Of a stretch of DNA of 64,000 nt, positions 1 to 64,000 are shown piece after piece. This DNA is from Isoptericola dokdonensis DS-3 (GTDB lineage: Bacteria; Actinomycetota; Actinomycetes; Actinomycetales; Cellulomonadaceae), in contig NZ_CP014209.1 of assembly GCF_001636295.1 (NCBI RefSeq), forward strand, positions 1,364,001 through 1,428,000, given 5' to 3'. The notes under the pieces are model-generated. The model saw only the letters and a list, made by a program, of their open reading frames with translations, ran no database searches and was not told the origin of the DNA. Made by a program: the position numbers and the translations under genes. Numbering within the stretch: position 1 is the stretch's first letter; every line of letters starts with the position of its first letter.

Positions 1-296
1 AGCTGGCCGAGCTCGATGAGGTCGCGGATCTCCCGCAGCGACTCGACGTCGGCGGCGGTGAAACGGGCCTCGTGGTGGTCGCTGACGGGCAGGCCCAGCC
101 AGCGCCAGTAGTCCTCGACGAACTCGGCCGAGGCGCCCGTCGCGGCGAGCAGGTCGTCGAAGTCGTACCGGCGGGGCCCGCCGAGGATCAGCTCGTCGAT
201 GCGGCCGGCGGCGTCGCGCGGACCGTCGTCCGGCAGGTCGGCCGACGCCGGGGGAAGGGGGACCTCGGGGGTCTCCTGGGGGGTCTTGCTGGTCAC
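1..296 (-). CDS. Adenylate/guanylate cyclase N-terminal part (truncated by window edge)
   Basis: Only the first 98 codons are present; the gene runs off the left edge. It starts with GTG at 296. The visible part opens with an acidic, proline-rich leader and then a helical segment (about residues 30-98, with EFVEDYWRWLGL and RFTAADVESLREIRDLIELG). This resembles the N-terminal regulatory domain that precedes the catalytic domain of Rv1264-type class III adenylate cyclases. It diverges from nothing close: birA follows on the same strand. The catalytic domain is outside the window, so the call rests on the N-terminal pattern and on recalled gene neighbourhoods in related actinobacteria. If right, it makes cAMP, which fits the CRP-like sites seen before sdhC and gltA. 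Confidence 0.55.
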   Translation of the reverse strand, partial: MTSKTPQETPEVPLPPASADLPDDGPRDAAGRIDELILGGPRRYDFDDLLAATGASAEFVEDYWRWLGLPVSDHHEARFTAADVESLREIRDLIELGQ

Positions 297-371
297 GCCC
301 CCACTGTAACGGGGGTCACCTGGGCGTCCGCTGTGCCCGCTCCCGCCGCACGACCGCCCAGCGGAGGACCG

Positions 372-1235
372 TCACGCGCCGGCGAGGCGCAGGTGGTGCA
401 CGTCGCCCGCGGTGACGACCCGTTCCCGCACGCTGCCGTCGCCCTCCGTCGCGACGACCAGCGCCCCGTCGTCGGTCAGCCCGACGGCCGTCCCCTCGAG
501 GACCTCGGCGCCACCCGCGAGCTCGACCCGCACCCGGGCGCCGAGGGTCGCCGACGCCGCCGCGCACTCCTCGGCGAGCCCGCACCCGGTCGCGTCACCG
601 TCCGCCGCCTCGAGCCGCCCGAGCAGACCGAGGAGCTCGGTCGTGACGGCGGCGAGCAGGTCGCCACGGTCCGCGACCGTGCCGGCGAGGCGCAGCGACG
701 TCGCCGTCGGGACGGGCAGCTCGCCGGCCTCCTGGTCCACGTTGAGCCCCACGCCGAGCACCACCGTCGGGTGCGCCGGGCCGGGCACCGCCTCGGCGAG
801 CACGCCCGCCACCTTGCGGAAGGCGCCGAACCCGTCGATCTCGTCGGCGTGCGGCAGCAGGACGTCGTTGGGCCACTTCACGCGCGCCTCGACGCCGGTC
901 GTGGCGAGGGCGCGCACGACCGCGAGCCCGGCGAGCAGCGGCACCCAGCCGAGCGCCGTCCCCGGGACGTCGGGACGCAGCAGCCAGGACGCGGTGAGTG
1001 CGGCTCCGGGCGGCGTCCGCCACGACCGGCCGGCGCGCCCGCGCCCCGCCGTCTGGTGCTCGGCCACCAGCAGCGCCGGCGCCTGGGCCGTCGTCGTGCG
1101 GGCGCGCGCGACCAGGTCGGCGTGCGTCGACGCGGACTCCGCGACCACGTCGAGGCGGGCCAGCGGGCCGGTGGGGCGCAGCAGGGCGCGTCGCAGGAGC
1201 TCGACGTCGAGCGGGGTGCGGGACATGGTGGACAT
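372..1235 (-). CDS. birA: Biotin--[acetyl-CoA-carboxylase] ligase
   Basis: The 287-residue protein activates biotin to biotinyl-5'-AMP and attaches it to the lysine of the carboxylase BCCP domain. The biotin/ATP loop GRGRAGRSW is at residues 64-72 and KWPND at 120-124, both diagnostic of the family. There is no N-terminal helix-turn-helix, so it is a monofunctional ligase and not a BirA repressor. A C-terminal SH3-like domain follows (about 235-287). It is divergent from accD (1363), whose partner AccA at 8132 is the obvious substrate. A second in-frame ATG at 1226 is an alternative start. The same birA-accD-accE arrangement is recalled from Mycobacterium. Confidence 0.93.
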
Positions 1236-1280
1236 GCTGCTACGCCACGACCCGCGCCGTCACGGCCGCGCGTCGACTTT

Positions 1281-1311
1281 GTGGGAAACGCACAAAAGTG
1301 CGCGAGGGGCG
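1281..1311 (+). promoter_or_regulatory. Bipartite motif shared with the accA upstream region
   Basis: GTGGGAAAC at 1281-1289, 14 bases, then GAGGGGCG at 1304-1311. The same two words spaced by 15 bases occur at 8024-8055 before accA. A shared operator for the two carboxylase subunits is inferred. Confidence 0.4.
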
Positions 1312-1349
1312 CGGGCCTGTCGCGCATCGATCCTCACGGCTGCACGACC

Positions 1350-1355
1350 TAGGGT
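1350..1355 (+). promoter_or_regulatory. -10 box of leaderless accD transcript
   Basis: TAGGGT ends seven bases before the GTG start at 1363, which places the likely transcription start at the start codon. No Shine-Dalgarno sequence is present, as expected for a leaderless mRNA. Confidence 0.6.
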
Positions 1356-1362
1356 CACGAGT

Positions 1363-2940
1363 GTGAAGACCACTGCCGACAAGCTCGCCGAGCTCGACCG
1401 CCGCCGCACCGCTGCGATCACCGAGCCGGAGGCGACCGCCCGGACCAAGCAGCACGCGCGCGGCCGGAAGACGGCCCGCGAGCGCATCGAGGCGCTGCTC
1501 GACGAGGGCTCCTTCGTCGAGCTCGACGCCCTGGCGACGCACCGCAGCCGCAACTTCGGCATGGACGCCAAGCGGCTGCCGGGCGACGGGGTCGTCACCG
1601 GCCACGGCACCGTCGACGGCCGCCAGGTGTGCGTGTTCTCCCAGGACTTCACCGTGTTCGGCGGGTCGCTGGGCGAGGTGCACGGCGAGAAGATCACCAA
1701 GGTGCAGGACCTCGCGCTGCGCACCGGGGTGCCGATCATCGGGATCTCCGACGGCGGTGGCGCCCGCATCCAGGAGGGCGTCGCGGCGCTCACCCAGTTC
1801 GCCGAGATGTTCCGGCGCAACGTCGCCGCGTCCGGCGTGATCCCGCAGATCTCGCTGATCCTCGGCCCGAGCGCCGGCGGCGCCGTCTACTCCCCCGCCC
1901 TGACGGACTTCATCGTCATGGCCGACGGGACGTCCAACATGTTCATCACCGGCCCCGACGTCATCAAGACCGTCACCGGTGAGGACGTCGACTTCGAGAC
2001 GCTCGGCGGCGGCCGCACGCACAACGCGACGTCCGGCGTCGCGCACTACCTCGGCGAGGACGAGGACGACGCGATCGACTACGTGCGTCACCTCGTCGGG
2101 TACCTGCCGCAGAACAACCTGTCGGACGCGCCGACGTTCGCCCCCGAGGACGAGACCGCGCTCGAGGTCACGCCCGACGACGAGGCGCTCGATGCGATCG
2201 TCCCCGACGGCGACAACCAGCCGTACGACATGCGGGCCGTCGTCGAGACGGTGCTCGACCCGGACTCGTTCCTCGAGGTGCAGCCGCTGTACGCGCCGAA
2301 CGTGCTGGTCGGCTTCGGGCACGTCGAGGGACAGTCCGTCGGCATCGTCGCGAACCAGCCGCAGCAGATGGCCGGCACGCTCGACATCAACGCGTCCGAG
2401 AAGGCCGCCCGGTTCGTGCGCACCTGCGACGCGTTCAACATCCCCGTGCTGACGTTCGTCGACGTGCCCGGGTTCCTGCCCGGCGTCGGCCAGGAGCACC
2501 AGGGCATCATCCGGCGTGGCGCGAAGCTCATCTACGCGTACGCCGAGGCCACCGTGCCGCTCGTCACCGTCATCACCCGCAAGGCGTACGGCGGCGCGTA
2601 CATCGTCATGGGCTCCAAGCAGCTCGGCGCGGACGTCAACCTCGCATGGCCGACGGCCCAGGTCGCCGTCATGGGCGCCTCCGGTGCCGTGAACATCCTC
2701 CAGCGCCGCGCGCTGAAGCAGGTCGCCGACGACGGCGGGGACGTCGAGACCGAGCGCGCGCGGCTCACCGACGAGTACACCGAGGCCATCGTCAACCCGT
2801 GGGACGCCGCCGAGCGCGGGTACGTCGACGCCGTCATCCGACCGTCCGAGACCCGCGTGCAGGTCGTCCGCGCCCTGCGTGCCCTGCGCAGCAAGCGCGC
2901 CAGCCTGCCCCCGAAGAAGCACGGCAACATCCCGCTGTGA
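1363..2940 (+). CDS. accD: Acyl-CoA carboxylase, beta (carboxyltransferase) subunit
   Basis: The 525-residue carboxyltransferase moves CO2 from carboxybiotin to acetyl- or propionyl-CoA, giving malonyl- or methylmalonyl-CoA. The crotonase-like N and C halves are complete. The oxyanion glycines are visible in [11 protein letters not shown] and [13 protein letters not shown] (N domain) and in the C domain around GAYIVMGSK. The length and the GNIPL end match AccD5/PccB. GTG at 1363 was chosen because a TAGGGT -10 box sits seven bases upstream; the reading frame stays open further left but runs antisense through birA. AccE follows in the same direction and the biotinylated AccA subunit is at 8132. 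Substrate preference cannot be read reliably. Confidence 0.95.
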
Positions 2941-2963
2941 GCGGTGTCTGAGAGGATCGGACG

Positions 2964-3503
2964 ATGAGCCACGAGGACACCACCCACGGACCCTCGCCGC
3001 TGGGCGACGTGGACGCCGACCCGATGCACCGGGCCGTCGACGCGCTGGCCGCGGCGCTGCACGAGTACGTCGACGCCGCCGTCGGCGTGCGCGCCGAGTT
3101 CGGTGCGCACGAGGCCGACGAGGACCCCCGGATCCTCGCGCTCGAGCACCGCGTGGGCACGCTCAACGGCACCCTGTTCGACGCCCTGCACGACGCGCTC
3201 GGCATGCACCCGGACCTCACCACGTCCGTGTGGGAGCCCGACGAGGCCGACGACCACGACGACGCCGAGGACCTGCCCGAGGGCACCGTCCCCGCCGAGG
3301 CGTTCTACCTCGGGTTCGTCGTCGCGGACTCCCCCGCCGGGGCGTCGATGACGCTCGACGGCGTCATCGAGCTGCTGGACGAGGCGGGCGAGAACGCCGC
3401 GGCGCGGCTCGTCGGCGGCGGCTACCACGTCATGGAGTGGGCCGCGTCGCGCGGTCTGCCGCCAGGGTTCGGCGACGACGCGGACGAGGAGGACGACGAG
3501 TGA
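2964..3503 (+). CDS. Hypothetical acidic protein between accD and accE
   Basis: A 179-residue, strongly acidic protein with a Shine-Dalgarno-like AGAGGA before ATG 2964. It has no signal peptide or membrane segment. The middle (about 25-80) looks helical, and the end is an Asp/Glu run. Its stop overlaps the accE start (GTG at 3500), so the two are translationally coupled. I recognise no family. Its position inside a carboxylase operon suggests a link to fatty-acid precursor supply, but that is inference only. Confidence 0.75.
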   Translation: MSHEDTTHGPSPLGDVDADPMHRAVDALAAALHEYVDAAVGVRAEFGAHEADEDPRILALEHRVGTLNGTLFDALHDALGMHPDLTTSVWEPDEADDHDDAEDLPEGTVPAEAFYLGFVVADSPAGASMTLDGVIELLDEAGENAAARLVGGGYHVMEWAASRGLPPGFGDDADEEDDE

Positions 3504-3739
3504 GCCCCCAGGTGCGCGTGGTGCGCGGCGCCCCGGACGACGTCGAGGTGGCTGCGCTCGTGGCCGGCCTCGCCGCCGTCACGGCCCGCGACGACCTGCC
3601 CGACGACGTCGCCCCCGTGGACGAGTGGACCAACCGGGCCCGGAACCTGCGCGGCAACGGCGCGGCGACCGCCCGCAGCTTCGGCGGGCGCGCCGGACGG
3701 CACAACGTCGACGCCTTCCGCTGGAGCCTGCGGTCATGA
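3500..3739 (+). CDS. accE: Acyl-CoA carboxylase epsilon subunit
   Basis: A 79-residue protein starting at GTG 3500. It has the AccE pattern: an N-terminal strand (VRVVRGAPDDVEVAALVAGL) that packs against the beta subunit, a variable middle, and a C-terminal W..R motif (FRWSLRS). Epsilon subunits of actinobacterial carboxylases bridge or stabilise the alpha and beta subunits. It overlaps the preceding gene by four bases and the following membrane-protein gene by four bases (ATGA at 3736), so it sits in the middle of a coupled operon. It is short enough to be missed by gene finders. Confidence 0.85.
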   Translation: MSPQVRVVRGAPDDVEVAALVAGLAAVTARDDLPDDVAPVDEWTNRARNLRGNGAATARSFGGRAGRHNVDAFRWSLRS

Positions 3740-4296
3740 GCGTGCGCTGGAACCAGGTCGACACCCCCGCCGAGGTCGAGGCCCCGCTCGGCGACCTGCC
3801 CGCCCCCGCGAAGCCGGGCCTCGTGCGGCGCTGGCTGTGGCTGGTCGGGCTCGTCGTCACCGCCGGCGTGTACGTCGCGCGGCGCCTGATCGACAACCCG
3901 TCCGGCGAGCTCGAGATGTGGCTCATGCTCGGCCTGCTCGGCGGCCTCGCCCTCACCGCGGTGGCCGCGCTCGTGCGGTACCGGGACGACCAGCGCCTCG
4001 CCGCCGAGACGAAGGCCGTCGAGGAGCTGCGCCGCGACGCCCGCTCCACGACGGGCTCGGTCACCGTGTCCGAGCGGCCCGCCGGGGACGACGTCATGCT
4101 GCGCGGCCTGCTCACCTACCCCCGCGGCGCCGAGACGGCCGAGGACACCTGGTCGCTGCTCGTCGCCGACGGCGACGCCCCCGGCCCTCGGCCCGGCGAC
4201 CCCGTCGCCGTGTGGTGGGCGCCGGGCACCGACACCGTCGTGGTCCGCTACCACCGGGGCTGGGCGGACGACGTCCGCGGTCGCACCCGCCGCTGA
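3736..4296 (+). CDS. Two-span membrane protein, unknown function
   Basis: A 186-residue protein starting at ATG 3736 inside the accE stop. Two hydrophobic segments (about 33-48 and 61-80) are followed by a basic helix and a soluble domain of about 100 residues. That domain ends in GDPVAVWWAPGTDTVVVRYHRG and resembles a small beta-rich fold. It is the last gene of the accD operon; the hairpin element at 4334 follows. I do not recognise the family. A membrane-anchored accessory of lipid synthesis is possible but not shown. Confidence 0.75.
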   Translation: MSVRWNQVDTPAEVEAPLGDLPAPAKPGLVRRWLWLVGLVVTAGVYVARRLIDNPSGELEMWLMLGLLGGLALTAVAALVRYRDDQRLAAETKAVEELRRDARSTTGSVTVSERPAGDDVMLRGLLTYPRGAETAEDTWSLLVADGDAPGPRPGDPVAVWWAPGTDTVVVRYHRGWADDVRGRTRR

Positions 4297-4333
4297 CTCC
4301 CCGGCCACCGGCCGCTCCCGCGCTGTGCCCCCT

Positions 4334-4416
4334 CACGAGCGTCTCTGAATGTCTCCCAACCTCCGGCTTTGAGCGACATTCAGAGACGCTCGCCCGCGCG
4401 TGCAGAGACGCTCGTG
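4334..4416. repeat. Inverted repeat with an extra arm copy
   Basis: Perfect 17-bp arms at 4337-4353 and 4375-4391 (left arm GAGCGTCTCTGAATGTC) with a 21-base loop. A further copy of CAGAGACGCTCGTG at 4403-4416 can pair with 4334-4347 instead, so two alternative hairpins exist. There is no T-run. It may end the accD operon. The short word repeated at 22-bp spacing resembles the arrays at 35703 and 47757. Confidence 0.75.
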
Positions 4417-4464
4417 ATCGACCGGACCCCAGGAAGCGGTTTCCCGGGGCGATAGGCTCTCCGC

Positions 4465-6219
4465 GTGACCCACGACACCTCCGGCGCCCCCACCTCGGGC
4501 AACCCCACCAGCTCCCCCCGCACCCCGACGCCGCTCGACGCCGTCGCCGACGCGTACGTCCGTGACTCCGCGGCGCTGCGCCCGGACGAGGCGACGATGA
4601 TGGGGCTGCCGGGTCACGACCACGAGCTGCCCGATCTCTCCCCCGCGGGCCACGACGCCCGCGCGGACCTGGACCGGGCGCTGCTGCTCCGGCTGGACGA
4701 GCTGGAGGCCGCTGGCGAGGCACCAGTGGACGCCGTCGATCGGGTGACCCTCGCGGCGCTGCGCGAGCGCGTGGGCCTCGCCGTCGAGCAGCACGAGGCG
4801 GGCGACCCGCAGACGAGCCTCAACAACATCGCGTCGCCGGTGCAGGACCTGCGGGACCTGTTCGACGTCATGCCGACGGGCACGGTCGAGGCGTGGGAGA
4901 ACGTCGCGGCGCGACTGAACGCGATCCCGGACGCTCTCGCCGGGTACACCGCGTCGCTGCGGTGGGGCGCGGAGCGCGGCCGGGTCGCGGCGGTCCGCCA
5001 GGTGCGCGCCGTCGTCGAGCAGGCCCGCGAGCTCGCCGGCGACGGCTCGACGTTCACGGCCATGGTCCGGGGCGAGGAGGCGGCGCGGGTGCTGGACGAC
5101 TCGGCCGCGTGCTCGCTGGTGCGGGCCGAGCTGGAGCGCGGGGCGACCGCGGCGCGCGCCGCCTGCGCGGAGCTCGCGGACTTCCTCGAGTCGGAGCTGG
5201 CCCCGCAGGCGCCGGAGCAGGACGCCGTCGGGCGCGAGGCGTACGCGCGGTACTCGCGGGAGTTCCTCGGCGCGGCGGTCGACCTCGACGAGACCTACGA
5301 GTGGGGCCTGGCGGAGCTGGCCCGGATCGTCGCCGAGCAGGAGGCGCTCGCCCGCCAGATCGCCGGCCCCGACGCGACGGTCGCCGACGCCGTCGCCGTG
5401 CTCGACGCCGACCCGGCCGGCCAGCTCCACGGCACCGACGAGCTGCGCGCCTGGATGCAGGAGACCGCGGACCGCGCCGTCGCGGACCTCGCGGGCGTCC
5501 ACTTCGACATCGAGGGCCCCGTCCGCACGATCGAGTGCATGATCGCCCCCACGCAGACCGGCGGCATCTACTACACCCCGCCGAGCGACGACTTCTCGCG
5601 CCCGGGCCGCATGTGGTGGTCCGTGCCGACGGGCGTCACCGAGTTCACCACCTGGCGCGAGACCACGACCGTCTACCACGAGGGCGTCCCCGGCCACCAC
5701 CTGCAGTGCGCCGCCGCGGTCGCCGCGCGCGACACCCTCAACTCGTGGCGTCGCCTCGCCTGCTGGGTGTCGGGCCACGGCGAGGGCTGGGCCCTGTACG
5801 CGGAGCGGCTCATGGCCGACCTCGGCCACCTCGACGACCCGGGCGACCGGTTCGGCATGCTCGACGCCCAGCGGCTGCGCGCCGCCCGGGTCGTGCTCGA
5901 CCTCGGCGTGCACCTCGGCAAGCCGTGCCCCGAGCAGTGGGGCGGCGGCACGTGGGACGCCGACAAGGCGTGGACGTTCCTGGCCGCCAACGCCAACATG
6001 GACGAGGCGTTCCTGCGGTTCGAGCTCGACCGCTACCTCGGCTGGCCGGGGCAGGCCCCGTCGTACAAGGTCGGGCAGCGGCTGTGGGAGCAGATCCGCG
6101 ACGACGCCCGTTCGGCCGCGCAGGCCCGCGGCGAGGAGCTCGACCTGCGGGCGTTCCACGCCCGCGCGCTCGGCCTCGGCTCGGTGGGGCTGGACGTGCT
6201 GCGCGACGCCCTCGCCTGA
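4465..6219 (+). CDS. DUF885 family protein (putative metallopeptidase)
   Basis: A 584-residue cytoplasmic protein. HEGVPGHH at residues 405-412 followed by HGEGWA at 438-443 gives an HExxxHH plus downstream Glu arrangement, typical of DUF885 proteins and suggestive of a gluzincin-type zinc site. No signal peptide is seen. The start is GTG 4465, six bases after a TAGGCT -10 box (4453-4458), indicating a leaderless mRNA. The stop overlaps the ATG of the AEC transporter by one base (TGATG at 6217-6221), so the two are coupled. The substrate is unknown; related proteins are usually annotated as hypothetical or as dipeptidases. Confidence 0.88.
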   Translation: MTHDTSGAPTSGNPTSSPRTPTPLDAVADAYVRDSAALRPDEATMMGLPGHDHELPDLSPAGHDARADLDRALLLRLDELEAAGEAPVDAVDRVTLAALRERVGLAVEQHEAGDPQTSLNNIASPVQDLRDLFDVMPTGTVEAWENVAARLNAIPDALAGYTASLRWGAERGRVAAVRQVRAVVEQARELAGDGSTFTAMVRGEEAARVLDDSAACSLVRAELERGATAARAACAELADFLESELAPQAPEQDAVGREAYARYSREFLGAAVDLDETYEWGLAELARIVAEQEALARQIAGPDATVADAVAVLDADPAGQLHGTDELRAWMQETADRAVADLAGVHFDIEGPVRTIECMIAPTQTGGIYYTPPSDDFSRPGRMWWSVPTGVTEFTTWRETTTVYHEGVPGHHLQCAAAVAARDTLNSWRRLACWVSGHGEGWALYAERLMADLGHLDDPGDRFGMLDAQRLRAARVVLDLGVHLGKPCPEQWGGGTWDADKAWTFLAANANMDEAFLRFELDRYLGWPGQAPSYKVGQRLWEQIRDDARSAAQARGEELDLRAFHARALGLGSVGLDVLRDALA

Positions 6220-7139
6220 TGCAGGGGATCGTCACCGGCTTCGCGATCATCGGCGTCGTCATCGCCGCCGGGTACGTCGCGGCGCGGCTGCGCCTCGGCG
6301 GCCCGGAGGCGGGCACGGCGCTCAACCGGATCGGGTTCTTCGTCGCCAGCCCGGCCCTGCTGTTCACGGTGGTCGCCGACGCCGACCTCGGCGCGCTGCT
6401 CGGCCTGCCGCTGCTCGTGCAGCTGGTCTCCGCCGTCGTCGTGGCGGCGATGTTCGTGACGGTCAATCTGCTCTGGTTCCGGTTGCGCACCCCCGAGGCC
6501 ACGATCGGCGCGCTCGGGTCGAGCTACGTCAACGCCGGCAACATCGGCCTGCCCGTCGCCGTGTACGTGCTCGGCGACGCCTCGGCGGCCGTGCCCGTGA
6601 TCGCTCTCCAGCTGCTCGTCATCAGCCCGCTGGTGCTGCTCCTGCTGGACGCGTCGACCAGCGGGACCGTGTCGTGGAAGTTCGTGCTCAGCCAGCCGGT
6701 GCGCAACCCGATCATCCTCGGAGCGCTCGCCGGGGCGGCGGTGTCGCTGACGGGTGTCACGGTGCCGGACGTCGTGATCGCGCCGCTGGAGATCCTCGGC
6801 GGCGCGGCCGTCCCGATGATCCTGCTCGCCTTCGGCATGTCCCTGCACGGGTCGCGGCCGCTCCGCGGCGAGGAGGGGCGCGGGCCCGTCGTCGTCGCGT
6901 CCGTCCTCAAGGCGGTCGTCATGCCGGCGGTCGCCTTCGTCACCGCCCGGTACGTGTTCGGGCTCGACGACGCCGAGGTCGTCTCGGCGGTCACCCTCGC
7001 CGCCCTGCCCACGGCGCAGAACATCTACAACTACGCCGCGCGGTTCCGTCGCGGCGACGTGCTGGCCCGTGACGTCGTCCTGGTCACCACGCTCGCCTCA
7101 CCGGTCGTCATGCTCGTCGCGGCGGTGCTGCTCACCTGA
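6219..7139 (+). CDS. AEC family transporter (auxin efflux carrier-like)
   Basis: A 306-residue membrane protein with about ten hydrophobic segments in two five-helix halves. The AEC signature is visible in SSYVNAGNIGLPVAVYVLGD (first-half helix break) and in TLAALPTAQNIYNYA (second half). Bacterial members move small organic acids or amino-acid derivatives; the substrate is not predictable here. It starts at ATG 6219 inside the stop of the DUF885 gene. Co-transcription with a putative peptidase may point to peptide-derived substrates, but that is inference. A hairpin follows at 7211. Confidence 0.9.
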   Translation: MQGIVTGFAIIGVVIAAGYVAARLRLGGPEAGTALNRIGFFVASPALLFTVVADADLGALLGLPLLVQLVSAVVVAAMFVTVNLLWFRLRTPEATIGALGSSYVNAGNIGLPVAVYVLGDASAAVPVIALQLLVISPLVLLLLDASTSGTVSWKFVLSQPVRNPIILGALAGAAVSLTGVTVPDVVIAPLEILGGAAVPMILLAFGMSLHGSRPLRGEEGRGPVVVASVLKAVVMPAVAFVTARYVFGLDDAEVVSAVTLAALPTAQNIYNYAARFRRGDVLARDVVLVTTLASPVVMLVAAVLLT

Positions 7140-7210
7140 CCCACGGCGTCGCACGGCCCGCCAGGGATGAACGGTCCGACGGCCACGACGGTCAGTTCGG
7201 TCGTTCGGAG

Positions 7211-7240
7211 CCGGTTCGGCAGCCCGAGCTGCCGAGCCGG
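7211..7240 (+). terminator. Hairpin after the DUF885-AEC operon
   Basis: A 12-bp stem (CCGGTTCGGCAG with CTGCCGAGCCGG, one G-T pair) and a 6-base loop, 70 bases after the AEC stop and before maf. There is no T-run, which is usual for this GC content. Confidence 0.5.
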
Positions 7241-7281
7241 GCCCGTCCTGCCGATCACATCCCAGGGGCTAGGGTCTTCCC

Positions 7282-7929
7282 GTGGTGCACCTCGTCCTGG
7301 CCAGCCAGTCCCCCGCCCGCCTGTCGACCCTGCGCAGCGCGGGCGTCGACCCGACGGTGATCGTCTCGGCCGTGGACGAGGACGCGGTGCTCGCCGCCGC
7401 CCGCGAGCGGTTCGCCGATCTCCCGCCCGAGGACGCGGTGCTCGCGCTCGCCCAGGCGAAGGCGGAGGCCGTCGCGAACCACGTGGAGGACACCGACGGC
7501 CCGAGCGCGCTGGTGCTGGGCTGCGACTCGATGCTGGAGATCGACGGCGAGATCGTCGGCAAGCCGGGCACGCCCGAGACGGCGCGAGAGCGCTGGCGAC
7601 TCATGCGTGGCCGCTCGGGCGTGCTGCACACGGGCCACTGGGTGGTGGACGTGCGCGACGCGGAGGACGGCGGCACGGGCGCGACCCTGGGGGCGACGTC
7701 GTCGACCACGGTGTTCTTCGCGGACCTCGACGACGACGAGATCGACGCGTACGTCGCCACGGGCGAACCGCTGCAGGTGGCGGGCGCGTTCACGATCGAC
7801 GGCCTCGGCGGCCCGTACGTGGAGCGGATCGAGGGCGACCACCACGGCGTCGTGGGGGTGAGCCTGCCGCTGCTGCGGGAGCTGCTCGGCGCGATCGACG
7901 TCTCCTGGCACCTGCTGCGTCAGGGCTGA
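7282..7929 (+). CDS. maf: Maf family nucleotide pyrophosphatase
   Basis: A 215-residue house-cleaning enzyme that hydrolyses non-canonical or modified nucleoside triphosphates to monophosphates. The family's N-terminal loop is visible as LASQSPARLSTL (residues 5-16). The acidic catalytic segment GCDSMLEIDGEIVGKP and the C-terminal IDGLGGPYVERIEGD motif follow. The GTG start at 7282 is preceded by TAGGGT (7270-7275) with a six-base gap, so the mRNA is probably leaderless. Maf between accE and accA is recalled from Mycobacterium (Rv3282) and supports the synteny. Confidence 0.93.
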   Translation: MVHLVLASQSPARLSTLRSAGVDPTVIVSAVDEDAVLAAARERFADLPPEDAVLALAQAKAEAVANHVEDTDGPSALVLGCDSMLEIDGEIVGKPGTPETARERWRLMRGRSGVLHTGHWVVDVRDAEDGGTGATLGATSSTTVFFADLDDDEIDAYVATGEPLQVAGAFTIDGLGGPYVERIEGDHHGVVGVSLPLLRELLGAIDVSWHLLRQG

Positions 7930-8023
7930 CCACAGCCGCCCCCGGCGGGGCCGACAGGACGGGCCCGCCTGCCGATTCCACCAAGGCCGGGCGCACCTCG
8001 GGCGCCCTGCGCCGGGTGCCAAT

Positions 8024-8055
8024 GTGGGAAACCTCCAAGACGCACCCGAGGGGCG
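8024..8055 (+). promoter_or_regulatory. Bipartite motif shared with the accD upstream region
   Basis: GTGGGAAAC at 8024-8032, 15 bases, then GAGGGGCG at 8048-8055. It lies 77-108 bases before the accA start, against 52-82 bases for the accD copy. Confidence 0.4.
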
Positions 8056-8131
8056 TTGGCCCGCGGCACAGACTTCCGCGACGACTCCTCCCGGGTGCGG
8101 GTCGGCGCTCCCCGGCGCGTTACGGTGAGCC

Positions 8132-9934
8132 GTGCCCACCATCACGAAGGTCCTCGTCGCGAACCGCGGCGAGATCGCCGTCCGCATCGCCCGCGCCTGC
8201 GCCGACGCCGGCATCGCCTCGGTCGCGGTGTACGCCGACCCGGACCGCCAGGCCCTGCACGTCCAGCTGGCCGACGAGGCGTTCGCCCTGGAGGGCGTGC
8301 GCGCGGCCGACACCTACCTGGACGTGGCGAAGCTGCTCGACGTCGCCCGCCGGTCGGGCGCGGACGCCGTGCACCCGGGCTACGGGTTCCTGTCGGAGAA
8401 CGCGACGTTCGCGCAGGCGGTCATGGACGCGGGCCTGACGTGGATCGGCCCGCCCCCGGCGGCGATCGAGGCTCTCGGCGACAAGGTGAGCGCGCGGCAC
8501 ATCGCCGACCGTGCGGGCGCCCCGCTGGTCCCGGGCACGAAGGACCCCGTCGCGGACGCCGCCGAGGTGCGGGCGTTCGCCGCCGAGCACGGGCTGCCCG
8601 TCGCGATCAAGGCGGCGTTCGGCGGTGGCGGGCGCGGCCTGAAGGTGGCGCGCACCCACGACGAGATCGACGAGCTGTACGACTCCGCGGTCCGCGAGGC
8701 CGTGGCGGCGTTCGGTCGGGGCGAGTGCTTCGTCGAGCGGTACCTGGACAGGCCGCGCCACGTGGAGACGCAGTGCCTCGCCGACGCCCACGGCAACGTC
8801 GTGGTGGTCTCGACGCGCGACTGCTCGCTGCAGCGCCGTCACCAGAAGCTGGTCGAGGAGGCGCCCGCGCCGTTCCTCACGCCCGAGCAGAACGCCGAGC
8901 TGGACCGCGCCTCGAAGGCGATCCTGCGCGAGGCCGGCTACGTCGGGGCGGGCACCTGCGAGTTCCTGGTGGGCCTCGACGGCACCCTGTCGTTCCTCGA
9001 GGTCAACACCCGGCTCCAGGTGGAGCACCCGGTGACGGAGGAGGTCACGGGCATCGACCTGGTGCGCGAGCAGCTCCGCATCGCCGCGGGCGAGCCGCTC
9101 GGCTACGACGCCACCACGGTGCGGGGGCACTCGCTCGAGTTCCGCATCAACGGTGAGGACCCGGCCGCCGGGTTCCTGCCCGCACCGGGCACCATCTCGA
9201 CGCTGCGCTGGCCGTCCGGGCCGGGCGTGCGCGTCGACACGGGCGTGGTCGAGGGCGACGCCGTCTCGGGCATGTTCGACTCGATGATCGCCAAGCTGAT
9301 CGTCACGGGTGCGACGCGCACGCAGGCGGTCGAGCGGGCCCGCCGCGCCCTGCGCGAGCTGGAGGTCGCCGGCATCCCCACGGTCGTGCCGTTCCACCGG
9401 GCGGTGCTGGAGGCCGAGGCGTTCGTCCCGTCCGCGGGCGAGGACGCCACCACGTTCGGCGTGCACACCCGCTGGATCGAGACGGAGTTCACCGACGAGC
9501 TCGCCGCGCTGGCACCCGCCGCCCCGGCCGAGCCCGCCGTCGAGGACGAGCCCGAGTCCGCGCCGGAGCGCGTCGTCGTCGAGGTCGGCGGACGCCGCCT
9601 GGAGGTCGTGCTGCCCGCCGGGTTGGGCATGTCCCGTCCGCGTGCGGCGGGCGCCGCCCGGGGCGGACGCCGTCCGGTCCGGCGCAACGGGCGCGGGGGC
9701 GCCTCGGCGGCGAGCGGTGCGACGCTCGCCTCGCCCATGCAGGGCACCATCGTCAAGGTGGCGGTCGCCGAGGGCGACACCGTGGCCGAGGGCGATCTCG
9801 TCGTCGTGCTGGAGGCGATGAAGATGGAGCAGCCGCTGGTGGCGCACCGGGCCGGCGTCGTGCGCGGCCTGGCCCTGGAGCCGGGCGCGGGCGTCACCGC
9901 CGGCGCCGCGATCTGCGACATCGTCGACGCCTGA
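8132..9934 (+). CDS. accA: Acyl-CoA carboxylase alpha subunit: biotin carboxylase plus BCCP
   Basis: The 600-residue protein carboxylates its own biotin using ATP and bicarbonate and hands it to AccD. The N-terminal domain begins [16 protein letters not shown]. The ATP-grasp glycine loop is at about 164-169, and [14 protein letters not shown] marks the catalytic core. A linker (about 470-530) leads to the biotinyl domain with EAMKME, where Lys564 is the biotin site. The start is GTG 8132, five bases after TACGGT (8121-8126), so probably leaderless. It is the alpha partner of AccD (1363) and AccE (3500) and the substrate of BirA (372). A strong hairpin terminator follows at 9952. Confidence 0.96.
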
Positions 9935-9951
9935 CCGGGCTCGTCCCGCAC

Positions 9952-9991
9952 GAGAGGGCCGCCCTGCCGCGTTCGGCAGGACGGCCCTCTC
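9952..9991. terminator. Bidirectional hairpin terminator between accA and the MFS gene
   Basis: 18-bp arms (9952-9969 and 9974-9991) with one mismatch and a CGTT loop, lying between two convergent genes (stops at 9934 and 10017). Confidence 0.8.
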
Positions 9992-10016
9992 GCCTTCCGG
10001 GGACGTGCCGACGGCT

Positions 10017-11375
10017 TCAGCCGGTCGTGGTCCCGGACGTCGGCACCACGTCGCCGGCCCCCGCGTCCGCGTCCGCGTCCGCGTCGGCCACCGGACGCGA
10101 GACCGCGGCCAGGGACCGCCGGGCGGACGGGATCGCGAGGACGACGAGCACGAACGCGGTGAGCAGCGCACCGGCGAGCACGAGCAGGCTCTCGACCGAG
10201 TACCGGTCGGCGAGCGGCCCGAAGGCGACCATGCTGAGCGGCATCGCCACGGTCATGACGATGCCGACGAACCCGAAGACGCGGCCCTGCATCTCCGGCT
10301 CCACGGTCTCCTGGAGGATCGCCATGGCGGGCGCCGACATCAGCGTGAACGACGTGCCGACCAGCAGGCCGAGGACGAAGAACACCCACATGTTGGTGGC
10401 CAGCCCCAGCCCGGCGGTGAACACGCCCGCGGAGAGCACGACCCCGACGATGAGTCCCATCCGGTTGGTCACGCGCGGCCCGACCGCCGCCATCGCGATC
10501 CCGCCGAGCAGCATCCCGACGGCCCAGAAGATCTCGTTCGCGGTGAGCTTCCAGACCTCGTCCCCGAACGTGCGGGTCACCATCAGCGGCGTGAGGTAGG
10601 ACGGCGCCCCGACGAGCACCATGGTCACGGCGAACACGGTCATCAGCCACTTCACGGGGCCGTGGGAGCGGATGTACCGCACGCCCGCGGCGAGGTCGCC
10701 GAAGTAGCTCGGCGGCGCCGCGGCGTCGGCGCGCACCAGCCGGGGCACCCGGACGGCCAGGAGCAGCCCGACGCCGATCAGCGCGGTGACGACGTCGATG
10801 AAGAACACCGCGACGATGTCGAAGTTCGCGTAGATCGCGGCCGCGACCACCGGGGCGAGCAGCATCATCCCGGACTGGATGGTCTGGTTGACGCCGTTGA
10901 CGCGGATGAGCTGCGAGGCGGGCACGATCTGCGGGATCATCGCGCTCACCGCCGGGGTCTGGATGCCCGCGAAGGTGGAGCGGACCGCCAGCGCCGCGTA
11001 GATGACCCACAGGTCGTCGACGCCGGACACCATGAGCAGCGCGAGGGCGAGCGTCGCGACCGCGATGGCGGAGTCCGCGCCGATGATGAGGAGCTTGCGG
11101 TGGTGCCGGTCGGCCCACACGCCGCCGAAGATCGAGACGAACGCCTGCGGCAGCATGCCGAACACGATGCTCAGCATGAGTACCGACCCGGACTGCGTGG
11201 TGATGGTCAGGTGCCACATGACGGCGTACTGGACGAGCATCGAGCCCAGCAGGGACACCGTCTGGCCGGTGAGGAAGACCGAGACGTTCCGCACCCACCC
11301 GGGGTGCTCAGCACCGTCGGTCGGGGCGGGCGGCTCGGCGGGGGCGGGCGGCTCGGCGGGGGCGGGTCCGGTCAT
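10017..11375 (-). CDS. MFS transporter (drug-efflux type)
   Basis: A 452-residue major facilitator protein with about twelve hydrophobic segments. The MFS loop motif appears as GVWADRHHRKLLIIGAD after TM2. Lineage features (long TM3-TM4, GLLVGTSFTLMSAPAMAILQE) resemble MFS_3 or macrolide-efflux proteins. The N-terminus has an 18-bp-repeat-coded AEPPAP stretch. The C-terminus ends in an Asp-Ala run (ADADADADAGAG) coded by a tandem hexanucleotide at about 10061-10087. ATG 11375 was chosen because translation further upstream would run antisense through the NUDIX gene. The substrate is unknown. It is divergent from the NUDIX gene at 11466. Confidence 0.9.
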   Translation of the reverse strand: MTGPAPAEPPAPAEPPAPTDGAEHPGWVRNVSVFLTGQTVSLLGSMLVQYAVMWHLTITTQSGSVLMLSIVFGMLPQAFVSIFGGVWADRHHRKLLIIGADSAIAVATLALALLMVSGVDDLWVIYAALAVRSTFAGIQTPAVSAMIPQIVPASQLIRVNGVNQTIQSGMMLLAPVVAAAIYANFDIVAVFFIDVVTALIGVGLLLAVRVPRLVRADAAAPPSYFGDLAAGVRYIRSHGPVKWLMTVFAVTMVLVGAPSYLTPLMVTRTFGDEVWKLTANEIFWAVGMLLGGIAMAAVGPRVTNRMGLIVGVVLSAGVFTAGLGLATNMWVFFVLGLLVGTSFTLMSAPAMAILQETVEPEMQGRVFGFVGIVMTVAMPLSMVAFGPLADRYSVESLLVLAGALLTAFVLVVLAIPSARRSLAAVSRPVADADADADAGAGDVVPTSGTTTG

Positions 11376-11465
11376 GGCGGTGCTCTCTCGTCCTGGTGGG
11401 GCGTGACGTCGTGGTGCGCCAGGTGGCGCGGGCGGTGCGCCTACTCTCGCCGGTAGCCTGGCCGG

Positions 11466-11984
11466 GTGCCAAGTCCAATTCCGCCCCGGGACGCGCCGCA
11501 CCGGCACGCCGGTGACGGCTGGGTGGAGTGCGGCGACCACCGGCACTGGGGCCTGCACGGTGCGGCAGGGCTGTTCCTCGTCCGCCGGGAGACCGCGGTC
11601 GACGGCGTGCGGCGGGTGACCGACGTCGTGCTGCAGCACCGGGCGGTCTGGTCGCACGAGGGCGGCACCTGGGGGATCCCGGGCGGCGCCGTCGCGCCCG
11701 ACGAGTCCGCGGAGGCGGGCGCGCTGCGCGAGGCCGGCGAGGAGGCGGGCGTCGACCCGGCAGCGGTGCGGGTCCTCGGCGAGCACCTGCTGGACCACGG
11801 CCCCTGGTCGTACACGACGGTCGTCGCGGAGGTCGCGCCGGGCGCCCGGGTGGACCCGGCGGCCACGGACGCGGAGAGCATCGCGGTGCGCTGGGTGCCG
11901 GTCGATGAGGTCCCCGCGCTGCCCCTGCACCCCGCGTTCGCGGCCGCCGTCGCGGACCTGCTCGCGGTGGCGTCCACGGCCTGA
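11466..11984 (+). CDS. NUDIX hydrolase
   Basis: A 172-residue hydrolase of nucleoside-diphosphate-linked compounds. The Nudix box is complete at about 73-96: the Gly-x5-Glu-x7-REUxEExGU pattern is met by GGAVAPDES followed by ALREAGEEAGV. The fold appears MutT-like, starting with a WGLHGAAGLFLVRR strand. The start GTG 11466 follows TAGCCT (11454-11459) by six bases, indicating leaderless expression. It converges on lpdA, with only 26 bases between stops. The natural substrate cannot be inferred. Confidence 0.92.
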   Translation: MPSPIPPRDAPHRHAGDGWVECGDHRHWGLHGAAGLFLVRRETAVDGVRRVTDVVLQHRAVWSHEGGTWGIPGGAVAPDESAEAGALREAGEEAGVDPAAVRVLGEHLLDHGPWSYTTVVAEVAPGARVDPAATDAESIAVRWVPVDEVPALPLHPAFAAAVADLLAVASTA

Positions 11985-12010
11985 ACCCGCTCGGGCGGGC
12001 CGCCGGGACG

Positions 12011-13465
12011 TCAGCGGGGCTGCACCTGCCCGTGCAGCACGCGCGCCGCCTCACCGATGGTGCCGGTGAGCGACGGGTACACGGTGAACGCCTCGGACAC
12101 GTCGTCCACGGTGAGGCGGTGCGACACCGCGAGGGTCACCGGGAAGATGAGCTCGCTGGCGCGCGGCCCGACGACGACCCCGCCGAGCACCACGCCGGCC
12201 TCGGGGTGCGCGAACAGCTTGACGAACCCGTCGCGCACGCCGTGCATCTTGGCGCGCGGGTTGCGGGCGAGCGGCAGGGTCGTGGTGACGTAGCGGGAGC
12301 CCTGCGCCCGCAGGCGCTGCTCGGAGTAGCCGACGGTCGCGATCTCGGGCGCGGTGAAGATGTTCGCCGCGACGTTGCCGAGGTGCAGGGGCGCCACGGC
12401 GTCGCCGAGAGCGTGCGCCATCGCGACGCGTCCCTGGGTCGCCGCGACCGACGCGAGCGGCAGCACCCCCGTGCAGTCGCCGGCCGCGTACACGCCGCGC
12501 ACCGACGTCCGCGACACCTTGTCGACGGCGATGTGGCCCGAGTCCGTGAGGCGGACGCCCGCCTCCTCCAGGCCGATGCCCGCGGTGTTCGGCACGCCGC
12601 CGACCGCGACGAGGACGTGCGTGCCCTCGACCGTGCGCCCGTCGGTGAGCGTCACGACGACGCCGTCGGCGGTGCGCTCGGCCGACGCGGCGCGGGAGCG
12701 GGACATGACGGTCATGCCGCGCGCCCGGAAGACGCCCTCCAGGAGCTCGGCGGCGTCCTCGTCCTCGCCCGGCAGCACGCGGTCGCGCGAGGAGACGAGC
12801 ACGACGTCCGACCCGAGCGCCAGGTACGCGCCCGCGAACTCCGCGCCGGTCACTCCCGACCCGACGACGATCAGCCGCTCCGGCAGCTCGTCCAGGTCGT
12901 AGAGCTGGGTCCAGGTGAGGATGCGCTCGCCGTCGGGCTCCGCCGTCGCCAGGGTGCGCGGGGTGGCACCCGTCGCGACGAGCACGATGTCGGCGTCGAG
13001 CTCGACGTCCGGTCCGCCGTCGGACGGCGACGCCACGACCCGTCCGGGTCCGTCGAGTCGACCCGCGCCGTCCACGACCGTGACGCCCTCGCGCTCCAGG
13101 CGGGCGCGGATGTCGGCCGACTGCGCGGCCGCGAGCGCCAGCACGCGCGTGTTGACGGCCTCGAGGTCGACGAGCTCGCGGCGGGCCCTCTGACCGTCGG
13201 CCGGGGAGACGGGCGCGACGCCGGTGCGGATGCCGAGCTCGGGCGCGGACTCGGCGATCGTCAGCCACTCGGCGGTCGCGATGAGCGTCTTGGACGGCAC
13301 GACGTCGGTCAGGACCGCCGCGCCGCCGAGCCCGGCCCGCTCCACGACGGTGACGGTCGCGCCGGCGCGCCGCGCCACCAGCGCGGCCTCGTACCCGCCG
13401 GGCCCGCCACCGAGGACGACGACGCTCTGGTTGGGACCGGCGAAGGATGCGTTCTGATCGGGCAC
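12011..13465 (-). CDS. lpdA: NAD(P)H-quinone dehydrogenase, LpdA type
   Basis: A 484-residue two-dinucleotide-binding flavoprotein: VLGGGPGGYEAALVARRAGA near the N-terminus binds FAD, VVGSGVTGAEFAGAY in the middle binds NAD(P)H, and GVYAAGDCTG is the second FAD motif. At the place where lipoamide dehydrogenases carry CxxxxC, this protein has GLGGAAVLTDVVPSK with no cysteine. It therefore cannot be a disulfide reductase. This matches LpdA (Rv3303c), a flavoprotein quinone reductase. GTG 13465 is preceded by CACAAT and six bases, a plausible -10. It is divergent from deoD. Confidence 0.9.
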   Translation of the reverse strand: MPDQNASFAGPNQSVVVLGGGPGGYEAALVARRAGATVTVVERAGLGGAAVLTDVVPSKTLIATAEWLTIAESAPELGIRTGVAPVSPADGQRARRELVDLEAVNTRVLALAAAQSADIRARLEREGVTVVDGAGRLDGPGRVVASPSDGGPDVELDADIVLVATGATPRTLATAEPDGERILTWTQLYDLDELPERLIVVGSGVTGAEFAGAYLALGSDVVLVSSRDRVLPGEDEDAAELLEGVFRARGMTVMSRSRAASAERTADGVVVTLTDGRTVEGTHVLVAVGGVPNTAGIGLEEAGVRLTDSGHIAVDKVSRTSVRGVYAAGDCTGVLPLASVAATQGRVAMAHALGDAVAPLHLGNVAANIFTAPEIATVGYSEQRLRAQGSRYVTTTLPLARNPRAKMHGVRDGFVKLFAHPEAGVVLGGVVVGPRASELIFPVTLAVSHRLTVDDVSEAFTVYPSLTGTIGEAARVLHGQVQPR

Positions 13466-13519
13466 GCGCCCATTGTGGCAGCCCCGGCAGGTGGCCGCGG
13501 GCGGAGATAGTCTCGGCCC

Positions 13520-14371
13520 ATGAGCACCGACGCCCCCTCGACCCTCGATCTCGACGACCCCGCGACGGACCCCTTCGACGTCGCCCGCGCCGCCGCGGAC
13601 CACATCGCCACCGCCACCGGGGTGTCCGGCCACGACGTGGCCCTCGTCCTCGGATCCGGCTGGGGAGGTGCCGCCGAGCTGGTCGGCGAGGTCGTCGCGG
13701 AGATCCCCACGCACGAGATCCCGGGCTTCTCGCGGGCGTCGGTGGAGGGTCACCGGTCGACGACCCGCTCGATCCGCGTGGAGCGGCCCGACGGCTCCAC
13801 CCGCCACGCGCTGGTCATCGGCAGCCGCACCCACCTCTACGAGGGCAAGGGTGTGCGCCGGGTGGCGCACGGCGTGCGCACGGCCGCCGCGACGGGCTGC
13901 AGCGCCGTCGTCCTGACGAACGGCTGTGGTGGACTCCACATCTCGTGGCGTCCCGGCCAGCCGGTGCTGCTCAAGGACCACATCAACCTGACGGCCACCT
14001 CCCCGCTGGAGGGTGCGACGTTCGTCGACCTGACCGACCTGTACTCCCCGCGGCTGCGCGACGTCGCCCGCTCCGTCGACCCCGAGCTCCCGGAGGGCGT
14101 GTACGCCCAGTTCCCCGGCCCGCACTACGAGACGCCGGCCGAGGTGAAGATGGCCGGGATCATGGGCGCCGACCTGGTCGGCATGTCCACCACGCTGGAG
14201 GCCGTCGCGGCGCGGCACTGCGGCATGGAGGTCCTCGGGATCTCGCTGGTGACGAACCTGGCGGCCGGGATCAGCCCGGAGCCGCTGTCGCACGCCGAGG
14301 TGCTCGAGGCGGGCCAGGCCGCCGGCCCGCGCATCAGCGAGCTGCTCGCCCGGATCGTCCGGGCGATCTGA
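13520..14371 (+). CDS. deoD: Purine-nucleoside phosphorylase
   Basis: The 283-residue enzyme cleaves purine (deoxy)nucleosides with phosphate to base and (deoxy)ribose-1-phosphate. It is the trimeric class: LGSGWGG phosphate loop (residues 45-51), the SRTHLYEGKG region, FPGPHYETPAE with the catalytic Glu region, and VGMSTTLEAVAARH plus SLVTNLAAG near the base-binding Asn. The symbol punA would be equally apt. The start ATG 13520 lies six bases after TAGTCT (13508-13513), leaderless. The mutase gene begins 10 bases downstream and can process the ribose-1-phosphate produced. Confidence 0.95.
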   Translation: MSTDAPSTLDLDDPATDPFDVARAAADHIATATGVSGHDVALVLGSGWGGAAELVGEVVAEIPTHEIPGFSRASVEGHRSTTRSIRVERPDGSTRHALVIGSRTHLYEGKGVRRVAHGVRTAAATGCSAVVLTNGCGGLHISWRPGQPVLLKDHINLTATSPLEGATFVDLTDLYSPRLRDVARSVDPELPEGVYAQFPGPHYETPAEVKMAGIMGADLVGMSTTLEAVAARHCGMEVLGISLVTNLAAGISPEPLSHAEVLEAGQAAGPRISELLARIVRAI

Positions 14372-14381
14372 GGGAGGCACG

Positions 14382-16148
14382 ATGGCCGAGTCCATGGAGT
14401 CCCTGCTGGCGCGCGTCGAGACGTGGATCCGGCACGACGTCGACGACGGTGACGCGGACGAGCTCACCCGGCTCGTGGAGCGCGCGACCGCCGACGACGG
14501 CACGCGGTTCCCGCGGTCCCTCGCGGAGCTGCGGGACCGGTTCGACGGCACCCTGGAGTTCGGCACGGCCGGGCTGCGCGGGGCGATGGCCGCCGGGCCG
14601 AACCGGATGAACCGTGCCGTGGTGACCCGTGCGGCGGCAGGTCTCGGCGCGTACCTGACCGACACGCTCGGTCCGGGTTCGGGCCCGCGCGTCGTCATCG
14701 GCTACGACGCCCGGCACCGGTCGTCGGACTTCGCGCACGACACCGCGGCGGTCCTCGCGGCGGCCGGTGCGGAGGTGCTGCTGCTGCCCGCGCCGCTGCC
14801 CACCCCCGTGCTGGCGTTCGCCGTCCGGAGGCTCGACGCGGACGCGGGGGTCATGGTCACGGCGAGCCACAACCCGGCGGCCGACAACGGCTACAAGGTG
14901 TACCTGGGCGGCCGGGTGGTCGCCGACGACGGGCAGGGCGCGCAGATCGTGCCCCCGCACGACGCCGGGATCGCCGAGCGGATCGCCGCCGTCGGGCCCG
15001 CCGACTCGGTGCCGCGCGCCGAGGGCGGGTGGGCGGTGCTGGACCGGGACGTCGTGGAGGCCTATCTCACCTCGCTGGTGCCGCTGCGCACGGCGGGCGC
15101 GGACGCCGCGGCCGCCCTGCGGGTCGTCACGACGTCGCTGCACGGCGTGGGCGGCCGGGTGCTGGCCCGGGCGTTGGCCGACGCCGGGTTCACGCACGTC
15201 GCCCCGGTCGAGGAGCAGGCGGCACCCGATCCCGACTTCCCGTCGGTGGCGTTCCCCAACCCGGAGGAGACCGGGGCGATCGACCTCGCGCTCGGGCTGG
15301 CGCAGGACTGGGGGGCCGACGTCGTCATCGCGAACGACCCGGACGCCGACCGGTGCGCGGTGGCCGTGCGCGACGTGACGCTCGGGACGCACCTGGGCGT
15401 CGAGACGGCGCGGTCGAGCGGGTGGCGGATGCTGCACGGCGACGAGGTCGGCATGCTGCTCGGCGCGGAGGCCGTCGCCGGGGCGGTCGCCCGCCCGGGC
15501 ACGACGGTCGCGAGCTCGGTGGTGTCGTCGCGGGCGCTCGGCCGGATCGCGGCCGACGCCGGCGTGGAGCACGTCACGACGCTGACGGGCTTCAAGTGGA
15601 TCTCCCGCACGCCGGGCCTCGTGTTCGGCTACGAGGAGGCGCTCGGCTACTGCGTGGACCCGGCGAGCGTGCGCGACAAGGACGGCATCAGCGCCGCCGT
15701 CGTCGTCGCCGGGCTCGCCGCGCGCCTCAAGGCGGACGGTCGCACGCTGGTGGACGCGCTCGACGACGTCGCCCGCGCGCACGGGTTGTACGTCACCGAC
15801 CAGCTCTCGGCCCGGTTCGACGACCTGGAGCAGATCCCCGCGACCATGGCGCGCCTGCGCTCCGCTCCCCCGGCGACGCTGGGCGGATCGACCGTGCACA
15901 CCGTCGTGGACCTCGCCGACGGCTACGACGGTCTGCCGCCCACCGACGGCATGCTGCTGCTGGCCGAGGACCACACCCGCGTGATCGTGCGCCCGTCCGG
16001 CACCGAGCCGAAGGTGAAGTGCTACCTGGAGGTCGTCACCCCGGTGGCGGTCGACGCGTCCGCCCTGGACGTCGGGCACGCCCGGGTCGCCGCGCGCGAG
16101 CGGCTCGTGGCCCTGAAGAAGGAGCTCACCGCGGCGCTCGGCCTCTGA
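14382..16148 (+). CDS. Phospho-sugar mutase (phosphopento/phosphoglucomutase family)
   Basis: A 588-residue alpha-D-phosphohexomutase superfamily enzyme. The phosphoserine loop is TASHNP with Ser162. The metal site is NDPDADR (318-324), the sugar-binding loop is GYEEALGY, and the phosphate-binding RPSGTEPKVKCYLE is near the C-terminus. It is immediately downstream of deoD with a Shine-Dalgarno sequence (GAGGGAGG) before ATG 14382. A role converting ribose- or deoxyribose-1-phosphate to the 5-phosphate for nucleoside salvage is likely, although glucose or mannose phosphate could also be used. The Mycobacterium neighbour of deoD is called pmmB. Confidence 0.9.
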   Translation: MAESMESLLARVETWIRHDVDDGDADELTRLVERATADDGTRFPRSLAELRDRFDGTLEFGTAGLRGAMAAGPNRMNRAVVTRAAAGLGAYLTDTLGPGSGPRVVIGYDARHRSSDFAHDTAAVLAAAGAEVLLLPAPLPTPVLAFAVRRLDADAGVMVTASHNPAADNGYKVYLGGRVVADDGQGAQIVPPHDAGIAERIAAVGPADSVPRAEGGWAVLDRDVVEAYLTSLVPLRTAGADAAAALRVVTTSLHGVGGRVLARALADAGFTHVAPVEEQAAPDPDFPSVAFPNPEETGAIDLALGLAQDWGADVVIANDPDADRCAVAVRDVTLGTHLGVETARSSGWRMLHGDEVGMLLGAEAVAGAVARPGTTVASSVVSSRALGRIAADAGVEHVTTLTGFKWISRTPGLVFGYEEALGYCVDPASVRDKDGISAAVVVAGLAARLKADGRTLVDALDDVARAHGLYVTDQLSARFDDLEQIPATMARLRSAPPATLGGSTVHTVVDLADGYDGLPPTDGMLLLAEDHTRVIVRPSGTEPKVKCYLEVVTPVAVDASALDVGHARVAARERLVALKKELTAALGL

Positions 16149-16172
16149 CTGGTCGCCACACTCCCTGGGGTG

Positions 16173-16238
16173 GCAACGAGCGTGCAGACCTGGTACCTCA
16201 TCCGGCGCGATGAGGTACCAAGTCTGCACGCTCGTTGC
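16173..16238. repeat. 29-bp near-perfect palindromic element between convergent genes
   Basis: Arms 16173-16201 and 16210-16238 with one mismatch and an 8-base loop. The outer word is ACGAGCGTGCAGAC and the inner part is GGTACCTCAT. It lies between the mutase stop (16148) and the convergent siderophore gene stop (16255), so it may terminate both. The ACGAGCGT beginning is shared with the element at 4334. Confidence 0.75.
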
Positions 16239-16254
16239 ATACCCGGGGGCGGTG

Positions 16255-17061
16255 TCAGAGGGTCGCGTCGTCCTGCTCGACGGCGGCGTTCCAGTCCCGC
16301 TTGGCGGCCCGCCACGCCTCGTCGTCGTGGCCGAGCCGCCAGTAGCCCGAGGCCGACAGCCGGTCGGTGCCGACCGCGAGCTCGGCGCGCGCCCAGCGGC
16401 GCAGGGCGCGCACGCACCCGGCCTCGCCGTGCAGGAAGGCGTGCGGGACGCCGTCCGGCAGGTCGCCCGCGGCGTGCGCGGCCCGCACGGCGTCCTCGAG
16501 CCGGACCGTCCCCCGGTGGACCCAGACGAGCGTGAGGTCGGCGGCGGTGGTGAGCGGCTGCTCGTCGGCGGACCCGGGCACCTCGACGAACGCCACGGCG
16601 CGGGCCCCCGCGGGCAGCGCCTCGACCGCGGCGGCGATCGCCGGCAGGGCGGAGTCGTCGCCCACCAGCAGGTGCCACGGCGCCGTCGGGTCCGGCGCGT
16701 ACCCGCCGCCCGGTCCCAGGAACGTGACCTCCTCGCCGGGCTGCACGCGGGCCGCCCACGGACCGCCCAGCCCGACGTCGCCGTGCACGACGAGGTCGAG
16801 GTCCCACCCGTCGTCGCGCACCGCGCGGATCGTGTAGGTCCGCACCACGGGGCGGGCACCCTCGACCGGCGGCGGGCCCAGGACGAGCTTGACGTACCGG
16901 TCGGTGTGCTCGGTGACGTCGAGCGCGGCGAGCGCGGGCCCGGCGATGGTCACCCGCACCATGTGCTCGGTGAGCCACCGCACGGCGGTGACCGTCGCGC
17001 GGTGGGGGGTGCCGCGCCGGGGCGGTCCGGGGCGGTCGGTCGTCTGCGTCGAGGTGTCCAT
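16255..17061 (-). CDS. Siderophore-interacting protein (ferric-siderophore reductase)
   Basis: A 268-residue SIP-family flavoprotein that reduces ferric siderophores in the cytoplasm. The FAD-binding motif is VVRTYTIR (residues about 72-79). A phosphate-binding HGDVGLGGPWAARV and GPGGGYAP segment follows, then an NAD(P)H domain (about 130-268) ending SGYWRLGHDDEAWRAAKRDW, a typical SIP end. ATG 17061 is preceded at eight bases by TAGGCT, and a DtxR/IdeR-type iron box covers that -10 (17063-17081), so iron repression is expected. No siderophore-uptake genes are adjacent; the neighbouring ABC pair is transcribed separately and shows no iron-uptake signature. Confidence 0.92.
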   Translation of the reverse strand: MDTSTQTTDRPGPPRRGTPHRATVTAVRWLTEHMVRVTIAGPALAALDVTEHTDRYVKLVLGPPPVEGARPVVRTYTIRAVRDDGWDLDLVVHGDVGLGGPWAARVQPGEEVTFLGPGGGYAPDPTAPWHLLVGDDSALPAIAAAVEALPAGARAVAFVEVPGSADEQPLTTAADLTLVWVHRGTVRLEDAVRAAHAAGDLPDGVPHAFLHGEAGCVRALRRWARAELAVGTDRLSASGYWRLGHDDEAWRAAKRDWNAAVEQDDATL

Positions 17062-17062
17062 C

Positions 17063-17081
17063 ACAGGTGAGCCTAACCTCC
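17063..17081 (-). promoter_or_regulatory. IdeR/DtxR-type iron box overlapping a -10 element
   Basis: On the minus strand GGAGGTTAGGCTCACCTGT matches about 14-15 of 19 positions of the known DtxR/IdeR consensus TWAGGTTAGSCTAACCTWA. The TAGGCT inside it (17070-17075) is the apparent -10 box of the leaderless siderophore gene, so repressor binding would block RNA polymerase directly. Confidence 0.75.
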
Positions 17082-17132
17082 GGCCCGGTCCCGTCGTCAG
17101 GAGACCTGCATCACACGGGGGCCGAGCCCTGC

Positions 17133-18779
17133 TCAGCCCCGCTCCGCGCGCCGCACGGCGGCGACGGCCCATCCCCCGGCCACGACCGCGGCGAGGAGCA
17201 CCGCGCCGGTCGCGGACCGGGTCGTCGACCAGGCCACCGCACCCACCACCAGCCACCCGCGCAGGTACCAGGCGGCGACGACGAGCGCCGAGAGGTCCCC
17301 CGTCGGGCCCACCGTCGGGGTGAACAGCCCCGGCGGCACGGTCGTCGCACCCGCCACCCCTACGCGCGCGCCGAGCACCGCCACGACCACCGCCCCGACG
17401 GCGGGACCGGCCCCAGGCCCGGCGACTCCCGCCGGTGCCGCGAGCACGACCCCGGCGGCGGCCACCACGATCCCGACGACGACCGGTACCGCGGCGTGCC
17501 CGGCCACCTGACGCCCGGGCCCCTGCGGCAGCAGCCCGCCCGGGACCGGCTGGGAGGCCATCGCCTCCAGGCCTCGGGTCCAGGTGGCGGACGCCGCGTA
17601 GAACGCCAGGGCCCCGACGACGGCGACCAGCGCCGCGGCGTCGGCGACCGCCACCGCGGCGGCGCCCAGCACCCCGACGAGGACGGACCCGGCCAGGCCG
17701 ACCGGCCGGCGGCGCAGGCCGAGGACGTCGCGGGCGACCACCGGCGAGACCCGCAGCAGCCGGGCGGACAGCTCGGCCCGGTGCCGACGCGCGGGAGAAG
17801 TGGCCGGCCGGAGCCCGCTCGCGTCCCCGGCGGCCAGGCCGACCCCCGTGGTCCGGGCGATCGCCCCGGCAGCGGCCGTCGCGTCCGGGTCCACGGCCGC
17901 AGGGAGCACCCCCAGGACGAGCCAGGCGGCGACGGCCGCGACCGCGACGCTCCACCCGACCACGACCGCGGGCGGCCCGGCCGACGACGTCGCGACACCC
18001 GGTCCGGCGCATCCGGCGGGGTCCACGCAGAGCTCGGCCACCGCCGGGGCCGCGTCGACCGTCAGGCCGGGCCCGACGACGGCCACGACCGCGGCGACGA
18101 CGACCACGCTCACCGCGACCGGCACCGCGACGGCACGCCATCGCGGGCACTGGGCCGCGACCCCGATCGCCACCGGTGCGAGCGCGATCCCGGCGGCGCA
18201 CGCCGCCCAGCCGATCAGCTCCCCCGCGGAGGCCGGCCGGACCAGGGCGGACGCCAGGGCGGACCCGACGACCGTCCCCAGCACGGCGGCGAGGGCGAGC
18301 ACGAGGGCACCGCGTCGCCACAGCACGGTCCGGGGACGCCAGACCCCGACCAGGGCGTACCGCGCGTCGGGCGCGGACACCCACAGCGGCAGTCCCGCAC
18401 GCGGCAGGGCCAGGGCTCCGAGCCCCGCCACCGCGACGAGCGCCACCCCGGCCACCATGAGGGCGTCCGTCCCGGACCCGCCGCCGACCGTGCCCGCGGC
18501 CCGCCCCAGCGACGTCCCGGCCTGCTCGATCGCGACCCAGCCCATCGGCACGTACATCAGCGCGACGAGCACCAGCCCGTACAGCAGGGAGAGCCGCTCC
18601 CCGTGACCGCCGTCGCCCTGGCGTCGTGCGCCGCGGGCGCGCAGCGCGCGGACCCAGCGCCGCCACCGCCCGTAGGGCACGAGACGTTGCGGGTCGAGGC
18701 CGCCGGGAACGGGTCCGGGGGACGGCGCCGGGGAGGCGGGGACGGCGGCGGGACGGCCCGGTGGGTTCTCGTCGCTCAT
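17133..18779 (-). CDS. Multi-span membrane protein, putative ABC permease
   Basis: A 548-residue protein very rich in Ala, Val and Gly with roughly twelve hydrophobic segments after a Pro-rich cytoplasmic leader of about 65 residues. Its ATG (18779) overlaps the stop of the ATPase gene by four bases (ATGA), so the pair almost certainly forms one transporter. I see no family signature. The layout (two sets of helices separated by a hydrophilic loop around residues 300-350) resembles ABC-2-like exporters. The substrate is unknown. The gene ends 71 bases from the siderophore gene start, but the iron box serves only the latter. Confidence 0.7.
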   Translation of the reverse strand: MSDENPPGRPAAVPASPAPSPGPVPGGLDPQRLVPYGRWRRWVRALRARGARRQGDGGHGERLSLLYGLVLVALMYVPMGWVAIEQAGTSLGRAAGTVGGGSGTDALMVAGVALVAVAGLGALALPRAGLPLWVSAPDARYALVGVWRPRTVLWRRGALVLALAAVLGTVVGSALASALVRPASAGELIGWAACAAGIALAPVAIGVAAQCPRWRAVAVPVAVSVVVVAAVVAVVGPGLTVDAAPAVAELCVDPAGCAGPGVATSSAGPPAVVVGWSVAVAAVAAWLVLGVLPAAVDPDATAAAGAIARTTGVGLAAGDASGLRPATSPARRHRAELSARLLRVSPVVARDVLGLRRRPVGLAGSVLVGVLGAAAVAVADAAALVAVVGALAFYAASATWTRGLEAMASQPVPGGLLPQGPGRQVAGHAAVPVVVGIVVAAAGVVLAAPAGVAGPGAGPAVGAVVVAVLGARVGVAGATTVPPGLFTPTVGPTGDLSALVVAAWYLRGWLVVGAVAWSTTRSATGAVLLAAVVAGGWAVAAVRRAERG

Positions 18780-19417
18780 CGTGCGGGCGCGGCGAGCTCG
18801 ACGACGGGGCCGCGGTCGGCGAGCGCGTCGCGCAGCCCGGGGTCGTGCGTGGCGGCGAGGACGGTCCGCCCGCGGTCCAGCGCGGCGAGCACGAGGCGCC
18901 GGGCGACGTCGCGCCAGACGGCGTCGAGGCGCTGCTCGGGCTCGTCGAGCAGCACCAGGGCGGCGGGGCGGTAGAGGGTGAGGGCGAGCGCGAAGAGCTG
19001 CGACTCCCCCGACGACAGCTCGCCGGGGTACTGGTCGCGCACGCGCTCGAGGTGCGCACCCGCGAGGGCCTCGTCGACCCCGGGCCCCGGGTGGTGCCCG
19101 CCCCACGCGACCTCGACGAGCCGCAGGTGCTCGGCCACGGTCAGGTCGGGGTAGGTGGGTGCGGCGCCCAGCAGCCGGGACACCTGGGTGCGGCGGCGCA
19201 GCCGCGCGTCGACGGCGGCCAGGCCCAGCACGGTCACCGTGCCGGCGGTCGGGGTGTCGGTGCCCGCGACGAGCCGCAGGAGGGTGGACTTGCCCGCCCC
19301 GTTGGCGCCGACGACGGCCGCCCCCTGCCCGGCTCCGAGGCACAGCGACGTCGGGGCGAGCACCTGGACGGTGCCGTGGGTGCGGGAGGCGGCGGTGACC
19401 TCGACCAGCGCGTTCAC
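18776..19417 (-). CDS. ABC transporter ATP-binding protein (small, atypical)
   Basis: A 213-residue ATPase. Walker A GANGAGKST is at 37-45, the signature LSSGE at 134-138 and Walker B LVLLDE at 154-159, followed by an ATHD switch histidine. The expected Q-loop glutamine is not evident: the segment reads LLGAAPTYPDLTV. At 213 residues it is a minimal domain. GTG 19417 lies seven bases after TAGCCT (19425-19430), so it is leaderless and starts its own two-gene operon with the membrane protein downstream. An export or self-protection role is possible, but the function is not recognisable. Confidence 0.88.
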   Translation of the reverse strand: MNALVEVTAASRTHGTVQVLAPTSLCLGAGQGAAVVGANGAGKSTLLRLVAGTDTPTAGTVTVLGLAAVDARLRRRTQVSRLLGAAPTYPDLTVAEHLRLVEVAWGGHHPGPGVDEALAGAHLERVRDQYPGELSSGESQLFALALTLYRPAALVLLDEPEQRLDAVWRDVARRLVLAALDRGRTVLAATHDPGLRDALADRGPVVELAAPAR

Positions 19418-19442
19418 CCGGTCGAGGCTACCGCCGCCCGGC

Positions 19443-20159
19443 TCAGTAGCCGCTGCCGGCGTCCGGCGCGGCCTGGTCGCCGTCGAAGCCGGCGAGCACC
19501 GCCGCGGTGCCGGACAGCCCGAGCCGGGTCGCCCCGGCGGCGATCATGGCCTGGGCGTCGGCCAGCGTCCGGACCCCGCCGGAGGCCTTGACGCCGAGAC
19601 GCCCGCCCACGGTGGCGGCCATGAGCCCCACGGCGTGCACGGAGGCACCGCCGGCCGGGTGGAAGCCGGTCGACGTCTTGACGAAGTCGGCGCCCGCGGC
19701 CTCGGCGGCGCGGCACACCGCGACGATCTCGTCGTCGGTCAGCGCCGCGGACTCGATGATGACCTTGAGGACCTTGTCCGCCGGGACGGCGGCGCGCACG
19801 GCCGCGACGTCCGCCTGGACGAGGTCGAACCCGCCGGCCTTCGCCGCGCCGACGTCGATCACCATGTCGACCTCGTCGGCGCCGTCCAGGACGGAGCGCG
19901 CGGCCTCGGCGGCCTTGATGTCGCTCGCGTGCTTGCCCGACGGGAACCCGCACACGGTGGCCACGGCGAGGCGTCCCGCGGCGGTCTCGACGGCGTGCGC
20001 CACGAACGTCGGCGACACGCACACGGAGAACACGCCGAGCGCGGCGCCCTCCTCGACGAGCGCGGTGACGTCGGCGGGCGTCGCCTCGGGCTTGAGCAAC
20101 GTGTGGTCGACGTACGCGGCCAGCTCGGCCGCCGTCGTCGGCGTGCGCACCTGGCTCAT
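19443..20159 (-). CDS. deoC: Deoxyribose-phosphate aldolase
   Basis: The 238-residue class I aldolase splits 2-deoxyribose-5-phosphate into glyceraldehyde-3-phosphate and acetaldehyde. The Schiff-base lysine is Lys161 in FVKTSTGF, with the proton-relay Asp in VIDVGAAK (about 102) and Lys191 in [10 protein letters not shown]. The ATG (20159) overlaps the adenosine deaminase stop (ATGA), so it is coupled to add. With deoA, deoD and the phospho-sugar mutase it completes deoxynucleoside catabolism. Confidence 0.95.
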
Positions 20160-21259
20160 CGCAGGGCCCCCTCGACCTTCTGGTAGCCGGGCAGGATGAC
20201 GTCGTCGACGAGGGCGCGGCGCTCGTCGTGGTGCAGGAAAGCGCTCCACGCGGCCGTCAGCGTGACGTCGGCGAGGTCGTCGATCGTCCAGCCCGCCTCG
20301 GAGACCAGCAGACGCATCTCGTGCGACAGCGACGTGCGCGACATGAGGCGGTTGTCGGTGTTGAGCGTGACCGCGAAGTCGAGCTCCTTGAGCCGCGTGA
20401 TCGGGTGGTCCGCGACCGAGGTGGCGCCGGGCGCCGCGTCCGTCTGGAGGTTCGACACCGGGCACACCTCGAGGACGATCTGGTGGTCGCGGACCCAGTG
20501 GGCCAGCGGACCGAGCTCGGCGGTGCGGTCGTGCTCCGACAGCCGCACGTCCTCCATGATGCGCACGCCGTGGCCGAGGCGGTCCGCCTGGCCCAGGTGG
20601 ACGGCCTGGGAGATGGAGGCGAGCCCGGAGGCCTCGCCCGCGTGGATCGTCGTCGGGAAGTTCTGCTCCGCCAGGAACCGCCACACCCCGGCGTGCCGGT
20701 CGGGGGCGAACCCGTCCTCGGCGCCCGCGATGTCGAAGCCGACGACGCCCGCGTCGCGGTAGGCGACGGCGAGCTCGGCGATCTCCTGCCAGCGGTCGGC
20801 GTGGCGCATCGCGGTGACGAGCTGGCCGACGCGGATCGTGCGGCCCGCCGCGGCGGCCTCGCGCACACCCGCGTCGATGCCCGCCTGGACGGCCTCGACC
20901 GTCTCCGGCAGCGTCATGCCGCGCTGGACGTGCTGCTCCGGCGCCCAGCGCTGCTCGGCGTAGACGACGCCGTCCGCGGCGAGGTCCAGCACCGCCTCCT
21001 TGGCGACGCGGGCCAGCGCCTCGGGGGTCTGCATGACCGCGATGGTGTGGTCGAACGTCTCCAGGTAGCGGGGCAGCGAACCGGAGTCCGCGGCGGCCTG
21101 GAACCAGTCGCCCAGGGACTCGGCGTCGTGGGCGGGCAGGTCGTGCCCGACGGCGGCCGCCAGCTCCAGGACGGTCTGCGGGCGCAGCCCGCCGTCCAGG
21201 TGGTCGTGCAGGAGGACCTTGGGCAGGTCGGGGATCGCGTCGAGGAGGGCTTGCGTCAT
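20156..21259 (-). CDS. add: Adenosine deaminase
   Basis: The 367-residue enzyme deaminates (deoxy)adenosine to (deoxy)inosine, feeding the phosphorylase DeoD. Zinc ligands are HDH at 18-20, with [14 protein letters not shown] and [12 protein letters not shown] further on, all in the expected order. ATG 21259 is preceded by TAGGTT (21267-21272) and seven bases, indicating a leaderless mRNA; an in-frame TTG three codons upstream is therefore unlikely. It is followed by deoC with an ATGA overlap. Confidence 0.95.
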
Positions 21260-21322
21260 GGTGCCCAACCTACCGGCGCGCCGGAGCCGCTGCCGTCCCG
21301 TCGGGCCCCGCCGTGGCGGGGC

Positions 21323-21556
21323 TCACCCCGCCTCGGGGTCGTCCGGTCCGTCGGGGACGACGCTCGCCTGCTCGGCCACGTCCGCCTCGTCCGCGGACCC
21401 GTCGAGGTCCGGGCGGGGCGTCCCCGGCCGGTACTCCTCGGCGTCGGGGACGGTGGGCGGCGCGGGGGCGCGCGAGGTCTCGTCGACCAGGCTCGTCACC
21501 TCGTCGGGTTCCTCCAGCCCGGCGTCGCGCCAGGCGTCGGACGGCGTCGTGGTCAT
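21323..21556 (-). CDS. Small acidic protein, unknown
   Basis: A 77-residue protein rich in Asp, Glu, Pro and Thr with no hydrophobic core, probably intrinsically disordered. It lies 19 bases after the C39-like gene and 63 bases before add on the same strand. No Shine-Dalgarno or -10 element is evident just before ATG 21556, so it would be translated from the upstream operon's mRNA. I recognise no family. It is kept because reading direction, spacing and operon position fit a real gene, but the evidence is weak. Confidence 0.5.
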   Translation of the reverse strand: MTTTPSDAWRDAGLEEPDEVTSLVDETSRAPAPPTVPDAEEYRPGTPRPDLDGSADEADVAEQASVVPDGPDDPEAG

Positions 21557-21575
21557 GCCGCCATCGTGACCCGCG

Positions 21576-22385
21576 TCAGCGGCGCTCGCACGGCAGGACC
21601 GCCCACACGACGTGCGGCCACCCGCCCAGCGCGCGGGTCCGCGCGGCGCGGGCCCGGGGCTCGTCGGACGCCTCGATCAGCACCGCGGCGGGCAACGTGT
21701 GCAGAGCGCCCGACGACGGTTCGTAGAGCGTCACGGCCTCGCCGGTGCCGCTACCCCGCGCGCCCGTCAGCAGGACGACGTGGCGCGGCACCGCGCGGTC
21801 GACGCCGCCCGCCACGTCACCGCCCGAGTAGAGCGGCACGGGCAGGCCCTGCCGGGCGGCGGCGACGGCGTGGCGGAGCACGGGCCGCCCGTCGCGGCCC
21901 ACCACCCGGTGGGTGTACCGGACGGGCCCGAACCGGGCCTGCGCCGCAGCACCCCACGGCGGGGTGCCGAACCCGCGCGGCCAGGCGGGCAGCCCGCCCG
22001 GACCCCGGGTGGCCGCCGCGTGCACGCGCTCCTGCAGCCCGGAGAACGCGGCCGCCGGGTCGGCCGACCGCGCCAGCCGCAGCGCGAGCCGGGAATCCCC
22101 GGCCAGGGCCAGCATCGACAGGACGGCAGCACCGCACGTGACCGGCGACGTCTGCCGTGCCACGTGCCCGCCGGGCAGCCCGAGCGCGCGCGGCACCCAG
22201 GGGCGCGGCGGACGGGCGCGGACGAGCGGGTCGCGGACCCAGGTCGCGGCCTGCACCGGGAGCGCCTCGAGCGCCTGCTCGACGTCGGCGGGGAGCGCGT
22301 CCGACGGCGTCGGCGGCAACGGGTCCGGGCCGCCGGAGAAGAGCCGCGCCCCCGCGAGCAGGTCGGTGAGGCGCAGCCCGGCCAC
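21576..22385 (-). CDS. C39-like cysteine peptidase domain protein, unknown role
   Basis: A 269-residue protein starting at GTG 22385, one base after the deoA stop. A papain-like arrangement is visible: Gln78 and Cys84 in RQTSPVTCGAAVLSML, His202 in PRHVVLLTG and an acidic residue at 222 in LYEPSSG. This is the Gln-Cys-His-acid order of C39-like peptidases. There is no signal peptide or membrane anchor. Its place between deoA and add is puzzling for a peptidase. Catalytic activity is inferred; it could also be a non-catalytic member. It looks conserved as an operon member since spacing is tight on both sides. Confidence 0.72.
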   Translation of the reverse strand: MAGLRLTDLLAGARLFSGGPDPLPPTPSDALPADVEQALEALPVQAATWVRDPLVRARPPRPWVPRALGLPGGHVARQTSPVTCGAAVLSMLALAGDSRLALRLARSADPAAAFSGLQERVHAAATRGPGGLPAWPRGFGTPPWGAAAQARFGPVRYTHRVVGRDGRPVLRHAVAAARQGLPVPLYSGGDVAGGVDRAVPRHVVLLTGARGSGTGEAVTLYEPSSGALHTLPAAVLIEASDEPRARAARTRALGGWPHVVWAVLPCERR

Positions 22386-22386
22386 G

Positions 22387-23682
22387 TCAGTGGATCCGGT
22401 CGATGACGATCGGGTGGTCCGGCACCGCCGACCCGGGCGGCGCGACCCGCCAGCCGTCGTCGAGCGCGTCCAGGGCGCGGGCGAACCGCTCCGGGGTGTC
22501 CGTGTGCAGGGTGAGCAGCGGCTGCCCCGCCGCCACCCGGTCGCCCGGGCGGGCGTGCAGCTCGACGCCGGCACCGGCCTGCACCGGGTCCTCCCGGCGA
22601 GACCGCCCCGCACCCAGCCGCCACGCCGCGACGCCGACGGCGTAGGCGTCGAGGTGCTCCAGGACGCCGTCCTTGTCCGCGACGACCTGCTCGGTGTGCC
22701 GCGCGACCGGCAGCGGCGCGTCGGGGTCGCCGCCCTGGGCGCGGATCATCCGGCGCCACACGTCCATCGCCCGACCGTCGCCGAGGGCGGCACGCACGTC
22801 GGCCGGGTCCTGCGGCCGGTCCGCCGCCGCCAGCATCTCGACGGCCAGCGCGACCGTGAGGTCCACGACGTCCGCCGGGCCGCCGCCGTCCAGCACCTCG
22901 ACGGACTCGCGCACCTCCAGCGCGTTGCCCGCGGTCAGGCCGAGCGGGACGGACATGTCGGTGAGCAGCGCGACGGTGCGCACGCCCGCGTCGGTGCCGA
23001 GCTCGACCATGGTGCGCGCGAGCTCGCGCGCCTGGGCGAGGTCCTTCATGAACGCGCCGGAGCCGACCTTGACGTCGAGCACCAGCGCGCCGGTGCCCTC
23101 GGCGATCTTCTTGCTCATGATCGAGCTCGCGATGAGGGGGATCGCCTCGACGGTGCCGGTCACGTCGCGCAGCGCGTACAGCTTCTTGTCCGCCGGCGCG
23201 AGGCCCGAGCCGGCCGCGCAGATCACGGCGCCGACGTCCTCGAGCTGGGCGAGCACCTCGTCGTTGGACAGCGCGGCGCGCCAGCCCGGGATCGACTCCA
23301 GCTTGTCGAGCGTGCCGCCCGTGTGACCGAGCCCGCGGCCCGACAGCTGCGGCACCGCCACCCCGAAGACCGCCACGAGGGGAGCCAGCGGCAGGGTGAT
23401 CTTGTCCCCCACGCCACCCGTCGAGTGCTTGTCCGCCGTCGGGCGGGACAGCCCGGAGAAGTCCATGCGCTCGCCGGACGCGATCATCGCGTGCGTCCAG
23501 CGGGCCACCTCGCCGCGGCTCATCCCGTTGAGCAGGATCGCCATGGCGAGGGCCGACATCTGCTCCTCGGCGACGACGCCGCGGGTGTAGGCGTCGATCA
23601 CCCAGTCGATCTGGGCGTCGGACAGGTGGGTGCGGTCGCGCTTGGCGCGGATGACGTCGACGGCGTCGAACGGTTCGTTCAT
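22387..23682 (-). CDS. deoA: Thymidine/pyrimidine-nucleoside phosphorylase
   Basis: The 431-residue enzyme cleaves thymidine and deoxyuridine to base and deoxyribose-1-phosphate. Diagnostic segments are KHSTGGVGDKITLPLAP (phosphate binding, about residues 84-100), SGRGLGHTGGTLDKLESIPG, and LDVKVGSGAFMK. The C-terminal domain is complete. The ATG (23682) overlaps the cdd stop (ATGA). Deaminated deoxycytidine from Cdd becomes deoxyuridine, the DeoA substrate, so the coupling makes metabolic sense. Confidence 0.96.
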   Translation of the reverse strand: MNEPFDAVDVIRAKRDRTHLSDAQIDWVIDAYTRGVVAEEQMSALAMAILLNGMSRGEVARWTHAMIASGERMDFSGLSRPTADKHSTGGVGDKITLPLAPLVAVFGVAVPQLSGRGLGHTGGTLDKLESIPGWRAALSNDEVLAQLEDVGAVICAAGSGLAPADKKLYALRDVTGTVEAIPLIASSIMSKKIAEGTGALVLDVKVGSGAFMKDLAQARELARTMVELGTDAGVRTVALLTDMSVPLGLTAGNALEVRESVEVLDGGGPADVVDLTVALAVEMLAAADRPQDPADVRAALGDGRAMDVWRRMIRAQGGDPDAPLPVARHTEQVVADKDGVLEHLDAYAVGVAAWRLGAGRSRREDPVQAGAGVELHARPGDRVAAGQPLLTLHTDTPERFARALDALDDGWRVAPPGSAVPDHPIVIDRIH

Positions 23683-24068
23683 CGGTTCAGGTTCTCCGGT
23701 CCGAAGGCCTGGGGCAACATCTCCGTCATCGGCACGACGCCCCCAGGGGTCTCGACGAGCAGGTCGGGGCCGCCGTGCTCCCACAGGAGCTGGCGGCACC
23801 GCCCGCACGGGGTGATGACGGCGCCGGCGGCGTCCACGCACGTGAACGCCGTGAGGCGGCCGCCGCCCCCGGTGACCAGCGCGGACACCAGGGAGCACTC
23901 GGCGCACAGCGTGACGCCGTAGGCGGCGTTCTCCACGTTGCAGCCGACGAGCAGGCGGCCGTCGTCCGCGTAGGCGGCCGCGCCGACCCCGTACCCGGAG
24001 TACGGGGCGTAGGCGCGGGCGGACACCTCGACGGCGGCGGCGCGCAGCGCCTCCCAGTCGACGCCCAT
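23679..24068 (-). CDS. cdd: Cytidine deaminase
   Basis: The 129-residue zinc deaminase converts (deoxy)cytidine to (deoxy)uridine. The zinc ligands are Cys55 in CAE (with catalytic Glu57) and Cys88/Cys91 in PCGRC, the small tetrameric class. NVENAAYG for substrate binding is at about 44-51. It begins two bases after the nucleoside permease stop and overlaps the deoA start, so uptake and catabolism genes form one transcript. Confidence 0.95.
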   Translation of the reverse strand: MGVDWEALRAAAVEVSARAYAPYSGYGVGAAAYADDGRLLVGCNVENAAYGVTLCAECSLVSALVTGGGGRLTAFTCVDAAGAVITPCGRCRQLLWEHGGPDLLVETPGGVVPMTEMLPQAFGPENLNR

Positions 24069-24070
24069 CC

Positions 24071-25366
24071 CTACTCCTTGGTGTAGGGCTGGGCGAGCGC
24101 AGCGGGTGGCCGCGACCGTCCGACCAGGCCGGCGACGGCGAACAGGGTGACCACGTAGGGCAGCATGAGCATGAACTGGCTCGGCACCGGGGACCCGACG
24201 ACGGACAGCACGTTCTGCAGGTTGGTCGCGAACCCGAAGAGCAGGCCGGCGAGCGCGGCCCGGATCGGGTCCCACTTGCCGAAGATCATGGCGGCCAGGG
24301 CGATGAAGCCCGCGCCCGCCGTCATCTCCTTGTTGAACTGGTTGATGGAGACCACGGTGTAGAACGCGCCGCCGATGCCGCCGACCGCGCCCGCGATGAG
24401 CAGCGCACGGTAGCGGGTGCGCAGCACGTCGATGCCGACCGTGTCCGCGGCGCGGGGGTGCTCGCCCACGGCGCGCAGGCGCAGCCCCCACCGGGTGCGG
24501 AAGAGGGCGAACCACACCGCCGCGACCACGACGAACATGAGGTAGACGATGATCGTCTGGTTGAACAGCACCGGCCCGATCACCGGGATCTGCTCCAGGA
24601 ACGGGATCGGGAGGCGCGGGAACCGGGTCGTGGCGTTGAGCGCCTCCGTGTTGGGCACCAGGACGAGCGAGTAGAAGAAGCTCGTCAGACCGATGACCAG
24701 CACGTTGAGCACCACACCGACGATGATCTGGTTGACGCGGTACGTGATGGTGAAGACGGCCAGCACGAGGGACACCAGCGCGGAGGCCAGCATGGCGGCC
24801 ACCAGGCCCGCCCACGGGCTGTCGGTGAGGGAGCCCGCGATGGCCGCCGTGAAGGCGCCCGCCAGCAGGTTCGACTCGATCGCGATGTTCGTGACACCGG
24901 CACGCTCGCCGATGACGCCGGTCATGGCGCCGTACACGAGCGGCACCGACAGCACCAGCGCGCCGCTGAGCAGGCCCACGACCGACAGGTCGCGCGGGCT
25001 GCCCGCGGCGGCCCACGCGAGGAACCCGACGAGCAGCACGGCGGCGAAGACGCCGACCGCCCACCGCGGGGTCCGGCGCTGCGCCCGGGTCGCGACGACC
25101 GACAGCACCAGCATGACGGCCGCGATCGCGCCGCACACCCACGCCGTCGGCATCGCCGGCACCACGAGCACCGGGAAGACGACGAAGTCGGTGGGCGTCG
25201 ACAGCGAGAACCGGGAGCTGCCCTCGTGCGGCACCAGCAGGAGCAGCAGCGCGTACAGCGCCAGGACGACACCCAGCACGATCGGGGTCTTCCAGGACAA
25301 CGTGCTGATCCGGCGCGGGGCGTCCGGCGTCGCGGCGGACGCGTTCTCGACGGCGGGGGCGGTCAT
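24071..25366 (-). CDS. Nucleoside ABC transporter permease (second)
   Basis: A 431-residue BPD_transp_2-type permease with about ten hydrophobic segments. The family region is visible as GERAGVTNIAIESNLLAGAF (cytoplasmic coupling segment) and RYRALLIAGAVGGIGGAFYTV near the C-terminal half. It begins with a strong Shine-Dalgarno (AGGAGGTGTCGGC then ATG 25366) and overlaps the stop of the first permease by four bases. With the ATPase, first permease and lipoprotein it forms a BMP-type nucleoside importer. Paired paralogous permeases are the rule for this class. Confidence 0.93.
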   Translation of the reverse strand: MTAPAVENASAATPDAPRRISTLSWKTPIVLGVVLALYALLLLLVPHEGSSRFSLSTPTDFVVFPVLVVPAMPTAWVCGAIAAVMLVLSVVATRAQRRTPRWAVGVFAAVLLVGFLAWAAAGSPRDLSVVGLLSGALVLSVPLVYGAMTGVIGERAGVTNIAIESNLLAGAFTAAIAGSLTDSPWAGLVAAMLASALVSLVLAVFTITYRVNQIIVGVVLNVLVIGLTSFFYSLVLVPNTEALNATTRFPRLPIPFLEQIPVIGPVLFNQTIIVYLMFVVVAAVWFALFRTRWGLRLRAVGEHPRAADTVGIDVLRTRYRALLIAGAVGGIGGAFYTVVSINQFNKEMTAGAGFIALAAMIFGKWDPIRAALAGLLFGFATNLQNVLSVVGSPVPSQFMLMLPYVVTLFAVAGLVGRSRPPAALAQPYTKE

Positions 25367-26723
25367 GCCGACACCTCCTTCGCGGCGGCCTTGGACCGCT
25401 TCTTCTTCGGGGTGCTGCCCGGCTGCGGCAGCCGGAAGATCGCGCGGACCAGCGGGGGTGCGGCGATGAAGAGCACGATGAGCGACTGGACGACGAGGAC
25501 GATCTCGATGGGGATGCCCTGGGAGGCCTGCATGGCGGAGCCGCCGGCCTTGAAACCACCGAACAGGATGCCCGCGCCGAGGACGCCGATCGGGTTCGAG
25601 TTGCCGAGCAGCGCGACGGTGATGGCGTCGAAGCCGATCCCGGCGTCGACGTCCGAGCTGAACCCGGTGGTGGACGTGCCGAGCACCTGCGTGACCCCGG
25701 CGAGACCGACGAGCGCACCCGCCACGAGCATGACCGACACGGTCGCCCGGGACACGTCGATGCCGGCGACGCGTGCGGCGCGCGGGTTCTCGCCGACGGC
25801 CCGGTAGGAGAACCCGACGGCGGACCGGTTGAGCAGCCACCACACGATCGCGACGGCCACCAGCATGAGGACGAAGCCCCAGTGCAAGGGGTACCGGTCG
25901 CCGAGCAGCGGCGGCAGGATCGCCGACTCCTGCATGGGCGGCGTCTTCGGGTTCGCCGAACCCGGCGCCTGCATGAGGCCCGGCGTCGCGAGGAAGTAGG
26001 ACAGCAGGTAGAACGCGACGTAGTTCAGCATGATCGTCACAATGACCTCGTGCGCGCCGGTGCGGGCCCGCAGGAGGCCCGCGATCCCGGCCCACAGCGC
26101 ACCCGCCAGGAGCCCGGCGACCAGCGCGACGAGCAGGTGGATCGGGAAGGGCAGCCCCGTGACGCCGAAGCCGATCCAGCCGGCCGCGGTGGCGGCCATG
26201 AGCATCTGCCCCTGACCACCGATGTTGAACAGGCCCGCCTTGAACGCGACCGCGACGCCCAGGCCGGCCGCGACGAGCGGCGTCGCGTTCGTCAGGGTCT
26301 GCGTGAGGGGGCGGATGCCGGTGGCGAAGTCGTCCGCGTTGAAGTTGTAGACCGCACCCTGGAACAGCGCCGAGTAGGCGCCGCCCACGGCCTGGCCGAC
26401 GGCGGCCAGCATGTCCTGCGGCCGCGCGAAGAAGTACTGCGCGGTCGCCTGGACGTTCTCGTCGGTGACGACGATCATCAGGGATCCCGCGATCACCGCG
26501 AGCAGCACGGCGCCGAGCGAGACCGCCCACCCACCCGAGGCGATGCGGCGGAACGCGTCCCGCCAGCGGTCGCCCGACTCCTCGACGGCGAGCGCCTCCT
26601 CGCGGGCGCGCTCCTGCTCGAGCTCCTCGGCGAGACCGGGCTCGGTGGCGGGGTCGACCTGGTCCATCGCCTCGTCGAGGGTGTTCTCCCCCCGCTCGGC
26701 GGCGTCCTTCGGTGGCGTGTCGC

Positions 26724-26727
<4 letters not shown>
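25363..26727 (-). CDS. Nucleoside ABC transporter permease (first)
   Basis: A 454-residue BPD_transp_2-type permease. It has an unusually long acidic cytoplasmic N-terminus (about 60 residues with a Glu-rich helix), then about ten hydrophobic segments. [21 protein letters not shown] is the characteristic conserved loop of this family, followed by [21 protein letters not shown]. The C-terminus is a Lys-rich tail ([16 protein letters not shown]). Its ATG overlaps the ATPase stop (ATGA at 26724-26727). Confidence 0.93.
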
Positions 26728-28247
<1,520 letters not shown>

Positions 28248-28298
28248 CGTGTTGCGTCCGCCTTCCTCGCGGTCTGCGTCGGTGCCAGCCTAGGCCGC

Positions 28299-28346
28299 AC
28301 GACGCCGCGGGACACGGGGGAAGCTTCCCGTGTCCCGCGGCGTCGT
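28299..28346 (-). terminator. Strong hairpin inside the nucleoside importer operon
   Basis: Perfect 20-bp arms (28299-28318 and 28327-28346) with an 8-base loop, between the lipoprotein stop (28363) and the ATPase start (28247). Partial termination or mRNA 3'-end protection would give more binding protein than transporter, a common arrangement. Confidence 0.8.
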
Positions 28347-28362
28347 CAGGCGCTCGGGCGGA

Positions 28363-29457
28363 TCACTCGGCCAGGTAGGACGTGACCTCGACCTCGCCGG
28401 CGATGATCTGCTCCTGCAGCGCCATGGTCTCCTCCCACAGCGCCGGGTCGACCTTCGACTCGAAGTCGTGCAGCGGGGCCAGGCCCACGCCCTCGTTCTC
28501 GAGCGTGCCGACGTAGGTCGACGCGTCGAAGGAACCCTCGCCGGAGGCCAGCACGGCCTCGTAGGTGGAGGTGTCCATCTTCTTGAGGATGGAGGTCAGC
28601 ACGAACGGCTGGGTGGTGGGGTCGGTCTCGTAGAAGTCGGCGTCCACGCCCACGAGCGCGACGTCGCGACCGGAGTCCTCGATCGCGGCGATCGCGGACT
28701 GGTAGATCGGGCCGCCGACCGGCAGGATCACGTCGACGCCCTGGTCGAGGATGTTCTTCGCCGTGGTCTTCGCGGTCTCGTTGGCGACGAACTCGCCGGT
28801 GAACGCGCCCTCCTCGCCACCCTCGTAGCCGATGACCTCGACCTCGGTGCCGTTGGCCTCGTTGTAGTACTCGACGCCCTGCTTGAAGCCGTCCATGAAG
28901 ATCGTCACGGTCGGGTACGGCGCGCCGCCGAAGGTGCCGACCTTGCCGGCCTCGGAGTAGCCGGCGGACAGGTAGCCCGCGAGGAACGCGGCCTCGGCCG
29001 TGTTGTACAGCAGCGGCTTGATGTTCTCCGCGTCCGTGGTGCCGTCGAAGTCGGCGTCGGCCGCGTCGTCGACGATGATGTAGTGCGTCTCCGGGTTGGC
29101 GGTCGCCGACTCGATGGTCGCGGCCGACAGGGCGAAGCCGACGGACACGATGGTGTCGCAGGACTGGTCGACGAGCGACTGCAGGTTCGGCTTGAAGTCC
29201 GAGTCCGAGGCCGACTGGACCTCCTTGAACTGCGCACCGAGCTCGTCGGACGCCTTCTTCGCACCCTCGTAGCTGAGCTGGTTGAAGCTCTTGTCGTCGA
29301 AGCCGCCCTGGTCCGAGACGATGCAGGCGGAGAAGTCGCTGGCCGGCGCCGCCGACTCGCCGGACTCGCCCGTGGTCTCCTCGGGGGCCGAGCCGCACGC
29401 CGCGAGGGTCAGCGCGGCCACGCCCGCGAGGGCGGTGAAACGGAACGCACTCTTCAC
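28363..29457 (-). CDS. BMP family nucleoside-binding lipoprotein
   Basis: A 364-residue secreted lipoprotein: a basic N-terminus, a hydrophobic stretch and the lipobox LAAC with Cys21, then an acidic Ser/Glu linker and a periplasmic-binding fold. The BMP-domain signature is visible in GGFDDKSFNQLSYEGAKKA (about 51-69) and in DVILPVGGPIYQSAIAA. It captures nucleosides outside the membrane for the importer encoded downstream. The start is GTG 29457 with an AGGAGC Shine-Dalgarno. A promoter with TTGACC and GGATAC lies 70-100 bases upstream, so this is the first gene of the operon reaching to the small gene at 21323. Confidence 0.95.
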   Translation of the reverse strand: MKSAFRFTALAGVAALTLAACGSAPEETTGESGESAAPASDFSACIVSDQGGFDDKSFNQLSYEGAKKASDELGAQFKEVQSASDSDFKPNLQSLVDQSCDTIVSVGFALSAATIESATANPETHYIIVDDAADADFDGTTDAENIKPLLYNTAEAAFLAGYLSAGYSEAGKVGTFGGAPYPTVTIFMDGFKQGVEYYNEANGTEVEVIGYEGGEEGAFTGEFVANETAKTTAKNILDQGVDVILPVGGPIYQSAIAAIEDSGRDVALVGVDADFYETDPTTQPFVLTSILKKMDTSTYEAVLASGEGSFDASTYVGTLENEGVGLAPLHDFESKVDPALWEETMALQEQIIAGEVEVTSYLAE

Positions 29458-29526
29458 CAGTTGCTCCTGTCAGATCAGGGGGCGTGAGGCCGGGAGGACC
29501 CCGTCTCACGATCAGAGACGACCAGC

Positions 29527-29556
29527 GTATCCACGCCCGGGAGCGCTACCGGTCAA
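29527..29556 (-). promoter_or_regulatory. Candidate promoter of the nucleoside operon
   Basis: On the minus strand TTGACC (29551-29556), 18 bases, then GGATAC (29527-29532). It resembles a housekeeping-sigma promoter and leaves about a 65-base leader with a good ribosome-binding site before the lipoprotein GTG. Confidence 0.45.
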
Positions 29557-29614
29557 TCCGCAGGTGCCGTGGCCGAGTCGTTACCGAACGGGAACACGCC
29601 TGGAATGATCCTCG

Positions 29615-30829
29615 TCACACCGGGCCCTCGCCGACCTGCGCGAACGGTCCGGCGAGGGCGAACCGGGCGAGGAACCGGGCCCCGATCCCGATCGCCCGCT
29701 CGTCGACCTGCAGCTCCCCCTGGTGCAGGTCGTACCGCGGGCCGCCCGGCGTCGCGGTGCCCAGCCGGGCCATCGCCCCGGGCACCTTGGTGAGGTACCA
29801 GGCGAAGTCCTCCCCGCCCAGGGACTGCTCGGTGAGCACCACGCCCTCCTCGCCCAGCGTCGCCGTCGCCGCCGCCTCCAGCGCGGCCGTGACCTCCGCG
29901 TCGTTGTCGACCGGCGGGACGCCGCGCACGTGGTGCACCGTCACCTCGACGTCGTACGCCGCGACGACCTGCGCCACCGCCTCGTGCAGCACCTGGCCGG
30001 CCTTCTCCCACGCCCGCACGTCCAGGCAGCGCATCGTGCCCCGCACCGTCCCCGTCGCCGGGATCGCGTTGTGCGCGTTGCCCGCGTGCACCGACCCCCA
30101 CGTGAGGTTCACGCCCGAGCGCGGGTCCAGCCGCCGCCCGAGCACCGCCGGGACCTGGGTGATCACCTGGCCGAGGGCGTAGACGACGTCACCCGTCAGG
30201 TGCGGGCGCGAGGTGTGCCCGCCGCCGGAGGACAGCGTGACCGTCACCATGTCCGACGCCGACGTGATCGGGCCGATGCGGGTGCCGATCCGACCCACGT
30301 CCAGCTTCGGCTCCGTGTGCACCGCCCCGATGCGCGCGACCCCGTCCAGCGCGCCCTGGGCGATGACGTCGAGCGCCCCGCCCGGCATGGACTCCTCGGC
30401 CGGCTGGAAGATCAGCCGGGCCGACACGTCCGCGCCCTCCTTGGCGAGCCGCGCGAGGGCCAGGCCGGCCCCGAGCACCACCGACGCGTGCACGTCGTGG
30501 CCGCAGGCGTGCGCCGTGCCCGGCACCGTCGAGGCGAACTCCAGCCCGCAGGCGTCCTCCACCGGCAGCGCGTCGATGTCCGCGCGCAGCGCCACCCGGC
30601 CGCGTCCGGGGACGTCCGGCCCGATGTCGCACACCAGGCCCGTCCCCTCCAGCAGCCGGGGCGTCAGCCCCGCCGCGACCAGCCGGTCCGCGAGCAGCGC
30701 CGTCGTGCGGAACTCCTGGCGCGCCGTCTCCGGGTGGGCGTGCAGGTCGCGGCGCACCGCGACCAGCTGGTCGGCCAGCCCGGCCACGATCTGATCGACC
30801 CTCTCGACGGGGTCCAGGGGCGCGTTCAC
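29615..30829 (-). CDS. M20-family amidohydrolase (AmiA/AmiB-like)
   Basis: A 404-residue zinc amidohydrolase or peptidase. RRDLHAHPET is near residue 30, ACGHDVHAS carries metal ligands, FQPAEESMPGGA the catalytic Glu, and a lid domain and GGEDFAWYL complete the set. Members hydrolyse N-acyl amino acids or indole-acetyl conjugates; the substrate here is unknown. The start is GTG 30829 overlapping the manC stop (GTGA), so it is coupled to manC. From memory the Mycobacterium relatives amiA1/amiB1 also sit beside deoD. Confidence 0.9.
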   Translation of the reverse strand: MNAPLDPVERVDQIVAGLADQLVAVRRDLHAHPETARQEFRTTALLADRLVAAGLTPRLLEGTGLVCDIGPDVPGRGRVALRADIDALPVEDACGLEFASTVPGTAHACGHDVHASVVLGAGLALARLAKEGADVSARLIFQPAEESMPGGALDVIAQGALDGVARIGAVHTEPKLDVGRIGTRIGPITSASDMVTVTLSSGGGHTSRPHLTGDVVYALGQVITQVPAVLGRRLDPRSGVNLTWGSVHAGNAHNAIPATGTVRGTMRCLDVRAWEKAGQVLHEAVAQVVAAYDVEVTVHHVRGVPPVDNDAEVTAALEAAATATLGEEGVVLTEQSLGGEDFAWYLTKVPGAMARLGTATPGGPRYDLHQGELQVDERAIGIGARFLARFALAGPFAQVGEGPV

Positions 30830-31944
30830 AGCAGGTCCTCCCGCCCGTGGTCGCGCACCGCGTCGACGATGCGCCGCACCTGCTGCGCCCGGGCGCGGGT
30901 CGTGACCAGGACGGCGTCGGGGGTGTCGACCACCACGACGTCGTCGATGCCGAGGAGCGTCACGGTGCGGCCCGACGCCGGCACGACGACCGACCCGGCG
31001 CTCTGGACCCGCACGACGTCCGCGCTCTCGCCCAGCACCTTCGACCCCGCGTCGTCCTCCGCGGGCAGCAGCGCCGCCAGCGAGTTGAAGTCGCCGACGT
31101 CGTCCCACCCGAACGACCCGGGCACCATCGCCACCCCGCCGGTCGCGGCGACCGGCTCCGCGACGGCGTGGTCGATCGCGATCTTCTCCAGGCCCGGCCA
31201 GACCTGCGCCAGGACGGCGTCGCGGTCGGCGGTGTCCCACGCGGCGGCGATCCGCCGCAGACCCTCGTGCAGGGCCGGACGCTGCTCCGCGAGATGGTCG
31301 AGCAGCACGCCGGCGGACACGACGAAGATGCCCGCGTTCCAGCGGTAGTCCCCCGAGGCGAGGTAGGAGCGCGCCGTCGTCGCGTCGGGCTTCTCGGTGA
31401 AGCCCCGCACGTGCACCGCGCTCGGCGCGCCCGCCACCTCCAGCGGCTCCCCGCCCTGCACGTACCCGAACGCCACCGACGGGCGCGAGGCGGCGATGCC
31501 GACGGTCGTGACGTACCCGGCGCGGGCCGCCTCCACGGCCTCGCGCACCGCCCGCTCGAACTCCGCGCGGCCGGTGATCACCTGGTCGGCCGCGAACGAG
31601 CCGAGGACCACGTCGCCGTGCCGTTCGGCCAGGACCGCGGCGGCCAGGCCGATCGCCGCCATCGAGTCGCGCGGGGAGGGCTCCGCGAGCACGTCCTGCG
31701 CGCCCACCCCGGGCAGCTGGGCCCGGACCGCGTCGACGTGCCGGGCGCCCGTCACCACGAGGATGCCGTCCTCGCCCGCCAGCGGCACCAGCCGGTCCGC
31801 CGTCGCCTGCAGCAGGCTGCGGCCGGAACCCGTCAGGTCGTGCAGGAACTTCGGGGACGCGGCCCGCGACACCGGCCACAACCGGGTACCGGCACCGCCG
31901 GCAGGAATGACGGCGCGGAATCCCGGGATCGCAGCAGAAGGCAT
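30826..31944 (-). CDS. manC: Mannose-1-phosphate guanylyltransferase
   Basis: The 372-residue enzyme makes GDP-mannose from GTP and mannose-1-phosphate for glycan and glycolipid synthesis. The nucleotidyltransferase signature PAGGAGTRLWP is at 14-24, with FTEKPD and YRWNAGIF for sugar binding and VPGSFGWDDVGDF for metal binding. It lacks the C-terminal isomerase domain of the bifunctional ManC/AlgA. The start ATG 31944 is favoured because TATGCT (31952-31957) lies seven bases upstream, so the mRNA would be leaderless. ATG 31956 with a GGAG before it is the alternative. It is divergent from sdhC. Confidence 0.92.
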   Translation of the reverse strand: MPSAAIPGFRAVIPAGGAGTRLWPVSRAASPKFLHDLTGSGRSLLQATADRLVPLAGEDGILVVTGARHVDAVRAQLPGVGAQDVLAEPSPRDSMAAIGLAAAVLAERHGDVVLGSFAADQVITGRAEFERAVREAVEAARAGYVTTVGIAASRPSVAFGYVQGGEPLEVAGAPSAVHVRGFTEKPDATTARSYLASGDYRWNAGIFVVSAGVLLDHLAEQRPALHEGLRRIAAAWDTADRDAVLAQVWPGLEKIAIDHAVAEPVAATGGVAMVPGSFGWDDVGDFNSLAALLPAEDDAGSKVLGESADVVRVQSAGSVVVPASGRTVTLLGIDDVVVVDTPDAVLVTTRARAQQVRRIVDAVRDHGREDLL

Positions 31945-31988
31945 GTTCCGAAGCATAGTGACGCTCCGCGCGGACATGACGTGACCGC

Positions 31989-32004
31989 TGTGCAATCTGT
32001 CACA
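31989..32004. promoter_or_regulatory. CRP/GlxR-like site between manC and sdhC
   Basis: TGTGCAATCTGTCACA differs from the CRP-family consensus TGTGA-N6-TCACA at a single position. It lies 111 bases before the sdhC start and 45 bases before the manC start. sdh operons of Corynebacterium are known targets of the cAMP regulator GlxR. Confidence 0.6.
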
Positions 32005-32114
32005 GAAACGCCGCAGCGGCGCCGATCTGCGGCACTCTGTGACCACATCGCGACCTGCTGTCACTACAGTGGCTTGCGACAGTCCGACCGATTCCGCCAA
32101 TGGAGGCTCCCCCC

Positions 32115-32498
32115 GTGCCGACAGCCCCCGCAGGCACGCTCTACCGCGGCCGAGAAGGCATGTGGTCCTGGGTCGCGCACCGCGTGACCGGCGTGCTCAT
32201 CTTCTTCTTCCTCCTGGTCCACGTGCTCGACACCGCCCTGGTACGCGTCTCCCCCGAGGCGTACAACGCGGTCATCGGCACCTATCAGACGCCGATCATG
32301 GGACTGGGCGAGGCAGGGCTCGTCGCCGCCATCGTCTTCCACGCCTTCAACGGTCTGCGCATCGCCCTCGTCGACTTCTGGTCCAAGGGCCCGCGCTATC
32401 ACAAGGCCATGCTGTGGATCGTCCTGGGCCTCTTCGTGGTGACCATGGCCGGCTTCCTGCCGCGCCACCTCGGCAACGTCTTCGGAGGCGGTCACTGA
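32115..32498 (+). CDS. sdhC: Succinate dehydrogenase cytochrome b556 subunit
   Basis: A 127-residue membrane anchor with three hydrophobic segments and the SdhC signature RPxx-like start ([20 protein letters not shown]) plus the heme-region HVLDT and HAFNGLR. It helps bind quinone and heme and anchors SdhAB. GTG 32115 was chosen because GGAGG stands eight bases upstream; the in-frame ATG at 32100 would put that ribosome-binding site inside the gene. The stop overlaps sdhD by one base (TGATG). It is the first gene of sdhCDAB, with a CRP-like site upstream. Confidence 0.94.
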
Positions 32499-32950
32499 TG
32501 ACGACCACGACCACCGTCCCCACGCCGCGCTCCCCCTACGCGCGCCGCCGGACCACCCGGGGCAACTACGAGCTCTACTCGTGGGTCTTCATGCGCGCCT
32601 CCGGCGTCGTGCTGATCGCGCTGATCTTCGGCCACCTCTTCGTCAACCTCATGGTCGGCGAGGGTGTGCACGCCATCGACTTCGCGTTCGTCGCCGGCAA
32701 GTGGGCCAGCCCGTTCTGGCAGGTCTGGGACCTGCTCATGCTCTGGCTCGCCATGATCCACGGCACCAACGGCGTCCGGACGATCATCAACGACTACGCC
32801 CAGAAGGACGTCACCCGCGGGGTGCTCAAGGGGCTGCTGTACCTGGCGTTCACCATCACCGTCGTCCTCGGCACCCTGGTCATCTTCACGTTCGACCCGT
32901 GCCCGCCGGACGCGCCCGCCGAGCTGCTCGCGTCGTTCTGCACGGCCTGA
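32498..32950 (+). CDS. sdhD: Succinate dehydrogenase hydrophobic anchor subunit
   Basis: A 150-residue subunit with three hydrophobic segments. The conserved SdhD features are [19 protein letters not shown] (about 43-61) with the heme histidine, and [17 protein letters not shown] (about 96-112) with a second histidine and the quinone-site region. The N-terminal 25 residues are basic and cytoplasmic. It is coupled to sdhC and followed 56 bases later by sdhA. Confidence 0.94.
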
Positions 32951-33006
32951 CCGGCCCCCACCCCCCAGCCCGCACCACCACCTTCTCGCAGGAGGCATCG
33001 GACCCG

Positions 33007-34842
33007 ATGCAGACCCACCAGTACGACGTCGTCATCGTCGGCGCAGGCGGCGCCGGGATGCGCGCGGCGCTCGAGGCCTCGAAGGAGGCCCGCACCGCGG
33101 TCATCTCCAAGCTCTACCCCACGCGTTCCCACACGGGCGCGGCGCAGGGCGGCATGGCCGCCGCGCTCGCCAACGTCGAGGACGACAACTGGGAGTGGCA
33201 CACCTTCGACACGGTCAAGGGCGGCGACTACCTCGTCGACCAGGACGCCGCGGAGATCCTCGCGAAGGAGGCCATCGACTCCGTCCTCGACCTGGAGCGG
33301 ATGGGCCTGCCCTTCAACCGCACCCCCGAGGGCCGCATCGACCAGCGCCGCTTCGGCGGGCACACGCGTGACCACGGCCAGGCCGCGGTGCGCCGCGCCT
33401 GCTACGCCGCGGACCGCACCGGCCACATGATCCTGCAGACGCTGTACCAGAACTGCGTCAAGCAGGACGTCGAGTTCTTCAACGAGTTCTACGTCCTCGA
33501 CCTGCTCACGGACCACGACCTCACCACCGAGGAGCTGGAGGACGGCGCCGAGGTCAACGCGACCGGCGTCGTCGCCTACGACCTCGCCTCCGGCGAGATC
33601 CACGTCTTCCAGGCCAAGGCGATCATCTTCGCCACCGGCGGCGCGGGCAAGATCTTCAAGACGACCTCCAACGCGCACACCCTCACCGGTGACGGCATGG
33701 CCCTGGCCTACCGCCGCGGCCTGCCGCTGGAGGACATGGAGTTCTTCCAGTTCCACCCGACAGGCCTGGCCGGCCTCGGCATCCTGCTCTCGGAGGCCGC
33801 GCGCGGCGAGGGCGGCATCCTGCGCAACTCGGACGGCGAGCGCTTCATGGAGCGCTACGCCCCCACGATCAAGGACCTCGCCCCGCGCGACATCGTCGCG
33901 AGGTCCATGGCGAACGAGGTCCGCGAGGGCCGTGGCGCAGGGCCGAACAAGGACTACGTCCTGCTCGACCTCACCCACCTCGAGCCCGCGCACATCGACG
34001 CCAAGCTGCCGGACATCACCGAGTTCGCACGCACGTACCTCGGCATCGAGCCGTACACCGAGCCCGTCCCGGTGTTCCCCACGGCCCACTACGCCATGGG
34101 CGGCGTGCCCACGAACGTGTCCGGCGAGGTCCTGCGCGACGGCCACAACGTCGTCAAGGGCCTCTACGCCGCCGGCGAGGTCGCCTGCGTCTCCGTGCAC
34201 GGCTCCAACCGTCTCGGCACCAACTCGCTGCTGGACATCAACGTCTTCGGCAAGCGCTCGGGCCGTTCCGCGGCCGCGTACGCCAAGACGGTCGCCCAGC
34301 ACCTCGACCTGCCGGAGAACCCCGCCGCCCGCGTCGAGGCGCAGCTCGCCGAGATGCGCGACCGCCCCGACGGCGACCGCGTCGCGGACGTGCGCAAGGC
34401 CCTCCAGGAGACGATGGACGCGAACGCCCAGGTGTTCCGCACCGCGGACTCCCTGAACCAGGCGCTGTCCGACATCCGTGAGCTCCAGCAGCGCTACCGC
34501 AACGTGTCCGTCCAGGACAAGGGCAAGCTCTTCAACACCGACCTCCTCGAGGCCATCGAGCTCGGGTTCCTCCTTGACATCGCCGAGGTGACGGTCGTCG
34601 CCGCGCTCAACCGCAAGGAGTCCCGCGGCGGGCACTACCGCGAGGACTTCCCGAACCGCGACGACGCCAACTACATGCTGCACACGATGGCGTACCGCCG
34701 TCCGACGGCAGCGCCCGACGTGGCCGAGGGCCACGTCGAGGGCTACTTCGACCACGTCGAGTCCTTCGACGACTACAAGGTCGTGCTGGGGTCCAAGACC
34801 GTCACCCAGACGCGCTACGAGCCGATGGAGCGGAAGTACTGA
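33007..34842 (+). CDS. sdhA: Succinate dehydrogenase flavoprotein subunit
   Basis: The 611-residue catalytic subunit oxidises succinate to fumarate with covalently bound FAD. The FAD motif [13 protein letters not shown] is at 9-21 and the flavin-linking histidine is His42 in [10 protein letters not shown]. The FHPTGL substrate loop, the RDIVAR and the HYAMGG segments are all intact, as is the C-terminal [14 protein letters not shown]. An AGGAGG Shine-Dalgarno precedes ATG 33007. The stop overlaps the sdhB start (TGATG). Confidence 0.97.
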
Positions 34843-35609
34843 TGACTGCTGTTCTCGAGAATACCGACGCGGCCGCCACGCCCAAGGCGGGCGAGATCCC
34901 CTCGTTCGAGGTCACGCTGAAGATCCGTCGCTTCAACCCCGAGGTATCCGACGAGGCCACGTGGGAGGAGCACACCGTCACCGCGTACGGGACGGACCGC
35001 ATCCTCGACGCCCTGCACAAGATCAAGTGGGACATCGACGGCTCGCTGACGTTCCGCCGCTCGTGCGCGCACGGCGTGTGCGGGTCCGACGCGATGCGCA
35101 TCAACGGTCGCAACCGGCTCGCCTGCAAGACGCTCCTCAAGGACGTCAACCCCGACAAGCCGATCACCGTCGAGCCCATCAAGGGTCTGCCCGTCATCAA
35201 GGACCTCGTGGTCGACATGGAGCCGTTCTTCGCCTCCTACCGCGAGATCATGCCGTTCCTCATCACCTCCGGGAACGAGCCCAGCCGCGAGCACATCCAG
35301 TCCCAGGCCGACCGCGAGCGGTTCGACGACACCACCAAGTGCATCCTGTGCGCCGCGTGCACGTCGTCCTGCCCGGTGTTCTGGACCGACGGCCAGTACT
35401 TCGGCCCCGCCGCCATCGTCAACGCGCACCGGTTCATCTTCGACTCGCGCGACGAGGGCGCCACCCAGCGTCTGGAGATCCTCAACGACAAGGAGGGCGT
35501 GTGGCGCTGCCGCACGACCTTCAACTGCACCGAGGCCTGCCCCCGCGGCATCGAGGTCACCAAGGCCATCCAGGAGGTCAAGCGGGCGATGATCACCCGC
35601 GCCTTCTGA
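34842..35609 (+). CDS. sdhB: Succinate dehydrogenase iron-sulfur subunit
   Basis: The 255-residue electron-transfer subunit carries three Fe-S clusters. The [2Fe-2S] ligands are Cys75, Cys80, Asp83 and Cys95; Asp in the third place (CGSD) is also known in E. coli SdhB. KCILCAACTSSCP supplies the [4Fe-4S] cluster, and NCTEACPRGIEVT belongs to the [3Fe-4S] site. It passes electrons from SdhA to quinone at SdhCD. A hairpin terminator follows at 35619. Confidence 0.97.
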   Translation: MTAVLENTDAAATPKAGEIPSFEVTLKIRRFNPEVSDEATWEEHTVTAYGTDRILDALHKIKWDIDGSLTFRRSCAHGVCGSDAMRINGRNRLACKTLLKDVNPDKPITVEPIKGLPVIKDLVVDMEPFFASYREIMPFLITSGNEPSREHIQSQADRERFDDTTKCILCAACTSSCPVFWTDGQYFGPAAIVNAHRFIFDSRDEGATQRLEILNDKEGVWRCRTTFNCTEACPRGIEVTKAIQEVKRAMITRAF

Positions 35610-35618
35610 TCGACCCCT

Positions 35619-35656
35619 CGACGGCACCGTCCCGCACCCGCGGGGCGGTGCCGTCG
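35619..35656 (+). terminator. Terminator of sdhCDAB
   Basis: 11-bp perfect arms CGACGGCACCG and CGGTGCCGTCG (35619-35629, 35646-35656), with a smaller CCCGC/GCGGG pairing in the loop, ten bases after the sdhB stop. Confidence 0.75.
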
Positions 35657-35702
35657 TCGTTCCCGGGTGCTGCTGCAGTCCCGTCCGGTCCCCACCCTCT
35701 CG

Positions 35703-35744
35703 CGTCGGGCGCGAGTCAGCGCTCGTCGGGCGCGAGTCAGCGCA
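35703..35744 (+). repeat. Two 21-bp direct repeats with the AGTCAGCGC core
   Basis: The unit CGTCGGGCGCGAGTCAGCGC occurs at 35703-35722 and 35724-35743, one base apart. The core CGAGTCAGCGC is the same word that forms the 20-bp-period arrays at 47757-48314. It lies between the sdh terminator and the convergent membrane-protein gene stop at 35763. Confidence 0.8.
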
Positions 35745-35762
35745 AGGACGGGCGGCGGCACG

Positions 35763-36791
35763 TCAGTAGGCGTACAGGGCGCGGCGCACCCCGCGGACGA
35801 CGGGGCTGTACGGTCTGCCCGAACCTCGGCCCTGGCGGACGATGCGCTCGACCTCGGCACGACGACGCATCTCGACGAGCTCGGCCTCCGCGCGGGCGAT
35901 CTCGTCGAGGCGGGGCGGGTCGTACATCCACGCGCAGGCGACGAGCAGCACGCGGGCGACGAAGTTGATGAGCAGCAGGATGGCGGCGAGCGTCACGAAC
36001 GGGACGAGGAGCGCACTGTTGGAGGCACTGGCGGTGACGACGGCGGTCCCGACCCAGCGGAGGCTGCCGGTGACGAGCCCGGTGGCGAGGCACCCGAGCA
36101 GTGCGTCCCGGCGGCGGCGCGGGCGGATGCGGGCCACGACCCGGATGACGAGGTAGACCAGCAGCGCGTCGAGCAGGACGGCGACGCCGAACGTGCTCGC
36201 GGCCAGGACGACGCCGAGCGTCCAGGACTCCCCGAACCATGCCTCGATCTGTTCCGTCACCGTCCGGGAGACGACGCTGGCGGCCGCGGAGACGACGAGC
36301 ATCGCCCCGAGGATCGCGAACCCGACGAGCTGCCAGACCTTGCTCAGCACGGGGCTGACGCCGACGACGGGAGCGTCGAACATGAACCGGACGGAGTGGC
36401 GCAGGGCTCCCATGAAGCTGATCGCGGTCCAGAGGAAGACGACGGCGGCGATCGCGGTGGTGAGGCTCCAGGCCGTCTCGACCACGAGGGTCGAGACCGG
36501 CACCAGTCCGTCGCCGCTGCCGGTGTCGAGGAGACCGGGGAGCCAGGTGTCGATCTGCTCGTAGATCGCCGCCTGCAGCTCCGGGCGACGGGACAGCTCC
36601 GAGGAGAAGACGGAGAAGCCGATGGTGAGGGCCGCACCCAGGGAGAACAGGGCCGAGTAGGCGATGCCGCCGCTGAGCTGGCTCCCGCGCCGGGCGAGGT
36701 ACCACTGCACGGAGCGGACCTCGCGCCGGTCCTTGGCCCAGTTCGTGGCACGCGCCGCCAGGGACCTGAGGCGTTCGATCCGTTCCGGCAC
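35763..36791 (-). CDS. YihY/BrkB-type inner membrane protein
   Basis: A 342-residue protein with about six hydrophobic segments. The YihY family pattern is seen in GSQLSGGIAYSALFSLGAALTI near the first helix and in LLINFVARVLLVACAWMYDP at the last. The old name ribonuclease BN is wrong for the family; its function is unsettled. The C-terminus is a basic cytoplasmic helix (about 290-342). The start is GTG 36791, six bases after TAGGGT, so probably leaderless. From memory the gene beside trpS in M. tuberculosis (Rv3335c) is of this type. Confidence 0.9.
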   Translation of the reverse strand: MPERIERLRSLAARATNWAKDRREVRSVQWYLARRGSQLSGGIAYSALFSLGAALTIGFSVFSSELSRRPELQAAIYEQIDTWLPGLLDTGSGDGLVPVSTLVVETAWSLTTAIAAVVFLWTAISFMGALRHSVRFMFDAPVVGVSPVLSKVWQLVGFAILGAMLVVSAAASVVSRTVTEQIEAWFGESWTLGVVLAASTFGVAVLLDALLVYLVIRVVARIRPRRRRDALLGCLATGLVTGSLRWVGTAVVTASASNSALLVPFVTLAAILLLINFVARVLLVACAWMYDPPRLDEIARAEAELVEMRRRAEVERIVRQGRGSGRPYSPVVRGVRRALYAY

Positions 36792-36886
36792 ATGCCGACC
36801 CTAGCGGCGCGCCGTGGCGTCGGCAGGTCGCCACGAGCGGGCACGGGCGCGGCGGCGACGCGTCCCGGACGAGCCCTCCGTGCAGG

Positions 36887-40323
<3,437 letters not shown>

Positions 40324-40327
<4 letters not shown>

Positions 40328-41211
40328 GGAAGGGTGAACGCTCCTGTCACGGTCGACCATCCCCGGCTGAGCCGAGGCAGCACCCCGGCATCGTAGTCAT
40401 GACCCGGGAACGCGGCGACCACCTCGACGAGCACGTCCTCGGGGGCGTCCGTGGTGACCTCCACGACGACGTCGCCGTCCTGCCAGGCGACGTGCCACGG
40501 GTCGCGGGAGAGCACGACCACCTCGCGCCCGTCGCCGACGGAGAGCCGGTCCGTGGCGTCCTCGGCCAGCCGCCCGGGCTGCTCGCGGACGACGACGCTG
40601 CCGTCGGGTCCGGTGAGGTCGATCTGCGCGACGTCGCCGTCCACCTGCACGGCCGAGAGCAGGTAGCCGTCGGGGAGGGCGCCGGGGGCCACGAGCCCGC
40701 TCGCCGAGAGGTCGCCGACCGACGCCGGCGTGCTGCCGGTGGTCGCGGCACCCGAGAGGGTGGTCAGCGCGGCCGCCCGCGACGCCTCGGGGGACACGAC
40801 GGGCGCCTGCCCGAGCGCGAACAGCGTGCACCCGATGACGCCGGCACCGGCGGCCCCGACGAGCGCCACCCGGTGCCGACGCCGCCGGCTCGCTGCCGCG
40901 GTCACGTCCCCCGTGAGGGTGGTGCGCCAGGCGTCGGGCACGGCCCACGTGTCGTCGTGCTCACGGGCCCGCAGCGGGTCGCCCTGCGTGGAGGGGATGG
41001 ACTCCGACAGGGCGAGCAGCCGGGCGGTGAGGTCGGGGGCGGGCGCCACCTCGGCGGCCTGGGACAGCCGGCGCCGGGCCGACCGGGCGTGCTCGAGCTC
41101 GGCGGCGCACAGCGGGCAGCGCGCGACGTGCGCCAGCGCCCGCTCCGTCTCGCGCGGCGCGAGCTGGCCGTCGGCGAGAGCGCTCACCAGGTCGCCGAGG
41201 TGGGGGCTCAC
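40324..41211 (-). CDS. rseA: Anti-sigma-E factor with zinc-binding domain
   Basis: A 295-residue single-span protein. The ZAS zinc motif HxxxCxxC is at His28, Cys32 and Cys35 (HVARCPLC), in the N-terminal cytoplasmic sigma-binding domain. A membrane helix ([20 protein letters not shown]) follows at about 140-160. The outside portion of about 135 residues is beta-rich. GTG 41211 overlaps the sigE stop (GTGA), giving stoichiometric synthesis with the sigma factor. Release by redox, phosphorylation or proteolysis is known for relatives but cannot be read here. Confidence 0.9.
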
Positions 41212-41771
41212 CGCACGACCTCGTCGCGCCGGTGCTCGAGCGCGTCCCGCAGCTGCGCGCGGGCGCGGTGGATCCGGGAGCGGACGGTGCCGATCTTCAC
41301 GCCGAGCGTCACCGCGATCTCCTCGTAGCTGAGGCCCTCGATGTCGCACAGCACGACGGCGGCGCGGTACTCGGGGCGCAGCGCGTCCAGCGCGGCCTGG
41401 ACGTCGTGGTCGAGGTTGCCGTGCTCGAACCCGCGCTCGGGGCGCGACCGGTCGTCGTCGGACACGACCCGGGCGGCGTCCTCGCCCATCTGCTCGAACC
41501 GGATGCGCTTCTTGCGGCGCACCTGGTCGAGGAACAGGTTCGTGGTGATGCGGTGCAGCCAGCCCTCGAAGGTGCCGGGCGTGTAGCTGGACAGCGAGCG
41601 GAAGACCCGCAGGAACGTCTCCTGCGTGAGGTCCTCGGCGTCCTGGCGGTCACCGGTCAGGCGGTAGGCGAGCCGGTAGACGCGGGCGGAGTGCTCCCGC
41701 ACGATCTCGTCCCACGTCGGGGGGACCCACGGCGTCACCTCGGGTCCTGCTGTCTTGGTCATCACGGCCAT
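41208..41771 (-). CDS. sigE: ECF RNA polymerase sigma factor SigE
   Basis: A 187-residue ECF sigma factor. Region 2 (about 24-95) contains [25 protein letters not shown], and region 4 (about 130-185) contains [23 protein letters not shown] followed by [14 protein letters not shown], the -35-recognition helix-turn-helix. The order sigE, anti-sigma, htrA, tatB with a divergent methyltransferase equals that recalled for M. tuberculosis Rv1220c-Rv1224. ATG 41771 or 41762 could be the start. An ECF-type promoter (GGGAAC, 17 bases, CGTT) just upstream indicates autoregulation. The known role of this group is envelope and surface stress. Confidence 0.95.
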
Positions 41772-41782
41772 CGTCCCATGCG

Positions 41783-41809
41783 AACGTGTGGGCGCCGTGA
41801 AGAGTTCCC
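41783..41809 (-). promoter_or_regulatory. ECF-type, probably autoregulatory sigE promoter
   Basis: On the minus strand GGGAAC (41804-41809), a 17-base spacer, then CGTT (41783-41786). This fits the known GGAAC-N16/18-GTT pattern of SigE/SigH-type sigma factors. The expected transcription start is just before ATG 41771. Confidence 0.65.
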
Positions 41810-41812
41810 ACG

Positions 41813-41818
41813 TACCAT
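41813..41818 (+). promoter_or_regulatory. -10 box of the O-methyltransferase
   Basis: TACCAT gives an expected transcription start near 41825, followed by GGGAGG and the proposed ATC start codon at 41841. It adjoins the -35 of the opposite sigE promoter, so the two transcription units may interfere. Confidence 0.45.
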
Positions 41819-41840
41819 CTGCCCAGCAGAGGGAGGCGCC

Positions 41841-42500
41841 ATCACGACCGAGGCCGGTGCCCACGAGGGCCGTGGTGCCGCGTGGGCGTTCAGCGAGACG
41901 TACCTCGTGGAGGACGCGACGCTCGTGCGCGCCCGGGACCGTGGCGACGAGCTGGGTGCCCCCGCCGTCAGCACCGCGACGGGCGCCCTGCTGCAGGTCG
42001 TGGCCGGCGCGCTGCACGCCCGCGCGGTCGTCGAGATCGGCACCGGCAGCGGCGTGGCGTCGCTGTGGCTGCTGCGCGGGATGGCGCCGGACGGCGTGCT
42101 GACGACCATCGACGCCGACGTCGCGCACCACCGGGCGGCGAAGGCCGCCTTCGCGGAGGAGGGCGTCGAGCCGCAGCGCACCCGCACCATCGCCCGCCCC
42201 GCGGCCGACGTGCTCCCCCGCCTCGCGGACACCGCCTACGACCTGGTGGTCGTCACGGCCGAGCCGCACACGCTCGCCGCCTACGTCGACGCCGCGGTGC
42301 GGCTGCTGCGCCCCGGCGGGGTGCTCGCGCTGGTGGACGCCCTGCAGGCGGGACGCGTCGTCGACCCCGCCTGGCGCGACCACGACACGACCGCCGTCCG
42401 GCGGGTGCTGGCGGCCCTGCGGGAGGACGAGCGGCTCGCGCCCGCGATGGTGCCCGTCGGGGACGGCGTGCTGCTCGCCGTCCGCCGCGCCGACGCCTGA
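41841..42500 (+). CDS. O-methyltransferase family protein (possible ATC start)
   Basis: A SAM-dependent methyltransferase of the Rv1220c/caffeoyl-CoA type, 219 residues if begun at 41841. The SAM-binding motif [16 protein letters not shown] (about 55-70), TTIDAD, YDLVVV and the [12 protein letters not shown] strand are in order. There is no ATG, GTG or TTG where similarity begins. The codon after the ribosome-binding site GGGAGG is ATC, followed by ACGACCGAG. The only upstream in-frame ATG (41778) lies before the apparent -10 box and has no ribosome-binding site. Either a rare ATC start is used or one base differs from the true sequence. Gene identity is firm; the start is not. Confidence 0.85.
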
Positions 42501-42520
42501 CCGACCCCGGGAACCACGAC

Positions 42521-42550
42521 GGGCGCGGGACGGTCACCCGTCCCGCGCCC
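42521..42550. terminator. Hairpin between convergent genes
   Basis: A 13-bp perfect stem GGGCGCGGGACGG with CCGTCCCGCGCCC and a TCAC loop, 20 bases after the methyltransferase stop and 26 bases from the DUF3117 stop. It probably serves both. Confidence 0.85.
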
Positions 42551-42576
42551 GGAGTCGCTCCGACGACGTCGCGTCG

Positions 42577-42744
42577 TCAGCCCACGACGGCCTGAAGGGC
42601 CTCGCCCAGCTCGCCGGCCTCGGTGGCGTTCAGCTCGACCACCAGGCGGCCACCACCTTCCAGCGGGACACGCATGACGATGCCGCGTCCCTCCTTGGTG
42701 ACCTCGAGCGGCCCGTCGCCCGTCCGCGGCTTCATCGCAGCCAT
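42577..42744 (-). CDS. DUF3117 family small protein
   Basis: A 55-residue protein (MAAMKPRTGDGPLEVTKEGR and on) matching the typical 55-residue actinobacterial DUF3117 (Rv1211-type) from start to VVG end. It is a compact beta-rich protein of unknown function, strongly conserved in the phylum. ATG 42744 has a GGAGAG ribosome-binding site; upstream codons in frame are not part of the family. A TAGAAT -10 box lies about 110 bases upstream. Confidence 0.9.
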   Translation of the reverse strand: MAAMKPRTGDGPLEVTKEGRGIVMRVPLEGGGRLVVELNATEAGELGEALQAVVG

Positions 42745-42852
42745 GTGTGGCTCTCCATTCCGTTGTCCGGTTCCTCGACGCCTGCTCGCCGCGTCGACAC
42801 GGCGGCGGGTCGGCACTGCCGGGCGGTCGCGGGAGCACGAGCGGTCCGAGCC

Positions 42853-42858
42853 ATTCTA
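42853..42858 (-). promoter_or_regulatory. Candidate -10 box of the DUF3117 gene
   Basis: TAGAAT on the minus strand is the best -10 match in the 182-base gap. It gives a leader of about 100 bases. No good -35 box is seen at 16-19 bases. Confidence 0.4.
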
Positions 42859-42926
42859 GCGCCGACCAGCACGGTTCCAGCACCGCACCCGCACGAACCC
42901 GCGCGCCGCAGCCCGCCGTCCCCCGG

Positions 42927-43886
42927 TCACCCCAGACCGCGGCGCGCGGCCCGGGGCGGCGCCTCGTCGCGCACCGCGGCGATCAGCTCGAGGGCGTGCC
43001 GGGTCGCCACGACGTCGTGCGCGCGGAACACGCGCGCCCCGTGCCACGCCGCCAGGGAGGTCGCCGCGAGGGTCCCGGCGAGCCGGTCGTCCGCCCCGAC
43101 GTCGAGCACCTCGCCCACGAAGTCCTTGCGGCTCAACGCCATGAGGACCGGGTACCCGAGCGCCACGAGGGCCTGTGTGCGGCGCAGCAGGTGCACCGAG
43201 TGCCACGTGTTCTTGCCGAAGTCGTGCGTAGGGTCGATGAGCACCGACGCCGGCGGGACGCCGCACGCCACCGCGCGCGCCGCCGCCGCCGCGAGCGTGC
43301 TCAGCACGTCCCGGGTGACACCGTCGCGAGGGTCGTCGAGCGGCATCCACGGCACGTCGGCCGTCGCGCCGTCGACGCCCGTCTCGGGGTAGGCGACCCG
43401 GAACGGGTCGGTGCGCGGCAGCGCCCCGCCCGTGTGGGAGCAGACGACACCCACGCCGGCGGCCCCCGCGACCTCGACGAGCGCCGGGTCGTGACCGGCC
43501 CACGTGTCGTTGATCAGGTCGGCCCCGGCGGCGATCGCGGCCCGCGCGACGCCGGAACGCCACGTGTCGACGCTGACGAGCAGCTCCGGCACCTGGGCGC
43601 GGACCTGCTCGACGAACGGCACGACACGGTCGACCTCCTCGGCCTCCCCGACCTCCGGCCCCACCCCGGCCCGCACTCCCCCGACGTCGAGGATCGCCGC
43701 GCCGTCGGCCCACGCCTGGTGCGCCGCCGCGAGCGCCGCGCCGTCGTCGGCGAGGCGCGCGGGCGCGTAGAAGGAGTCGGTGGTGCGGTTGACGATCGCC
43801 ATGACGACCGGTCGCAGCGACCCGTCGGTTCCCCGCCCCACCTCGCGTCCGCGCAGGACCAGCGGGGCCCCGGCGGGCGGGATCAC
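42927..43886 (-). CDS. Dihydropteroate synthase-like protein, FolP2 type
   Basis: A 319-residue TIM-barrel protein of the pterin-binding family. The N-terminal loop reads [12 protein letters not shown] instead of the canonical GIVNVTPDSF. The GESTRPG loop that binds substrates is replaced by [13 protein letters not shown], while SVDTWR, NDTW and IDPTHDFGK are kept. These are features recalled for mycobacterial FolP2 (Rv1207), which lacks dihydropteroate synthase activity, so folate synthesis should not be assigned. GTG 43886 overlaps the LOG gene stop (GTGA). Confidence 0.85.
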
Positions 43887-44662
43887 GACCGGAACTCGGC
43901 GGCCAGCGCCCGCCCGCGCTCCAGCACGTGCTCCACGGCGTCGTCGGCGGTGTCCGCGAGGTGCAGCAGGTCGAGGTCGGCGGCGTTGATCATGCCGCGG
44001 TCGACGACCGCGGTGCGGCACCACTCCAGGAGGCCGCCCCAGTAGTCCGACCCGACGAGGACGACGGGGAACCCGGTGACCTTGTGCGTCTGGACGAGCG
44101 TGAGGGCCTCGAAGAGCTCGTCGAAGGTGCCGAAGCCGCCGGGGAGCACCACGAAGCCCTGGGCGTACTTGACGAACATCGTCTTGCGGGCGAAGAAGTA
44201 GCGGAAGTTCACCCCGACGTTGACGTGCTCGTTCATGCCCTGCTCGAAGGGCAGTTCGATCCCGAGACCCACCGAGGTGCCGCCGGCCTCGACGGCACCC
44301 TTGTTCGCGGCCTCCATGATGCCGGGACCGCCGCCGGTCATGACGGCGTAGCCCGCCTCGACGAGCCGCCGGCCGACCTCCTCGCCGAGGGCGTAGTCGG
44401 GGTGGTCGGGGCGTGTGCGGGCCGAGCCGAAGACGGACACGGCGGCCCCGATCTCGGCCAGCGCGCCGAAGCCCTCGACGAACTCCGCCTGGATCCGCAT
44501 GACGCGCCAGGGGTCGGAGTGGACCCAGTCGGTGCCCTCGCCGGGGGCGAGGAGCCGCTGGTCGGTGGTCATGGCGGGGATCTTGTCGCCGCGCAGCAGG
44601 ACGGGTCCCTTGCGGTAGCCACGGCCGGTCTGGGGCACGCCGTCGTCGGTGCGATCGCTCAT
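43883..44662 (-). CDS. LOG family protein (TIGR00730)
   Basis: A 259-residue lysine-decarboxylase-like Rossmann protein. The family signature [14 protein letters not shown] and [15 protein letters not shown] (the PGGxGTxxE motif) are both present, about residues 110-123 and 172-186. Relatives act as cytokinin riboside 5'-monophosphate phosphoribohydrolases (nucleotide 5'-monophosphate nucleosidases). ATG 44662 lies six bases after TAGGCT (44669-44674), leaderless. From memory it corresponds to Rv1205. Confidence 0.9.
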
Positions 44663-44671
44663 GGTCCGAGC

Positions 44672-45817
44672 CTAAGCACCGCACAGCCAGGAGCGCAGGG
44701 CGTCCCGGCACAGGGCGAGCTCGCGCACGGGGACGCGCTCGTCGTCGGCGTGCGCGAGCAGCGGGTCGCCGGGCGCGAAGTTCACGGCCGGCACGCCGAG
44801 CGCGGCGAAGCGGGCGACGTCGGTCCAGCCGTACTTGGGCCGCGGTGCGCCACCGGTGCGGGCGAGGACGGCGGCGGCGAACTGGGCGGCGAGCGGGTCG
44901 TCGAGGCCCGGGCGGGCGCCCGGCGAGGAGTCCGTGACGACCACCTCGAACCCGTCGAACAGCTCGCGCAGGTGCGCCTCGGCGTCGGCCTCGGAGCGCG
45001 ACGGCGCGAACCGGTAGTTCACGGTGACGGTGCAGGCGTCGGGGATGACGTTGCCCGCGATGCCGCCGGCGATGCCGACGGCGTTGACGCCCTCGCGGTA
45101 GACGAGGCCGTCGACCTCGACCTCGGCGGGCTCGTAGGCGGCGAGGCGGGCGAGGACGGGCGCGGCGGCGTGGATCGCGTTCTCGCCGCGCCAGGCGCGC
45201 GCCGAGTGGGCGGCCCGGCCGTGCGTGCGCACGTCGACCCGGATCGTGCCGTTGCAGCCGCCCTCGATGCCCGCGGACGTCGGCTCGCCGAGCACGGCGA
45301 AGTCGCCGGCCAGCAGCTCGGGGCTGTTCCGCACCAGCCGGCCGAGCCCGCTCTTGGTGGCCTCGACCTCCTCGTGGTCGTAGAAGACGTAGGTGACGTC
45401 CGTCGTCGGCTCGCTGCCGGGACGCCCCAGCTCCACGGCGAGGGCGAGGAACACCGTCAGGCCCGCCTTCATGTCGACGGTGCCGCGACCCCACAGGACA
45501 CGGTCGTCGCCGGTGCCCTCGCACCGGGTGGGCAGGTTCGGCGGGTCGGTCAGCGGGACGGTGTCGAGGTGCCCGGCGAGGACGACGCGCCGGTCCAGCC
45601 CGAGGTGGGTGCGGGCGACCACGGCGTCCCCGTCGCGGTGCACCTCCAGGTGCGGCTGATCGCGCAGCACGGCCTCGACGGCGTCCGCCAGAGCCGTCTC
45701 GTGGCCGGAGACGGACTCCACGTCGCACACCGCCGCGAGCAGGTCGGCGAGGTCGGAGGTCGGCAGCACCGCCGGGTCCAGGAGGGCGGGGTCGAGGCGG
45801 TTCCGTGCAGCGGGCAT
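44672..45817 (-). CDS. dapE: Succinyl-diaminopimelate desuccinylase
   Basis: The 381-residue M20-family enzyme removes succinate from N-succinyl-LL-diaminopimelate in lysine and peptidoglycan synthesis. Metal and catalytic motifs: LAGHLDTVP with His, RGTVDMKAG with bridging Asp, FYDHEEVEA with the catalytic Glu, and [14 protein letters not shown]. The dimerisation lid is intact. It is divergent from dapD with only 39 bases between starts, and the two genes act in consecutive parts of the succinylase pathway. CAGGAT six bases before ATG 45817 may be a leaderless -10. Confidence 0.94.
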
Positions 45818-45856
45818 GCGACCATCCTGCCAGCCGCCGTGGATAGGCTGGACCCC

Positions 45857-46825
45857 ATGACCGCGCCCACCACCTCCGCCCGCCACGCCTGGGGCCTCGG
45901 CCTCGCGACGATCGCCGACGACCGCACCACGCTCGACGTCTGGTACCCGGCCCCCGCGCTGGGCGAGTCCCCCGACGACGTGGACGTCCCGGCCGAGCTC
46001 GCCGCGCTCACGCAGCGCGACGACGCCCGCCGCGTGGACGTGTCCGTGGTGCACACCCAGATCGACCTGGACGCCGCCCCGGCGAGCGCCGCGGACGCCT
46101 ACCTGCGCCTGCACCTGCTGTCGCACCGCCTCGTCGCCCCGCACGGCCTCAACCTCGACGGCGTGTTCGGTGCGCTGGCGAACGTCGCGTGGACGTCGCA
46201 CGGGCCCTGCAGCGTCGCCGGTTTCGAGGCGACCCGGCTGCGGCTGCGCGCCGCCACCGGCGCACCCGTCACCGTGTTCGGCATCGACAAGTTCCCGCGG
46301 ATGGTCGACTACGTCGTGCCGTCGGGCGTGCGGATCGCGGACGCCGACCGCGTGCGGCTCGGCGCCCACCTCGCCGAGGGCACCACCGTCATGCACGAGG
46401 GGTTCGTCAACTTCAACGCGGGCACGCTCGGCGCCTCGATGGTCGAGGGCCGCATCTCGGCGGGCGTCGTCGTGGGTGACGGCTCGGACGTGGGCGGCGG
46501 CGCCTCCATCATGGGCACCCTGTCCGGCGGCGGCAAGGAGGTCATCTCCCTCGGTGAGCGCAGCCTGCTCGGCGCGAACGCCGGTCTCGGCATCCCGCTG
46601 GGCGACGACTGCGTCGTCGAGGCGGGCCTGTACGTCACCGCGGGCACCAAGGTGACGGTGCTGGACGAGATGGGCGACGAGGGCGAGCCCCGCGTCGTCA
46701 AGGCCCGCGAGCTGGCCGGGCGCGACCGGCTGCTGTTCCGCCGCAACTCCCGCACGGGCGCCGTCGAGGCCCTCACCCGGGGCGGCGTCGGCGTCGAGCT
46801 CAACGCCGCCCTGCACGCGAACTGA
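45857..46825 (+). CDS. dapD: Tetrahydrodipicolinate N-succinyltransferase
   Basis: A 322-residue hexapeptide-repeat acyltransferase of the actinobacterial DapD type. An N-terminal alpha/beta domain (about 1-155) is followed by a left-handed beta-helix (about 160-265: [46 protein letters not shown]). The C-terminal domain ends ELNAALHAN. It commits tetrahydrodipicolinate to the succinylated DAP route with DapE (44672) and DapC (49869). ATG 45857 lies seven bases after TAGGCT (45844-45849), leaderless. Its stop overlaps the following gene (TGATG). Confidence 0.95.
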
Positions 46826-47751
46826 TGGACGAACGGCGGCGCCCGGCCGCGCGGACGGCCGGCGCCGTCGCCACGTTCCTCCTCCTGGGGGGCGCTGCCG
46901 TGGCCGGGGTGGTCTGGTTCCTCGGCTCGCAGGAGCGGACGCGGGTCACCGAGGAGTGCTCGGCCGCGCTCGACGGCGACCGGTACGTGCTGTCGCCGGT
47001 GGAGGCGGGCAACGCGGCTCTCATCACCGGCATCTCGATCCAGCGTGGGATGCCCGCTCGCGCGGCGACGATCGGCCTGGCCACCGCCATGCAGGAGTCC
47101 CGCCTGGTCAACATCGACTACGGCGACCGTGACTCCATCGGGCTGTTCCAGCAGCGCCCCTCGCAGGGCTGGGGCACCCCCGCCGAGATCATGGACCCCG
47201 TCTACTCGACCAACGCGTTCTACGACGGGCTCGTCCAGGTCGACGGCTGGCAGGACATGGAGGTCACGGACGCCGCGCAGGCCGTGCAGCGCTCCGCGTT
47301 CCCCGAGGCGTACGCCCAGCACGAGCAGCTCGCCCGCGCCTGGGCCTCCGCGCTGACCGGCAACTCTCCCGGCGCGATCACGTGCACCCTGCGCCCGGTC
47401 GGCGACGACGACCCGACCGGCGCGGACGCCGCCACCGTCCTCACCGATCTCCTGGCCCGCGACCTCGGCGTCCCGCAGGGCTCGGACGGCGTACAGGTCG
47501 GCGAGCCCTCCGAGGACGGCGTGACCGTCGTCGTCGACGCGTCGTCCCTCCCTTACGACGACCCAGACCGCGCCGCCTGGGCGGTCGCCCACTGGGCCGT
47601 CACGACCGCCGACGCCACCGGCGCCGTCGAGGTCCGCGCCGCCGACCAGGTCTGGACCCGCGACTCCGCGCAGTGGTCCCCCACCCCCGACGGCACGGAA
47701 CCCGTCCCCGCCGGCGAGGCCGTCGTCGTCGTCGCTCCCGCCCCCGCCTGA
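46825..47751 (+). CDS. Membrane-anchored lytic-transglycosylase-like protein
   Basis: A 308-residue protein with one N-terminal membrane helix (AVATFLLLGGAAVAGVVWFLG, about 15-35) and an extracytoplasmic domain. Residues about 65-135 (ATAMQESRL, then DSIGLFQQRPSQGWGT and YSTNAFYDGL) look like a lysozyme/transglycosylase-like core with a candidate catalytic Glu in QESRL. Similar proteins are common but uncharacterised in actinobacteria. It starts inside the dapD stop codon, so it is coupled to peptidoglycan precursor synthesis, which fits a wall-related role. Confidence 0.8.
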   Translation: MDERRRPAARTAGAVATFLLLGGAAVAGVVWFLGSQERTRVTEECSAALDGDRYVLSPVEAGNAALITGISIQRGMPARAATIGLATAMQESRLVNIDYGDRDSIGLFQQRPSQGWGTPAEIMDPVYSTNAFYDGLVQVDGWQDMEVTDAAQAVQRSAFPEAYAQHEQLARAWASALTGNSPGAITCTLRPVGDDDPTGADAATVLTDLLARDLGVPQGSDGVQVGEPSEDGVTVVVDASSLPYDDPDRAAWAVAHWAVTTADATGAVEVRAADQVWTRDSAQWSPTPDGTEPVPAGEAVVVVAPAPA

Positions 47752-47756
47752 TCACG

Positions 47757-47899
47757 AGTCAGCGCACACCGGCGCGAGTCAGCGCAGAACTCCACCAGTC
47801 AGCGCACGACGACGCCAGTCAGCGTGAATCGGCGCCAGTCAGCGCAAGATCCGACGAGTCAGCGTCGATCCGTGCCATACAGCGCAGGCCAGCGCATCG
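47757..47899 (+). repeat. Array block A: seven units at exact 20-bp period
   Basis: AGTCAGCGC or AGTCAGCGT begins at 47757, 47777, 47797, 47817, 47837 and 47857, and a decayed copy (ATACAGCGC) at 47877. The preceding base is G or C and about 10 bases between cores vary. It starts six bases after the stop of the transglycosylase-like gene. It is not coding: frames shift between units and no ribosome-binding site is present. Confidence 0.9.
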
Positions 47900-47929
47900 A
47901 CCCGACCAGGCGAAGCGAACCCGGTCCGT

Positions 47930-48100
47930 GCTGACGACCCCGACCGGCTGACGGCTGTCCGCTGACTCGCCGGGTTCAACGCTGACGGGTGCCGATCTGC
48001 GCTGACTCGTCGGATCTTGCGCTGACTGGCGTCGAGGTGCGCTGACTCGTCGGATCTTGCGCTGACTCACGTCGAAGTGCGCTGACTCGCGGCAGGCCGA
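47930..48100 (-). repeat. Array block B: seven regular inverted units plus two decayed ones
   Basis: GCTGACTCG-type cores begin at 47961, 47981, 48001, 48021, 48041, 48061 and 48081, exactly 20 bases apart and opposite in orientation to block A. Decayed GCTGAC copies lie at 47930 and 47947. Units at 48001 and 48041 are identical over 20 bases, so there is a 40-bp superperiod. The 28 bases at 48000-48027 (and again 48040-48067) are the exact reverse complement of 47837-47864 in block A. Confidence 0.9.
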
Positions 48101-48128
48101 GCCGGACGAAGCGCGACCCACGGCAGAG

Positions 48129-48225
48129 CCCGGTGTCCGACGACGAGGGCGCGGTCGTCAGACCGGAAGCGGAGCGCCCCCTGGGGCGCGTGAGCGCGAC
48201 CGCGCCCTCGTCGTCGGACACCGGG
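48129..48225. repeat. Perfect 29-bp inverted repeat inside the array region
   Basis: Arms 48129-48157 and 48197-48225 are exact reverse complements over 29 bases (outer end CCCGGTGTCCGACGACGAGG). The 39-base loop holds its own 7-bp hairpin GCGCCCC-CT-GGGGCGC (48174-48189). It separates blocks B and C. Confidence 0.85.
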
Positions 48226-48234
48226 CGGACCAGC

Positions 48235-48314
48235 GCTGACTCGGCGGAATCCACGCTGACTCGCGCCGATGTGCGCTGACTCGGCGGAACGTGCGCTGAC
48301 TCGCGCCGACGTGC
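48235..48314 (-). repeat. Array block C: four inverted units at exact 20-bp period
   Basis: GCTGACTCG cores begin at 48235, 48255, 48275 and 48295. Units alternate between a CGGCGGAA type and a CGCGCCGA type, giving the same 40-bp superperiod as block B. The block ends 15 bases before the gltA terminator. Confidence 0.9.
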
Positions 48315-48329
48315 ACGGACCTGGCACGA

Positions 48330-48365
48330 CGAGAGCCCGCACCGGACGGTCGGTGCGGGCTCTCG
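48330..48365 (-). terminator. gltA terminator
   Basis: A perfect 15-bp stem CGAGAGCCCGCACCG with CGGTGCGGGCTCTCG and a 6-base loop, 29 bases beyond the gltA stop. Confidence 0.85.
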
Positions 48366-48393
48366 ACGTACGCCGGGACGGCCCGGCGAGGGG

Positions 48394-49695
<1,302 letters not shown>

Positions 49696-49830
49696 GTCTT
49701 CCTTCCCTGACGGGCCCCGGCTCCCGTCGTCGGGGGCGCTGCGGGCACGCGATCTCATGGCAACGTGACGGGCTACCTGCCGGCACCGCCAAGGGCGGCG
49801 TCACCACAGGGCAGCCTCGGCCTGCGGATG

Positions 49831-49860
49831 AAACTACCCCCCAATCCCATGTGGTTCCAA
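49831..49860 (-). promoter_or_regulatory. gltA promoter
   Basis: On the minus strand TTGGAA (49855-49860), 18 bases, then TAGTTT (49831-49836). It predicts a start near 49824 and a leader of about 130 bases. Confidence 0.55.
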
Positions 49861-49868
49861 TCCCGGAG

Positions 49869-51017
49869 TCAAGGCGCTGTGATGCGCGACACAGCGGTCG
49901 CTATCGCCTCGTCGTGCGCGGTGAGGGCGACGCGGACGTGCCGGGCGCCGGCGGGGCCGTAGAAGTCGCCCGGTCCCACCAGGATCCCCCACCGGGCGAA
50001 GGTGCGCGCGAGGTCGCGGGAGGTGCTCCCACCTGCGGCGTCGTCGGCCCCGCGCACCCACAGGTACAGGCCGGCCTGGGAGTGGTCGACGACGAACCCC
50101 GCGGCCCGCAGCGCGGGGAGCAGGAGGTCGCGGCGGCGCCGGTAGCGTTCCCGCTGCTCGGCGACGTGCTGCACGTCACCGAGCGCCGCGACGGTCGCGG
50201 CCTGCACGGGGGCAGGCACGATCATGCCGAGGTGCTTGCGGGTGGCGACGAGGTCGGCGACGACGCGCGGGTCGCCGGCGACGAACGCGGCGCGGTACCC
50301 GGCGAGGTTTGACTGCTTGGACAGGGAGTAGGTGACGAGGAGCCCGTCGGTGCTGCCGCCGCTGACGCGCGGGTCGAGGACGCTGGGCACCTGGCTCGCA
50401 CCGTCGGGGCCGACGGCTCCGCCCTCCCACCCGAGCTCGGCGTAGCACTCGTCGGACACGACGAGGGCCCCGGCGGCGCGGGCGGCGTCGACGACGGAGC
50501 GCAGCTCGTCGACGTCGGCGACGGCGCCGGTGGGGTTGGACGGGGAGTTGACCCAGACGACGCGGACGTCGTCGCGACCGGCCCAGTCGTCGATGCCGTT
50601 CACCGGCAGCGGGGTGGCGCCGGCGAGGCGGGCGCCCACGTCGTAGGTGGGGTAGGCGATCCCGGGGTGCACGACGACGTCCCCGGCACCGAGGCGCAGG
50701 AGCGAGGGCAGCAGCCCGACGAGCTCCTTGGAGCCGACGGTGGGCATGACCCCGTCGGGATCGAGGCCGGGCACCCCCCGGCGCCGCGCGAACCAGTCGG
50801 TGACGGCTTCGCGCAGCGCCGGGGTGCCGTGGGTGAGCGGGTACCCGGGGGCGTCGGCGGCGGCGCACAGGGCGTCGCGGACGACGGCCGGCGTCGGGTC
50901 GACGGGGGTGCCGACGGACAGGTCGACCATCCCGCCCGGGTGGGCGGCGGCCGTGGCCCGGACGTCACCGAGCGTGTCCCAGGGGTACGGGAGACCGGAG
51001 AGGTCGGCGAGCCCCAT
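49869..51017 (-). CDS. dapC: Succinyldiaminopimelate transaminase
   Basis: A 382-residue fold-type I PLP aminotransferase. SPSNPTG (substrate Asn), VSDECYAELGW (Asp for the PLP nitrogen) and SLSKQSNLAGYR with the Schiff-base Lys are in order. The similarity, and the location directly after ferredoxin as recalled for Rv1177-Rv1178, support N-succinyl-LL-DAP transaminase, the step between DapD and DapE. It starts nine bases after the fdxA stop. Confidence 0.92.
   Translation of the reverse strand: MGLADLSGLPYPWDTLGDVRATAAAHPGGMVDLSVGTPVDPTPAVVRDALCAAADAPGYPLTHGTPALREAVTDWFARRRGVPGLDPDGVMPTVGSKELVGLLPSLLRLGAGDVVVHPGIAYPTYDVGARLAGATPLPVNGIDDWAGRDDVRVVWVNSPSNPTGAVADVDELRSVVDAARAAGALVVSDECYAELGWEGGAVGPDGASQVPSVLDPRVSGGSTDGLLVTYSLSKQSNLAGYRAAFVAGDPRVVADLVATRKHLGMIVPAPVQAATVAALGDVQHVAEQRERYRRRRDLLLPALRAAGFVVDHSQAGLYLWVRGADDAAGGSTSRDLARTFARWGILVGPGDFYGPAGARHVRVALTAHDEAIATAVSRITAP
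49878..49893. promoter_or_regulatory. CRP/GlxR-like site upstream of gltA
   Basis: TGTGATGCGCGACACA fits TGTGA-N6-TCACA with one mismatch and is nearly palindromic (CTGTG...CACAG). It lies in the last codons of dapC. Its centre is about 61-62 bases before the predicted gltA start, the classic class I activator position. GlxR control of gltA is known in Corynebacterium. Confidence 0.6.
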
Positions 51018-51025
51018 CCGGGGCC

Positions 51026-51343
51026 TCAGGCCTGCGGGGGCAGGACGGAGATGACCGGGTGGTCCTTCTCGATGAGACCCATCTTGGCGGCGCCGCCCGG
51101 GGAGCCCAGGTCGTCGAAGAACTCGACGTTGGCCTTGTAGTAGTCGCTCCACTCCTCGGGGACGTCGTCCTCGTAGTAGATGGCCTCGACGGGGCACACG
51201 GGCTCGCAGGCGCCGCAGTCGACGCACTCGTCCGGGTGGATGTAGAGCGACCGGGAGCCCTCGTAGATGCAGTCCACGGGACACTCCTCGATGCACGCCT
51301 TGTCCTTGACGTCGACGCACGGCTGAGCGATCACGTAGGTCAC
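51026..51343 (-). CDS. fdxA: Seven-iron ferredoxin
   Basis: A 105-residue ferredoxin with one [3Fe-4S] and one [4Fe-4S] site: ACIEECPVDCIYEG and CVDCGACEPVCP. The long C-terminal extension (about 60-105) is typical of FdxA/FdxC of actinobacteria. The start is GTG 51343 with GGAAGG about ten bases upstream. TAGAGT around 51400 on the same strand is a likely -10, overlapping the -10 of the divergent gene. It carries electrons for oxidoreductases such as 2-oxoacid oxidoreductases or P450s; the partner is unknown. Confidence 0.95.
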   Translation of the reverse strand: MTYVIAQPCVDVKDKACIEECPVDCIYEGSRSLYIHPDECVDCGACEPVCPVEAIYYEDDVPEEWSDYYKANVEFFDDLGSPGGAAKMGLIEKDHPVISVLPPQA

Positions 51344-51398
51344 TGCGGACACCTTCCGGGGGGACGAGGACGGAGCGAGCTCCGGTGGTACGGGGGGA

Positions 51399-51408
51399 AC
51401 TCTAGTAT
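51399..51408. promoter_or_regulatory. Overlapping divergent -10 boxes
   Basis: TAGTAT (51403-51408) on the plus strand is seven bases before GTG 51416, and TAGAGT on the minus strand (51400-51405) precedes fdxA. The two hexamers overlap, so only one gene can be transcribed from here at a time. Confidence 0.5.
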
Positions 51409-51415
51409 CGCTCAC

Positions 51416-51781
51416 GTGAGTTACCCGAACGACGGTACGCACCTGTCCGACTGGCGAGACGCCGCGGTGGACAGCCGGGTCGTGGTGCGGTGCGGACTGG
51501 ATCCTGACGAGGCACGACGCACGGGCCGGCGCTGGACCGACGTCATCGGCGTCGTCGTCGCCGTGGAGCCCGACGGGCTCACGCTGCGCCGTGACCCGGC
51601 GCGCCGCTCCGACCCTCGCGACGGCGCCGTGGTGCACGTCGCGGGTGCGTCCGTCGTGGCGGTGCGGCTCCTCGGGCCGCGGCCGCGGCCGCGGCGGCGC
51701 GACCACCGGAACGGCGCGCCGGGCGGTCCGGCTCGCGCCGACACCCCCGACCCGCCGGCGGACCCCGACGCCCGCCGCTGA
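51416..51781 (+). CDS. Small protein with beta-barrel-like domain, unknown
   Basis: A 121-residue protein starting at GTG 51416, leaderless after TAGTAT. Residues 20-85 (SRVVVRCGLDPDEARRTGRR, WTDVIGVVVAVEPDGLTLRR, VVHVAGASVVAVRLL) form alternating short strands. They resemble the small beta domain found at the N-terminus of some actinobacterial GNAT acetyltransferases, here standing alone. The Arg/Pro-rich C-terminus looks disordered. It converges on tyrA, whose stop is three bases away. The function is not recognisable. Confidence 0.7.
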   Translation: MSYPNDGTHLSDWRDAAVDSRVVVRCGLDPDEARRTGRRWTDVIGVVVAVEPDGLTLRRDPARRSDPRDGAVVHVAGASVVAVRLLGPRPRPRRRDHRNGAPGGPARADTPDPPADPDARR

Positions 51782-51783
51782 GC

Positions 51784-52794
51784 TCAGCCCGCCGGCACCT
51801 CGAGGTCGGCGCCGTGGGGCGTCACGCCGACGACGACGGCCCCGGCGGTGCAGCGCTCGACGAGCGCGGCGGCCCAGTCCCCCGTCAGCGCGAACCGCTC
51901 GGTGCGGGCAGCGGCGCCGTCCCGCACCGCCCGGACCGGCCGGCCCGTCGCGCGCACGTCGTCCGCGGCGTGGAAGAAGTCGTGCGTCGCACCGTTCGTC
52001 TCCAGCGCCGCCACGAGCACCTCGAGGTCCCGCACCACCTTGCGCAGCGCGGGTGCCACCCAGCCGGCGTTCTGCCCGACCATCGCCGCGGTGCGCGCCG
52101 GGTCGCCGAACGCGACCCGGGTGCCGTCGCGGAAGCTGCCCGCCGCCAGCCGCAGGGCGACGTGCCGCACCGGCGCGCCCGCGACGGCGTTGAGCAGCTG
52201 CGTCGCCAGCACGTGCGGGACGTGGCTGACCAGCGCGGCGGCCTCGTCGTGCACGTCGTCGGTGACCACCGTCGCCCGGCCGCGCAGGGGGCCCGTGACG
52301 AGCGCCAGGACCTGCCGCAGCCGGTCGGGGTCCACGGCGGCCGGGTCGTCGACGGTGACCGCCCAGACGACGTCGTCGAGCAGGTCCGCGGTGGAGGCGT
52401 CGAAGCCGCTGCGCTCGGTGCCGGACATCGGGTGCGCGCCGACGAACCGGTCGCCGAGCCCGGCGGCGCGCACGGCGTCCCGCACGGGCCCCTTGACGCT
52501 GCCGACGTCCGTGACGGTGGCGTGGGCGGGCGCCGCGGCGGCCACCTGCTCCGCGACGACCCCCATGACGCGCAGGGGGACGGCCAGCACGACGAGCGCG
52601 GCGTCGGGGACGCACGCGGCCACGTCGTCCGCGACGGCGAGCCCGGCCCGGCGGGCGGCCTGGCGGGCGGCCGGCACGACGTCGGTCGCGACCACGTCGA
52701 CGCCGCGGGCGTGCAGCAGGCGGGCCAGCGACCCGCCGATGAGCCCGAGGCCGACCACCGCCACACGACCCGGCGCGCCGGGCGGCAAGCTCAC
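51784..52794 (-). CDS. tyrA: Prephenate dehydrogenase
   Basis: The 336-residue enzyme oxidatively decarboxylates prephenate to 4-hydroxyphenylpyruvate for tyrosine. The NAD motif VVGLGLIGGSLA is near residues 14-25, with TDVGSVKGP, HPMSGTERSGF and SHVPHVLATQLL marking the active site. No ACT domain follows. GTG 52794 overlaps the pheA stop (GTGA), so tyrosine and phenylalanine branches are made from one mRNA. Confidence 0.94.
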   Translation of the reverse strand: MSLPPGAPGRVAVVGLGLIGGSLARLLHARGVDVVATDVVPAARQAARRAGLAVADDVAACVPDAALVVLAVPLRVMGVVAEQVAAAAPAHATVTDVGSVKGPVRDAVRAAGLGDRFVGAHPMSGTERSGFDASTADLLDDVVWAVTVDDPAAVDPDRLRQVLALVTGPLRGRATVVTDDVHDEAAALVSHVPHVLATQLLNAVAGAPVRHVALRLAAGSFRDGTRVAFGDPARTAAMVGQNAGWVAPALRKVVRDLEVLVAALETNGATHDFFHAADDVRATGRPVRAVRDGAAARTERFALTGDWAAALVERCTAGAVVVGVTPHGADLEVPAG

Positions 52795-53729
52795 CACAGC
52801 AGGCCCTGCGCGACCGTGGTGGGGGCGTCGTCGGCCCGGACGCTGCCGGTGGGTGCGTGGTCGGCGAGGACACCGTCGAGACCGCCCTCCCCCGGCGCGG
52901 CGGGATAGGCGCCGAGCACTTTGAGCGCGTCGCCGGCGGCCAGGAGGTCGCCGAACAGGTCGCGGACCCCCGGTTCCCAGGGCGCGGCGTCGAGGGTCAC
53001 GACGAACACGTACTGGCCCTCGCGGGCCTTCAGCGGCCGGGTGACGAGGCTCGACATGTTGACGTCGCGCTCGGCGAAGGCGCGGGTGACCCGCGCGAGC
53101 ACGCCGGGTCCGGTGACGACGGGCGTCACGGCCACCATCGTGCGCCAGGCGTCGGCCGTCGTGGCGGCGAGCCGGGCGTGGGCGTCGGCACGCCGGTCGA
53201 GCACGAGGAACCGGGTGCGTGCCCCCGCGAAGTCCTCGACCCGTTCGGCGAGGGTGTCGAGGCCGTAGAGCTCGCCGCACAGTCGCGGCCCGAGGGCGAC
53301 CTGGTGCGCGGCGACGTCCCGGCACGCCGCGGCGTTGGACGCCGCGGGGACCTCCGTCAGGCCGTGCGCGGTGGTGAACCGACGGCACTGGGCGAGCCCG
53401 TGCGGGTGCGCGGTGACCTCGGTGAGGGGGCCGTGACCGGGACGGACGAACGCGTCGAACGACACGTCGAGCACGACCTCGTCGACGGCAGCGACCCGGG
53501 CGGTGGCGAGCAGCATGTCGACCGACGGGACGACGTAGCCCTCCACGGAACTCTCCACCGCGACGACGCCGAGGTCGGCCGTGCCGTCCGCCACGGCGTC
53601 GTGCACGGCCGCCACGGTCGTCAGGGGCAGCGCGTCGACGTGTGCGGGCTCCGTGACGCGACCCGCCGCCCAGGTCAGCACGGCCTGGTGGGTGAAGGTC
53701 CCCTCGGGGCCGAGGTACGCGACCCTCAC
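52791..53729 (-). CDS. pheA: Prephenate dehydratase
   Basis: The 312-residue enzyme converts prephenate to phenylpyruvate for phenylalanine. The PDT domain (about 1-185) shows LGPEGTFTHQA, VVAVESSVEGYV and the TRF motif in GARTRFLVL. A C-terminal ACT domain (about 200-270, VVTGPGVLARVTRAFAERDV) would bind phenylalanine, although the usual ESRP is VTRP here. GTG 53729 overlaps the stop of the preceding ACT-domain gene. Confidence 0.94.
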   Translation of the reverse strand: MRVAYLGPEGTFTHQAVLTWAAGRVTEPAHVDALPLTTVAAVHDAVADGTADLGVVAVESSVEGYVVPSVDMLLATARVAAVDEVVLDVSFDAFVRPGHGPLTEVTAHPHGLAQCRRFTTAHGLTEVPAASNAAACRDVAAHQVALGPRLCGELYGLDTLAERVEDFAGARTRFLVLDRRADAHARLAATTADAWRTMVAVTPVVTGPGVLARVTRAFAERDVNMSSLVTRPLKAREGQYVFVVTLDAAPWEPGVRDLFGDLLAAGDALKVLGAYPAAPGEGGLDGVLADHAPTGSVRADDAPTTVAQGLLW

Positions 53730-54619
53730 GCGCCGGCCCACCGCGGAGCCAGGGGGTCGGGGCCCGGCTCGAAGTGGCCGCCCGGCAGCACCGCGAGGGT
53801 GCGGTGGGCGACGCCGCGGGCGTCCAGCTCGGCCACCAGCGCGTCGAGGGCGTCGACGGACGGGCAGCGGAACGAGGTGAAGAAGACGTGCGGCCCCTGC
53901 GCGGACGGGTGGCTGCGCAGGTGCTGGAGGTCGACCCCCGCGTCGTCGATGACGGACAGCGTGTGCCGCAGGGAGCCGCGGTGGTCGGCGGAGGGCCCGA
54001 AGGCGAGCCAGACCTGGGCGGGATCGATGAAGCGCGGCCAGTCGGCGCGGGACTCCAGCAGGCCGTACCAGACGGGTCCGCGCTCGCCGAGCCGGTCGCT
54101 GCCCGCCATCGCGGTCCAGCCGGCGGGGACGCGCGTGTCCTCGACCACGAGCGACCCGTGCTCCCCGGCGAGCGCCACCCGTTCCTCCAGCGAGGTCGCG
54201 GTCGGCACCAGGCGCGGGCTGACGCCCATGCCACGCAGGACGTCGGCGCAGTCGCGCACGCCGGCCTCGTCCACGACGACCTGCCCCGCGCCGCCTCCCG
54301 GCCGCGGGGACACCCACACCCAGCGGGGGGCGACCGTCACCGCGGCGGTGACGATCAGCGACGGGTCGCCGTCGAGCAGCGCCTGCTCCAGCGACGGCGA
54401 CGGCTGCTCCGGGTGGCCGAGGTGCACGACGGCGGCGAGGTCGTCGATGTCGGCGACGGTCGCGAGCGTCTGCTCCGTCGAGCCGAGGTCGAGCAGCTCG
54501 ACCGACTCGTCGGGCACGGCCGACAGCACGGGCGAGCCGACCGCGACGCCCGACCAGCCGTGCTGGTGTGCGGCGAGCGCCGCGTGCACCGGGGACTCGC
54601 GCGAGGTGCGTCCCAGCAT
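53726..54619 (-). CDS. ACT-domain protein, divergent prephenate-dehydratase-like paralogue
   Basis: A 297-residue protein. Residues about 209-281 look like a PheA-type ACT domain (GSLRHTLSVIDDAGVDLQHL, SHPS in the ESRP position, then HVFFTSF). The N-terminal 200 residues have the length of a PDT domain but lack the GPxGT start and the TRF catalytic motif. It is therefore probably not a dehydratase. Coupled to VanW upstream (TGATG) and pheA downstream (GTGA), it may be a regulatory or heteromeric partner of PheA or TyrA. That role is inferred from position only. Confidence 0.65.
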   Translation of the reverse strand: MLGRTSRESPVHAALAAHQHGWSGVAVGSPVLSAVPDESVELLDLGSTEQTLATVADIDDLAAVVHLGHPEQPSPSLEQALLDGDPSLIVTAAVTVAPRWVWVSPRPGGGAGQVVVDEAGVRDCADVLRGMGVSPRLVPTATSLEERVALAGEHGSLVVEDTRVPAGWTAMAGSDRLGERGPVWYGLLESRADWPRFIDPAQVWLAFGPSADHRGSLRHTLSVIDDAGVDLQHLRSHPSAQGPHVFFTSFRCPSVDALDALVAELDARGVAHRTLAVLPGGHFEPGPDPLAPRWAGA

Positions 54620-57030
54620 CAGTCGTCCTCGTCCTTCTTCTCGGTGTCGTCCGGCCGGTCGTCGCCGTCACCGGCCGCGTCGTCGCGCTCCTCGGCGCGG
54701 GACGCCGAGCAGCTCACGGCGTCGTCCGGCTTGTAGCGCCAGTAGTCGGACTCGTCCTTGACGAGCTCGCCCTCGAGGTAGACCTTGCGGTACACGGTGA
54801 TGTCGAACCCGTCCTCGCCGCCGGGGTACGGCTCGCAGCCGGGGTCGCCCGACCGGTCGATCGTGGACGCGGGGACGACGTTCTGCTTGCCGGAGTCGCT
54901 CGTCTCGACGTCGTAGTACTCCGTCGACCAGATCTTGACGTAGAGGCGCCCGCCGGAGACGTACGCCTGCATGAGGGCGCCGTACGGGGTGTCGTTGGTG
55001 AACTTCATGTCGATCGAGCCGACGTAGATCGTCGCCTCGCGCCCCGCCGGGTAGCGGCTGAACCAGTAGCTGTGCTGGCGGTGCTCGACGTCGTCGAACC
55101 CGGCGAAGAACCCGGCGTTGTACGTGGTGGTGGCCATCTGGGACAGGCCGCCGCCGACGGCGTCGGAGTGGATGCCGTTGTTGACGACGCCCGCGGCGAA
55201 GTAGCCGTTGGACACCTCGATGGGCGACAGCGTCTCGACCAGGGAGAAGGTCTCCCCCGGCTTCACCAGCGTGCCGTCGACCAGCTCGGCGCCGCGCACC
55301 AGGTTCTTCGTGCGGATCGGCTCGCTGGTCAGCGGCGTGGAGAACTCCGAGACCACCTCGTCCACGCCGAGCTCCGCGAGCGACTCGCGGGTGTCCTCCG
55401 GGTCCTGCTCGACCAGCTCGACGGCGGCGGTCCGCTCCGTCGAGACGGCGGCGGCGCCGACGGAGTCCGCGACCTGCGCGGGATCGAGGGTCGTGCCGGT
55501 CTCGCCGCCGACGATCACCGGCTCGCCGCCGGAGAACTCGAAGTGGGCGTCGTCGGGCTCGGTCAGGAGGTCGTCGGTACGGTCCACGACGGCGCTGGTG
55601 AGCCGGTCGCCGTCGAACGTGGTGACGAGGTCGCCGTCCTGCGCGACGAACGACGTGGAACGGGCCAGGACCCGTGCGGGCAGCTCGGGGTTCTGGCCGC
55701 CGACGTCGACGGTCACCGGGCCGGACACGACCTGCTCCGCCTCGGCGAGGGCCGCGTCGGTGTCCGCCTGGTCGATCGCCGGCGGCACGGGCTCGGTCGG
55801 CAGCTCGATCGGGCCGGAGGTCACGAGCCAGCCCGTCACCACCGCGTCCTGCGCGGCGTCGACGACGACCGCGGTGCCGTCGGCGGGGTCGGTCGCGACG
55901 GGCTCGCCGCCCGTGAACCGGACGGTGCCGTCGACGGGCTCCTTCGCGAGGGACTCGGCGGCCGACCCGACCGCAGCCGACAGGGCGGACCGGTCGACGT
56001 CGACGACGGGCGCCACCTCGTCCCCGCCGAGCACGTGCTCGAGCAGCCGGGCCGGGTCGAGCGTGAAGCCCGTGAGGGAGTCGACCGTCGCCTGCGCGTC
56101 GAGCGTGAGACCGGCCTGCGCCGGGTCCAGGCTGCCCGTGGCGTCGCCCGCCTGCACCGCGACCGGCTCGACGGCTCGCGGCCCGAGGTCGGACTCGAGC
56201 GTGGCGACCGCCTCGTCCGCGGGGAGACCGCCGACGTCGACCCCGGCCACGGTGGTGCCCTTCGCGACGTCGTCCGCGACGAGCCACTGCGCGCCGGCGT
56301 AGAGGCCGGCGAGGATCACCAGACCCAGTCCCGCGCCGATCAGCACGCGCGGCCACCGGCTGGGGGCGCCGTCGCCGGCAAGACCCGCCAACGGGTCGGC
56401 CGCGGCAGTGCCGCCACCGGACCCTGCCCCCGCGGCGGCCACCGACGGGATCGCCTCGGTGGGCGCACCGGTGGGCAGCCCCGCCACCGGCGCCGAGATC
56501 GTGCCGATCCGGCGCTGCTCGTAGGCACGCACGGCGGGCTGGTAGGGGGTGTCGTCGTCCTCGGGGGCGTCCTGCGCGGCCGGGCCCTGCGCGCGCGCGG
56601 CCGGTACAGCGGCGGGCGCGGCCGGTACAGCGGCGGGCGCGGGAGGCGCGGGGGCGGGCGAGGCCACCGGGGACGCGGCCGACGACGTGGAGGCCGGGGC
56701 CGAGGACGGCGAGGCGATGGGCGCCGGCGGCGCGAAGGCCGAGGCCGCGGGCCGTCCGGTGGCCGGCGACGCGGACGGCGACGACGCGGAGGAGACCGCG
56801 GGAGTCGCCGCGGCGGGGGGCGTGGCCGGGGACGCAGCGACATCCGGCGCCGGTCGTCGCTGCGGCAACGGGGTGCGCTGCGGTGCGGCGGACGCCGGCG
56901 GTCCGGAGGGGGCCGGAGGCGTCGCCGGCGCGGCGGACGCAGGGGTCGTCGGGGCGGGCGGGCTCGCTGCGCTCCCGGCGGTCGTCCCGCCGTCGGACAG
57001 GTTCTCGTCGCCGTCGTTCGGCTGGCCCAT
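54619..57030 (-). CDS. VanW family protein with PG-binding-like domains
   Basis: An 803-residue single-span membrane protein. Residues 1-230 are a Pro/Ala/Ser-rich cytoplasmic region with short internal repeats (AAVPAAP twice). A membrane helix is at about 230-252. Outside, repeated domains of the PG_binding_4 type (about 255-560, with VAGVDVGGLPADEAVATL) lead to a VanW domain (about 590-720: PGETFSLVETLSP, GGGLSQMATTTYNA). The C-terminus is Asp/Glu-rich. A peptidoglycan-associated role is likely; VanW activity itself is undefined. ATG 57030 has a GGAGCG ribosome-binding site. Confidence 0.9.
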   Translation of the reverse strand: MGQPNDGDENLSDGGTTAGSAASPPAPTTPASAAPATPPAPSGPPASAAPQRTPLPQRRPAPDVAASPATPPAAATPAVSSASSPSASPATGRPAASAFAPPAPIASPSSAPASTSSAASPVASPAPAPPAPAAVPAAPAAVPAARAQGPAAQDAPEDDDTPYQPAVRAYEQRRIGTISAPVAGLPTGAPTEAIPSVAAAGAGSGGGTAAADPLAGLAGDGAPSRWPRVLIGAGLGLVILAGLYAGAQWLVADDVAKGTTVAGVDVGGLPADEAVATLESDLGPRAVEPVAVQAGDATGSLDPAQAGLTLDAQATVDSLTGFTLDPARLLEHVLGGDEVAPVVDVDRSALSAAVGSAAESLAKEPVDGTVRFTGGEPVATDPADGTAVVVDAAQDAVVTGWLVTSGPIELPTEPVPPAIDQADTDAALAEAEQVVSGPVTVDVGGQNPELPARVLARSTSFVAQDGDLVTTFDGDRLTSAVVDRTDDLLTEPDDAHFEFSGGEPVIVGGETGTTLDPAQVADSVGAAAVSTERTAAVELVEQDPEDTRESLAELGVDEVVSEFSTPLTSEPIRTKNLVRGAELVDGTLVKPGETFSLVETLSPIEVSNGYFAAGVVNNGIHSDAVGGGLSQMATTTYNAGFFAGFDDVEHRQHSYWFSRYPAGREATIYVGSIDMKFTNDTPYGALMQAYVSGGRLYVKIWSTEYYDVETSDSGKQNVVPASTIDRSGDPGCEPYPGGEDGFDITVYRKVYLEGELVKDESDYWRYKPDDAVSCSASRAEERDDAAGDGDDRPDDTEKKDEDD

Positions 57031-57115
57031 CGACACACGCTCCGTGCTGCACTGGTGGGGACCCGTCAGGGCCCCGGGACGGTGGTCGCGGCTCAGCGCC
57101 ACGCCAGCACGGATC

Positions 57116-57484
57116 CTACTCGGGTCCGCCGGACGGCTCGTCGTCGAACCAGCGCCGCGGCAGGAACGCCGCGACGGCGAAGAGGACCAGGCCACCGTAG
57201 GTCCACAGGTAGCCCGTGAGGTCCGCCGGGACGAGCACGTCGCCGCCCGGTCCGTCGGTCGCGAGCAGCTGGACGGTGACGAGCCAGCCCGCGCCGGCGG
57301 CCAGCAGCGCGCCCGTCCCGGTCCAGGCGCGGCACAGCACCGCGGTGGCGAGGGTCATGACGAGCGCGAGGACCAGACCCACCGGCAGGTCGGCCCAGGT
57401 GCTGCGGTGCGTGACCGTGCCGACGAGCCCGATCACGGCGCCGAGCAGCAGGGCCAGCAGGACGCGGCCGACCAGGCCGGGCAC
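57116..57484 (-). CDS. DUF6113-like small membrane protein
   Basis: A 122-residue protein with four hydrophobic segments (about 3-24, 33-50, 57-73, 93-109) and a short charged tail. A small four-span protein directly after mshB is recalled for actinobacteria (Rv1171), which supports this assignment. The start is GTG 57484, 46 bases after the mshB stop. The function is unknown; a link with mycothiol is suggested only by position. Confidence 0.75.
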   Translation of the reverse strand: MPGLVGRVLLALLLGAVIGLVGTVTHRSTWADLPVGLVLALVMTLATAVLCRAWTGTGALLAAGAGWLVTVQLLATDGPGGDVLVPADLTGYLWTYGGLVLFAVAAFLPRRWFDDEPSGGPE

Positions 57485-57530
57485 GGTCGGCCGGGTGCCC
57501 GGGGGTGCGCGTGGTGCGGTGCGGTGGGGC

Positions 57531-58472
57531 TCACCGGGCCGAGCCTACCGGCGCGTCGGTCGCGGCCACGCGCAGGTGGGCGGTCGCCAGGAGCGGGGCG
57601 AGCTCGTCGTTGCTCAGGGCGTAGCGGGCCACGACGCCGGGAGCGTCGAGGGCCGCGACGTGCTGCACCTGCGTGGCGTGGGCACGCAGCGCGGCCAGCA
57701 CGCGGTCGAGCACGGGGGCGACGTCGTGCGTGCGGACGTCGCCGGCCGGGCCGTCGACGGCGACGGGCGGCAGCACGGCGTCCGGGTCGGCGACGCGGGC
57801 ACCGGCGGCGACGAGCCGGCGCACCTCGGGGTCGGCGGCGAGGGCGCGGCGGGCGCCGCGCAGCGCGTCGGCGGGGGCAACGACCTCCCACCGGGCCGCC
57901 GTCCAGGGCTCACCGGCGACGGGAGCGGCCGGGTCCGCGGCGAGCTCGACGGCGCGCACGGTGACGTCGTGGGCGCGCACGTGGTCGGGGTGGCCGTAGC
58001 CGCCCCCGGCCTCGTAGGTGACGACGACGGCGGGGCGACGGTCACGCACGACGGCGGCGAGCCGGGCGGCCGCCTCGTCGAGCGGCACCCGGGCGAAGGC
58101 GCCGGGCCCGGAGTCGGGGGCGGGCCCGGCGATGCCGGGCGCGACCCATGCCATGCCGGAGTCCTCGAACCGGACGCCGTCCGGGGGCGTCGCCGGGGCG
58201 ACCTCGTCGAGGAACAGGTGGTCGGCGACCCCCAGCGCGGCGAGCGCGGCGGTGAGCTCCCGTTCCCGGTGCGCGGCGAGCGCAGGCCCGTCGCCCTCCA
58301 GGTGCCCGAGCCCGGTCGGGTGGGCGGGGGTGTCGATGACCTCACCGCGCTCGCCGCGGGTGCAGGTCACCAGGGTGACCCGCTCCCCCGCTGCCGCCCA
58401 GGCCGCCAGGAGCGCGCCGGTCGCGAGCGTCTCGTCGTCAGGGTGCGCGTGCACCGCCAGCAGCGGCCCCAC
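57531..58472 (-). CDS. mshB: Mycothiol biosynthesis deacetylase MshB-like
   Basis: A 313-residue PIG-L-type zinc deacetylase that removes acetyl from GlcNAc-inositol in mycothiol synthesis. AHPDDE is at residues 9-14 (zinc His10, Asp13), with a second zinc-site motif GYGHPDHVRAHD further on. GTG 58472 gives the family length. The frame stays open to 58727, but that extension would pass through the 29-bp hairpin of typA and has no family resemblance. No clear ribosome-binding site or -10 is seen, so the start is uncertain. Confidence 0.87.
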   Translation of the reverse strand: MGPLLAVHAHPDDETLATGALLAAWAAAGERVTLVTCTRGERGEVIDTPAHPTGLGHLEGDGPALAAHRERELTAALAALGVADHLFLDEVAPATPPDGVRFEDSGMAWVAPGIAGPAPDSGPGAFARVPLDEAAARLAAVVRDRRPAVVVTYEAGGGYGHPDHVRAHDVTVRAVELAADPAAPVAGEPWTAARWEVVAPADALRGARRALAADPEVRRLVAAGARVADPDAVLPPVAVDGPAGDVRTHDVAPVLDRVLAALRAHATQVQHVAALDAPGVVARYALSNDELAPLLATAHLRVAATDAPVGSAR

Positions 58473-58611
58473 GGTCGGGTCGACCGGGTGGGGACCGACT
58501 CTGAGGCCGGCACCGGCACGGACGTCGGGCGGCGAGATCGGTGGACCGACCGGCGGGGAAGGGGTGCCCGGGCCTGCGGCTGCGGACGGCGAGCCCGCCG
58601 GGACGCACGAG

Positions 58612-58718
58612 GACGGGTCACCGGTTCCTTCGTCGCGAGGCTGGTCGGGCCTTGCGGGAGGCCGCGAGGCACGAGCCGCCGGATGGCGGCCTCGCGAGGA
58701 AGGAACCGGTGACCCGTC
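58612..58718 (-). terminator. Large hairpin terminator of typA
   Basis: Arms 58612-58640 and 58690-58718 pair over 29 bases with one mismatch (outer GACGGGTCACCGGTTCCTT perfect over 19). The 49-base loop can fold again through GAGGCCGC/GCGGCCTC-type pairing. It begins 13 bases after the typA stop and before the mshB start. Confidence 0.8.
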
Positions 58719-58731
58719 CGTCACCACGCGG

Positions 58732-60642
<1,911 letters not shown>

Positions 60643-60696
60643 CTACGGTTCTCTTTCCGTGGGAGGGCGGCACCGGGACACCGGGGCCGGTCCATC

Positions 60697-62430
60697 CTAC
60701 CCGGAGGTGCCCGCCGGCGGTTCGTCAGATCCCTCACGTCGGCGTCGGGGCGGACCGTTGCGGCGCCGTCGGGCGTCCCGATCGCCGTCGCTCTCGTGCG
60801 GCTTGGTGAAGACCGGGACCTGACCGGTGAGCGTCTCGAGGTGCTCGGTCACGTGCTCGGTGACGTGCTCGGTGACGTGCTCGGTGAGCTCGCGGCGGCG
60901 CAGCCGGCGTTCGGCGCGGGTGATGTCCTTGTACTCGGCGTCGAGCGCCTTCCACACGGCGACCGCCATGCCGATCATGACGAGCGTGAAGGGCAGGGCG
61001 GTGAGGATCGCCGCCGTCTGCAGCGACTGGAGCCCGCCGGCGTAGAGGAGCGCCATGGCGACACCGCCCTCGAGGACCGCCCAGAACAGTCTCGACCACA
61101 GGGGCGGGTTCTGGTCGCCGCCGTTGGCGAGCATGTCGACGACGAACGACCCGGAGTCCGACGAGGTCACGAAGAACACGACGACGAGCACGAGGGCCGC
61201 CACGGCCAGCAGGGTCCCGCCGACGGGCAGCGTGTCGAAGAGCTGGAACATGGCGGTGTCGGTGTCGACGGTGCCGTCGGCACCGAGCAGGGAGCCGGGG
61301 GCGTTGCGCTCCTGGTGGATGGCGGACCCGCCGAACACGCTGAACCAGACGGTGGTGACGATCATGGGGACCAGCAGGGTGCCCATGACGAACTCCCGGA
61401 CGGTGCGACCGCGGGAGATACGGGCGATGAACAGCCCTACGAAGGGCGCCCAGGAGATCCACCAGCCCCAGTAGAAGATCGTCCAGGCGGACTCCCACTC
61501 GAGCCCGGCGTCGCCCTGGAACGCCAGGGTGTCGAACGTCAGGAACATGACGTTCTGGAAGTAGTAGCCGATGGACTGCACCCACTCGCGCAGGATGAAC
61601 AGCGACGACCCGGCGAGCAGCACGACGAGGAGCACCGCCCCGGCAAGGATCATGTTGGCGTTCGACAGCCACTTGATCCCCTTCTCCAGGCCGGACGCGA
61701 CCGAGATGGCCGCGATGGCGGTGATGGCGGCGATGAGCCCCATCTCCAGGGCGAGGGACGGTTCGGCGACGTCGAGGTAGTCGAGGCCGGCGGCGACCTG
61801 CAGCACGCCCAGGCCGAGCGACGTCGCGACGCCGAACACCGTGCCGAAGATGGCGAGCACGTCGATGACGTCGCCGAGCCGGCCCTTCACGCGGTCACCG
61901 AGGATCGGTTCGAGCGCCCAGCGGATGGAGACGGGCCGCCCCTTGCGGTGGATGGCGTAGGCCAGCGCGAGGCCCACGACGACGTAGATGCCCCAGGCGT
62001 GGAACCCCCAGTGGAGGTAGGTCTGGCCCATGGCGGCCTGGGCGAGCTGCGGCTCGTCGCCCGAGACCCCGGGCTTCGGCGAGGTGAAGTGCGACAGCGG
62101 CTCGGCGACGCCGTAGTAGACGAGGCCGATCCCCATGCCGGTGGCGAACAGCATCGCGAACCACACGGGCAGCTTGAAGTCGGGGACGCCGTCGTCCGGT
62201 CCCAGGGTGATCTCGCCGAACCGGCTCACCCCGACCCAGATCGCGAAGATGAGGAACGCCGCGACGATGACGATGTAGTACCAGCCGAACCCGCTGATCA
62301 CCCAGCCCTGCAGGGTGCTCATGACGTCGGCCACCCCGTCGGAGAAGACCACCGTCACCAGGACGAAGAGGAGGATCAGTCCGGCGGCCGGGTAGAAGAC
62401 CGCGGGGGCGAGTGTCGATCGTCGGGCCAT
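60697..62430 (-). CDS. BCCT family betaine/choline/carnitine transporter
   Basis: A 577-residue secondary transporter with twelve hydrophobic segments. The BCCT signature is visible in FATGMGIGLVYYGVAEPLSHF (Gly-rich TM3) and in the aromatic box FYWGWWISWAPFVGLFIARISRGRT (TM8). It takes up compatible solutes such as glycine betaine. The long charged C-terminal tail (about 495-577) contains four TEHV/TEHL repeats at about 515-530; in BetP the tail senses osmotic stress. It begins 40 bases after the terminator of the dipeptide ABC operon. Confidence 0.95.
   Translation of the reverse strand: MARRSTLAPAVFYPAAGLILLFVLVTVVFSDGVADVMSTLQGWVISGFGWYYIVIVAAFLIFAIWVGVSRFGEITLGPDDGVPDFKLPVWFAMLFATGMGIGLVYYGVAEPLSHFTSPKPGVSGDEPQLAQAAMGQTYLHWGFHAWGIYVVVGLALAYAIHRKGRPVSIRWALEPILGDRVKGRLGDVIDVLAIFGTVFGVATSLGLGVLQVAAGLDYLDVAEPSLALEMGLIAAITAIAAISVASGLEKGIKWLSNANMILAGAVLLVVLLAGSSLFILREWVQSIGYYFQNVMFLTFDTLAFQGDAGLEWESAWTIFYWGWWISWAPFVGLFIARISRGRTVREFVMGTLLVPMIVTTVWFSVFGGSAIHQERNAPGSLLGADGTVDTDTAMFQLFDTLPVGGTLLAVAALVLVVVFFVTSSDSGSFVVDMLANGGDQNPPLWSRLFWAVLEGGVAMALLYAGGLQSLQTAAILTALPFTLVMIGMAVAVWKALDAEYKDITRAERRLRRRELTEHVTEHVTEHVTEHLETLTGQVPVFTKPHESDGDRDARRRRNGPPRRRREGSDEPPAGTSG
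60841..60888 (-). repeat. Four 12-bp tandem repeats in the BCCT tail
   Basis: GTGCTCGGTSAS units start at 60841, 60853, 60865 and 60877 and encode TEHV, TEHV, TEHV and TEHL on the minus strand. The unit is a multiple of three, so copy-number change would keep the frame. Confidence 0.85.
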
Positions 62431-62470
62431 GGCGTCACCCTCACCCGGTTCGTGGTGCCCGGCAAGCGCA

Positions 62471-62506
62471 AGGACGCCGGCAGGCCCGGGGGCCTGCCGG
62501 CGTCCT
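62471..62506 (-). terminator. Terminator of the dipeptide ABC gene
   Basis: A perfect 16-bp stem AGGACGCCGGCAGGCC with GGCCTGCCGGCGTCCT and a 4-base loop, 17 bases after the stop at 62523. Confidence 0.85.
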
Positions 62507-62522
62507 CGGCCGTGCGGTGGGC

Positions 62523-64000
62523 TCAGCCGGCGATCTGGTCGCCGACCAGGCCCGCGCCCGGGATGGCCGCGAGGAGGTCGCGCGTGTACTGCTCGCGCGG
62601 GCGGTCGAACACCTCGTCGGTGCTCGCCTGCTCCACGACCCTGCCCGACTGCATGACCACCACGTCGTCCGCGATCTGGCGGACGACCGCCAGGTCGTGG
62701 GTGATGAACAGGTAGCTCAGGCCCAGGTTCTTCTGCAGGTTGTCCAGCAGCTCGAGGATCTGCGCCTGGACGAGCACGTCGAGCGCGGACACCGCCTCGT
62801 CGAGCACGACGACCTCGGGGTTGAGGGCGAGGGCTCGGGCGATGGCGATGCGCTGGCGCTGGCCTCCGGAGAGCTCGTTGGGGAACCGGCGCATGGCGGA
62901 CTGCGGCAGGGACACCAGGTCGAGCAGCTCACGGACCCGCTGCTCGCGCTCCTTCGCCGACCCGACGCGGTGCAGCTTCAGCGGCTCCTCGATCGAGCGG
63001 TAGATGGAGAACATGGGGTCGAGCGACCCGTAGGGGTTCTGGAACACCGGCTGGATGCGACGCCGGAACGCGAACGCCTCCTTGGTGTTCAGGGAGGCGA
63101 CGTCGACCCCGTCGAACTCGACGGTGCCGGACGTGGGCTCGAGCAGGCCGAGCACCATGTTCGCGGCGGTCGACTTGCCGGAGCCCGACTCGCCCACCAG
63201 GGCGAGGGTGCGCCCACGGCCGAGGGTGAACGAGACGTCGTCCACGGCCTTGAAGTCGGTCGTCGAGCCCGGGCGGGAGCCGCGGATCTGGAAGACCTTG
63301 GTGAGGTTCTTCGCGACGACGACGTCCTTCGGGCCGGCCGGAGCCTGCTCCACGTCGCCGTGGTGCGCCTTGAGCTCCTCGGACTCCTCGCCGTGCTCGT
63401 GCGCGACCTGGATGCGGCGCGACGCGAGCGACGGGGCCGAGGCCACGAGCCGCTGGGTGTACGGGTGCTGCGGGTCGGCGAGGATCTCCCGGGCGGGCCC
63501 GGACTCGACGATGCGGCCCTTGAACATCACGACGAGGTGCTCGGCGCGCTCGGCGGCCAGGCCCAGGTCGTGGGTGATGAACAGCACGGCGGTGCCGAGG
63601 TCGCGCGTCATGTCCCCGAGGTGGTCGAGGATCTGCCGCTGCACGGTGACGTCGAGCGCCGAGGTGGGCTCGTCGGCGATGAGCAGCCGGGGGCGCGAGG
63701 CCAGGCCGATGCCGATGAGGGCACGCTGGCGCATGCCGCCGGAGAACTCGTGCGGGTACTGCCGGGCGCGGCGCTCGGCGTCGGGCAGGCCGGCCTCGGC
63801 CAGCACCTCCGCCACGCGGGCCCGCAGGTCGGCCTTGGACCCTTGGAAGCCGTTGGCCTTGAGGGCCTCGGTCACCTGGGTGCCGATGCGCCACACCGGG
63901 TTGAGGTTCGACATCGGGTCCTGCGGGACCATGCCGATCTCCCGGCCGCGCAGGGCCTCCTTGGCCTTGCGGGTCGCGCCGACGAGCTCGCGCCCGCCGA
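62523..64000 (-). CDS. Dipeptide/oligopeptide ABC transporter ATPase, fused DppD-DppF type (5' end missing)
   Basis: At least 492 codons; the start lies beyond the right edge. The partial first ABC domain has MVPQDPMSNLNPV (Q-loop), EFSGGMRQRALIGIGLA and LIADEPTSALD; its Walker A is outside the window. After the oligopeptide-type C-terminal segment (HPYTQRL) comes a complete second domain with GESGSGKST, QNPYGSLDPM, ELSGGQRQRIAIARAL and VVLDEAVSALD. Both halves energise peptide uptake with permeases and a binding protein that should lie to the right. The final helix YTRDLLAAIPG is typical. Confidence 0.95.
   Translation of the reverse strand, partial: GGRELVGATRKAKEALRGREIGMVPQDPMSNLNPVWRIGTQVTEALKANGFQGSKADLRARVAEVLAEAGLPDAERRARQYPHEFSGGMRQRALIGIGLASRPRLLIADEPTSALDVTVQRQILDHLGDMTRDLGTAVLFITHDLGLAAERAEHLVVMFKGRIVESGPAREILADPQHPYTQRLVASAPSLASRRIQVAHEHGEESEELKAHHGDVEQAPAGPKDVVVAKNLTKVFQIRGSRPGSTTDFKAVDDVSFTLGRGRTLALVGESGSGKSTAANMVLGLLEPTSGTVEFDGVDVASLNTKEAFAFRRRIQPVFQNPYGSLDPMFSIYRSIEEPLKLHRVGSAKEREQRVRELLDLVSLPQSAMRRFPNELSGGQRQRIAIARALALNPEVVVLDEAVSALDVLVQAQILELLDNLQKNLGLSYLFITHDLAVVRQIADDVVVMQSGRVVEQASTDEVFDRPREQYTRDLLAAIPGAGLVGDQIAG

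Follow-up and report, generated by a model that had tools for sequence, protein, structure and literature searches.

The window, a 64,000-nucleotide stretch of the chromosome of Isoptericola dokdonensis DS-3, carries between two convergent genes an array of 20-bp units that is one of dozens in this genome, most of them at the 3′ ends of genes. Each unit comprises a consensus core (CGAGTCAGCGC) and 9 weakly conserved bases and is not a palindrome. The arrays appear to be gene-end markers of a kind not described before, for a putative cell factor to read. Tentatively, and judging from sequence, we propose that they may be helically phased sites for a putative protein that switches specificity, probably serving at gene ends as a terminator or roadblock. 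A sequence-specific DNA-binding protein would read the 9–11 bp core and assemble along the DNA in 20-bp steps (about two helical turns). Its specificity would change between species, with the cores following genome-wide, and the assembled protein would most likely form a boundary effective from both sides and keep RNA polymerase out of the neighbouring gene. We infer the protein, its assembly and its role in termination or as a roadblock from the patterns described here.

The array occupies the gap at 47752–48393, which separates the convergent ends of a + strand gene and a − strand gene that we take to be the citrate synthase gene gltA, a name assigned from its sequence (Table 1). Sixteen copies lie within one mismatch of AGTCAGCGC (six in block A, six in B and four in C), and direct reading of the array reveals a few further copies in register with at least two mismatches. 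An earlier reading of this DNA from the sequence alone (hereafter the sequence-only reading) had counted at least 17 copies in three blocks, which is a fair estimate. It had also given the step within each block as exactly 20 bp; all blocks do run at 20 bp, apart from one 40-bp step in block B that spans a mutated copy. The program TRF also detects the window's 20/40-bp arrays. The bare number of one-mismatch copies in the whole window (32 found versus 33.0 expected) is not above chance, so the case rests on the phasing and on the genome-wide picture. Two features of Table 1 were absent from the sequence-only reading: the 2-unit array and the hairpin with 30-bp arms inside the main array.

Table 1. 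Positions of the array blocks, hairpins and adjoining genes in the window
Feature	Position	Strand	Details
Block A	47757..47865	+	6 units AGTCAGCGC/T in 20-bp steps; starts 6 bp past the stop codon of the + strand gene
Block B	47959..48087	-	6 units (at most 1 mismatch) in a 20-bp register; orientation opposite to A
Block C	48233..48301	-	4 units in 20-bp steps; orientation opposite to A
Hairpin element between B and C	48128..48226	.	30-bp perfect arms and 39-nt centre; CGCTCACG...TCCGCTTCCGGTCTGA on the - strand
Terminator-like hairpin	48330..48365	-	Between block C and the gltA stop codon; from RNA fold
Upstream convergent gene	46825..47751	+	Ends 6 bp before block A
Gene taken to be gltA (citrate synthase)	48394..49695	-	Start from the codon-usage gene caller (longest ORF starts at 49758); convergent with the preceding gene
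Second array	35714..35743	+	2 units, 21-bp step; between convergent genes (35609 / 35763)

In the window's genome (G000; related genomes are numbered G001, G002 and so on), the word CGAGTCAGCGC occurs 164+202 times on the two strands, whereas its reversed control gives 2+0. There are 149+116 tandem pairs with a 20-bp step (265 exact pairs in all) and 83+64 triples, against 0+0 control hits in both cases. These copies form at least 69 array clusters, the window array among them, in stretches reaching up to about 3.0 of the 3.83 Mb; by extrapolation, the whole genome perhaps holds some 90–100. By type of gap, 37 of the 69 clusters are convergent, 23 tandem and 7 divergent, with 2 unassigned; the 15 clusters read in G010 divide into 9, 3 and 3, respectively. 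An enrichment of arrays towards the replication terminus is suspected at most; by eye, origin genes are not recognisable at the start of either contig. Genes were called with a simple codon-usage caller, and start codons may be off. The sequence-only reading had proposed a search for the word in this and related genomes, with genome-wide occurrence at random spacing as the outcome that would speak against an array; the word does occur genome-wide, but at 20 bp.

The arrays favour gaps between convergent genes. Such gaps make up 38/70 of the array gaps in G000, 12/24 in G017 and 11/18 in G001, versus 39/344, 10/93 and 9/89 of the other gaps in the same array-bearing stretches, a comparison set distinct from a random genome sample (Fisher p = 3.6e-14, 7.2e-5 and 9.0e-6, respectively). 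The divergent shares of array and other gaps are 7/70 versus 67/344 (G000), 0/24 versus 20/93 (G017) and 0/18 versus 20/89 (G001). Blocks outside ORFs lie nearest to a gene 3′ end in 84/104 (G000), 24/32 (G010), 34/41 (G017) and 28/31 (G001) cases, and in the same genomes no block comes closer to a called start codon than 27, 35, 30 and 31 bp, respectively. Two-sided clusters are ordered head to head (>>> <<<) in 20/30 cases in G000, 15/18 in G017, 15/16 in G001 and 5/9 in G010. This gene-end, mainly convergent location together with the head-to-head order suggests a two-sided boundary to RNA polymerase. Some arrays are, by eye, located beyond a terminator-like hairpin, where a further terminator seems unneeded; this counts against a role in termination.

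The same location could also reflect an RNA element of the 3′ end. In such a model the >>> <<< transcript folds as a long core–core hairpin, or an RNA-binding protein reads GAGGUAG-like words after the stop codon, for termination or for protection of the mRNA end. The model would account for the head-to-head clusters of G017 and G001 and for the blocks lying in sense to the nearest gene 3′ end in these genomes (29/34 and 23/28, respectively). Furthermore, structured RNA just past stop codons is a known theme, as in the reported ribosome termination structure (PMC7518266). We nonetheless consider an RNA element quite improbable as an explanation of the arrays. Blocks are antisense to the nearest gene end in 31/84 cases in G000 and 12/24 in G010, and the two arms of one G001 array (L146) carry non-complementary core variants, with GAGGTAG in 9/9 units of one and GACGTAG in 5/8 of the other. 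One-sided arrays, which are unable to fold on themselves, constitute 36/66 of the G000 clusters with at least two exact cores, and they keep the same 20-bp step.

Spacing is as strict in one-sided arrays as in two-sided ones. Successive exact cores are 20 bp apart in 204/252 cases in G000, 121/130 in G017, 87/97 in G001 and 47/55 in G010, and most of the remaining distances are 40 or 60 bp; G010 also has 7 steps of 10 bp. In one-sided arrays the 20-bp step is found in 104/108 (G000), 44/44 (G010), 33/33 (G017) and 19/19 (G001) cases. The step also persists between adjacent exact cores 15–25 bp apart whose spacers differ at four or more sites (137/147 in G000, 32/33 in G010, 84/85 in G017 and 50/50 in G001). 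Units flanked by exact cores have core mismatches of 0.00–0.05 per site, except at a single site each in G000 and G001 (0.14), versus spacer differences that are mostly 0.2–0.6 per site, as the sequence-only reading had noticed for the window when it described conserved cores and variable intervening bases. Adjacent units have spacers that differ at roughly 20–60% of the variable sites. Whatever their own sequence, flanked units carry an exact core in 111/139 (G000), 21/24 (G010), 79/85 (G017) and 57/66 (G001) cases, a choice of units that favours well-kept arrays and would miss decayed ones.

The arrays therefore keep the core, leave the spacer loose, fix the step and do so as strictly on one side as on two, which is the pattern of phased protein sites. 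A conserved core, a little-constrained spacer and fixed phasing are also the general marks of arrays of protein sites. A chromosomal protein-binding array at a 3′ end is the best supported of the three options that the sequence-only reading had listed, with the protein itself putative. That reading had placed the cores nearly on one face of the DNA, two helical turns apart. The step is indeed about two turns, but at 10.5 bp per turn it amounts to 1.9, so that the cores drift around the helix, and this counts against a phased protein.

Out of 9 sites, spacers differ between opposite arms of one locus and between different loci by 5.16/5.21, 5.19/5.33, 5.19/5.32 and 5.92/5.87 in the four genomes, and the within-locus difference is the smaller in 16/30, 4/9, 12/18 and 8/16 loci. 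Opposite arms are about as different as separate loci, which indicates that they have nothing but the core in common, as binding sites would. Neither an inverted duplication of the arms nor RNA pairing of their spacers is supported by these values, and the little or no extra likeness of opposite arms also argues against an RNA element. Identical spacers recur between loci more often than in a first-order model in G000 (169 versus a mean of 54 and a maximum of 98) and in G017 (27 versus 6.7 and a maximum of 15), which makes some copying between loci likely in these two genomes; G010 (7 versus 4.3) and G001 (5 versus 4.4) show no such excess.

Copying of this kind is what a selfish or neutral family of tandem repeats (a satellite) would produce. 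Copying would spread and lengthen the arrays, which would survive at gene ends, above all convergent ones, as nothing breaks there, and the lineages would differ by their master unit. Insertions are tolerated at gene ends, and the arrays are patchy in the genus and rare outside it. An array within a coding sequence is also consistent with a satellite. A G000 ORF (L091, 3211–4347), nuclease-like by eye, carries 9 forward units in its reading frame, which encode about 58 residues of RESAQ/TSQR/RVSA repeats; where G000 carries the array, the G010 ortholog has a Gly/Ala-rich linker with no unit. After the nuclease-like gene, both genomes have an array-hairpin-array element. The comparison of these two species shows that arrays can be gained or lost, and the in-frame array was either gained in G000 or lost in G010. 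A gain, if so, is what a selfish repeat does and would count against the protein-array reading. Arrays that come and go and a patchy presence make the satellite the main rival, although one we regard as somewhat unlikely.

The weak point of a satellite is the long retention of cores beside varying spacers. Array positions are inherited. The G000 ortholog of a flanking gene adjoins a G000 array for 13/15 G010 arrays; of the other two, one has no ortholog in the stretches compared and the other has an ortholog gap without an array. For GAGGTAG-type arrays, a G000 array is no more than 700 bp away from the G000 counterpart of a flanking gene in 11/24 (G017) and 7/19 (G001) cases, counts that are lower bounds (the G000 array stretches compared extend up to 3.0 Mb). 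The flanking genes of G000 and G010 differ at 1417/4736 four-fold sites (30%; one gene counted twice). At 11 orthologous locus pairs 31/47 interior cores are exact, with mismatches of 4% at seven of the nine core sites and of 13% and 21% at the other two; that no more than 31 are exact counts, like the 10-bp steps of G010, against the protein reading. At 5/11 of these pairs the spacers still resemble each other more than the control does, and at 6/11 they do not; we rejected the idea that spacers hyper-mutate. Old arrays common to two species at this divergence thus have mostly intact cores and hardly any indels beside variable spacers, whereas homogenisation by unit turnover should have homogenised the spacers along with the cores. 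The suggestion in the sequence-only reading of a decaying mobile repeat is unsupported as to decay, since spacing and most cores are kept despite the divergence of the two species.

The cores also coincide with stop codons. In the stretches read, a gene's own stop codon falls inside a core in 51 genes (18 in G000, 7 in G010, 12 in G017 and 14 in G001), as the TGA of reversed GCGCTGACT units in G000 and G010 and as the TAG of GAGGTAG in G017 and G001. The first unit holds the stop codon in 45/51 such genes, with no array unit upstream in the gene; we would expect about one third if the frame of entry were random. At two pairs of loci (L151 of G001 with L082 of G000, and L156 of G001 with L073 of G000) both lineages have the stop within a core, and the gene-adjoining block is, by eye, oppositely oriented between the two genomes, as expected if the core changed while the stop had to stay. 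These stops could instead be the purpose of the array: a 20-bp step (2 mod 3) gives each of the three frames a TAG or TGA over 60 bp and would end read-through or frameshifted translation. We find such a fail-safe function hardly credible, although the stop codons inside cores speak for it. In G000 the core in + orientation (AGTCAGCGC) is free of stops, and blocks of this orientation are nevertheless often found behind + genes, including in the window; conservation of the arrays also extends to more sites than a stop requires. Furthermore, a survey reports no evidence, in eubacteria as opposed to eukaryotes, of selection for fail-safe 3′ additional stop codons (PMC6764699).

We also compared the core words across the genus. 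Pairs of AGTCAGCGC occur in G000 and G010 only, among 58 genomes (G000 included). A looser triple, CGAG-NN-AG at 20 bp, is present in 14/18 genus genomes and 13/203 other genomes of the family (27/221 overall). Its control gave 0 hits except in G004 (1), G007 (2), G108 (1) and G239 (22). Within the genus, G003, G005, G009 and G013 have no triples and G011 just 4; outside it, G028 has 15, G239 has 119 but with 22 control hits, and the rest have 1–6. The GAGGTAG triple is found in 4/396 genomes of the order, all within this genus, in a sample that omits several array-bearing genus members. Among the matches listed, and leaving out G007 and G015, the commonest word is CGAGTCAGCGC in G000 and G010, CGAGTCAGGAC in G002, CGAGGTAGCGC in G001, CGAGGTAGGCAAC in G016 and G017, CGAGGTAGTTC/TCC in G004, CGAGGTAGTAC in G006 and CGAGGTAGAAC/CGC in G014; CGAGGTAGTGC is one of several words in G008. 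One G000 hairpin (L081, 3315–3387) has two GAGGTAG units per arm, 20 bp apart, and so carries the word of a sister species within a AGTCAGCGC genome.

The words do not simply follow descent. In a gltA tree, which represents a single gene and is weak at some nodes, G010 is the sister of G000 (1.00) and G002 groups with G017 (0.99). G002 shares the TC core of G000 and G010, yet its tree partner G017 has a GT core, which suggests that the core changed more than once. The array-free genomes are spread over the tree. Their number, together with G011 (5/18 with no or almost no arrays), suggests that the factor is dispensable or that the word is different there. Samples of about 100 kb each from G003, G005, G013 and G011 contain no long 20-bp intergenic array of another word; the G003 sample has one short-unit repeat. 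In G009, which lacks CGAGNNAG arrays, we observed a 2+2 unit head-to-head array of CGAGATCGACCC with 20-bp steps (L119, 9535–9604). Arrays lie beside gltA in 4/18 species (G000, G010, G016 and G008), by eye with three core types, and the G008 locus has units, a hairpin of the same family and then reversed units, much like the window.

In its strongest form, the protein reading becomes a gene-end marking system. A putative protein would polymerise in 20-bp steps at dozens of 3′ ends, and the arrays would be rewritten in place across the genome when its specificity shifts (GGTAG to GTCAG, with different last core bases), even in cores that carry stop codons. We regard this fuller version as unlikely. 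If true, it would be a bacterial case of genome-wide co-evolution between a DNA-binding protein and satellite-like sites, which to our knowledge is otherwise known from eukaryotic centromeres and PRDM9 hotspots, and it would add a new two-sided transcription boundary. A protein array would represent a chromosome element of a new class and would set gene boundaries in GC-rich bacteria in a new way. The sister species would naturally supply six or more core variants as a test bed for how a protein and hundreds of sites change together. If the repeat is selfish instead, we are dealing with a satellite whose cores persist over long periods right where genes end.

The hairpin between blocks B and C belongs to a second family. 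On the − strand its RNA folds at −86.6 kcal/mol (z −10.5). Members of the family have variable, perfectly paired arms of 18–31 bp and a conserved centre of 38–39 nt with a covarying inner stem. The pattern of the centre (GTTCACG-N12..18-CCACTYCGGG) is present in 18/18 genus genomes, with 32 copies in G000, 29 in G010 and 0 in the control. By eye, 21/48 long hairpins in stretches of G000, G010, G016, G017, G009 and G001 are members; loci with the element include the window and L053, L057, L068, L073, L075, L078, L086, L091, L105, L112, L113, L118 and L122. The alignment comprises 20 copies from five species and omits the copy that falls within a called ORF (L088). The proposed structure pairs in 99.3% of cells, with changes on both sides in 29/37 pairs, and its covariation score is 0.587 versus 0.133 in shuffles (0/500), a test in which the outer stem is favoured because copies were found by perfect arms of at least 18 bp.

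The hairpin and the arrays are associated. Of the exact-pattern hairpins in G000 up to 3.0 Mb, 13/23 are within 1 kb of an array (9 of them inside one), where 5% would be expected. The hairpin also occurs without arrays, beside gltA in G017 and G002 and at L118 in G009. No Rfam family names it in the window or in the five loci scanned (L053, L057, L068, L073 and L122), which gave just 2 weak matches, both below the gathering score. It appears to be an undescribed structured element in its own right. The association with so strongly covarying a hairpin is a point in favour of an RNA element, which is plausible for the hairpin and less likely for the array. The structured 3′-end element among the options of the sequence-only reading has a real counterpart in this array-associated hairpin.

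Other structures were observed in these gaps. The only gathering-level Rfam match in the window is a borderline one to the Guanidine-II riboswitch (48338–48386, + strand; 32.6 versus a gathering score of 32), on the strand opposite the gltA terminator. No + strand gene suited to it follows, and two hairpins with ACGG loops probably produced the match by chance. L068 has, straight after the stop of its left gene, a third 20-bp tandem repeat (GGCTGAGTGGCGGTGACGGC) beside two copies of the hairpin element. A repeat of a different kind occurs at L120 of G009 (13976–14164), where a tandem array with an 18-bp unit and CACCCACCCATGGGT adjoins a long inverted repeat. A further long hairpin that recurs, with AACGAGCGTGCTGACTTGGCACC-like arms, lies in convergent gaps at L071 (8412–8477) and L091 (6573–6632) and in a tandem gap at L099 (11582–11653).

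Among the papers listed by a full-text word search and topic searches of the open-licence literature, we found no description of such a repeat. An exact-pair search of a public genome collection, from which the own or very near genomes may be left out, returned for 15 loci one match each in other groups of organisms, which we read as chance or unrelated. None of the bacterial repeat families that we compared combines a fixed 20-bp step, loose spacers, a species-specific core throughout the genome, inherited 3′-end positions and embedded stop codons. REPs are palindromes with a conserved 5′ tetranucleotide and are linked to the Y1 transposase (RAYT). The arrays resemble REP and BIME elements in being dispersed, intergenic and of alternating or inverted orientation, and differ in their non-palindromic 20-bp units. 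The Y1 transposase (PF01797) is absent from the 18 genus genomes (5/14 control genomes were positive). We therefore rejected mobility by RAYT and consider a REP of this type unlikely; the absence is also a point against a satellite. CRISPR repeats of about 23–50 bp have unique spacers and occupy one or few loci, unlike the present 9–11 bp cores with a 20-bp period in 69 clusters and two orientations. The sequence-only reading had likewise seen no fit to CRISPR or REP elements. As we know them, DNA uptake sequences are also unlike tandem 20-bp arrays.

Satellite units are alike over their full length, whereas the present arrays keep the core only. The arrays are like the prokaryotic satellites described in one study in being tandem repeats, partly intergenic and scattered over the genome, for which satellite transposition was proposed (PMC6749651). 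Direct repeats of the heptamer TAACTGA in Beggiatoaceae, Cyanobacteria and Bacteroidetes also form many dispersed and patchy intergenic sets with no proven factor (PMC4679880). In the main species those repeats for the most part directly precede start codons, and one word is used across phyla (PMC4679880). The present arrays lie mainly at 3′ ends and have a fixed 20-bp step, free spacers and species-specific words. The word itself is different from TAACTGA, and most blocks are closer to a gene's 3′ end than to any other gene edge. Plasmid iterons are direct repeats of about 20 bp at one origin that a protein reads with helical phasing; the arrays have a similar unit length, but at dozens of chromosomal gene ends. 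In eukaryotic rDNA terminator arrays (TTF-I/Reb1) and in the bacterial Tus-Ter system, protein sites at gene ends or fork traps serve as orientation-dependent roadblocks, and the likeness of the arrays to these systems is an analogy of mechanism only.
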